This document shows, piece by piece, positions 1-35,273 of a stretch of 35,273 nt of DNA. Within the stretch, counting starts at the first letter, position 1. Every line of letters begins with the position of its first letter. The translations under genes were made by a program, and so were the position numbers. The notes beneath the pieces were generated by a model, which searched no databases, was not told the DNA's origin, and was given only the letters and a program-made list of their open reading frames with translations. The stretch is from a virus, in IMG/VR virus record IMGVR_UViG_3300044547_000682, positions 1 through 35,273 of that record; one strand, written 5' to 3'.

Positions 1-2
1 CA

Positions 3-3000
3 CCTACTAACGCAACTTATGACCCAGCTACTGGAGATTTTGTAATGACAGTAGGAACACATAGTTTAAGTATTGGTGAAGGAATTCTAATTTCAACGGG
101 TTCAATCGCATTTACTTGTGATATGGATAACAATCAATCGGTTAAATCATATCCTAGATTTGGAATAGACCCATACGCTGGTCGTTCTATGATGATAACT
201 AACACTACACCAACTACATTGACAGTTAGTGTCGGAACATCTGCAGCTAATAAATACTTTACACCTACATCAGCTAGTTATAACGCACTTACAGGCGATA
301 TGTCTGTAACTGTTGGACAGCATGGCTTAGGTGTTGGTAGAAGTGTTATTTTAGCAACGGGTTCAATGGCATTTACTTGTGACCAAGACGGAAATGCAAC
401 AACACATAGTTATCCTAGAAGTGGAAGTGGTGACCCGTATCTTGGAAAATCAATTGAGATAAAATCAGTTGGATTTACTCAACACACAGTAACCAATGCT
501 CCATATAACGCTGAGACTGGAGATGTTACCTTAACAATAGCATCTCACGGATTTAGTAATGGTGATTATATTAAACTTTCTGATAACTCATTAACTTACA
601 ATTGTGTATTGGATGATAATGTGATTTCAAAATCTTACCCTAGAGCTGGATATGATTATCCAAGCGGAAGATGGTTAAGTATATCTGGTGTAACTACAAA
701 TACGTTTAACATCAATATAGGTGCATCTTCATATACAAACTCACATACATTTGTGACAGCAAGTATTAATGGAGTACAAAGACAAGATGGTATCTTCACA
801 ATCAATGTAGGGGATGCTGGGAGTGCTTCTGGCTCAATACATACATTTGTATCAGCATCGGCAAACGCTGTAAAATACCTACCGCAATCAGTTCATACGT
901 TTGTATCTGCATCAGCTGGTGCAATTAAACACTTACCTCAAGCAGCTCATACCTTTGTTAGAACTACTAAAAATTCAATCAGTACATTACCTGTATTGGT
1001 TCAAAATGGAGATAGTTTAATTAAAGTAACAAATACAACTCAATACTCATCATCAATATCGGCAAGTGGAGCTGAATTAGATATTATTACATCATCATTT
1101 AAGCATGTAGCTGATATTATTGAAAATGGTGTTGCATTTGTACCGGATTCATTGGCAAGAAACTATAATTACGGATTTGAATTACCTACACCAACTTTAT
1201 TACATATAAGTTCTAAAGAGCAAACAATTGGTATGGGTTCATATAACTTATCAACTCAAATTACAAACGTAAGTTCTTCTTATGGTACTGTTGTAAACGT
1301 TGTTAAAAACGGATTGAGTGTATTACCTACATTAGTAGCAAATACATCATCATCATTAAAAGTAACAAACTCAAATCCTATAAGACAAGCAATATCTGCA
1401 TCATCTTCTGATACTAATAAGATTGCAAGTGGATTTGATTTGATATTAAGTGTAATTGAAAACGGAACATCGGTTCTACCAACAATTATATCAAATACAT
1501 CAGCAAGTATTAAGGTAACTAACACACCACAATTAATAAGTGGAAGTGCAGCTGGAAGATTGCAAGGTAAATTAATATCATCATCGTTATCTTTGGTAAT
1601 TGATGTGTTATTAAATAATGGTACAAGCTCAATTGCATATAAACCATCAACATATCCGATAGCAAATACAAATTCAAAGATAAATTCAGCATATAATTTA
1701 TTAATAAGTAACTCTAAATTTATAGTTGATGAAACTATTGCTTATATGAGTTCTTCTTGGAGTGGATTTGAATATACACAAAGTAAATGTGAAAGAGATT
1801 TGACAGGAATCCTTAGTGGTTCTGCATTTGACCTTTTATATGGTGGTAACTCAGCATCTTTGTTTAATGGTAAGTTCTATTTTGATTATCCATCAAACGC
1901 TACTGGTTCACAATTAGACCAAACGATTACGGCAATCAAATACGCAAGTGGATTGGCAGAAAAGGTTGTATTGAATACTGTATTTACACATATATCAGCA
2001 TCACAATTAGTATCATCATCAGCATCTTACAATTCATTGAGAGAAAACAAAGGATTTATACAAAGTGAATCAATTGCATATCTATCAGCAAGTTGGGCTA
2101 AGCATGATTATAATGAAACTACTTGTAAGAGAGATATTGGATACATTATAGATGCAGTAGCAACTGATTTACTTTATGGTGGAAATGAAAGAAGTGTGAT
2201 AGCAGGTAGATACTACTATGATTATCCATCTCAAGCTACAAACGCACAATTAGAACCTACATTGACTGGTGTAAGATATGCAAAAGGAACGGCTATGAAC
2301 GTAGTTGTTAATAAGCAGATATTTACAGCATCTTTAGAAGTTCAATACGCATACGATTTAATAAAGGCTAACAAATTATTCATACAAAGTGAAAGTGTTG
2401 CATTTGTAAACGTTAAATATCCTAACTTAGATTATAGTGAAAGTAAATGTTATAGAGATTTAGGATATATCATTGATGGTGTAGCAACTGATTTACTTTA
2501 TGGTGGCAATGAGAGAAGTAGAGATAATGCAGATTACTATTATCAGTTCCCATCGCAAGCTAATGGGTTTGGTTCGCAAGTAATTCAAACAACGGATGCA
2601 ATTAAGTACGCAGCTAGAATAACAACAGCATCTATTAGTAGTACATTGATAGGAGCACCTTCTATTATACTTAATACGTTGGCAAATATCAAAGTAACTA
2701 ACGCCACTCAATATATTTCAGCATCATCGGCAACTTCTACTGAAGCAACAATACTATCAGCATCAATTGCTATCGTAACAAACATAGTTGCTAACGGAAC
2801 TGGTTCGGCAATAGTATCGGCATCATTAAGTTTACCAACTTCATCTTATACAACTCCGATGAGTAATGATAATAGATGGATTGCATATGGAATACTAAAA
2901 AATAATATTTCATTCATACAGGATGAAACTATTGCATATTTATCATCATCTTGGTCAACGGCATCTTATGATGAAAGTAAGTGTAGACGTGATGTGGGAT

Positions 3001-5177
3001 TGATTATAAGTGGGGCAGCTGAAGATTTGATATATAACTCAAATTCAGCATCATTATTTAATGGTATATTCTATTATCAATATCCATCACAAGCACAAGG
3101 AGCACAATTGAACCAAACGCTTGATGGAATAAACTACGCAAGTAAGTTAGCACAAAAAGTAATTCAAAATGTAACTTATGTAACGGCATCAGCGGTTGTA
3201 TCAGCATCATACGCATTGATTAGAAAGAATAGAGAGTTTATACAAAATGAAACTATTGCTTACCTATCTTCTTCTTGGAGTACGGCATCTTATATCGAAT
3301 CAACTTGTAAAAGAGATGTTGGTCATATTATAGATGCAGTTTCTACGGATTTATTATATGGTGGAAACGAAAGAAGTACAAATGCTGGTGTGTTCTATTA
3401 CTTATATCCTTCACAAGCACAAGGTTCACAATTACAACCAACATTAGCAGGTGTTAATTACGCAGGACAACTTTCTAAGAATGTTGCGGCATCATTAACA
3501 TTTGTGACAGCATCTCAAATAGTATCAGCATCAGTTAATTTGTTGAGAAAAAATAGAGAGTTTATCCAAACTGAAACCCTAGCTTACTTAACTGCTAGCT
3601 GGAGTACATTTGAGTATGATAAAGATAAGTGTAAGAGAGATGTTGGTTATATATTAGATGGTGTTACTACCGATTTATTATATGGTGGTAATGAAAGAGG
3701 TGTATTTAGTGGAGAGTTCTATTACAAATATCCATCTAAGGCAATTATTGAAGGAGATGGTGATGGTGTTGGGCAATTAGGACAAACAATAGATGGAATA
3801 AACTACGCAAGTAGAATAGCACAAAAGATTGTAAAAAATACATTGTTTGTAACAGCATCAGTAGAGGCATCAGCATCATTTGATTTGTTGAGAAAGAATA
3901 AACAATTTGTGGCAGCTGAAACTATTGCATATGTATCTTCTTCTTGGAGTGGTGTATATTATAATGAAACAACTTGTAAGAGAGATGTTGGATACCTAAT
4001 AGATGCAGCAGCAACGGATGTATTATATGGTGGGCAAGAAAGAAGTGTGATAGCAGGACAGTATTATTACTTATATCCTTCTAACGCAATCAATAAAGGC
4101 GTACCATCAACTCTAAACCAATTAGACCCAACTCTTACTGGTATCAGATATGCTGGAAAGTTATCTAAAAAAGTAGTAATCAATCCAACTTATTTAGTAC
4201 CATCTGCATCTTTATTAACAACTGCACAATTATTGACAGATAATAAACAATTAATACAAAAAGAAACTATAACATTCTTAAGTTCTTCTTGGAGTAATTT
4301 AAAATATAATGAAGCAAGTTGTAGTAGAGATTTAGGATTTATCATAGATGCAATTAGAACGGACTTAGTTTATGGTGGCAATGAAAGAAGTATTGAAGCG
4401 GGTTCATACTATTACAAATTCCCATCGGTAGCAATTGAGGAAAGTTATAGTGATAATAATGGACAAAAGAAGCAAACGATAGATGGTATTAACTTCGCAA
4501 GAGGAATATCTGAAAAAATTGTAGCAAATACTTTATTAACTTATTTAGCACCTGCAACTAAGAGAAGACAAGCGGCTGAAAGATTAAAAGCTGGTAAAGA
4601 TGAATTAAAACAAAGAGCAATTGGATACACAAATGGAGCATTTCCATATTTAGTATATAATGAAGCAAGTTGTTCACGTGATACTGGATTTATTGTAGAT
4701 GCATGTGTGACTGATTTATTGTATGGTGGAAATGAGAGAGGAATCAGAGCAGCATCTTCATACTATGATGGTCAGTACGGAAGTGCAATAGCTGTGACTA
4801 GAGACCAATTATTAGAAACATTGGAAACAAATCGTTATCTAAGAACTAGAGCAGAGTTTATAGCAGCAGGTGCACCATTAGAATCATTTGGTTCATTAAT
4901 TGTGGCAACTGGTATTGACTACTCTTATAATGGTAGTGGTGTGACATTTAAAGCACTTCCTCCAAATCAGGGTGGTAGTGGTGTTGCAAATCCAATATAC
5001 GAAATTACTGAATTGGGTGGAGGTAGAATCTTCTTCACATCCGGTAATCAGGATGGTGACTTTAGAATTGGTACAGGTTTAAGTATTAATCAGGCAACTG
5101 GTACTCTTGTGGGTAGAACATTTAGTAAATCTCTATTCTCATTGGTAACTCCGTTCTCATTAGCACTACAAATATAA
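3..5177 (+). CDS. Giant repeat-built virion/fibre protein, 5'-truncated by the window edge
   Basis: The reading frame is open from base 3, before the first ATG at 45. The residues encoded ahead of that ATG already match an internal repeat (compare PTNATYDPATGD with PTSASYNALTGD), so the true start lies left of the window. Three modules follow one another. First come three copies of a unit with a single Cys and a YPRxG motif (FTCDxDxN...SYPR...GRS), at about 45-720. Next are HTFVSAS units and four copies of a unit ending in KVTN. Last are nine helical-looking units with a CxRDxGxIxD core and YGGNERS (about 1710-4870). The C-terminal part (RIFFTSGNQDGDFRIG, then FSKSLFSLVTPFSLAL) resembles C-termini I know from long structural proteins of marine T4-like phages. 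It is probably a fibre or other virion surface protein; the exact role is unknown. The stop is followed by a 26-nt A-rich spacer to the next gene. Confidence 0.85.
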   Translation, partial: PTNATYDPATGDFVMTVGTHSLSIGEGILISTGSIAFTCDMDNNQSVKSYPRFGIDPYAGRSMMITNTTPTTLTVSVGTSAANKYFTPTSASYNALTGDMSVTVGQHGLGVGRSVILATGSMAFTCDQDGNATTHSYPRSGSGDPYLGKSIEIKSVGFTQHTVTNAPYNAETGDVTLTIASHGFSNGDYIKLSDNSLTYNCVLDDNVISKSYPRAGYDYPSGRWLSISGVTTNTFNINIGASSYTNSHTFVTASINGVQRQDGIFTINVGDAGSASGSIHTFVSASANAVKYLPQSVHTFVSASAGAIKHLPQAAHTFVRTTKNSISTLPVLVQNGDSLIKVTNTTQYSSSISASGAELDIITSSFKHVADIIENGVAFVPDSLARNYNYGFELPTPTLLHISSKEQTIGMGSYNLSTQITNVSSSYGTVVNVVKNGLSVLPTLVANTSSSLKVTNSNPIRQAISASSSDTNKIASGFDLILSVIENGTSVLPTIISNTSASIKVTNTPQLISGSAAGRLQGKLISSSLSLVIDVLLNNGTSSIAYKPSTYPIANTNSKINSAYNLLISNSKFIVDETIAYMSSSWSGFEYTQSKCERDLTGILSGSAFDLLYGGNSASLFNGKFYFDYPSNATGSQLDQTITAIKYASGLAEKVVLNTVFTHISASQLVSSSASYNSLRENKGFIQSESIAYLSASWAKHDYNETTCKRDIGYIIDAVATDLLYGGNERSVIAGRYYYDYPSQATNAQLEPTLTGVRYAKGTAMNVVVNKQIFTASLEVQYAYDLIKANKLFIQSESVAFVNVKYPNLDYSESKCYRDLGYIIDGVATDLLYGGNERSRDNADYYYQFPSQANGFGSQVIQTTDAIKYAARITTASISSTLIGAPSIILNTLANIKVTNATQYISASSATSTEATILSASIAIVTNIVANGTGSAIVSASLSLPTSSYTTPMSNDNRWIAYGILKNNISFIQDETIAYLSSSWSTASYDESKCRRDVGLIISGAAEDLIYNSNSASLFNGIFYYQYPSQAQGAQLNQTLDGINYASKLAQKVIQNVTYVTASAVVSASYALIRKNREFIQNETIAYLSSSWSTASYIESTCKRDVGHIIDAVSTDLLYGGNERSTNAGVFYYLYPSQAQGSQLQPTLAGVNYAGQLSKNVAASLTFVTASQIVSASVNLLRKNREFIQTETLAYLTASWSTFEYDKDKCKRDVGYILDGVTTDLLYGGNERGVFSGEFYYKYPSKAIIEGDGDGVGQLGQTIDGINYASRIAQKIVKNTLFVTASVEASASFDLLRKNKQFVAAETIAYVSSSWSGVYYNETTCKRDVGYLIDAAATDVLYGGQERSVIAGQYYYLYPSNAINKGVPSTLNQLDPTLTGIRYAGKLSKKVVINPTYLVPSASLLTTAQLLTDNKQLIQKETITFLSSSWSNLKYNEASCSRDLGFIIDAIRTDLVYGGNERSIEAGSYYYKFPSVAIEESYSDNNGQKKQTIDGINFARGISEKIVANTLLTYLAPATKRRQAAERLKAGKDELKQRAIGYTNGAFPYLVYNEASCSRDTGFIVDACVTDLLYGGNERGIRAASSYYDGQYGSAIAVTRDQLLETLETNRYLRTRAEFIAAGAPLESFGSLIVATGIDYSYNGSGVTFKALPPNQGGSGVANPIYEITELGGGRIFFTSGNQDGDFRIGTGLSINQATGTLVGRTFSKSLFSLVTPFSLALQI
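1710..4870 (+). repeat. Nine copies of a ~90-110 residue CxRDxGxIxD / YGGNERS repeat
   Basis: Within the first gene, nine successive units share the order F(I/V)xxETIAYxSxSW, then a Cys in (C)(K/E/S)RDxGxIxD, then DLLYGGNERS, then YYYxYPSxA, then QTxxGxxYA. The units start near 1716, 2052, 2376, 2909, 3236, 3558, 3903, 4245 and 4600. Each keeps one Cys next to Arg-Asp. Copies 1 and 4 are a subtype with YGGNSAS or YNSNSAS followed by LFNG instead of NERS. Copy 9 is degenerate at its start and end. A KVTN-type unit separates copies 3 and 4, which suggests shuffling of whole modules. Function is unknown. Confidence 0.85.
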
Positions 5178-5203
5178 AAAAGAAAATAAAAAAATAAAAA
5201 GAA

Positions 5204-6121
5204 ATGGCAGAAGTTTTTGTTCCCTTAAATCGATTCCAGTCAGTAATAACAGGCCTGACTGGTGAGCCCGATGAAATATATGCAACTCCAGCAGGAGTAT
5301 CATCAATTGTGTTATCTTGTCAAATTACAAATAATAGTTCAATAACACAACCTGTAACTATATTTGTAACATCAAATAAAGAAGTACCTGTACCGGAATT
5401 TGGTGATATATATAGTGGAAGCGCTTTTGTTAGTTCTTCTATAAGTTTATTAAACTTTAGTGGTAGTTTTGCTAGTGCATCTTTATTACTTAATTCAAAT
5501 AGACAATTTTTGAGAAAAGAAATAGCAGCATATACATCATATCAAAATAGTTTATCAGAAACACCATTTACATTTGTATCTGATTACTTTGAACAAAATA
5601 CTTTAGATGATGTTGATGCAATAAAATATGATATAATTAATAATACAACAATCAGAACAAATAAAGCAGCAAAAGCATATTTTGATAAAAATGGGGTATC
5701 TTTAATCGATGTAACGGAATATTCTGCATCTCTATTTGCTTTAGATTATTTAAAAACATTATCAAATCAAATTATAAAAAATCAATCTGTAACTGGTTCG
5801 GCTGATTCTCCATTATTGTTTCAAGCTGGAGTTACGCAATCTGTATTAAGTGGATTTACAAACGGAACACAAACAGGAATATCAGCATCTATATATGTAG
5901 TAAATTCTTTAGTAGATGTTATTAAAAAAACTATTGAATCTCCTGTACTTGTTGAGCAAGAAGCTGTGAGATTAGTTACAAACGTAACAATACCAGCAGC
6001 TGATTCATTATCTCCTATTGTTTCTGGTAAATTAGTATTAGAAGAAACTTATGGATTTATTGTTTCTGGTTCAACCGAATTGACTGTAATTCTTTCTTTG
6101 TTAGAAAGTGCGAATGAATAA
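5204..6121 (+). CDS. Virion-associated beta-sandwich protein with a helical insertion
   Basis: The product is 305 aa and has no signal peptide or membrane segment. Residues about 10-58 (RFQSVITGLTG, then VTIFVTSN) and about 254-303 (LVTNVTIP, GKLVLEE, then TVILSLLE) align in pattern with the two halves of the 110-aa protein encoded at 19224. It therefore looks like the same small beta-sandwich with about 190 residues inserted into one loop. The insertion contains LLLNSNRQFLRKEIAAYTSY, which resembles the LLRKNREFIQNETIAY element opening the repeats of the upstream gene. The A-rich 26-nt leader carries no clear Shine-Dalgarno sequence, and the ATG (MAEVF) is the natural start. A structural role beside the upstream giant protein is inferred from context; no named family is recognised. 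Confidence 0.8.
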   Translation: MAEVFVPLNRFQSVITGLTGEPDEIYATPAGVSSIVLSCQITNNSSITQPVTIFVTSNKEVPVPEFGDIYSGSAFVSSSISLLNFSGSFASASLLLNSNRQFLRKEIAAYTSYQNSLSETPFTFVSDYFEQNTLDDVDAIKYDIINNTTIRTNKAAKAYFDKNGVSLIDVTEYSASLFALDYLKTLSNQIIKNQSVTGSADSPLLFQAGVTQSVLSGFTNGTQTGISASIYVVNSLVDVIKKTIESPVLVEQEAVRLVTNVTIPAADSLSPIVSGKLVLEETYGFIVSGSTELTVILSLLESANE

Positions 6122-6140
6122 CAATAATATCATTGATTGA

Positions 6141-6168
6141 TATTTATAAGGGATTCTCTATATTTATA
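6141..6168 (+). promoter_or_regulatory. Candidate promoter: two TATTTATA boxes 20 bp apart
   Basis: TATTTATA occurs at 6141-6148 and again at 6161-6168, exactly 20 bp apart, in the 67-nt gap ahead of the 3758-aa fibre gene. The second copy ends 20 bases before the ATG. The same octamer, usually as ATATTTATA, recurs ahead of most other putative transcription units in this window. A weak inverted repeat (AATATCA and TGATATT, 6126-6144) overlaps the first copy. A promoter role is inferred from recurrence and position only. Confidence 0.4.
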
Positions 6169-6188
6169 ACAAAGCTGGAAAGTAACGC

Positions 6189-9100
6189 ATGGCAATTAGT
6201 AATCTATTAACGGGTAGGGTAAGGGTAGTAAACCCTAAAAATGTAACATCTGATAGGTATCAATTCTTGGATATATCCCAAGCAGAGCCGAATTTAGGTG
6301 TTCCTAATTTTTCTGCTTCGTTATTAACAAATCCTGCTATTGTAGTTTCGGATGACCAAGGTAATAGAGGATTTGTAAGAAGTTTAGATTTAGATAGAGC
6401 ATCTGGTGCATTTACTGGTTCATTCACAGGTTCATTTACTGGTTCATATTTTGGTGATGGTAGAGATTTATTTAATTTACCAAATGTAACATTTATAGCA
6501 AGTGGTTCGGCAACTGCATCTTTTAAGGAAGGTAATTTGTTTGTTAATACAAACACTATAATTAAAGGTGACCTTTATGTTGATGATACGATTTATGCAG
6601 AAAGTTTAATAGTATCTTATATTTCATCTTCTGTAATATATTCATCTGGTTCTAATATATTTGGCGATGAAACATCCGATATACAACAATTTACTGGTTC
6701 TGTTAGAATACAAAGTGAATTAATTGGTAATAATATTACCGGTTCATCTTTCACTGGTTCGTTTACTGGTTCGTTTTTTGGAGATGGTTCTAATTTATTT
6801 AATTTACCAAAAGCAACTAGATTAGCAAGTGGTAGTGTAACCGCATCGGTTTCTCCACAAGAAGGATTTAAAGTAATTTCAATTGAAAGCGGTTCTAATT
6901 TTACTGGAAGTTTATTTGTAAGTGGAAATGTAGTAATTCCATCTGGTAGTGGGTTTTTTAGTGGTAGTGGTGAGGGATTATTTAATATACCATTATCAGC
7001 ACTTAATATTGATTCATTAGTATCAACTAGAATAGCAAGTGGTAGTGTAACTGCATCAATAGCACCGAATACTGGTTTGGTAGTTAATACAACAATAACT
7101 GCATCAATGTATTCTGGTTCTGGTAGAGGGTTATTCGATATCCCACAATCAGCATTATCAGGAGATGCACCTAGAATCGCTAGTGGTTCTGCAACTGCAT
7201 CAATTTCTCCTGATAGAGGCTTACAAGTAAATACATCTGGACAATTTGAAGGTAATGTATCGGCATCAATGTTTACTGGTAGCGGTAAGGGATTGTTTGA
7301 TATACCTCGGTCAGCATTATCCGAAGATGCAAATTTAATAGCAAGTGGTAGTGTAACCGCATCCGTAAATCCTGATTATGGATTTAGAGTAGAAACTTTA
7401 GCAACTGGATCTGTTATAGGTTCTCAGTTTACTGGTTCTGTTTCTGTTAGTGGTAGTGTATTTGCACAATTTTTCGCAGGAGATGGTTCTCAATTAATAA
7501 ATGTAAATCCTGATAATGTATCAAGAATAGGAAGTGGTTCGGTAACGGCATCTGCTAACCCTGTCAATGGGTTTGTAGTTGAATCATTTGAAAGCGGCTC
7601 ACAATTTACTGGAAGTTTAAAAATTAGTGGTAGCGTATCGATAAGTAGTGGTTCAGCGTTTAGTGGTAGTGGTAAAAATTTATTTGATATTCCTCGTTCA
7701 GCTTTAACACCCGATGCATTACTTTCTACATTTATAGCAAGTGGTAGTGTAACGGCATCAGTTTCACCAAATTTTGGATTTCAGATAAAATCAGTAGCAA
7801 GTGGTTCTACGTTTAGTGGTAGTTTAATTGTAAGTGGTAATATACAAATTCCATCTGGAAGTGGATTCTTTAGTGGTAGTGGTGAGGGGTTATTTAATAT
7901 TCCACTATCAGCATTAGCTGAAAGAGTAACCAGACCTACATTCATAGGAGATGGTTTAATAACTGCATCTGTAAGTTCTGTTTATGGATTTAGAGTTGAA
8001 TCTTTAGGAACTGGTTCTCAATTTACTGGAAGTATAAATGTTAGCGGAAGTGTATTCATTCCAAGTGGTAGTGGTGTATTTAGTGGAAGTGGCGCTGGAT
8101 TATTTGATATCCCTCGTTCTGCAATTTCAAACTTAGATGTTAATTTAATATTCTCTGGTTCAGCAACCGCATCTATTGATCCTGTTAAAGGATTTAATGT
8201 AAATGTACCAAGTAAACTTAGTGGAAGTTTAATAGTATCATCATCTAATTTTACAATACCAACTGCATCATTAAATACTGTATTTGATGTTACAAACGCA
8301 TCATCACTATCTTATGCATTTAGTAATGCTATTGTAGGACCAAATTCAACATTAACTTTAGTTAGAGGTGTAACTTATACATTTAATTTAAATGCATCTG
8401 GGCATCCATTTTATATAAAAACTATTAATTCAACTGGAACTGCTAATGCTTATAACGATGGTGTAACCAATAACGGAACAGCGGTTGGAGTTATAACGTT
8501 TACAGTACCATCTAACGCACCAAATACACTTTATTATAATTGCCAATTCCACTCGGATATGGCGGGAATGATTAATATTGTTGATACATATACATTACCA
8601 GCTGAAATAACATTTATAGGTAAAACAAATATAACTGGAAGTTTAGGTGTTAGTGGTAATGTTACAGCATCAATGTTTAGTGGTTCTGGTAAAGGTTTAT
8701 TTGATATTCCTCGTTCAGCATTATCCGAAGAAGTATTTAGAATTGTTAGTGGTAGTGTAACTGCATCTGTTAGTCCTGATTATGGATTTAGAGTTGAATC
8801 TTTGGAATATGGTAGTACATTCACTGGTTCTATAAACGTAACTGGTTCTTTATTTGTAACTGGTTCTGTTAAGGCTACATTTTTCGCAGGAGATGGTTCT
8901 CAATTAATAAACGTACCTTCTCAAGAAAGTAATAAAATTGTAACGGGTTCGATAACTGCATCTGTAACTCCTGAATTAGGATTTAGAGTAGTTTCTGCAG
9001 ATATTGGTTCTCAATTTACTGGTTCTTTATTTGTAAGTGGTGCTAGGGGTATAGAAATTTCATCTGGTTCATCTTACTCTGGTAGTGGTGCTAGATTATT

Positions 9101-12100
9101 CAATATCCCAAGAACGGCATTAACACCTGATGCATTATTAACAACATTTATAGCATCTGGTTCGGTAACCGCATCTGCAATACCCAATAGAGGATTTATA
9201 ATTCAATCGGCAGCTAGTGGTTCTGAATTTACTGGAAGTTTAAAAATTAGTGGTAGTGTATCTATCAGTTCTGGTTCATCATATTCTGGTAGTGGTAGAT
9301 TCTTATTTGATATACCAGCATCAGCACTTTCTGATTTAGATACATCAAAAATATTTAGTGGTTCGGTAACAGCATCAGCAACCCCTAATTTTGGATTTGT
9401 TGTAACATCTGTTGCTAGTGGTTCTACATTTAGTGGAAGTTTATCGGTTAGTGGTTATACTAGATTTCAGTCTGGTGTATCGGCATCGGTATTTAGTGGT
9501 AGTGGTGCTGGATTAACTGATATTCCATTCTCTGCACTTTCGCAAGAATTATTTAGAATTGCAAGTGGTAGTGTAACTGCATCAGCATTGGCTGATTCTG
9601 GATTTATAGTACAATCGCAAGTTAGTGGGAGTACATTTTATGGTAATGTTAGAATACCTTCTGGAAGTGGGTATTTTAGTGGTAGTGGTGAAGGATTATT
9701 TAATATTCCTGAATCAGCTCTATCATTCGCTCCATATAGAATTGCAAGTGGTAGTGTAACTGCTTCTGTTAGTCCTGTTTATGGATTTAGAGTAGAATCA
9801 TTACTAAGTGGTTCTGAATTTACTGGAAGTGTTGATATTAAAGGAAATGTAAATGTAGCAAGTGGTTCATTCTTTGTAGGAGATGGTAGATTCCTTAATA
9901 ATATTACATTAGCTAATTTAGCAATTGATTCTACAAAAATATTTAGTGGAAGTGCAACGGCATCAATTTCACCAACGGAAGGATTTGAAGTAAATACTCA
10001 TTCTAGATTTGATGGTAGTTTTATTGTATCTTCATCTGGAAGACCTACTCCTGATTATTTAATTGATAGAATTGTTAATGTAACAAATGATGGTTCTAGT
10101 GCATATATAATAGAAAATGGTATTATTAGTGGTTCTAATCCAAATTTAACATTAGTTAGAGGATTGGAATATACAATTAATGTAAACGCATCGGGTCATC
10201 CATTTTGGATTAAATACGTTAATTCTACTGGAACTATATGGGAATATAGTAGTAGTATTACAAATAACGGAACTGATAATGGTATTATTGTATTTACCCC
10301 ACCATCTGGTTCGCCTAATACACTTTATTATAATTGTCAGCTACACTCATCGATGGTGGGAGCTATTAATATAATAGACAGTATAGTAATACCGGCCGAA
10401 ATTAAATTTATTGGTGAAACTAAAGTAGAAGGAAATGTAACCGCATCTATGTTTACTGGTAGTGGTGCTGGGTTATTTGATATACCATTATCAGCATTAT
10501 CTCGTGAAGTATTTAGAATTGCAAGTGGTAGTGTAACTGCATCAGTTTCCCCAAATAAAGGATTAGTTGTTGATTCATTTGTAAGTGGTTCATCATTTAG
10601 TGGAAGTATATTAATTGATTCATCTTCATTCATATATGCAGAAGGTACTTATTTAAGAAAAATACCTAGGTCAGCATTAACGGAAGATGCACTTATATCA
10701 ACGGAAATTAAAAGTGGTAGTGTAACTGCTTCGGTTAGTCCCGATTTTGGATTTAAAGTAACAACTCCGTTTACATCTTCTTTATCATTTGACAACGTAT
10801 TCACTGTAACTAATAATGGAAGTGGTAATTACAATATAAGTAACGGATTAATAAGTGGTTCAAATCCTACAATTACATTACATAGAAATTATGAATATGT
10901 TTTTAATGTAAATGCAAATGGCCACCCTTTTTGGATTAATTCGGCAAGTGCAGTTGGTGTTGTAAATGGATATAATACTTGGGTTACTAATAATGGTGAA
11001 GATGTTGGACAGATAACATTCTTAGTTTCTGGAAGTGCACCAAATACATTATATTATAATTGCCAATTACATTCAGCAATGGCTGGTGTTATAAATGTAG
11101 TAGATGGTAATCCAACCTTTATATATAATACTCAAATTGGTTCTAAATTTACTGGTTCGGTTGATATAAGTGGTAGTTTGTTTATAAACGAAGCTAGTGG
11201 CGGATTGTTCTTAGCATCATCTTCAAAATATTATGGTGAAGGTACATATTTAAGAAATATTCCTCGTTCTGCTTTAACCGAAGATGCACTAACTTCATTT
11301 GAAATTAAATCAGGTTCGGTAACTGCATCTGTTTCTCCTAATTTTGGATTTAGAGTACAATCACAAGAAAGTGGTTCTCAATTTACTGGAAGTGTTGACG
11401 TAAGTGGTTCATTAAGAGCATTTGCATTCATAGGAGATGGTTCACAAATAACAAATGTACAAGCAGCAGCATCACCTTTAATAGCAAGTGGTTCTGCAAC
11501 TGCATCTGTTACAAGTGGAGAGCAATTTATAGTAACAACTGCAAAGACCGGTTCTCAAATAGGTTCTCAATTTACGGGTTCAATTGATGTGAGTGGTAGT
11601 GTAAAGGCATTTTCATTTATTGGAGATGGTTCGCAATTAACTAATGTACAAGCGGCAGCAGCACCATTGATAGCAAGTGGTTCAGCAACAGCATCGGTTC
11701 AAAGTGGAAATACATTTATAGTAACAACCGGAGCAACTGGTTCAGCTATTGGTTCTAGATTTACTGGTTCTGTTGATGTTAGTGGTAGTGTTAGGGCATT
11801 TAATTTTATTGGAGATGGTTCTCAATTAACAAATGTACAAGCTGCAGCATCACCTTTAATAGCAAGTGGTTCGGCAACGGCATCCGTAGCAAGTGGTGAA
11901 CAATTTATTGTAATAACTGCACCAGCATCTGGTTCATATAAATCTCAATTTACATCATCGGTAGCGATTAGTGGTTCAATAACCGCATCTATTTACTATG
12001 GTGATGGTGGTGGATTATTCAATATCCCACCTGAATCAATTGAAGGACTTGAATTGTTTAAAATTAATTCTGGTTCTGGTAGAGCAATTATAGACCCAAC

Positions 12101-15100
12101 TAAATTAGATGTAAACGTACCAATAACCGCAGCACTTTACATAGGTGATGGTGGTGGATTATTCAATATCCCTGCGAACGCATTGCAAGACCTTAAATTG
12201 GATAGAATTATTTCTGGTTCAGTTCAGGCGGTAATATCGCCAAATAAAGGTTTAGAGATTGGAACTAGAACATTTGTGTCTGGTAACTTAAGTGTTACTG
12301 GTGGATTGTTTGTTACTGGTTCTGATATTGTATTAGCATCTGGTTCAAGTTATTTTGGTGATGGTAGTGGATTACGAAATATTAATATCGCTAATTTAGC
12401 ATTTGAAACATCAATATTAAAATCAGGTTCTCAATTTGCAGAAATATCTCCAAATAGAGGATTTAGAGTAAGTACATCATCTTCAATTGATGGTAATTTA
12501 ATTGTAACACATAATATATCAGCGGTAGATATAACTGGTTCTCACGCAGTATTTGCACCAATAGTTAGTGGTGGTTTGGTTGGTACATATAATTTTAAAG
12601 GAGTAGGGCCAACTGCATCGGCTGAATATGATATTTTAAGATATGATGAAAGTAGAGGATATTTTATTCCTCAACCTGAATATTCATTAACTGAAACTGT
12701 TGGATTTAATAATATAAGTAATTTAACAATTGTACATAATTTGGGTATTCGTTATCCATTAGTTCAAATATATGCTACTGGTTCGGAAGACCAAATAATG
12801 GCTGGTACAATTAAATCAATAGATGATGATACAATACAAATTGTATTTAGTGGATTGACAAGTGGACATGCAGTTATTGGTAGTGGTGGTAGTATAATTA
12901 GTGGAACTGTACAGGGAAATAGAGTATTTGGTAGTGTTCTTTCTGCATCATATGCAGATAGAGCATCGGTTGCTGATACAGTTACTGGATTTGATTCGGC
13001 ATCATTATCAGCATTAAATGATATTCAAAACTTAGTAAGAAACTCACAAACATCTTCGATGAGTGTGTTTTTCGCAGTTAGTTCATCTCACGCATTAACG
13101 GCATCATATATATCAAATTTAAGTGGATTGAATTTGACAGATTATGTTAGAAATGATAGAACATCATCAATGTTGGTTGGTACTGCTTCATTAGCAATTA
13201 CAGCATCTTACGCATTGTTTGCACAAAATGCATCAAACGTAGATACATCTAACTTTGTTCAGAATTCACAAACGGCATCAATGACTGTTGGAACGGCCTC
13301 ATTGGCATTTACGGCTAGTGTGGCACTTTTTGCTTTAAATGCAGCAAACGTTGATACGGCATCATTCTTACAAGTAAATAAAGATAGTAACATTAATGCT
13401 AACTTAACTATTAGTGGTAGTTTGGGTGTTAGTGGTAGTGTGTTATTAAATTCATTACCAACTGGTTCATCGGATAATGTTGTTGTTTGGAATGATATAA
13501 CAAAAAAATTAGAAAGAAGAAATATAGCAGCTGCAGTGGGTTCGTCTGGTACGGGTGGTACATCAGGAACTTCTGGTGAAAGTGGTACGGATGGTACATC
13601 AGGAAGTTCTGGCACATCTGGAAGTAGTGGTACTGAAGGAACATCTGGGTCATCTGGTGTTGACGGTTCAAATGGAACATCGGGAACTTCTGGCACTGAA
13701 GGTACATCAGGAACTTCTGGCACGGAAGGTACATCAGGAACTTCTGGCACTGCAGGTACATCAGGAACTTCTGGCACCGAAGGTACTAGCGGAAGTAGTG
13801 GAAGTAGTGGTTCTTCAGGAACCGAAGGTACATCAGGAACTTCTGGCACCGAAGGTACATCAGGTTCATCTGGAATAGATGGAACGTCTGGTTCTTCGGG
13901 AAGTAGTGGCACATCTGGAAGTAGTGGTTCTTCGGGAAGTTCTGGTAGTAGCGGTACTGAAGGTACATCAGGAACTTCTGGCACAAGCGGAAGTAGTGGA
14001 AGTGGGGGTACATCAGGAACTTCTGGTTCAAGTGGCACATCTGGAAGTACAGGTTCATTTGGTACAAGCGGAAGTGGGGGTACATCAGGAACTTCTGGCA
14101 CAAGCGGCACAAGTGGTACTGAAGGTACATCAGGAACTTCTGGGTCTTCAGGAACATCTGGAACATCGGGAACTTCTGGTAGTAGCGGTACTAGTTCTAG
14201 TTCTGGTACTGGTGGTTCTAGTGGCACAAGTGGAAGTAGTGGTTCATCGGGAAGTAGTGGTAGTAGTGGTACGGAGGGCACATCAGGAAGTAGTGGTACA
14301 TCTGCAACTTCTGGTAGTGGTGGTTCTGCTGGTACATCGGGTACATCCGGCTCATCTGGTACAAGCGGCACATCAGGAAGTTCTGGTATAAGTGGTTCGG
14401 CTGGTACATCGGGTTCATCTGGTACAGCAGGTAGTGGTGGTTCTGCTGGTACATCGGGAACTAGCGGTTCGTCTGGCACGTCAGGAACAACTGGTTCGGC
14501 TGGAACATCAGGAACTTCTGGCACATCAGGAACTTCTGGTAAAGATGGTACATCGGGAACTTCTGGAAGTAGCGGTAGTAGCGGTACTGGTGGTTCATCA
14601 GGAACTTCTGGCACATCAGGTACCGAAGGTACATCAGGAACTTCTGGTATAGATGGCACATCGGGAACTTCTGGTACAAGTGGCACAAGTGGTACTGAAG
14701 GTACATCGGGTAGTAGTGGTACTGAAGGCACTAGTGGTAGTAGCGGTACTGAAGGTACATCGGGAACTTCTGGAATAGATGGCACAAGTGGAAGTAGTGG
14801 TTCTAGTGGCACAAGCGGTAGTAGTGGAACTTCTGGCACAAGCGGCAGTAGTGGTACTGAAGGTACATCAGGAACTTCTGGTAAAGATGGCACATCGGGA
14901 ACTTCTGGAAGTAGTGGTACTGAAGGTACAAGCGGTAGTAGCGGTACTGAGGGAACTGCTGGCACATCAGGAACTTCTGGAGTAAATGGCACATCGGGAA
15001 CTTCTGGTATAGATGGCACATCGGGAACTTCTGGTTTAAGTGGAACGGATGGGACAAGCGGCACAAGTGGCAGTAGTGGTACTGAAGGTACATCAGGAAC

Positions 15101-17465
15101 TTCTGGTATAGACGGAAGTAGTGGCACATCAGGAACTTCTGGAAGTAGTGGTACTGAAGGTACATCAGGAACTTCTGGTAGTGGTGGCACATCGGGAACT
15201 TCTGGAACATCTGGATTGGATGGAACATATTTTGGTAGTAGCGGTACTAGTGGTAGTAGCGGAACTTCTGGCACAAGTGGCAGTAGTGGTACGGAGGGTA
15301 CATCAGGAACTTCTGGTATAGATGGAACATATTTTGGTAGTAGCGGTACTAGTGGCAGTAGTGGAACTTCTGGCACATCAGGAACTTCTGGTAGTAGTGG
15401 TAGTAGCGGTACTGAAGGTACTTCGGGAACTTCTGGTAGTAGCGGTAAAGATGGAACTTCATTCGGTTCATCTGGAACATCAGGAACCGAAGGTACAAGC
15501 GGCACTGAAGGCACATCGGGAACTTCTGGTAGTAGTGGTACTTCAGGAACTTCTGGTAAAGACGGAACTTCATTTGGAAGTTCTGGAAGTAGTGGTACAT
15601 CAGGCTCTTCTGGTTCATCTGGCACCGAAGGTACATCGGGAACTTCTGGTAAAGATGGAACTGTTGGTACATCGGGAAGTTCTGGACAAGACGGAACATT
15701 TTTTGGAAGTAGTGGTATAAGTGGTACATCAGGAAGTTCTGGATATGATGGTAGTCATGGTACAAGTGGTACGCAAGGTACATCGGGAACTTCTGGTAGT
15801 AGTGGTTTAGATGGAACTTTCTTTGGTAGTAATGGAACATCGGGAAGTTCTGGAATTAGTGGAACGGATGGACTTAGTGGAACTGACGGTTCTGCTGGAA
15901 GTTCTGGAACATCGGGAATAAATGGTACTTCGGGTAGCAGTGGCGTAAACGGAACTTCTGGTAGTAGTGGTTTAGATGGTACATTCTTTGGGTCATCGGG
16001 AACTTCTGGCACAACAGGTACTTCGGGAACTTCTGGCACAACAGGTACATCAGGAACTTCTGGAGAAAACGGAACTTCGGGTAGTAGTGGTTTAGACGGA
16101 ACGTATTTTGGTTCATCGGGAACTTCTGGATTTGGTACAAGTGGTACTTCGGGAAGTTCTGGAGAAAGTGGTTCATCGGGAACAACTGGTACATCGGGAA
16201 GTTCTGGATTAGATGGTACTTTATTTGGTAGTAGCGGTACTTCTGGTACATCAGGAACTTCTGGAATATCTGGGTCAGCTGGAACATCAGGTACAACTGG
16301 TACATCGGGAAGTTCTGGATTAGATGGTACGTTATTTGGAAGTAGTGGTACATCGGGTACAACAGGTACTTCTGGAATATCTGGGTCAGCTGGAACATCA
16401 GGTACAACTGGTACTTCTGGTAGTAGCGGTTTAGATGGAACTTTCTTTGGAAGTAGTGGAACATCAGGAAGTTCTGGTACATCGGGTATAACTGGAAGTA
16501 ATGGAAGTAGCGGCACATCTGGTACAACAGGTACTTCTGGTAGTAGCGGTTTAGATGGAACATTCTTTGGTAGTAGCGGAACATCGGGTACAACTGGTAC
16601 ATCAGGTATAACTGGCACAGCCGGTTCATCGGGTACAACTGGTACATCAGGAAGTTCTGGATTTGATGGTACATTCTTTGGTAGTAGTGGAACTACTGGA
16701 ACATCAGGAACTTCAGGTATATCTGGGTCAGCTGGAACTTCTGGATTGGGCACAAATGGTACTTCAGGAAGTTCTGGATTGGATGGAACTTTCTTTGGAA
16801 GCAGTGGAACATCAGGTTCATCAGGATTATCAGCATCAAATGGTACATCAGGAACTTCTGGATTGGGTACATCTGGAACATCTGGATTAGATGGTACTTT
16901 ATTTGGTAGTAGTGGTACAAGCGGTGTAAATGGAACTTCTGGGGTTACAAGTACTAATGGTACATCAGGAACTTCTGGTTTTAGTGGCACAAATGGTACA
17001 TCGGGAAGTTCTGGATTTATGTTATTGTCTGGAGCAACTGAAAATGGTGTATTGACTTGGCAAAATAGTACAACAACTGGTATTGTTGAAAGTAATTTAA
17101 CTTTTGATGGTACTACTCTATCGGTAGCAGGTAACGTAGCATCTACAACATTTAGAGAAACTTATTCTGATTTAGGAACTGGTGGAAGTGCAACTTTAGA
17201 TTTATCAACAGCAAACAACTTTAGAAGACAATTTAATGGTACATCAACATTAACATTTACTAACGCACCTGCATCAAACGCATTTGGGTTTACGTTAGTG
17301 ACAGTAAATGCTGGAGCATATACAGTAAACTTTCCTGCTAGTATTGATTGGGCAGGTGGGAGTGTACCACTTCTAACAACATCTGGTGTGGATGTATTAG
17401 TATTTTACACATTTAATGGTGGTACTACATATTTAGGATTTGTAGGAGGTAAGAATTTAAATTAA
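6189..17465 (+). CDS. Giant tail fibre with cupredoxin domains and collagen-like array (3758 aa)
   Basis: Starts at ATG 6189 (MAISNLLTGRV), with GGAAAG about 9 nt upstream. Residues about 70-2100 hold some 25 short units of the type FTGS(L/I)xVSGS, then SGSGxGLFxIPxSALS, then IASGSVTAS, then PxxGFRV; these are probably trimeric beta-structure. Three cupredoxin-like domains are inserted at about residues 694-811, 1292-1410 and 1535-1643. Residues about 2150-2440 are Ala/Ser-rich (SxTASYALFA type) and may be helical. Residues 2451-3609 form a Gly-X-Y array without proline. The last ~150 residues (FDGTTLSVAGNV, then FRRQFNGTSTLTF, then VLVFYTFNGGTTYLGFV) look like a fibre tip. It is long for a fibre but is a single uninterrupted frame. 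A fibre or adhesin role is inferred from the repeat types and neighbours; the family cannot be named precisely. Confidence 0.88.
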   Translation: MAISNLLTGRVRVVNPKNVTSDRYQFLDISQAEPNLGVPNFSASLLTNPAIVVSDDQGNRGFVRSLDLDRASGAFTGSFTGSFTGSYFGDGRDLFNLPNVTFIASGSATASFKEGNLFVNTNTIIKGDLYVDDTIYAESLIVSYISSSVIYSSGSNIFGDETSDIQQFTGSVRIQSELIGNNITGSSFTGSFTGSFFGDGSNLFNLPKATRLASGSVTASVSPQEGFKVISIESGSNFTGSLFVSGNVVIPSGSGFFSGSGEGLFNIPLSALNIDSLVSTRIASGSVTASIAPNTGLVVNTTITASMYSGSGRGLFDIPQSALSGDAPRIASGSATASISPDRGLQVNTSGQFEGNVSASMFTGSGKGLFDIPRSALSEDANLIASGSVTASVNPDYGFRVETLATGSVIGSQFTGSVSVSGSVFAQFFAGDGSQLINVNPDNVSRIGSGSVTASANPVNGFVVESFESGSQFTGSLKISGSVSISSGSAFSGSGKNLFDIPRSALTPDALLSTFIASGSVTASVSPNFGFQIKSVASGSTFSGSLIVSGNIQIPSGSGFFSGSGEGLFNIPLSALAERVTRPTFIGDGLITASVSSVYGFRVESLGTGSQFTGSINVSGSVFIPSGSGVFSGSGAGLFDIPRSAISNLDVNLIFSGSATASIDPVKGFNVNVPSKLSGSLIVSSSNFTIPTASLNTVFDVTNASSLSYAFSNAIVGPNSTLTLVRGVTYTFNLNASGHPFYIKTINSTGTANAYNDGVTNNGTAVGVITFTVPSNAPNTLYYNCQFHSDMAGMINIVDTYTLPAEITFIGKTNITGSLGVSGNVTASMFSGSGKGLFDIPRSALSEEVFRIVSGSVTASVSPDYGFRVESLEYGSTFTGSINVTGSLFVTGSVKATFFAGDGSQLINVPSQESNKIVTGSITASVTPELGFRVVSADIGSQFTGSLFVSGARGIEISSGSSYSGSGARLFNIPRTALTPDALLTTFIASGSVTASAIPNRGFIIQSAASGSEFTGSLKISGSVSISSGSSYSGSGRFLFDIPASALSDLDTSKIFSGSVTASATPNFGFVVTSVASGSTFSGSLSVSGYTRFQSGVSASVFSGSGAGLTDIPFSALSQELFRIASGSVTASALADSGFIVQSQVSGSTFYGNVRIPSGSGYFSGSGEGLFNIPESALSFAPYRIASGSVTASVSPVYGFRVESLLSGSEFTGSVDIKGNVNVASGSFFVGDGRFLNNITLANLAIDSTKIFSGSATASISPTEGFEVNTHSRFDGSFIVSSSGRPTPDYLIDRIVNVTNDGSSAYIIENGIISGSNPNLTLVRGLEYTINVNASGHPFWIKYVNSTGTIWEYSSSITNNGTDNGIIVFTPPSGSPNTLYYNCQLHSSMVGAINIIDSIVIPAEIKFIGETKVEGNVTASMFTGSGAGLFDIPLSALSREVFRIASGSVTASVSPNKGLVVDSFVSGSSFSGSILIDSSSFIYAEGTYLRKIPRSALTEDALISTEIKSGSVTASVSPDFGFKVTTPFTSSLSFDNVFTVTNNGSGNYNISNGLISGSNPTITLHRNYEYVFNVNANGHPFWINSASAVGVVNGYNTWVTNNGEDVGQITFLVSGSAPNTLYYNCQLHSAMAGVINVVDGNPTFIYNTQIGSKFTGSVDISGSLFINEASGGLFLASSSKYYGEGTYLRNIPRSALTEDALTSFEIKSGSVTASVSPNFGFRVQSQESGSQFTGSVDVSGSLRAFAFIGDGSQITNVQAAASPLIASGSATASVTSGEQFIVTTAKTGSQIGSQFTGSIDVSGSVKAFSFIGDGSQLTNVQAAAAPLIASGSATASVQSGNTFIVTTGATGSAIGSRFTGSVDVSGSVRAFNFIGDGSQLTNVQAAASPLIASGSATASVASGEQFIVITAPASGSYKSQFTSSVAISGSITASIYYGDGGGLFNIPPESIEGLELFKINSGSGRAIIDPTKLDVNVPITAALYIGDGGGLFNIPANALQDLKLDRIISGSVQAVISPNKGLEIGTRTFVSGNLSVTGGLFVTGSDIVLASGSSYFGDGSGLRNINIANLAFETSILKSGSQFAEISPNRGFRVSTSSSIDGNLIVTHNISAVDITGSHAVFAPIVSGGLVGTYNFKGVGPTASAEYDILRYDESRGYFIPQPEYSLTETVGFNNISNLTIVHNLGIRYPLVQIYATGSEDQIMAGTIKSIDDDTIQIVFSGLTSGHAVIGSGGSIISGTVQGNRVFGSVLSASYADRASVADTVTGFDSASLSALNDIQNLVRNSQTSSMSVFFAVSSSHALTASYISNLSGLNLTDYVRNDRTSSMLVGTASLAITASYALFAQNASNVDTSNFVQNSQTASMTVGTASLAFTASVALFALNAANVDTASFLQVNKDSNINANLTISGSLGVSGSVLLNSLPTGSSDNVVVWNDITKKLERRNIAAAVGSSGTGGTSGTSGESGTDGTSGSSGTSGSSGTEGTSGSSGVDGSNGTSGTSGTEGTSGTSGTEGTSGTSGTAGTSGTSGTEGTSGSSGSSGSSGTEGTSGTSGTEGTSGSSGIDGTSGSSGSSGTSGSSGSSGSSGSSGTEGTSGTSGTSGSSGSGGTSGTSGSSGTSGSTGSFGTSGSGGTSGTSGTSGTSGTEGTSGTSGSSGTSGTSGTSGSSGTSSSSGTGGSSGTSGSSGSSGSSGSSGTEGTSGSSGTSATSGSGGSAGTSGTSGSSGTSGTSGSSGISGSAGTSGSSGTAGSGGSAGTSGTSGSSGTSGTTGSAGTSGTSGTSGTSGKDGTSGTSGSSGSSGTGGSSGTSGTSGTEGTSGTSGIDGTSGTSGTSGTSGTEGTSGSSGTEGTSGSSGTEGTSGTSGIDGTSGSSGSSGTSGSSGTSGTSGSSGTEGTSGTSGKDGTSGTSGSSGTEGTSGSSGTEGTAGTSGTSGVNGTSGTSGIDGTSGTSGLSGTDGTSGTSGSSGTEGTSGTSGIDGSSGTSGTSGSSGTEGTSGTSGSGGTSGTSGTSGLDGTYFGSSGTSGSSGTSGTSGSSGTEGTSGTSGIDGTYFGSSGTSGSSGTSGTSGTSGSSGSSGTEGTSGTSGSSGKDGTSFGSSGTSGTEGTSGTEGTSGTSGSSGTSGTSGKDGTSFGSSGSSGTSGSSGSSGTEGTSGTSGKDGTVGTSGSSGQDGTFFGSSGISGTSGSSGYDGSHGTSGTQGTSGTSGSSGLDGTFFGSNGTSGSSGISGTDGLSGTDGSAGSSGTSGINGTSGSSGVNGTSGSSGLDGTFFGSSGTSGTTGTSGTSGTTGTSGTSGENGTSGSSGLDGTYFGSSGTSGFGTSGTSGSSGESGSSGTTGTSGSSGLDGTLFGSSGTSGTSGTSGISGSAGTSGTTGTSGSSGLDGTLFGSSGTSGTTGTSGISGSAGTSGTTGTSGSSGLDGTFFGSSGTSGSSGTSGITGSNGSSGTSGTTGTSGSSGLDGTFFGSSGTSGTTGTSGITGTAGSSGTTGTSGSSGFDGTFFGSSGTTGTSGTSGISGSAGTSGLGTNGTSGSSGLDGTFFGSSGTSGSSGLSASNGTSGTSGLGTSGTSGLDGTLFGSSGTSGVNGTSGVTSTNGTSGTSGFSGTNGTSGSSGFMLLSGATENGVLTWQNSTTTGIVESNLTFDGTTLSVAGNVASTTFRETYSDLGTGGSATLDLSTANNFRRQFNGTSTLTFTNAPASNAFGFTLVTVNAGAYTVNFPASIDWAGGSVPLLTTSGVDVLVFYTFNGGTTYLGFVGGKNLN
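8269..8622 (+). other. Cupredoxin-like domain 1 in the fibre
   Basis: Residues about 694-811 of the fibre carry a type 1 copper ligand pattern: His739 in GHPF, Cys785 in YYNC, His788 and Met791 (C-x2-H-x2-M, the amicyanin-like loop spacing). His and Cys are 46 residues apart, close to the 47 of plastocyanin (His37, Cys84). Beta-strand-like sequence (LTLVRGVTYTFNLNASG, then VITFTVP) sits where cupredoxin strands would be. Copper binding is inferred from the ligands alone. Confidence 0.75.
10063..10418 (+). other. Cupredoxin-like domain 2 in the fibre
   Basis: This is the second copy of the domain, with His1337 (GHPFWI), Cys1383 (YYNC), His1386 and Met1389. The His-to-Cys distance of 46 and the C-x2-H-x2-M loop (CQLHSSM) are the same as in copy 1. 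A PAEIKFIG stretch follows directly, parallel to PAEITFIG after copy 1, so domain and linker were probably duplicated together. Confidence 0.75.
10792..11120 (+). other. Cupredoxin-like domain 3 in the fibre
   Basis: This is the third copy, with His1579 (GHPFWI), Cys1625 (YYNC), His1628 and Met1631, and again 46 residues between His and Cys (loop CQLHSAM). It starts only about 125 residues after the end of copy 2 and lacks the PAEI linker after it. Every ligand position is intact even though the rest of the domain has diverged (for example LHRNYEYVFNVNANG against LVRGVTYTFNLNASG). Confidence 0.75.
13539..17015 (+). repeat. Collagen-like Gly-X-Y array, ~1159 residues, proline-free
   Basis: The array is an almost unbroken run of Gly triplets, mostly GTS and GSS with GTE, GID, GKD and GLD mixed in. 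I see no proline, unlike animal collagen. From 15217 to 16910 the run is punctuated 15 times by DGT(Y/F/S/L)FGS, which adds one extra residue and so breaks the Gly-X-Y register about every 37-40 residues. At DNA level the run is built from short recurring blocks, such as more than ten exact copies of GGTACATCAGGAACTTCTGG. A rigid stalk role is inferred from known phage collagen-like fibres. Confidence 0.9.
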
Positions 17466-17481
17466 TATTATATTTAAAGTT

Positions 17482-18387
17482 ATGGGAATATTTAGAAGAT
17501 TGGTATCACAAGATGGTTCGGAAGTGTATCCATTTGTTTTTAAAATAACAACAACTACGAGCAGCACTGTATTTACAACCCCATTGGTTGATTATGGTAC
17601 ATTAACTCCTAATTTAACTATTAGTTGGGGTGATGGTGGAGCAAATTCTCCATTAATAACATCATCAACATCAACAGATAGAATTCATACATATGCTACT
17701 GCTGGAACTTATACAATTACTATAAATGGACTTATGCCTGGCTTTAAGGTAAATAATAATTCAGCAATTAGAGGTTTGATTACAGAGTTGGTTCAATGGG
17801 GAATTGTTGGATTACGAACAATTGATTTTTATGGTTGTAGTAATTTAACAGAAATACCTGCAAGTGCAACTTTAAGTGCAGTTGGTGGGTATACTGGATT
17901 GGAAGAAGTGATTTCATTCACATCGTTTATGAGAGGTACTAGGATAACATCAATACCATCTGACCTTTTTGATTATTCTCCAAATGCAACATCATTTACG
18001 GATTGTTTTTCATCAATTACAACAATAACAACAGTACCAACTGGATTATTTGATAATGTACCAAATGCAACAACATTTGCAAACGCATTTCTTGGATGTC
18101 CTGCATTGACAACTGTACCAGCAACATTGTTTGATAATAATCCAAACGTACTTAGTTTTGTGGGAACATTTAGAAACTGTTTACAATTAACTAATGTATT
18201 ACAATTTACATTCAACACATCGGTTAGCAATTTTAGTAATATTTATAATATGACCTCAGTATCAAATGCTTTAACAGGAACCGCTCCAACAATATGGAGT
18301 AGAAGTCCAGTACCTCTTGGAACTAATGCATTTAATAACTGTTTTGGTTTAGCAAATTACGCATCAATACCATCAACTTTCAAATAA
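17482..18387 (+). CDS. PKD-like plus BspA-type leucine-rich-repeat surface protein
   Basis: The product is 301 aa. Residues about 45-85 have a PKD/immunoglobulin-like core (LTISWGDGG, then HTYATAGTYTITINGL), the typical N-terminal partner of BspA-like repeats. Residues about 145-290 carry BspA-type leucine-rich repeats of about 25 residues: xITSIPSDLFDYSPNATSF, then ITTVPTGLFDNVPNATTF, then LTTVPATLFDNNPN, then a TFRNC unit. The BspA family is a surface-binding fold found in host-associated bacteria and protists and, from general knowledge, in some phage tail proteins. The gene begins 16 nt after the giant fibre and is followed after one base by a fibre-chaperone-like gene. It may be a fibre tip or accessory adhesin. 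The start ATG (MGIFRRLV) has no clear Shine-Dalgarno sequence. Confidence 0.82.
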   Translation: MGIFRRLVSQDGSEVYPFVFKITTTTSSTVFTTPLVDYGTLTPNLTISWGDGGANSPLITSSTSTDRIHTYATAGTYTITINGLMPGFKVNNNSAIRGLITELVQWGIVGLRTIDFYGCSNLTEIPASATLSAVGGYTGLEEVISFTSFMRGTRITSIPSDLFDYSPNATSFTDCFSSITTITTVPTGLFDNVPNATTFANAFLGCPALTTVPATLFDNNPNVLSFVGTFRNCLQLTNVLQFTFNTSVSNFSNIYNMTSVSNALTGTAPTIWSRSPVPLGTNAFNNCFGLANYASIPSTFK

Positions 18388-18388
18388 T

Positions 18389-18832
18389 ATGTATTTAAGA
18401 ATTATAGAAGATACAATTCATTATCCTTATAGTATTCCTCAATTAAGAAAATCATATCCAAACACAAGCTTACCTGCTCAATTAACGGATGAATCTTTAA
18501 TAGAGTGGGATATGTATGTAGTTACCCCAACTCCAATGCCAAATGATTATACAAAAAATATTATCGAAGGAACACCTGTTTTAATTGATGGAAATTATTG
18601 CAGAAATTGGATACAAACAAATGCATCGGAAGAAGAAATTTCTTATAGAATTCAAACAAAGTGGGAGGAAATTAGAATTCAAAGAAACGAATTATTAACA
18701 GAATGCGATTGGACACAATTATTGGATATCCCAACCGAAACAAAAGAATTGTGGCAAACTTACAGACAATCGTTAAGAGATATTACATCTCAATCAAACC
18801 CATATAACATAACTTGGCCGGTTAAACCTTAA
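18389..18832 (+). CDS. Tail fibre assembly chaperone-like protein (Phage_tail_APC type)
   Basis: The product is 147 aa. The C-terminal half, residues about 96-147, has the hallmark series RN(E)LLxxCDWTQLxD, then LWxxYRQxLRDI, then NITWPVKP, as in phage tail assembly chaperone / tail fibre assembly proteins. The N-terminal half (YPYSIPQLRKSYPNTSLPAQL) is the usual less conserved part. Such proteins help fibres fold or trimerise and are usually encoded next to the fibre they serve. Here the gene starts one base after the stop of the BspA-type protein, so the two are surely co-translated and the likely client is that protein or the giant fibre upstream. I recognise the family from the C-terminal motif and did not confirm it by search. 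Confidence 0.85.
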   Translation: MYLRIIEDTIHYPYSIPQLRKSYPNTSLPAQLTDESLIEWDMYVVTPTPMPNDYTKNIIEGTPVLIDGNYCRNWIQTNASEEEISYRIQTKWEEIRIQRNELLTECDWTQLLDIPTETKELWQTYRQSLRDITSQSNPYNITWPVKP

Positions 18833-18841
18833 AAGGAAATT

Positions 18842-18855
18842 TATTTATATTTATA
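18842..18855 (+). promoter_or_regulatory. Candidate promoter: overlapping TATTTATA boxes
   Basis: Two overlapping copies of TATTTATA (18842-18849 and 18848-18855) lie in the 49-nt gap ahead of the 109-aa fibre-repeat gene and end 26 bases before its ATG. The gaps before the next two genes (12 and 15 nt) lack the motif, as expected if the genes from 18882 onward form one unit. The role is inferred. Confidence 0.38.
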
Positions 18856-18881
18856 CACATAACAAACGTATATAGATATAA

Positions 18882-19211
18882 ATGGTAATACATAGTCCCA
18901 TATTTTCAGGCTCAATAATTCAAGATAGAAATTTTGGTTATGCTGACCTTAGTGGTTCATTCACAGGCTCATTAACTGGTTCATTTAAGGGAGAAATCGA
19001 TGTACAGCAAGCTACATTTGATAATTTAATAGTAAGAAGTACTTTAAAATTAGGTTCTAGTGTAACTGATAAACAAATAGTAACTGGTTCTTTGTTGTTT
19101 ACTGGTTCTATGTCAACAACTGGTTCGATAAATTTAACACAAGGCTCATTTTTACAAGATGGGGTTAATGTGTTAGATACGGCATTAGCATATTCAATAG
19201 CGTTAGGATAA
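18882..19211 (+). CDS. Small fibre-repeat protein (FTGS type)
   Basis: The product is 109 aa and consists almost entirely of the repeat material seen in the giant fibre: DLSGSFTGSLTGSFKG near the N-terminus, then TGSLLFTGSMSTTGSINL. It lacks a Gly-X-Y array and a tip domain. The start MVIHSPIFSGS at 18882 has no Shine-Dalgarno sequence and a leader rich in A and T. It could be a short fibre segment, an adaptor between fibre and baseplate, or a remnant of a larger fibre gene. Only the homology of its repeats to the neighbouring fibres is supported. Confidence 0.72.
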   Translation: MVIHSPIFSGSIIQDRNFGYADLSGSFTGSLTGSFKGEIDVQQATFDNLIVRSTLKLGSSVTDKQIVTGSLLFTGSMSTTGSINLTQGSFLQDGVNVLDTALAYSIALG

Positions 19212-19223
19212 AATAAAATATAA

Positions 19224-19556
19224 ATGGCAAACTTTTTTAAAAATAGTATAACAGGTTCAATTGGTACAACGGGTGTAATAACCTACCAAACCCCAGCAGC
19301 AACTACTACAACCGTAATTGGACTAAATGTAGCAAATGTAGCAACACAAAATATTTCAGTAAGTGTAATGGCTAGAGATAGTTCATCAAATAAAACTGTA
19401 TATTTGGTAAAAGATGCTATAATTGTTCAAGCTAGTACTGCAATTTTAATTGGTGGTGAGCAAAAAATTGTTTTGGAAGCAAATGATTTTCTTTCAGTAA
19501 CATCATCACTAGCTAATTCAGCAGATGTAATTATTTCGGTATTGGAATTAACATAA
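19224..19556 (+). CDS. Small beta-sandwich virion protein
   Basis: The product is 110 aa, starting MANFFKNSITGSIGTTG after an A-rich 12-nt spacer. The alternation of hydrophobic and polar residues, with VIGLNVANVATQNISVSVMA, then YLVKDAIIVQASTAIL, then KIVLEANDFLSVTSS and a terminal VIISVLEL, suggests a single beta-sandwich. Similar small proteins are common in structural regions of environmental phages, but I cannot name the family. The 305-aa protein at 5204 appears to be the same fold with a large insertion. It lies 15 nt before the second giant fibre, so a role in attaching or decorating that fibre is plausible but unproven. Confidence 0.75.
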   Translation: MANFFKNSITGSIGTTGVITYQTPAATTTTVIGLNVANVATQNISVSVMARDSSSNKTVYLVKDAIIVQASTAILIGGEQKIVLEANDFLSVTSSLANSADVIISVLELT

Positions 19557-19571
19557 TAAAAGATAAATTGA

Positions 19572-22500
19572 ATGAAGTTCGAAGGTAAGAGCCCAAATGG
19601 TATAAATCAAACTAGCGTTAATAGTGTTTCACTTTTTGTAAGTGGTTCTCCTATTTTAAATGCCTCATCCCAATCTGTAAGTGTTGTGGGTAATTTTACG
19701 GCATCCGCAGTACAAACAAATGTTATTGGAGTTACCAGCGGTTCTTCTCTACAAATAAAAGGAAATACAATAATAAGTGGGTCTATAACAGCATCTTTAT
19801 TTCAAGGTGATGGTAGTGGGTTATTTAATATTAATGCAGCATCTATTGGAGATTTGTTTAGAATCAAATCAGGTTCAGCAGTAGCAGCAATATCGCCAAA
19901 TAAAGGTTTAGAAATAAATACAGGTGTTATTGTTAAAGATTATTTAATAGTAACTGGTAGTGGTATTTTTAAAGGAGATATTAGTGTAGCTGGTAAAATA
20001 ACATCAACTGAATTACATACAACATTTATATCATCATCAGTAATATTCTCATCAGGTTCAAATAAATTCGGTGATGCATCAAATGATAAGCAAGAAATAA
20101 CTGGTAGTTTATCAGTTAGTGGTTCGATATTTGTAACTGGTGATACAATACCAACTGATAATACAACAAACGAAGTATTAGTTCTTAATACAACAACAGG
20201 AAGAATTAGTAGAAGATTTGCAGCAGCAACTTCGGGAACTTCTGGTACATCTGGTACATCAGGTAGTAGTGGTTCTAGTGGCACAAGCGGAAGTAGTGGC
20301 ACGAGTGGAAGTAGTGGCAGTAGTGGTTCATCGGGAAGTTCTGGGACAAGCGGCACATCGGGTTCATCGGGAACTTCTGGAAGTGGTGGTACATCCGGCT
20401 CTTCTGGTTCAAGTGGCACAAGTGGTAGTAGTGGTTCATCTGGAACAAGAGGTACATCAGGAAGTAGTGGCACAAGTGGTAGTAGTGGAAGTAGCGGTAC
20501 ATCAGGTTCATCTGGCACAAGCGGAAGTAGTGGTAGTAGCGGTAGTAGTGGTTCTTCGGGAACTTCTGGCACAAGTGGAAGTAGTGGAAGTAGTGGTAAA
20601 GATGGTTCAAACGGTAGTAGTGGTTCTAGTGGTTCAAGTGGTAGTAGCGGTGTTAGTGGAAGTAGTGGTAGCAGTGGTTCATCAGGTTCATCTGGTACAA
20701 GCGGAAGTAGTGGCACAAGCGGAAGTAGTGGAACATCTGGATTAACTGGAGCTTCATCAACAAATGGTACATCGGGAAGTAGTGGTACAAGCGGAAGTAG
20801 TGGTACAAGTGGAAGTAGTGGCAGTAGTGGAACTTCTGGTTCATCTGGTATAGCTGGAGCATCATCTTCAGCGGGTACATCTGGAAGTAGTGGAAGTAGT
20901 GGTTCTAGCGGCACAAGCGGAAGTAGTGGTTCATCGGGTATTACTGGTGCTGGTGGTGGAGCTGGTAGTAGTGGTAGTAGCGGTTCGTCTGGTACATCAG
21001 GAACTCGTGGCACAAGTGGTAGTAGCGGTTCATCAGGAACTTCTGGTAGTAGTGGAACGAGTGGAAGTGGTGGGGCACAAGGTTCATCAGGAAGTTCTGG
21101 TACATCAGGAAGTTCTGGCACATCAGGAAGTTCTGGAACAAGTGGTAGTAGTGGAGTAACAGGTTCATCAGGAAGTTCTGGAAGTAGTGGAACTTCTGGA
21201 GGACAAGGTTCATCAGGTTCTGCTGGTACATCTGGTAGTAGTGGTACATCAGGAACTCGTGGCACAAGCGGAAGTAGTGGTACAAGTGGAAGTACAGGTA
21301 CTTCTGGAAGTAGTGGCACAAGTGGAATAAGTGGTTCATCGGGAACTTCTGGAGCACAAGGTTCATCTGGGTCTGCTGGTACATCTGGTAGTAGTGGTTC
21401 ATCGGGAACTTCTGGTTCATCAGGAACTCGTGGTAGTAGTGGTTCATCAGGAACTTCTGGTAGTAGTGGTACAACTGGAACTGGTGGGTCAGCTGGTACA
21501 AGCGGAAGTAGTGGTTCTAGTGGCACAAGCGGAAGTAGTGGTTCATCGGGAACTTCTGGTTCATCAGGAACTCGTGGTAGTAGTGGCACATCAGGTAGTA
21601 GTGGTTCATCGGGAACTTCTGGTAGTAGTGGGTCATCGGGAACTTCTGGTAGTAGTGGTACAACTGGAACGGCTGGGTCAGCTGGTACGTCAGGTAGTAG
21701 TGGTACATCGGGAACTAGAGGCACGGGAGGCACATCAGGTAGTAGTGGTTCTAGCGGCACAAGCGGAAGTAGTGGTACAAGTGGTAGTAGTGGTTCTAGT
21801 GGCACAAGTGGAAGTAGTGGTACATCGGGAAGTAGTGGTACTAGTGGGTCAAGCGGTTCATCGGGAACATCTGGAACGCAGGGTACATCAGGTTCTTCTG
21901 GATTATTAGCATTAACTGGTACAACTGATAATGGTGTAATTACATTAAACGGAACTGCACCAAACGGAACTGTTGAAGCAAATTTAAAATTCGATGGTAG
22001 TACATTGACGGTAACTGGAGATGCTACAATTAGTGGTAACTTAACTGTTAGTGGAACTACAACATATATTAATACAACAACTTTAAATGTAGGTGATAAT
22101 ATCATTACATTAAACGCAGATATTGGAGCATCAACTGCACCAACTGAAAATGCTGGTATAGAAGTTAAGAGAGGTAATGCAGCAACAAAAGCATTTTATT
22201 GGGATGAAGGAAGTGATAGATGGTATCATGATGATTATACTTTTGTAAATGGTATATTACGCAACTCATCTAATATAAATAGTACAGGTGACCAAGGTAT
22301 ATTGGTAACAAGTGGTGATAGATTAGGATTTGACCAATCTGGTACTCGTTCTTGGAATATAAAAGCAACTGGTGGTAATTTAGCATTAAACTCTGGAGAT
22401 GGTGGTGGATTATATACATTTGGTAGTGGTATAACTATTAATGCAGGTAATTTAACATTAAGTTCTGGTAACATAACAATTAGTGGTACAATAGATACAG

Positions 22501-25500
22501 GACAGGGAGCAACTGAAGTTTATTTAATGAACCAAAATCTCCGTACAACTGATAATGTAACATATGCTAATATAACTGGTAACACAGTTTATTTAGGTGG
22601 CGGTACAACTTATTATGTAAATGGGGGAACATCAAATTTAAATTCATTAAATGTTCAAGGTTGGTCTGTTAGAGATACATTAAGTATTTCTGTTACTGGT
22701 GGAAACTGGTACACAGTAGCAACTAATGCTGGTAATAGGGCAATGGCAACATTCCATATTTGGGATACTGAAAGTTCTAGGCATGGTTCTATGAAATTTA
22801 ATGCTGGTATTTCATTTGGTGGAACGGCTGATATTACTATGCTTGGTAAATCTTGGTATAGTGGTGGTGGTATATTTAATAACATTCGTATTAGAAGAAC
22901 AGGTACATACGATACTCATTTTTTACAAATATATGTAGCTTCAACTGGTACATTGTATATAGCAATGACTGATAACTATCAAAGTGCTGGTTGGGTATTG
23001 ACAAATGGTGGTACTGGTACTCCGGGTTCAACAACGGCAGCTGAAGTAGTTCCAAATGATTATGCTGGTTTAGCTACTAACAATAACATTTATAGTGGAA
23101 ACGCTGTACATGCTGCAGGGGAAATGCAATCTCCAATTTATTATGATAGAGATGATACCACATATAGAATAAATGGTAATGGTACATCTGTATTAAATTA
23201 CTTACAAATGAATGCAGCGGAATCTATGAACCTATATGGTATTAGGGGTAGATTCACAAACGAATATATTCATTTATATAATAAAGTTGGTATAGGTAAT
23301 CCAAGTGGTTGGGGAGTTGGTGAAACAAGTACTCCTATATATGGTTTATCCACATATGGAGCAATGAATATTGGATATGGCAATACCGCTGATAGTAATT
23401 TAACTGGTACATTTAATATAAATGGTAGTACTATAAATGGAGCAAACGATGCAACAGTTTATATAACCGCCACAAATAACAATGATTGGTTATTAAGATT
23501 AAATGCTAGAAATAGTAGTAAGACTGAATATGGTATGTATGTGGATATTCCAAATACAGCAACATATGGATATGCTTTACTTAGTGATGGTACTAACTGG
23601 ACTTATAGAGTAAATGGTAATGGTTATGTTTTCTCAAGATATTATTATGATATTGATAACACAGCATATTATGTAAGACCTTCTGTTACAAGTAATTTAA
23701 ATGCATTACTTACATATTCATATCAAGGTAATGGTAACGTTGGTGGTACTGGTAACGCATCTTGGCATCCATCTGGTATTTATTCGGCTGGATACAATTG
23801 GTTGTATGGTGGTATAAATGCAGGTGGTAGTAGTGTTACTAATATGAGTGATGCTAGAGCAAGTATTTTTTATGATTACGATAATACTAATTTTTTCTTA
23901 AACCCAGCATCAACCGCAACTTCATTAAGAATAGCAGGTGGTATAAAACAAAATAACTTAGTAGGTAGACCTTATGCCGTTTGGGGAGCAACTGGTGCAA
24001 CTGGAGCAGTTGTTGTTAAATTCCCTGGTAATACAGGAAACTATGGTATGATTCATGCGGTTATTGACATTTATGAATATAATGGAAATAATGCATGTAC
24101 TGTAATAGTTGGTGGACATAACTGGAATGGTGCTTGGTATAATTTCGGAGCAACTCTTGTAGGATATACTGATAAACCAATTAGAGTTGGTGTTAAAGAT
24201 GGTAAATATTGTATCGTAATTGGTAATGGTTCATCATCTTGGTCATATGGACAAGTTGTTCTTCGTAAAATACAAAACGGAGCTTATTATGATGGTGTAA
24301 TGGATGTTGCTGAAGGATATACTGCGGCAATTGAATCTGATACATATTCAAATATATCTGGTGATTTAAGTGGATTTAGAAGTACAACTATAAGTGCTAC
24401 ATCAGCAATGTACTCTCCAATATACTATGATTCAAATGATAGTGGATATTATATTGATGGAAATAATCAATCTAGATTATTAGCATTAAAAGTTGGAAAC
24501 TTAGGTACATTTAATTCTGGTAATACTTACGCTCTACAATTATCACATAACAATAGATATTTACTAGCTTTAAATTATAATAATAGTTCGTATTATCCTT
24601 GGTTAGCAAATGATACTTGGAATGGATACGAAGCATTGATTTTCCATTTTAACGGTATAGGAGACCAATTTTATTTTAATAGAGCCGGTCAAATGCAAGC
24701 AAATGGTGATATGAGAGCACCAATATTCTATGATAGTAATGATACAACTTACTATACTAATCCTGCTGGAACATCTCAATTCAACGATTCTATATTTGGT
24801 ACAACTGGATTAGCATCTAACACTGGTATTCAAATTCGTTATCAAAACTATTCAAGTGGTTATGGTAGAATTCGTTTTTATCAAAGTGATAGTAACCACC
24901 AAACTATACATGCATTCTCTGCAAACTGGCAGAGTGGTAATTTATTAGGTTCATCTACTGGTGGTATTAATATAGAAGGACAAAATGGTGTAACCTTTGG
25001 TCCTTGGAACGCAATTCATACTGGCATAACATCAGCTGGTGTATATATTCGTAATAATGGTAATCTTTATTTGGATTATAATTACGGACAATCTGTTGTT
25101 GGTGTATATTCGGATGTTAGATATCAGGGTATATTCGCAATGGGTGATGCATATAAATTATCAATAGATGGAACTGGTACTGGTAACTTATATGGTTTAG
25201 CATGGTCACATCCAAATAGAGGTGGTGTGGCTAGTAACTTAGCAGACCATGGTTTATTACTATTACAATATGGTACATTTAGAACAGCAATAGGTGGTGG
25301 TAGAATTGTAACAACATCCGATATTAGAGGTACTGTATTTTATGATTATGATGATACTGGATATTACACAGACCCAAATACAACTGGAACTGCTGGTAGA
25401 TTTAGAGGACAACTTTTAATAGGTCCAAACTCATCTGGTAGATATACTAGAATTGGTGGAAATGGTGGAGCAATCGATGAAGCAACTTTATCAGCATCAA

Positions 25501-28322
25501 ACGGAAACTTACACATTGATAGTGCCAATGGATATGGATTATATTTAAACCATTATTCAAACGGAACTATTTTTATGAATAATGGTGGTGGACATGCGTT
25601 TTCATACACTTCATTAAGAGCACCAATATTCTATGATTACAATAATACAAACTATTATTTAGATCCTGATGGTACATCTGTTTTACTTGCAACTTATATA
25701 GGTGGGCATTATTATTACACATATAATAGTGCAAATATAATGATAAGAACTGCTGGAAATAGTGATGGTGGTATTTTATTACAAAACGCAGGGGGTTCAT
25801 TCAAATTCCAATTATATGCAGATAATAGTAGTAACTATGGTTTCTTAAATGGTCCGTGGGCAAGTTGGGATTTGAGAAAGACCTTAAATGGTAACTTGTT
25901 TATGAATAATAATAGTAGTTATTATTTAAATACAAATTCAATATCTCAATTAGCAATTCTAAGAACTGATGTATCGACTAGTGGTTATACCGCTATGTTT
26001 GGACCTTATACATTATCTACAAATGGGCAAACGTTTATATATCCAGATGATGCTAGATATGGAGTAGTAGTTAATGCACCATACTACCCACACTTATACA
26101 TAAACTCATATGCAAATGGTGGTAACCCTACGCATGGTGGTGTATTTAGTATGAGTGGTTTTTTGACAGGTGGTGGATTTAGAAGATTTGTAATGGGTAT
26201 CGCAAATACCAATCCAAACGAAATGAGTTTTGGTTGGTATGATAATAACTACAATCCGCACTATGGAGTAGGTATTAACTGGTCTTACCCAGCATCTATT
26301 TGGTATGATACATCTAATAACTTCTATGTAAGAAATTCAGTTTACGCTTATACTTTCTATGATAGAGATAATACTGGATACTATGCAAATCCAGCATCAA
26401 CATCTAATTTTAACTATGTAATTGCTGCTAACGGAGCATCTTATCAACATAACGCGTATAATAACAATGGTTCATTTATGATGAATAACGCATCTACCTA
26501 TTGGGGTATGATGTTAAACGTATCTGCAAATGACTGGAGATTGGGTTATGGTGGTGGTAATAGTATTGTTGGTTGGAACTTACGTTGGGATAATGGTTCT
26601 ACTGTTTGGGCAAATGGTTCATTTAGAGCACCAATATTCTATGATAGTGATGATACTGGATATTATGCTAATCCAAATGGTGAATCAAGTTTTAGCACAG
26701 GTATATTTTATGGAAATAGATTAGTAATTAGAGGAGGTTCTCCAACTTTATATTTCAGAGATACGGATGAAAACTCTGCAATGCTTCACAACAATAGTAA
26801 CCGTCTTTATGTATTAAGAGGTGGTACTGATAGTGAAAGCTGGGGTACTGTAAATGGGTATTGGCCTACATATTGGCAACTTAATACCAACTATTGTTTA
26901 ATGGGTGGTACTACTGAAGCTGTTTATGATTTTAGAGCACCAATATTCTATGATTCAAACAATACTGCATATTATTGTGACCCTAATGGTACGGCTAGAT
27001 TATCATATGTAGCAGCAAATGGTGGTATTCGTATTGATGGAAATGCAGACCTTTATTTAGATAACAACTACGGACAATCTGTTGTGGGTGTTTATACATC
27101 TGTAAGATATCAAGGTGTATTCTCAATGGGTAATTCATATAAACCAGCAATAGATGGTACATCTATGAATAACTTGTATGGTATTGCTTGGTCACATCCA
27201 AACGTTGGAGGACAGGGTGGGTACTTGAATGACCATGGTATGATTGTTGCCAATTATGGTACGGCATTCGCAGCAATTTCATCACGTGGTTGGTTTAGAA
27301 CATCCGTACAATCTCCAATATTTTACGATGATAATAATACTGGTTACTATTGTAATCCTAATGCATATTCTCAATTTAGTTCTGGTGAAGCAAATGATTA
27401 TTGGAGAGTATCAAGATTGACATTTACTGGTGAGGGTGGTAACTCCGGAAATGGTGCACACGCATACGCTATCTTCCAAGAAGGTGGTGGTTGGGGTTAT
27501 CCTTATCCGGATTTAAGAATTGCATTCCATACTGGTATTAAATTGGGAGCAAATGCATCATACGAAGGAACTCGTATTTATGATGATTATCCAATGGGTA
27601 CTATCAGATGGCAGTTTAATGGAGGTAGTGGTTATAATTATCAATACACTTGGACTCAACTTACAGGACACCACGGACATTATTCTGGTACTAATGGTGC
27701 ACACTGGTATCCAAACGATGTTACTTATGGTGCGTGGAGAATGGCCGGTAATAGAAATGGATGGTATGGTCATAGAATAGATTCATCTTACGCACCTCAT
27801 ATAATGTTTGAAAGTGGTAATGGTGGTATTTACTATCAAGATAATGGAAGATGGGTATTCTATCATTCATTAGGAAATAACTGTACTGGACTTGGAACTT
27901 CATCAACGGCTAGTGGGTATGGAATTTATGTAAATGGTGGTGTTTATGCAACTGGTAACGTTGTGGCTTATTCGGATGCACGAAAGAAAAAAGATGTTGT
28001 TACAGTTGATAAGGCTTTAGATAAAGTTTTACAATTAAGAGGTGTTTACTATACTAAAATTTATAATGAAAATGATACCATTCCTGATGGAGGTGCTGAC
28101 AAAAGACAACTTGGTGTAATTGCACAAGAAGTAAATGAAGTAGTTCCTGAAGTAGTATCATATGTGAAAGATTTAGATGAATATGCAGTTGCATATGGTA
28201 ATATGTCAGCATTACTTATTGAAGCAATTAAAGAGCAAAATCAAATTATCAAAAAGCAAGCGGATGAAATTGAAGAAATGAAAGAAATTTTAAATAAATT
28301 GATATTTAATAATAAAGGATAA
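19572..28322 (+). CDS. Giant tail fibre with collagen-like stalk and S74 chaperone (2916 aa)
   Basis: Starts at ATG 19572 (MKFEGKSPNG) in a leader with no Shine-Dalgarno sequence. Domains in order: an N-terminal module related to the first giant fibre (residues ~1-215, including ISSSVIFSSGSNKFGD); a Gly-X-Y array at 220-777; a widespread fibre module (TTTLNVGDNIITLNADIG, then EVKRGNAATKAFYW, about 830-890); a long receptor-binding-like region with eleven FYDxxxTxYYxNP repeats (about 1185-2600); and a C-terminal S74 intramolecular chaperone from Ser2801, ending in a short coiled coil. A duplicated ~55-residue module beginning LYLDxNYGQSVVGVY occurs at about residues 1833 and 2494. It is most likely a homotrimeric, self-processing host-recognition fibre. 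The stop is followed after three bases by the next ATG. Confidence 0.92.
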   Translation: MKFEGKSPNGINQTSVNSVSLFVSGSPILNASSQSVSVVGNFTASAVQTNVIGVTSGSSLQIKGNTIISGSITASLFQGDGSGLFNINAASIGDLFRIKSGSAVAAISPNKGLEINTGVIVKDYLIVTGSGIFKGDISVAGKITSTELHTTFISSSVIFSSGSNKFGDASNDKQEITGSLSVSGSIFVTGDTIPTDNTTNEVLVLNTTTGRISRRFAAATSGTSGTSGTSGSSGSSGTSGSSGTSGSSGSSGSSGSSGTSGTSGSSGTSGSGGTSGSSGSSGTSGSSGSSGTRGTSGSSGTSGSSGSSGTSGSSGTSGSSGSSGSSGSSGTSGTSGSSGSSGKDGSNGSSGSSGSSGSSGVSGSSGSSGSSGSSGTSGSSGTSGSSGTSGLTGASSTNGTSGSSGTSGSSGTSGSSGSSGTSGSSGIAGASSSAGTSGSSGSSGSSGTSGSSGSSGITGAGGGAGSSGSSGSSGTSGTRGTSGSSGSSGTSGSSGTSGSGGAQGSSGSSGTSGSSGTSGSSGTSGSSGVTGSSGSSGSSGTSGGQGSSGSAGTSGSSGTSGTRGTSGSSGTSGSTGTSGSSGTSGISGSSGTSGAQGSSGSAGTSGSSGSSGTSGSSGTRGSSGSSGTSGSSGTTGTGGSAGTSGSSGSSGTSGSSGSSGTSGSSGTRGSSGTSGSSGSSGTSGSSGSSGTSGSSGTTGTAGSAGTSGSSGTSGTRGTGGTSGSSGSSGTSGSSGTSGSSGSSGTSGSSGTSGSSGTSGSSGSSGTSGTQGTSGSSGLLALTGTTDNGVITLNGTAPNGTVEANLKFDGSTLTVTGDATISGNLTVSGTTTYINTTTLNVGDNIITLNADIGASTAPTENAGIEVKRGNAATKAFYWDEGSDRWYHDDYTFVNGILRNSSNINSTGDQGILVTSGDRLGFDQSGTRSWNIKATGGNLALNSGDGGGLYTFGSGITINAGNLTLSSGNITISGTIDTGQGATEVYLMNQNLRTTDNVTYANITGNTVYLGGGTTYYVNGGTSNLNSLNVQGWSVRDTLSISVTGGNWYTVATNAGNRAMATFHIWDTESSRHGSMKFNAGISFGGTADITMLGKSWYSGGGIFNNIRIRRTGTYDTHFLQIYVASTGTLYIAMTDNYQSAGWVLTNGGTGTPGSTTAAEVVPNDYAGLATNNNIYSGNAVHAAGEMQSPIYYDRDDTTYRINGNGTSVLNYLQMNAAESMNLYGIRGRFTNEYIHLYNKVGIGNPSGWGVGETSTPIYGLSTYGAMNIGYGNTADSNLTGTFNINGSTINGANDATVYITATNNNDWLLRLNARNSSKTEYGMYVDIPNTATYGYALLSDGTNWTYRVNGNGYVFSRYYYDIDNTAYYVRPSVTSNLNALLTYSYQGNGNVGGTGNASWHPSGIYSAGYNWLYGGINAGGSSVTNMSDARASIFYDYDNTNFFLNPASTATSLRIAGGIKQNNLVGRPYAVWGATGATGAVVVKFPGNTGNYGMIHAVIDIYEYNGNNACTVIVGGHNWNGAWYNFGATLVGYTDKPIRVGVKDGKYCIVIGNGSSSWSYGQVVLRKIQNGAYYDGVMDVAEGYTAAIESDTYSNISGDLSGFRSTTISATSAMYSPIYYDSNDSGYYIDGNNQSRLLALKVGNLGTFNSGNTYALQLSHNNRYLLALNYNNSSYYPWLANDTWNGYEALIFHFNGIGDQFYFNRAGQMQANGDMRAPIFYDSNDTTYYTNPAGTSQFNDSIFGTTGLASNTGIQIRYQNYSSGYGRIRFYQSDSNHQTIHAFSANWQSGNLLGSSTGGINIEGQNGVTFGPWNAIHTGITSAGVYIRNNGNLYLDYNYGQSVVGVYSDVRYQGIFAMGDAYKLSIDGTGTGNLYGLAWSHPNRGGVASNLADHGLLLLQYGTFRTAIGGGRIVTTSDIRGTVFYDYDDTGYYTDPNTTGTAGRFRGQLLIGPNSSGRYTRIGGNGGAIDEATLSASNGNLHIDSANGYGLYLNHYSNGTIFMNNGGGHAFSYTSLRAPIFYDYNNTNYYLDPDGTSVLLATYIGGHYYYTYNSANIMIRTAGNSDGGILLQNAGGSFKFQLYADNSSNYGFLNGPWASWDLRKTLNGNLFMNNNSSYYLNTNSISQLAILRTDVSTSGYTAMFGPYTLSTNGQTFIYPDDARYGVVVNAPYYPHLYINSYANGGNPTHGGVFSMSGFLTGGGFRRFVMGIANTNPNEMSFGWYDNNYNPHYGVGINWSYPASIWYDTSNNFYVRNSVYAYTFYDRDNTGYYANPASTSNFNYVIAANGASYQHNAYNNNGSFMMNNASTYWGMMLNVSANDWRLGYGGGNSIVGWNLRWDNGSTVWANGSFRAPIFYDSDDTGYYANPNGESSFSTGIFYGNRLVIRGGSPTLYFRDTDENSAMLHNNSNRLYVLRGGTDSESWGTVNGYWPTYWQLNTNYCLMGGTTEAVYDFRAPIFYDSNNTAYYCDPNGTARLSYVAANGGIRIDGNADLYLDNNYGQSVVGVYTSVRYQGVFSMGNSYKPAIDGTSMNNLYGIAWSHPNVGGQGGYLNDHGMIVANYGTAFAAISSRGWFRTSVQSPIFYDDNNTGYYCNPNAYSQFSSGEANDYWRVSRLTFTGEGGNSGNGAHAYAIFQEGGGWGYPYPDLRIAFHTGIKLGANASYEGTRIYDDYPMGTIRWQFNGGSGYNYQYTWTQLTGHHGHYSGTNGAHWYPNDVTYGAWRMAGNRNGWYGHRIDSSYAPHIMFESGNGGIYYQDNGRWVFYHSLGNNCTGLGTSSTASGYGIYVNGGVYATGNVVAYSDARKKKDVVTVDKALDKVLQLRGVYYTKIYNENDTIPDGGADKRQLGVIAQEVNEVVPEVVSYVKDLDEYAVAYGNMSALLIEAIKEQNQIIKKQADEIEEMKEILNKLIFNNKG
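20229..21902 (+). repeat. Second collagen-like Gly-X-Y array, 558 residues
   Basis: Residues 220-777 of the 2916-aa fibre are Gly triplets, mainly GSS and GTS, again with no proline. It differs from the first array: acidic triplets are rare, and GTR (Arg in the Y position) recurs about seven times. Only two sites lose the Gly in register (GASSTNG and GASSSAG, near 20750 and 20860), and there is no aromatic DGTFFG break. The flanks match those of the first array: basic residues then AAA before it, and a hydrophobic LxGxTxNGVxT segment after it. Confidence 0.9.
23118..27384 (+). repeat. Eleven FYDxxxTxYYxNP repeats in the second fibre
   Basis: The unit (A/S)PIFYD(S/Y)(D/N)(D/N)TxYYxNPxGTS occurs near 23130, 23640, 23865, 24415, 24715, 25330, 25617, 26355, 26630, 26936 and 27310. 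Spacing is irregular, from about 220 to 740 nt, because each is followed by a different beta-rich module. This looks like a constant hinge separating variable modules, probably the receptor-interaction part of the fibre. The tyrosine-rich core and the Asp/Asn cluster are conserved in nearly every copy; several have only Asn or Ser substitutions. Confidence 0.85.
27972..28319 (+). other. S74 intramolecular chaperone domain with predicted self-cleavage site
   Basis: The last 116 residues of the fibre begin at Ser2801 in YSDARKKKDV, the conserved (S)DxRxK motif of the S74 family (endosialidase-type C-terminal chaperone). In characterised members the chain is cut just before this serine after trimerisation and the chaperone is released. 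The rest fits the family: QLGVIAQEVNEVVPEVV, then YGNMSALLIEAIKEQNQ leading into a coiled coil of heptads. Both the Ser and the following basic residues are intact, so self-processing is likely. Confidence 0.9.
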
Positions 28323-28325
28323 ATT

Positions 28326-28757
28326 ATGGCACTAATTAAAGATTATGAATTACCAGGAACTGGAGTAACTGTACCAAATGCATATCACGTAGTTACAAAT
28401 GTAAAAATTGAAAAACGAATGGCAGACTTCAAGCCACCTGTTGATAATTCTAGACCCGATGGTTTAACACCAATGGATAGAAGCGCAGGTACGGAAGTAT
28501 ATTGGGCAGCGGGATATACAGCAGAAATAGCAGTTACAGTTTGGAAAAATAAAGAAGCAAGAGATACTGAAGCAAGGCCGATAGGATTTGTAGGAACAAA
28601 CCCAAGTGATAATGCACATAACGCAAGTATTGGTACACCGGGTATGGACCACAAATGTAAATTTATGTTAGAAGTACCATCTGAATTGGACCATATGGCA
28701 CAAGCATATAGGCATTTATTAACTACGGATTATTATAGTGGTTCTTTGGAAGTTTAA
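28326..28757 (+). CDS. Unknown small virion-region protein (143 aa)
   Basis: I do not recognise the family. The protein is 143 aa, soluble, without signal peptide or membrane segment. Its N-terminal half (YELPGTGVTVPNAYHVVTNVKIEKR) and the segment VYWAAGYTAEIAVTVWKNKEAR look like beta-strands; the C-terminal half ends HMAQAYRHLLTTDYYSGSLEV. An AAAGGA sequence six bases before ATG 28326 is one of the better Shine-Dalgarno matches in the window, and the gene is only three bases after the fibre stop, so it is probably co-translated with the fibre. The position between a fibre and the tail genes suggests a structural or connector role, which is inference. Confidence 0.78.
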   Translation: MALIKDYELPGTGVTVPNAYHVVTNVKIEKRMADFKPPVDNSRPDGLTPMDRSAGTEVYWAAGYTAEIAVTVWKNKEARDTEARPIGFVGTNPSDNAHNASIGTPGMDHKCKFMLEVPSELDHMAQAYRHLLTTDYYSGSLEV

Positions 28758-28786
28758 TTAAAATAGTTACTTTTTCAAAACAAATA

Positions 28787-28794
28787 TATTTATA
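28787..28794 (+). promoter_or_regulatory. Candidate promoter: ATATTTATA box
   Basis: TATATTTATAT lies in the 68-nt gap ahead of the 130-aa gene, with the TATTTATA core ending 31 bases before its ATG. It is the same motif as at 6161, 18848 and 29296. No convincing upstream second box is seen. The role is inferred from recurrence. Confidence 0.38.
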
Positions 28795-28825
28795 TTATAT
28801 AAACAAAAATAAATAAAAATTCAAT

Positions 28826-29218
28826 ATGGCATACACATACACTTGGAAATTGAAAAGCCTTAAAAAACAAAATACCGAATTGTTTGAAAATGCAATTGTA
28901 GGTACTCAATGGAGAGTAACGGCAACAGCAGAAGATGGAACAGAAGGTAGTTTTGATGGAGCAACTCCATATAAAGTAGTTGATGCAAACGCTGATGGAT
29001 TTATTGATTATCAAGACTTATCAGAAGATATTGTTCTTGGTTGGATTAAAAATACTGTAAGTGGTTCAGCAAGTACAAACTATTGGCCTCATATATCAGA
29101 GCAAATCCAAAAGCAAATAGATACTAAACGTAATGTTATTCTTGAAGTTAATGATTCGGATTTCCCATGGTCACCAACTTCTGGTAGTACGGCACCTGGA
29201 TCACCCGCTCCACTTTAG
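28826..29218 (+). CDS. Unknown 130-aa protein with an EF-hand-like loop
   Basis: The product is 130 aa, MAYTYTWKLKSLKKQN at the start. The N-terminal part (WRVTATAEDGTEGSFDGATPYKV) resembles short conserved proteins of marine T4-like phages of unknown function. Residues 53-64, DANADGFIDYQD, match the canonical calcium-binding loop D-x-N-x-D-G-x-I-x-x-x-D. A second loop, as found in paired EF-hands or dockerins, is not present. The C-terminus is rich in Pro, Ser and Gly and may be disordered. It stands alone between a candidate promoter and a long hairpin. Function unknown; binding of calcium is inferred from the loop only. Confidence 0.75.
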   Translation: MAYTYTWKLKSLKKQNTELFENAIVGTQWRVTATAEDGTEGSFDGATPYKVVDANADGFIDYQDLSEDIVLGWIKNTVSGSASTNYWPHISEQIQKQIDTKRNVILEVNDSDFPWSPTSGSTAPGSPAPL

Positions 29219-29240
29219 TTTATAGTAAAAAAATAATATT

Positions 29241-29290
29241 AAAATGTCCAAAGCACTTATTTATAAAGAAATTTGTGTTTTGGACATTTT
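29241..29290 (+). terminator. Long hairpin before the tail sheath gene (possible terminator)
   Basis: The arms 29241-29256 and 29275-29290 pair over 16 bp with one G-T wobble (AAAATGTCCAAAGCAC with GTGTTTTGGACATTTT). The loop is 18 nt. The flanks are A-rich on the left and T-rich on the right, so it could terminate in both directions, although the T tract on the + strand lies inside the stem and is broken by C at 29291. The loop holds another TATTTATA (29258-29265). An RNA-processing or attenuation role is an alternative. Confidence 0.65.
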
Positions 29291-29295
29291 CTTTA

Positions 29296-29303
29296 TATTT
29301 ATA
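29296..29303 (+). promoter_or_regulatory. Candidate promoter for the tail sheath gene: ATATTTATA box
   Basis: TATATTTATAT sits directly after the hairpin ending at 29290, with its core ending 57 bases before the sheath ATG. Terminator followed by promoter is the arrangement expected for a unit boundary. The longer leader (57 nt, against 20-31 elsewhere) stands out and may allow strong translation of the abundant sheath protein. The role is inferred. Confidence 0.4.
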
Positions 29304-29360
29304 TGTGTAATTTTGGTATAATTCCAAAACTACATTTAAAATAATAATTGAAGAAATAAA

Positions 29361-31682
29361 ATGGCAGAAAGAATTGTATCACCTGGCGTATTCACAAGAG
29401 AAAACGATTTATCATTCTTACCTCAAGGGGTTGGTGAAATCGGCGCCGCATTCATAGGACCTCTAAAAGAAGGACCTTCATTCATACCTACAATAGTAAG
29501 AACACAATCTGATTTCGAAGAAGTATTCGGAAAGGTTGATGGTACTTATTATACTGAGTATGCTGTACAAAACTATTTAAGAGAAGCTGGTCAAGCAACT
29601 GTAATAAGAGTTGGCGGTACTGGTGGATACACACAAGCAGCACCTTTAGCAATTTTGGCTAGTGGTAGTTTGTTTGGACAAAAAATAGTAGGTGTATTAC
29701 ATAGTACATTAAATGGTCTTAGTTACCAAGCAATTCCATCAACTGCAAGTATTGTTGATACAATCGGTAGTGGTTCATTTACTATTAAAGGTAATGAATA
29801 CAATGGAACAACTGGTATTGCAGCATCAATATTACCATCCGCTACAAATGATTTAGCAGATGTATTTGGTGAATCACCATTTGGAGCTAAAAATGCATAC
29901 GCTTACAAATATTTTGAAAAATTAGCATCTACATTTACACATGGTGGAGTTTCTGGACTTATATTACCAGCACAAAACTATACACAAGACGCAACAGCTG
30001 CAGAAACTCCAATTATTAAATCTCAATTAATTAGTGGTGATAGATATAGCTTATTTAAGTTTGTAACTTTAGGTGATGGTACAAATTATAATCATAAATT
30101 TAAAGTAGCTATTTCAAATGTTAAAGCAGCTGGTGAAGATGGAGCAACTGATTATTCTACATTTACTGTAACTGTTAGAAGATTTGATGATACTGATAAG
30201 AGAAAAGTTGTATTTGAAACATTTGCAAACGTAAACTTAGACGCAGCTTCTTCTAACTATATTGGTAGAAGAATTGGTGATAGATATTATACAATAGATA
30301 ATGATGGTAAAATTACCGAAAATGGTGATTACTCAAATCGTTCTAAATATATAAGAGTAGTTGTAAACGATGTAAACGAAGGAATTGCAGGACCTGGTTC
30401 TTATCCAATTTCAGCAGCACCATTCGGACATGCAGCTTACAATAACCCAATCAAAACAAATAATACAACTCAAGATTCATATGTACCTGCAGTAACGTAT
30501 CAAACTGGTTCAGCTAATAATACAGCTGGTTCACCAATATACTATGGTGGTTTCGATTTTGAAACAACTGGTGTGGCTATGGATAATCGTATGTATTTAG
30601 CACCTATTCCTGTTGGAGTTACTGTTGGAGCAAACGTTGATTTCGCATTTGATTCTCAATTAACTTATCAAATGACTGGTTCTAACTCTGTAGATATGAG
30701 TAAGAGACAATTTATGTTAGGTTTCCAATATGGATTTGATGGTATGAACCCAACAACTAAGATTAACTTAGGAGCTGATATGGTACAAGCAAATTCGCAA
30801 GGTATGGATTTATCAACTTCAGTATCAAATGGTACTTTAGGATATTTCAAAGCAATTAACGCTATCTCTAACGCAGATGAATATGATATCAATATGGTTA
30901 TCACACCGGGTATCATCAGAAGCTTACACCCTTCAGTTACTACAAAAGTAATTGATATGGTTGAAGATAGACAAGATTGTTTCTATATCGCTGACTTTAC
31001 CGAAATTGGAGCATCTATTTCTGAAGTAACAGCGCAAGCAAATTCAGTAGATTCTAACTATGTTGGAACTTACTATCCTTGGGTTAAAACAATTGACACA
31101 AACACTAATAAGATATTATCAGTACCTCCTTCAGTATTACTGCCGGCTGTATTCGCTAGTAACGATAGATTAGCAGCAGAATGGTTTGCACCTGCTGGTT
31201 TAAATAGAGGTGGTATCACTGGAGCAATAAGTGTATTAAATAGATTAACACACGCTGAAAGAGATACTCTTTATGAAAACAAAGTAAACCCAATCGCTTC
31301 TTTCCCTGGACAAGGTATCGTAGCATTCGGACAAAAAACATTACAAGATAAGGCTTCAGCATTAGATAGAATCAATGTAAGAAGATTATTAATTGTATTG
31401 AAGAAGTTTATCGCATCTACATCTCGTTATTTAGTATTCGAACAAAATACTGCAACAACTAGACAAAGATTCTTAAACACTGTTAATCCATACTTAGAGG
31501 CTGTACAGCAAAGACAAGGTTTGTACGCATTCAAAGTTGTAATGGATGAAAGTAACAATACACCGGATGTGATTGATAGAAACATATTGGCTGGACAAAT
31601 TTTCTTACAACCTGCTAAGACGGCGGAATTTATCGTAATAGATTTCAACATCTTACCAACTGGAGCAAGTTTCTCAGCATAA
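29361..31682 (+). CDS. Contractile tail sheath protein (T4 gp18-like)
   Basis: The product is 773 aa, longer than T4 gp18 (659 aa). The N-terminus (MAERIVSPGVFTREND, then GEIGAAFIGPLKEGPSFIP and TQSDFEEVFG) and the C-terminal half are typical of the sheath family: LNRGGITGAISVLNRLTHAERDTLYENKVNPIA, then ALDRINVRRLLIVLKKFI, then FEQNTATTRQRFLNTVNPYLE, and a final ILAGQIFLQPAKTAEFIVIDF. Residues ~120-480 are less conserved and probably form the outer domain. Sheath subunits stack around the tube and contract to drive it through the host envelope. The start follows GAAGAAATAAA, a weak purine-rich leader. The next gene is the matching tail tube. Confidence 0.97.
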   Translation: MAERIVSPGVFTRENDLSFLPQGVGEIGAAFIGPLKEGPSFIPTIVRTQSDFEEVFGKVDGTYYTEYAVQNYLREAGQATVIRVGGTGGYTQAAPLAILASGSLFGQKIVGVLHSTLNGLSYQAIPSTASIVDTIGSGSFTIKGNEYNGTTGIAASILPSATNDLADVFGESPFGAKNAYAYKYFEKLASTFTHGGVSGLILPAQNYTQDATAAETPIIKSQLISGDRYSLFKFVTLGDGTNYNHKFKVAISNVKAAGEDGATDYSTFTVTVRRFDDTDKRKVVFETFANVNLDAASSNYIGRRIGDRYYTIDNDGKITENGDYSNRSKYIRVVVNDVNEGIAGPGSYPISAAPFGHAAYNNPIKTNNTTQDSYVPAVTYQTGSANNTAGSPIYYGGFDFETTGVAMDNRMYLAPIPVGVTVGANVDFAFDSQLTYQMTGSNSVDMSKRQFMLGFQYGFDGMNPTTKINLGADMVQANSQGMDLSTSVSNGTLGYFKAINAISNADEYDINMVITPGIIRSLHPSVTTKVIDMVEDRQDCFYIADFTEIGASISEVTAQANSVDSNYVGTYYPWVKTIDTNTNKILSVPPSVLLPAVFASNDRLAAEWFAPAGLNRGGITGAISVLNRLTHAERDTLYENKVNPIASFPGQGIVAFGQKTLQDKASALDRINVRRLLIVLKKFIASTSRYLVFEQNTATTRQRFLNTVNPYLEAVQQRQGLYAFKVVMDESNNTPDVIDRNILAGQIFLQPAKTAEFIVIDFNILPTGASFSA

Positions 31683-31702
31683 TATGAAAATAAACAAAAT
31701 TA

Positions 31703-31711
31703 ATATTTATT
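31703..31711 (+). promoter_or_regulatory. Weak candidate promoter before the tail tube gene
   Basis: ATATTTATT (31703-31711) differs at the last base from the ATATTTATA motif seen ahead of other units and ends 23 bases before the tube ATG. No terminator separates sheath and tube, so this could be a secondary promoter for the very abundant tube protein or simply AT-rich spacer. Confidence 0.22.
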
Positions 31712-31734
31712 AATACAAATAAAAGGAATACAAA

Positions 31735-32223
31735 ATGGCAGAAATATTAGAATTCGATAAAATGTTCTATACGAACTTCGAACCAAAGATGAAGAATCGC
31801 TATGTAATGGAAATTGATGGCATTCAGTCTTACTTAGTTAAAGCAGCAGCTAGACCTACAATTCAATTTGAGGTAATAACTTTAGACCATATCAACGTAA
31901 AAAGAAAGTTGAAAGGTAAAGGTGAATGGCAAGATATAACAATCACATTGTTTGACCCAATTGTACCTTCTGGGGCACAATCGGTAATGGAGTGGATTCG
32001 TTTATCACATGAATCTATCACTGGTAGAGATGGATATGCAGATTTCTATAAAAAAGATTTAGATTTCTATATGTTAGGACCAGTTGGTGATAAGATTGAG
32101 CAGTGGAAAATTAAAGGAGCATTCATCTCCCAAGCAAACTTTGGAGATGTATCATTCGATTCTAACGAACCTGCAACAATTGAATTAACATTATCTTACG
32201 ATTACGCAATTCTTGAATTCTAA
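31735..32223 (+). CDS. Tail tube protein (T4 gp19-like)
   Basis: The product is 162 aa, the same size as T4 gp19 (163 aa). Family features: MEIDGIQSYLVKAAARPTI (short strand followed by the A(A)RP motif), then DHINVKRKLKGKGEWQDITITLFDP, then MEWIRLSHESITGRDGYADFYKKD, and the C-terminal ATIELTLSYDYAILEF. Hexamers of this protein stack into the inner tube that the sheath surrounds. AAAAGGA seven bases before the ATG is one of the best Shine-Dalgarno matches in the window, consistent with high expression. A strong hairpin terminator follows the stop. Confidence 0.96.
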   Translation: MAEILEFDKMFYTNFEPKMKNRYVMEIDGIQSYLVKAAARPTIQFEVITLDHINVKRKLKGKGEWQDITITLFDPIVPSGAQSVMEWIRLSHESITGRDGYADFYKKDLDFYMLGPVGDKIEQWKIKGAFISQANFGDVSFDSNEPATIELTLSYDYAILEF

Positions 32224-32244
32224 TCTAAGACTAATAATAAAATT

Positions 32245-32280
32245 AAAGGGATATCATTCAGTTGGTATCCCTTTTTTATT
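32245..32280 (+). terminator. Rho-independent terminator after the tail tube gene
   Basis: AAAGGGATA (32245-32253) pairs with TATCCCTTT (32266-32274), extended inward by a T-G wobble and a C-G pair. The 8-nt loop is followed by a T-rich tail to about 32280. It closes the sheath-tube unit; an ATATTTATA-like box follows at 32302. Confidence 0.88.
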
Positions 32281-32301
32281 TCCAATTTTTTAAAATCTAT
32301 G

Positions 32302-32309
32302 TATTTATA
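32302..32309 (+). promoter_or_regulatory. Candidate promoter: TATTTATA box after the terminator
   Basis: GTATTTATATATAC carries the TATTTATA core 22 bases after the terminator tail and 27 bases before ATG 32337. As at 29296, a terminator is directly followed by this motif and then a gene. The role is inferred. Confidence 0.4.
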
Positions 32310-32336
32310 TATACAAACTTAAAAACAATTAATGTT

Positions 32337-33158
32337 ATGGCAGAAATGGCAAATGTGGAAAATTTACAATCACAACCTGTAAGTGCACCACCAAAAAGAG
32401 AATTTGAATTCCCAACGGAAACAATTGAATTACCTTCTCAAGGATTAGTTTATCCTGAAGGACACCCACTAAGAAAAGGTAGTGTAGAATTAAAATATAT
32501 GACAGCTAGAGAGGAAGATATCCTTGCATCTCAAAACCTTATCAAAAAAGGAGTTGTTTTGGATAGATTATTTGAATCGGTTGTTGTTGAGCCAGGTATA
32601 AATTGTGAAGATATTTATACTGGAGATAAAAACGCAATTCTTTTAGCAACTCGTATTTTAGGATATGGAGCTGACTATGCAGTTGAAATTACTGACCCTT
32701 TTAGTGGAGAAAAACAAGAAGTAACTATTGATTTATCTGCAATCCAAACCAAAGAAGTTGATTTTTCTAAATTAAATAGTAAAAATAGATATGAATTTAC
32801 ACTACCTTCAAATGGTAAAAACATTGAATTTAAATTATTAACGCATAAAGATGAAGTTGATATTGCAAAAGAAATTCAAGCACTAGAAAGATTAAATAAA
32901 AATTCAGCATTAGCATCCGATGTTACAACTAGATTTAGATATATGATTACTGCGGTTGATGGTAATTCTGATAGAGGTTTCATCAATAGATGGGTACAAA
33001 ATAATTTCTTAGCTAGAGATACAAAAGCATTTAGAACATATGTTAAGGATATTAGTCCTGATATGGATATGAGATTTGTATTTACATCAGAAATAACAGG
33101 TGAATCGGAGGCGCTAGATATCCCATTTGGGATAAACTTTTTTTACCCTACCAACTAA
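32337..33158 (+). CDS. T4 gp26-like baseplate / tail assembly protein
   Basis: I start it at ATG 32337 (MAEMANVENL, 273 aa). A TTG 75 nt further upstream in the same frame would put the start inside the terminator hairpin and add an unconserved hydrophobic stretch. Residues about 25-90 have the family signature: TIELPSQGLVYPEGHPLRKG, then ELKYMTAREEDILASQNLI, then KGVVLDRLFESVV. This matches the T4 baseplate protein family (gp26, Pfam T4_baseplate), which in related phages sits where a tail assembly chaperone is expected. The position between the tail tube and the tape measure supports that reading. The end overlaps a second frame beginning at the run of seven T (33138-33144), discussed as a probable frameshift. 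Confidence 0.87.
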   Translation: MAEMANVENLQSQPVSAPPKREFEFPTETIELPSQGLVYPEGHPLRKGSVELKYMTAREEDILASQNLIKKGVVLDRLFESVVVEPGINCEDIYTGDKNAILLATRILGYGADYAVEITDPFSGEKQEVTIDLSAIQTKEVDFSKLNSKNRYEFTLPSNGKNIEFKLLTHKDEVDIAKEIQALERLNKNSALASDVTTRFRYMITAVDGNSDRGFINRWVQNNFLARDTKAFRTYVKDISPDMDMRFVFTSEITGESEALDIPFGINFFYPTN

Positions 33159-33357
33159 TTACAAAGTACAACTCCATACTCAAATTTGGGAAATGGTACA
33201 TTATGGTAATGGGTTTACTTGGTCTGATGTTTATTTTATGCCAATACATCTTAGAAACTTTTATTTTAAACAATTAGTTGATTTTAAGAAAAAAGAAGCA
33301 GAGGAGAATAAAAAAGCACAATCAAAAGCAAGAATACCAAAAGTGAGGACACGATAA
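33145..33357 (+). CDS. Second-frame extension of the tail assembly chaperone (frameshift product or small gene)
   Basis: This frame is +1 relative to the gp26-like gene, open from 33136 and ending at TAA 33355-33357. It reads TLPTNYKVQLHTQIWEMVHY, then GNGFTWSDVYFMPIHLRNFY, then FKQLVDFKKKEAEEN. The part W(S/x)DVYxMPxxLRxFYxK followed by a lysine-rich tail resembles the short second product of tail assembly chaperones in T4-like environmental phages, as I remember them. Coding-like sequence begins well before the first ATG (33193, which would give 54 aa), so entry by shifting at the T run is favoured. The fusion would be 269 plus 70 residues, 339 aa. Independent start at 33193 or a T-run sequencing error are alternatives. 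Confidence 0.68.
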   Translation, partial: TLPTNYKVQLHTQIWEMVHYGNGFTWSDVYFMPIHLRNFYFKQLVDFKKKEAEENKKAQSKARIPKVRTR

Positions 33358-33371
33358 TCCTCACTTTTTTA
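33339..33371 (+). terminator. Rho-independent terminator after the chaperone
   Basis: AAAAGTGAGGA (33339-33349) pairs with TCCTCACTTTT (33358-33368), 8-nt loop, with the T tract running to 33370. The last codons and stop (33355-33357) of the second-frame product lie inside the hairpin, a compact arrangement that also supports this being the true 3' end of that product. Confidence 0.88.
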
Positions 33372-33379
33372 TTATACAA

Positions 33380-33397
33380 TATTTATACAATATAAAT
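33380..33397 (+). promoter_or_regulatory. Candidate promoter: TATTTATA box within an inverted repeat
   Basis: TATTTATA at 33380-33387 ends 20 bases before ATG 33408, nine bases after the terminator tail. It overlaps a perfect inverted repeat, ATTTATA-caa-TATAAAT (33381-33397). The terminator, motif, gene order is the third of its kind in the window (compare 29296 and 32302). Confidence 0.4.
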
Positions 33398-33407
33398 GTG
33401 AATTACC

Positions 33408-33617
33408 ATGTCAACTAACAAAAAACAAATAAAAGAAGGTATATTTGATGCTGCAGATAGATTTGTAGCTAACTTCTTTGATAACTTAAGTAAAGGAGCA
33501 GCTGATACTATTATAAAGAAGGCTGAAAAAGCAAAATTACCTCCTGATGCAATCGCACATATGAAGAAGATGGAAAAGGATGCAATTGAATTTAGAAAAT
33601 TCATGAAAGATTTGTAA
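33408..33617 (+). CDS. Small unknown protein preceding the tape measure (69 aa)
   Basis: The product is 69 aa (MSTNKKQIKEGIFDAADRFV), charged and probably all helical, with a Lys-rich C-terminus (HMKKMEKDAIEFRKFMKDL). It begins the unit that continues into the tape measure gene, 11 nt after its stop. I do not recognise a family. A small helper acting with the tape measure or tail chaperone is possible by position only. An antisense frame across the same interval is a shadow. Confidence 0.75.
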   Translation: MSTNKKQIKEGIFDAADRFVANFFDNLSKGAADTIIKKAEKAKLPPDAIAHMKKMEKDAIEFRKFMKDL

Positions 33618-33628
33618 ATCAATTATAA

Positions 33629-35273
33629 GTGGCAGATAGCATATTACAATTTAATGATGATTCTACTAAAAATGTATCCGATAGAATACGTTTGATGAAA
33701 GAAGCTGTCAAAATAGCAAGACAGCAAGAAACACTCACGGATGCAGAATTAGCAAAATTAAGACAAATTGAAGCGTTAGAAGTAAAACTTTTGAATTATC
33801 AAAAGAAAAAATTAGAAAACGCAAGAACCTACGATAAAAAACAATTATCGATGGTGGCATCATCTGCCGGAGAATTAGCAAATTTAGAATCAATAAGTGA
33901 TATTTACAGAAACTTAACTAGTGCACAATCACTAAGTTTGAGAATGGGAACTTTATCTTTAAAGTCCTCACTAGCTGCTGAAAATGCAGATGCATCCAAA
34001 TATGAATTGGTAGAAGGTATATTAGGTGAAACGGCTAAATTAAATAACTTACAACAAAAGTTGGCAGAAACCGGCCCAGAAGATGTAGAGGCACAAAAAT
34101 CTATAAGAGCTCAATATGATGCACAAGTTGATGCAATTAGACAGCGTGTGGCTGAAGCAAGGGCTAGTGGAGATTTAACTGCTGACCAGGTAACACATTT
34201 TGATAAAATAATAGAGAGACAGGCTAAAAATTTAAGTATAGCAGAGCAATATGCAACAGTTAGTAGTAAATCTAAAGAAATAGTACAAGGACAGATTGAT
34301 GCATATAAAGCAGTTGAAAAAACCATAAGAGGTATTATTGGAACTGCTAAACTATTGTTTAGTAGTTGGAGAGGATTTGTGGGAGGTACACTTATAGCTG
34401 CTGGTATGGCTGCTGAAAAATTAGGAGCAACTGTTAGAGCAATGGGTGGCTATATGGGAGGGGTTACATTTTCAACCACAGCATTGGGATTGGTATTTAA
34501 GGATGCACAGGGTGTTGCTGAAGGATTAAATGCTGAGTTGGGTGGTATGAGTGATGTAACATTCCAAACTCAACTCAATACCAACTTAATGGCTACTAAT
34601 ATGGGTATTAGTGGACAGGAAGCAGCTTCATTGACTGGTAACTTTGCTAGATTGAATGGCAACTCTACATCAATAGCCGCTGATATGGCTGAGAGTACAA
34701 AGCAATTAGCAAAATCAAAGGGAGTAATGCCATCCGCTGTAATGAAAGATGTTGCTAAATCATCAAAAGCATTTGCTGAATATGGTAAAGATGGTGGAAA
34801 AAATATAGCTGAAGCAGCTGTTGCGGCAGCAAGGTTAGGCGTTAATATGGATAGTCTTACCAAAGTTGCAGACCATTTATTAGATTTTGAATCATCTATC
34901 ACAGATGAATTAGAATTAGGCGCAATGTTGGGAAGAAATATAAATCTTAACAATGCTAGAGATTTAGCATATAGAGGACAGATTGGAGCAGCTGTAAAAG
35001 ACGCATTACATCAATTAGGTGGTATTGATGCATATAATAAAATGGATGTTTTTCAAAAACGTCAAGCAGCAAAAGCATTAGGATTATCAACGGAAGAACT
35101 TGACAAAATGGTTAAGAATCAGGATAAACTTAATGATGATGGTACGTTGCAACTTACTACATTTGAGAGTTGGTCACAATCATTAACAGCATTTGCAACC
35201 GGCCCACTTGGTAGTGTATTGAAAACAATGGGTGGTTTGGTTTTATCTGGTGCACAATTTGGGGGCGCTCTTG
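33629..35273 (+). CDS. Tape measure protein, N-terminal part (3'-truncated by the window edge)
   Basis: The frame opens with GTG 33629 (MADSILQFND); a stop codon lies directly upstream, so this is the furthest possible start, and the next in-frame ATG is at 33695. The frame stays open to the window end, 548 codons. Residues ~20-75 are a charged, Glu/Lys/Gln-rich helical stretch, and ~130-225 another. Residues ~230-300 hold hydrophobic segments (GIIGTAKLLFSSWRGFVGGTLIAAG, split by charged residues, then GGVTFSTTALGLVF). Alanine-rich helices follow. This is the pattern of tape measure proteins, which set tail length and may enter the host membrane. Position after tube and chaperone agrees. A particular T4 counterpart is not claimed. 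Confidence 0.85.
   Translation, partial: MADSILQFNDDSTKNVSDRIRLMKEAVKIARQQETLTDAELAKLRQIEALEVKLLNYQKKKLENARTYDKKQLSMVASSAGELANLESISDIYRNLTSAQSLSLRMGTLSLKSSLAAENADASKYELVEGILGETAKLNNLQQKLAETGPEDVEAQKSIRAQYDAQVDAIRQRVAEARASGDLTADQVTHFDKIIERQAKNLSIAEQYATVSSKSKEIVQGQIDAYKAVEKTIRGIIGTAKLLFSSWRGFVGGTLIAAGMAAEKLGATVRAMGGYMGGVTFSTTALGLVFKDAQGVAEGLNAELGGMSDVTFQTQLNTNLMATNMGISGQEAASLTGNFARLNGNSTSIAADMAESTKQLAKSKGVMPSAVMKDVAKSSKAFAEYGKDGGKNIAEAAVAAARLGVNMDSLTKVADHLLDFESSITDELELGAMLGRNINLNNARDLAYRGQIGAAVKDALHQLGGIDAYNKMDVFQKRQAAKALGLSTEELDKMVKNQDKLNDDGTLQLTTFESWSQSLTAFATGPLGSVLKTMGGLVLSGAQFGGAL

Follow-up and report, generated by a model that had tools for sequence, protein, structure and literature searches.

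The giant tail fibre of a virus of bacteria (IMGVR_UViG_3300044547_000682) probably carries in its shaft three small cupredoxins with complete type 1-like sites, serving as exposed and probably copper-loaded binding modules, a reading to which we assign a probability of roughly 60%. The computation supports the fold of domain 1, the ligand positions, a homologous relation with type 1 copper proteins, selection acting on the site as a unit and the occurrence of the module in tail proteins of many other phages. The features are listed below with their positions in the window, i.e., the whole stretch of 35,273 nt that was analysed.

6189..17465, + strand: tail fibre ORF, with shaft-like repeats holding three cupredoxin domains, then a collagen-like region and a fibre-like C-terminus
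8280..8585, + strand: cupredoxin domain 1, residues 698-799 (profile domain; matches phrog_677)
8403-8405, 8541-8543, 8550-8552 and 8559-8561, + strand: domain 1 ligands H739, C785, H788 and M791
10074..10379, + strand: cupredoxin domain 2, residues 1296-1397 (profile domain; matches phrog_677)
10197-10199, 10335-10337, 10344-10346 and 10353-10355, + strand: domain 2 ligands H1337, C1383, H1386 and M1389
10797..11105, + strand: cupredoxin domain 3, residues 1537-1639 (profile domain; matches phrog_677)
10923-10925, 11061-11063, 11070-11072 and 11079-11081, + strand: domain 3 ligands H1579, C1625, H1628 and M1631
13539..16898, + strand: collagen-like GxxGxx region of the same ORF (Pfam Collagen, 1.1e-124 on 13479-16898)
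18389..18832, + strand: tail assembly chaperone, encoded close to the fibre ORF (Pfam Phage_tail_APC, 8.9e-18; phrog_4912 tail fiber assembly, 2.8e-18)
29361..32223, + strand: tail sheath and tail tube genes (phrog_23, 2.6e-72; phrog_4542, 2.2e-29)

With its fibre repeats, its collagen-like part and its tail gene context the 3758-aa ORF is by all appearances a tail fibre gene, and PHROGs of virion structural proteins and of tail fibres match its C-terminus (best 1e-13). The phage is predicted to be contractile-tailed from the sheath and tube genes. All three domains contain the motif H-x45-C-x2-H-x2-M, with GHPF and C-x2-H-x2-M at residues 738 and 785 in copy 1, 1336 and 1383 in copy 2, and 1578 and 1625 in copy 3 (the frame of the profile-domain scan begins one codon before the ORF). 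The His-to-Cys distance is exactly 46 in each copy (739-785, 1337-1383 and 1579-1625), as the original prediction had it. No other spacing is as common in the family (it occurs in 200 of the 255 distinct domains with an intact site among the matches listed), compared with the 47 that the original prediction gives for plastocyanin and 37-38 in the nine phage plastocyanins (PetE) aligned here. Identity with copy 1 is 59% for copy 2 and 56% for copy 3, and across copies 1, 2 and 3 the codons differ synonymously at the first His (CAT/CAT/CAC), the Cys (TGC/TGT/TGC) and the second His (CAC/CAC/CAT). The ORF encodes only three Cys, each of them a domain ligand, next to 14 His and 14 Met. Domains 1, 2 and 3 matched the C-terminal part only of phrog_677 at 9.6e-25, 5.4e-20 and 1.4e-20, respectively, and with such E-values the resemblance of the three domains exceeds chance. 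A fourth copy was not found within the window by profile search, the fourth match having an E-value of 36.

The cupredoxin fold proposed earlier was recovered in the AF2 model of domain 1, a cupredoxin sandwich with a pLDDT of 92.7. Cupredoxins led the Foldseek search against the PDB (AcoP, 2.3e-5, and rusticyanin, 3.9e-5, with a probability of 1.00), and in the VIA-align comparison nitrite reductase 2dv6 gave Z 11.4 (rmsd 3.3, 101 aligned), rusticyanin 2cal Z 10.6 (rmsd 2.1, 92 aligned) and the rusticyanin entries together Z 9.6-10.6 across 92 residues, although the Foldseek TM-scores against cupredoxins were modest (0.4-0.6). Domain 1 is thus predicted to be a cupredoxin beta-sandwich, and by the strand order of the model the first His belongs to one loop and C-x2-H-x2-M to the final one, an order compatible with clustered ligands. 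A longer model, which included the shaft flanks, was confident in the domain only and poor outside it (mean pLDDT 65.1), so that the exposure of the domain is something we infer.

A relation to copper proteins is also seen at the level of sequence alone, where a profile designated A3 matched copper nitrite reductase (9.8e-5), an amicyanin variant (1.1e-4), wild-type amicyanin (0.0012) and plastocyanin (0.0066) in the PDB; the rows of A3 were hand-chosen, its ligands are invariant and it includes none of 12 site-less domains (see below). Profile A1, comprising 49 close domains, gave weak matches only (best 0.055), and the broader A3 was therefore needed to obtain PDB matches; phmmer found no match for domain 1 in the PDB at E-values up to 1. 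When compared with nine cyanophage PetE by local profile-profile hhalign (forced global hhalign being meaningless here), all four ligands fell on the PetE ligands, with an E-value of 0.00063 for a single comparison, but the probability was just 28% with A3, and with A1 the Cys loop alone was covered. The HMMER alignments to amicyanin, too, count against an exact correspondence as they place the first His two residues off. The amicyanin loop is C-x2-H-x2-M, and the loop of the window domains, aligned with A3, is of this type, whereas at the first His they have GHPF in place of the PHN of amicyanin and plastocyanin. The predicted ligand set with a loop of amicyanin length is supported by the A3 match to amicyanin and by the alignment of the four ligands with phage PetE.

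Pfam PF00127 (Copper-bind) had no match to the three window domains at E-values up to 1, and NCBIfam gave nothing meaningful overall, its amicyanin family TIGR02657 leaving the window domains without a match. In Pfam, domain 1 reached 18.8 bits for At5g54830-like (cut-off 27), domain 3 reached 12.1 of 27.4 bits for DUF7585, and domain 2 had no match. A P-SSM2 fibre copy came just below the cut-off for Copper-bind (1.8e-4; 19.8 of 21.2 bits), and a S-SCSM2R protein named 'PetE' stayed below that for TIGR02657 (21.2 of 110.2 bits). The three domains appear to be relatives of type 1 copper proteins that lie under the curated cut-offs for plastocyanin and amicyanin, with the putative ligands, His and then Cys, His and Met, ordered in conserved loops as in a type 1 site. 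Rusticyanin was rejected as a ligand-by-ligand template; MAFFT aligned its Cys and Met but not the two His, and at 47 the pairwise score stayed under the best of 300 shuffles (49).

Homologues do not shed the ligands freely, in line with the earlier proposal of selection on the site. Among the matches listed, all four ligands are kept in 175 of 187 distinct viral domains and in 80 of 81 genome-contig domains, in scans that favour intact sites through their seed patterns, since two of the six used in the first viral scan and two of the three used in the second contain ligands, and one of the two used in the genome scan contains the first His; partial domains (8 of 434) were excluded before counting. 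A scan with a ligand-free seed, which required a Y..[VI]TNNG motif, kept the best 80 loci and overlapped the other scans, found 62 of 72 sites intact and 10 lost, a proportion that is not negligible. In the 12 viral losses among the matches listed Cys and the second His are always lost jointly, never singly; the first His is also gone in eight, and seven share a protein with an intact copy. These 12 domains still fit the fold profile despite lacking the site, and metal would thus be unnecessary for folding. On the tree the residues persist through synonymous codon switches numbering at least 42 for the first His, 63 for Cys and 58 for the second His, and across the whole set of 170 distinct viral frames that reach 300 aa, 224 of the 483 Cys are domain ligands (again among the matches listed). 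The number of site changes is ten on a FastTree tree without the ligand columns and six on the all-column tree. Paired loss comes down to three independent pairs on supported (starred) branches (p 0.25), which are too few for the test to be significant.

It is conceivable that the domain is an inert decoration, a generic beta-sandwich whose residues are kept by recent descent or structure and bind no metal. The site-less viral copies would agree with this, as would the conservation of the ligand columns in the viral set, which rank 4, 12, 17 and 20 of 96 and not at the top (among the matches listed). The joint loss of Cys and the second His, the many synonymous codon changes that leave the residues in place and the large share of Cys serving as ligands all speak against it, however, and make it quite unlikely. 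Phage Ig-like decoration domains are beta-sandwich modules across many structural proteins; the cupredoxin modules share this spread, whereas the Ig-like domains lack a metal site. A site for another metal such as zinc, acting as a loop lock only, would be compatible with the data and with the ability of Cys/His sites to bind zinc. It is nevertheless very unlikely, as the axial Met, found in type 1 copper sites, is absent in just 4 of 268 distinct domains among the matches listed and the top solved relatives of known function from the A3 search are all copper proteins. The pattern is best read as selection acting on a type 1-like metal site as a unit, the site belonging to a module of predicted virion tail proteins.

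The domain family was matched in 341 of 50,697 phage records (336 in a second search), of which 334 of the 341 are cyanobacterial phages by the first word of the name, and 22 matched records that were picked for variety all had intact sites. Carriers include cyanophage gp9 connectors and tail fibres. In cyanophages the gp9 baseplate wedge tail fibre connector (phrog_677) has this cupredoxin, ligands included, as its C-terminal domain; in P-SSM7 the domain shares a protein with T4_gp9_10_N (8.5e-12), and three of seven further carriers scanned contain Collagen, Mtd_N or Peptidase_S74. The window protein differs from gp9 in having three copies inside a fibre rather than one at the C-terminus, and it shows no gp9 N-terminal domain (T4_gp9_10_N), positions 6189-8261 being without any Pfam or PHROG match. 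The same module thus appears to be present in tail proteins of many aquatic phages. The open-licence PMC literature gave no description of a cupredoxin domain in a virion among the titles and abstracts listed. The genome-contig scan places the domain in bacteria as well, and many of these frames start with an apparent secretion signal, judged by eye. Secreted bacterial proteins (e.g., L093, a SCO0930-type lipoprotein) have the same site, with at most 65% identity to domain 1 among those aligned, and are cell-made, unlike the window fibre. Some contigs look like phage within MAGs (e.g., L149, L151 and L159), and the 81 genome-contig domains are therefore not all bacterial.

Amicyanin and plastocyanin resemble the window domains in the cupredoxin fold, the His, the Cys-x2-His and the Met, and differ from them in not being fibre modules. 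The type 1 ligand set and the amicyanin-type loop, as in electron-transfer proteins, could suggest that the site exchanges electrons with a partner from the host or the phage, e.g., as a cell-surface trigger. This is most unlikely as no partner or second redox centre is seen, the modules are repeated within a fibre, and a plastocyanin gene of its own is present in 9 of the 11 cyanophage records that were searched. The idea of the fibre domain being simply the phage's plastocyanin gene was likewise rejected: the separate PF00127 genes have frames of 108-134 aa, whereas the frames with fibre-family copies measure 408-1175 aa (six records searched).

In the preferred reading, with three copper-loaded binding modules, each domain would form a mononuclear type 1-like site from His, Cys, His and an axial Met in a loop of amicyanin length, and would be a globular unit in its own right, flanked by shaft repeats of the long tail fibre. 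The apo-domain would be made in the host cytoplasm, and metal, most likely copper, would be taken up at lysis or outside the cell. The bound metal could then shield the lone thiol and stiffen the loop end of the sandwich, and through the exposed face set in this way the fibre may bind or dock, either on the surface of the host or on some other part of the tail, with avidity from several copies; electron transfer would not be required.

Metal sites in phage tails have been discussed for iron, with HxH iron-binding motifs in the tail fibres of T4 (gp37) and Alteromonas phage R22Y (PMC11705849). These fibres likewise have a metal site, an octahedral iron site with no Cys, unlike the cupredoxin domains of the window (PMC11705849). 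By extension of the Ferrojan or Trojan horse idea, which has been proposed for iron in phage tails, the fibre could be a metal lure or scavenger: host proteins for copper acquisition or at the cell surface would recognise its copper, or the virion would be a copper ligand in the water. The iron precedent and the dominance of cyanobacterial phage records among the matches are in its favour; it is still unlikely, since the window modules are in the shaft and the cyanophage ones are often part of the gp9 connector, neither place being a known receptor-binding tip, no receptor is known, and bacterial proteins without a virus role keep the same site.

The intact ligands and the occurrence of the domain in many aquatic phage tail proteins mean that virus particles may carry copper. 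It is tempting, if rather doubtful, to speculate that many aquatic tailed phages, including T4-like cyanophages, are copper particles, whose fibre and connector sites are loaded outside the cell and whose copper is active in infection, whether by docking through a metal-set face, by triggering a redox step or by luring the copper uptake of the host. If true, a complete type 1-like copper site in tail proteins of numerous cyanophages and of other aquatic phages would tie virions to copper chemistry. Such a site would allow a purified domain to be tested simply by its colour, and the twelve natural site-less copies are ready-made controls. The S-SCSM2R protein that is annotated PetE is fibre-like, and some reported viral plastocyanin genes may therefore be tail proteins, a warning that viral PetE labels may hide such proteins.

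The three domains in the tail fibre of the window, a virus record of 35,273 bases, (domains 1, 2, and 3, residues 698-799, 1296-1397, and 1537-1639) belong to a cupredoxin family that has a type 1-like site and serves phages as a module of tail fibres and baseplate connectors. The fibre ORF and its neighbours are:

6189..17465, + strand: tail fibre ORF, 3758 residues with a high content of Ser, Gly, and Thr
In the window: neighbouring tail fibre ORF (phrog_5342, 1.8e-121)
In the window, next to the fibre: tail assembly chaperone gene
In the window, in the wider neighbourhood of the fibre (29361..32223): tail sheath and tail tube genes

The domains are inserted among shaft-like repeats (ASGSVTAS, GFxV, GSGxGLFDIP), and the C-terminus of the protein is similar to virion structural and tail fibre families. 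As first noted, all three domains carry GHPF followed by C-x2-H-x2-M, and the distance from His to Cys is indeed 46 residues in each. The whole protein contains exactly three cysteines, one per C-x2-H-x2-M motif, and the ligand codons vary synonymously from copy to copy. Domains 1 and 2 have similar flanks (SGSLIVSSS and DGSFIVSSS before, PAEITFIG and PAEIKFIG after), different from those of domain 3. The three domains match phrog_677, the baseplate wedge tail fibre connector (gp9 of cyanophages), in its C-terminal part at 9.6e-25, 5.4e-20, and 1.4e-20.

Built from 49 sequences, the AlphaFold2 model of domain 1 averaged pLDDT 92.7. In it, strand 34-40 precedes the first His (residue 44 of the model), and the stretch between strands 85-89 and 97-103 carries Cys 90, His 93, and Met 96. 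A Foldseek search of the PDB placed AcoP and rusticyanin on top, followed by copper nitrite reductase, with TM-scores of about 0.5-0.6, and VIA-align gave Z 11.4 (rmsd 3.3, 101 aligned) against 2dv6 and Z 10.6 (rmsd 2.1, 92 aligned) against rusticyanin 2cal. Among the structure matches in BFVD are gp9 connectors and proteins of the proximal tail fibre. Giant viruses also have small beta-sandwich proteins of similar fold there, matched at 5.5e-8 to 3.5e-7 (A0A481Z6J5, A0A481Z7Q7, and A0A481YVH3, from Pithovirus LCPAC302 and LCPAC304 and Marseillevirus LCMAC201).

A profile of 27 diverse, hand-picked domains, none of them site-less (A3), matched PDB chains of copper nitrite reductase (9.8e-5), an amicyanin variant (1.1e-4; wild-type 1aac 0.0012), and plastocyanin (0.0066), with the ligand loop in register and the first His shifted by two residues. 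In local profile-profile comparison with nine cyanophage plastocyanins (PetE), A3 placed all four ligands on those of PetE (one-comparison E 0.00063, probability 28%), while a profile of 49 close domains (A1) covered the Cys loop alone. A fibre copy in phage P-SSM2 matches Pfam Copper-bind at 1.8e-4, slightly below the cut-off. Rival readings are a metal other than copper at the site and a redox role. A separate plastocyanin gene is present in 9 of 11 cyanophage records. The gene labelled PetE in Synechococcus phage S-SCSM2R (PQ898602.1, locus L236:2222-2728) looks like a misannotation; its cupredoxin is at the end, no signal peptide was seen by eye, and its fibre-like N-terminus resembles that of another collected locus, L159.

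Across all loci 426 complete domains were collected, 268 of them distinct (8 partial ones were left out). The site is complete in 175 of 187 distinct viral domains (window, IMG/VR, and phage records), in 22/22 from fetched phage records, and in 80 of 81 genome-contig domains, the remaining one having Gln for Met. The fairest viral figure is 62/72, from a scan with a ligand-free seed (best 80 loci kept), as other viral scans were partly seeded with ligand patterns, which favours intact sites. Cys and the second His were both gone in all 12 viral losses and never singly; the first His was also gone in 8 and Met in 3. An intact copy stood in the same protein for 7 of the 12, and none was seen within the fetched stretch for the other 5. 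On a tree built without ligand columns the losses are ten changes. By count the paired loss is strong; on the tree it does not yet reach significance, because only three independent pairs fall on supported branches (p 0.25). Among 133 viral representatives (<80% identity) the ligands rank 4, 12, 17, and 20 of 96 columns in conservation, several structural residues ranking higher, and among 67 genome-contig representatives they rank 3 to 6 of 97. Synonymous codon switches number at least 42 for the first His, 63 for Cys, and 58 for the second His. In 170 distinct viral frames of at least 300 aa the ligand Cys makes up 224 of 483 cysteines, and 97 frames have no other.

As site-less copies persist, metal is not required for folding. 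The domain could be inert decoration; the joint loss of Cys and His, with another copy remaining in 7 of 12 cases, makes it most likely that the site has a function. The fold, the homology, and the selection on the site are computational results; that a metal is bound, which metal it is, and what it is used for are inferences. The favoured reading, an exposed, copper-loaded binding module, has a probability of about 0.6 as a whole, the domain identity being more secure and the role less so. A metal lure is a further rival. The closest published case among the open-licence PMC papers listed is that of iron-binding HxH motifs in tail fibres (PMC11705849); none of those papers was found to describe a virion with a cupredoxin or other copper domain.

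Domain 1 matches 341 of 50,697 phage records; going by the first word of the record name, 334 of these belong to cyanobacterial phages. In P-SSM2 the domain is matched four times: once in a frame of 566 aa, twice in one of 1098 aa, and once in one of 1175 aa. Carriers include gp9 connectors and the Autographiviridae phages P-SCSP2 and P-GSP1, and 3 of 7 further carrier frames scanned contain Collagen, Mtd_N, or Peptidase_S74. The domain already lies within PHROG families under structural names and is therefore not a new kind of protein. In three cyanophages (L235, L236, L237) it is in or adjoins proteins with a peptidase S8 or subtilisin-like annotation.

Genome contigs contained 77 loci, and many of the frames appear by eye to start with a secretion signal, either a signal peptide or that of a lipoprotein; one of them, L093, is a lipoprotein of the SCO0930 type. 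Some look like phage contigs inside MAGs. No Pfam match above cut-off spanned the domain in the proteins of four loci (L085, L092, L093, L123). Across L085-L160 the cupredoxin, often C-terminal, occurs in Flavobacteriaceae, the OCS116/PS1 clade, myxobacteria, and others.

The best relative of the tail sheath is from Microcystis phage Mel-JY01 (47.4% over 99%), followed by an uncultured phage (43.9%) and Flavobacterium phages (41.0%). Between the fibre and chaperone genes, ORF 17482-18387 matches phrog_9915 (2.2e-23), with weak LRR_5 and PKD similarity under the cut-offs. The fibre also contains a collagen-like GTSGTSG region (13539-16898; Pfam Collagen, 1.1e-124) of more than 1000 residues within a single phage protein, and the long antisense ORFs overlying it (13259-15625 and 15755-16990) are probably a product of its repeat composition.
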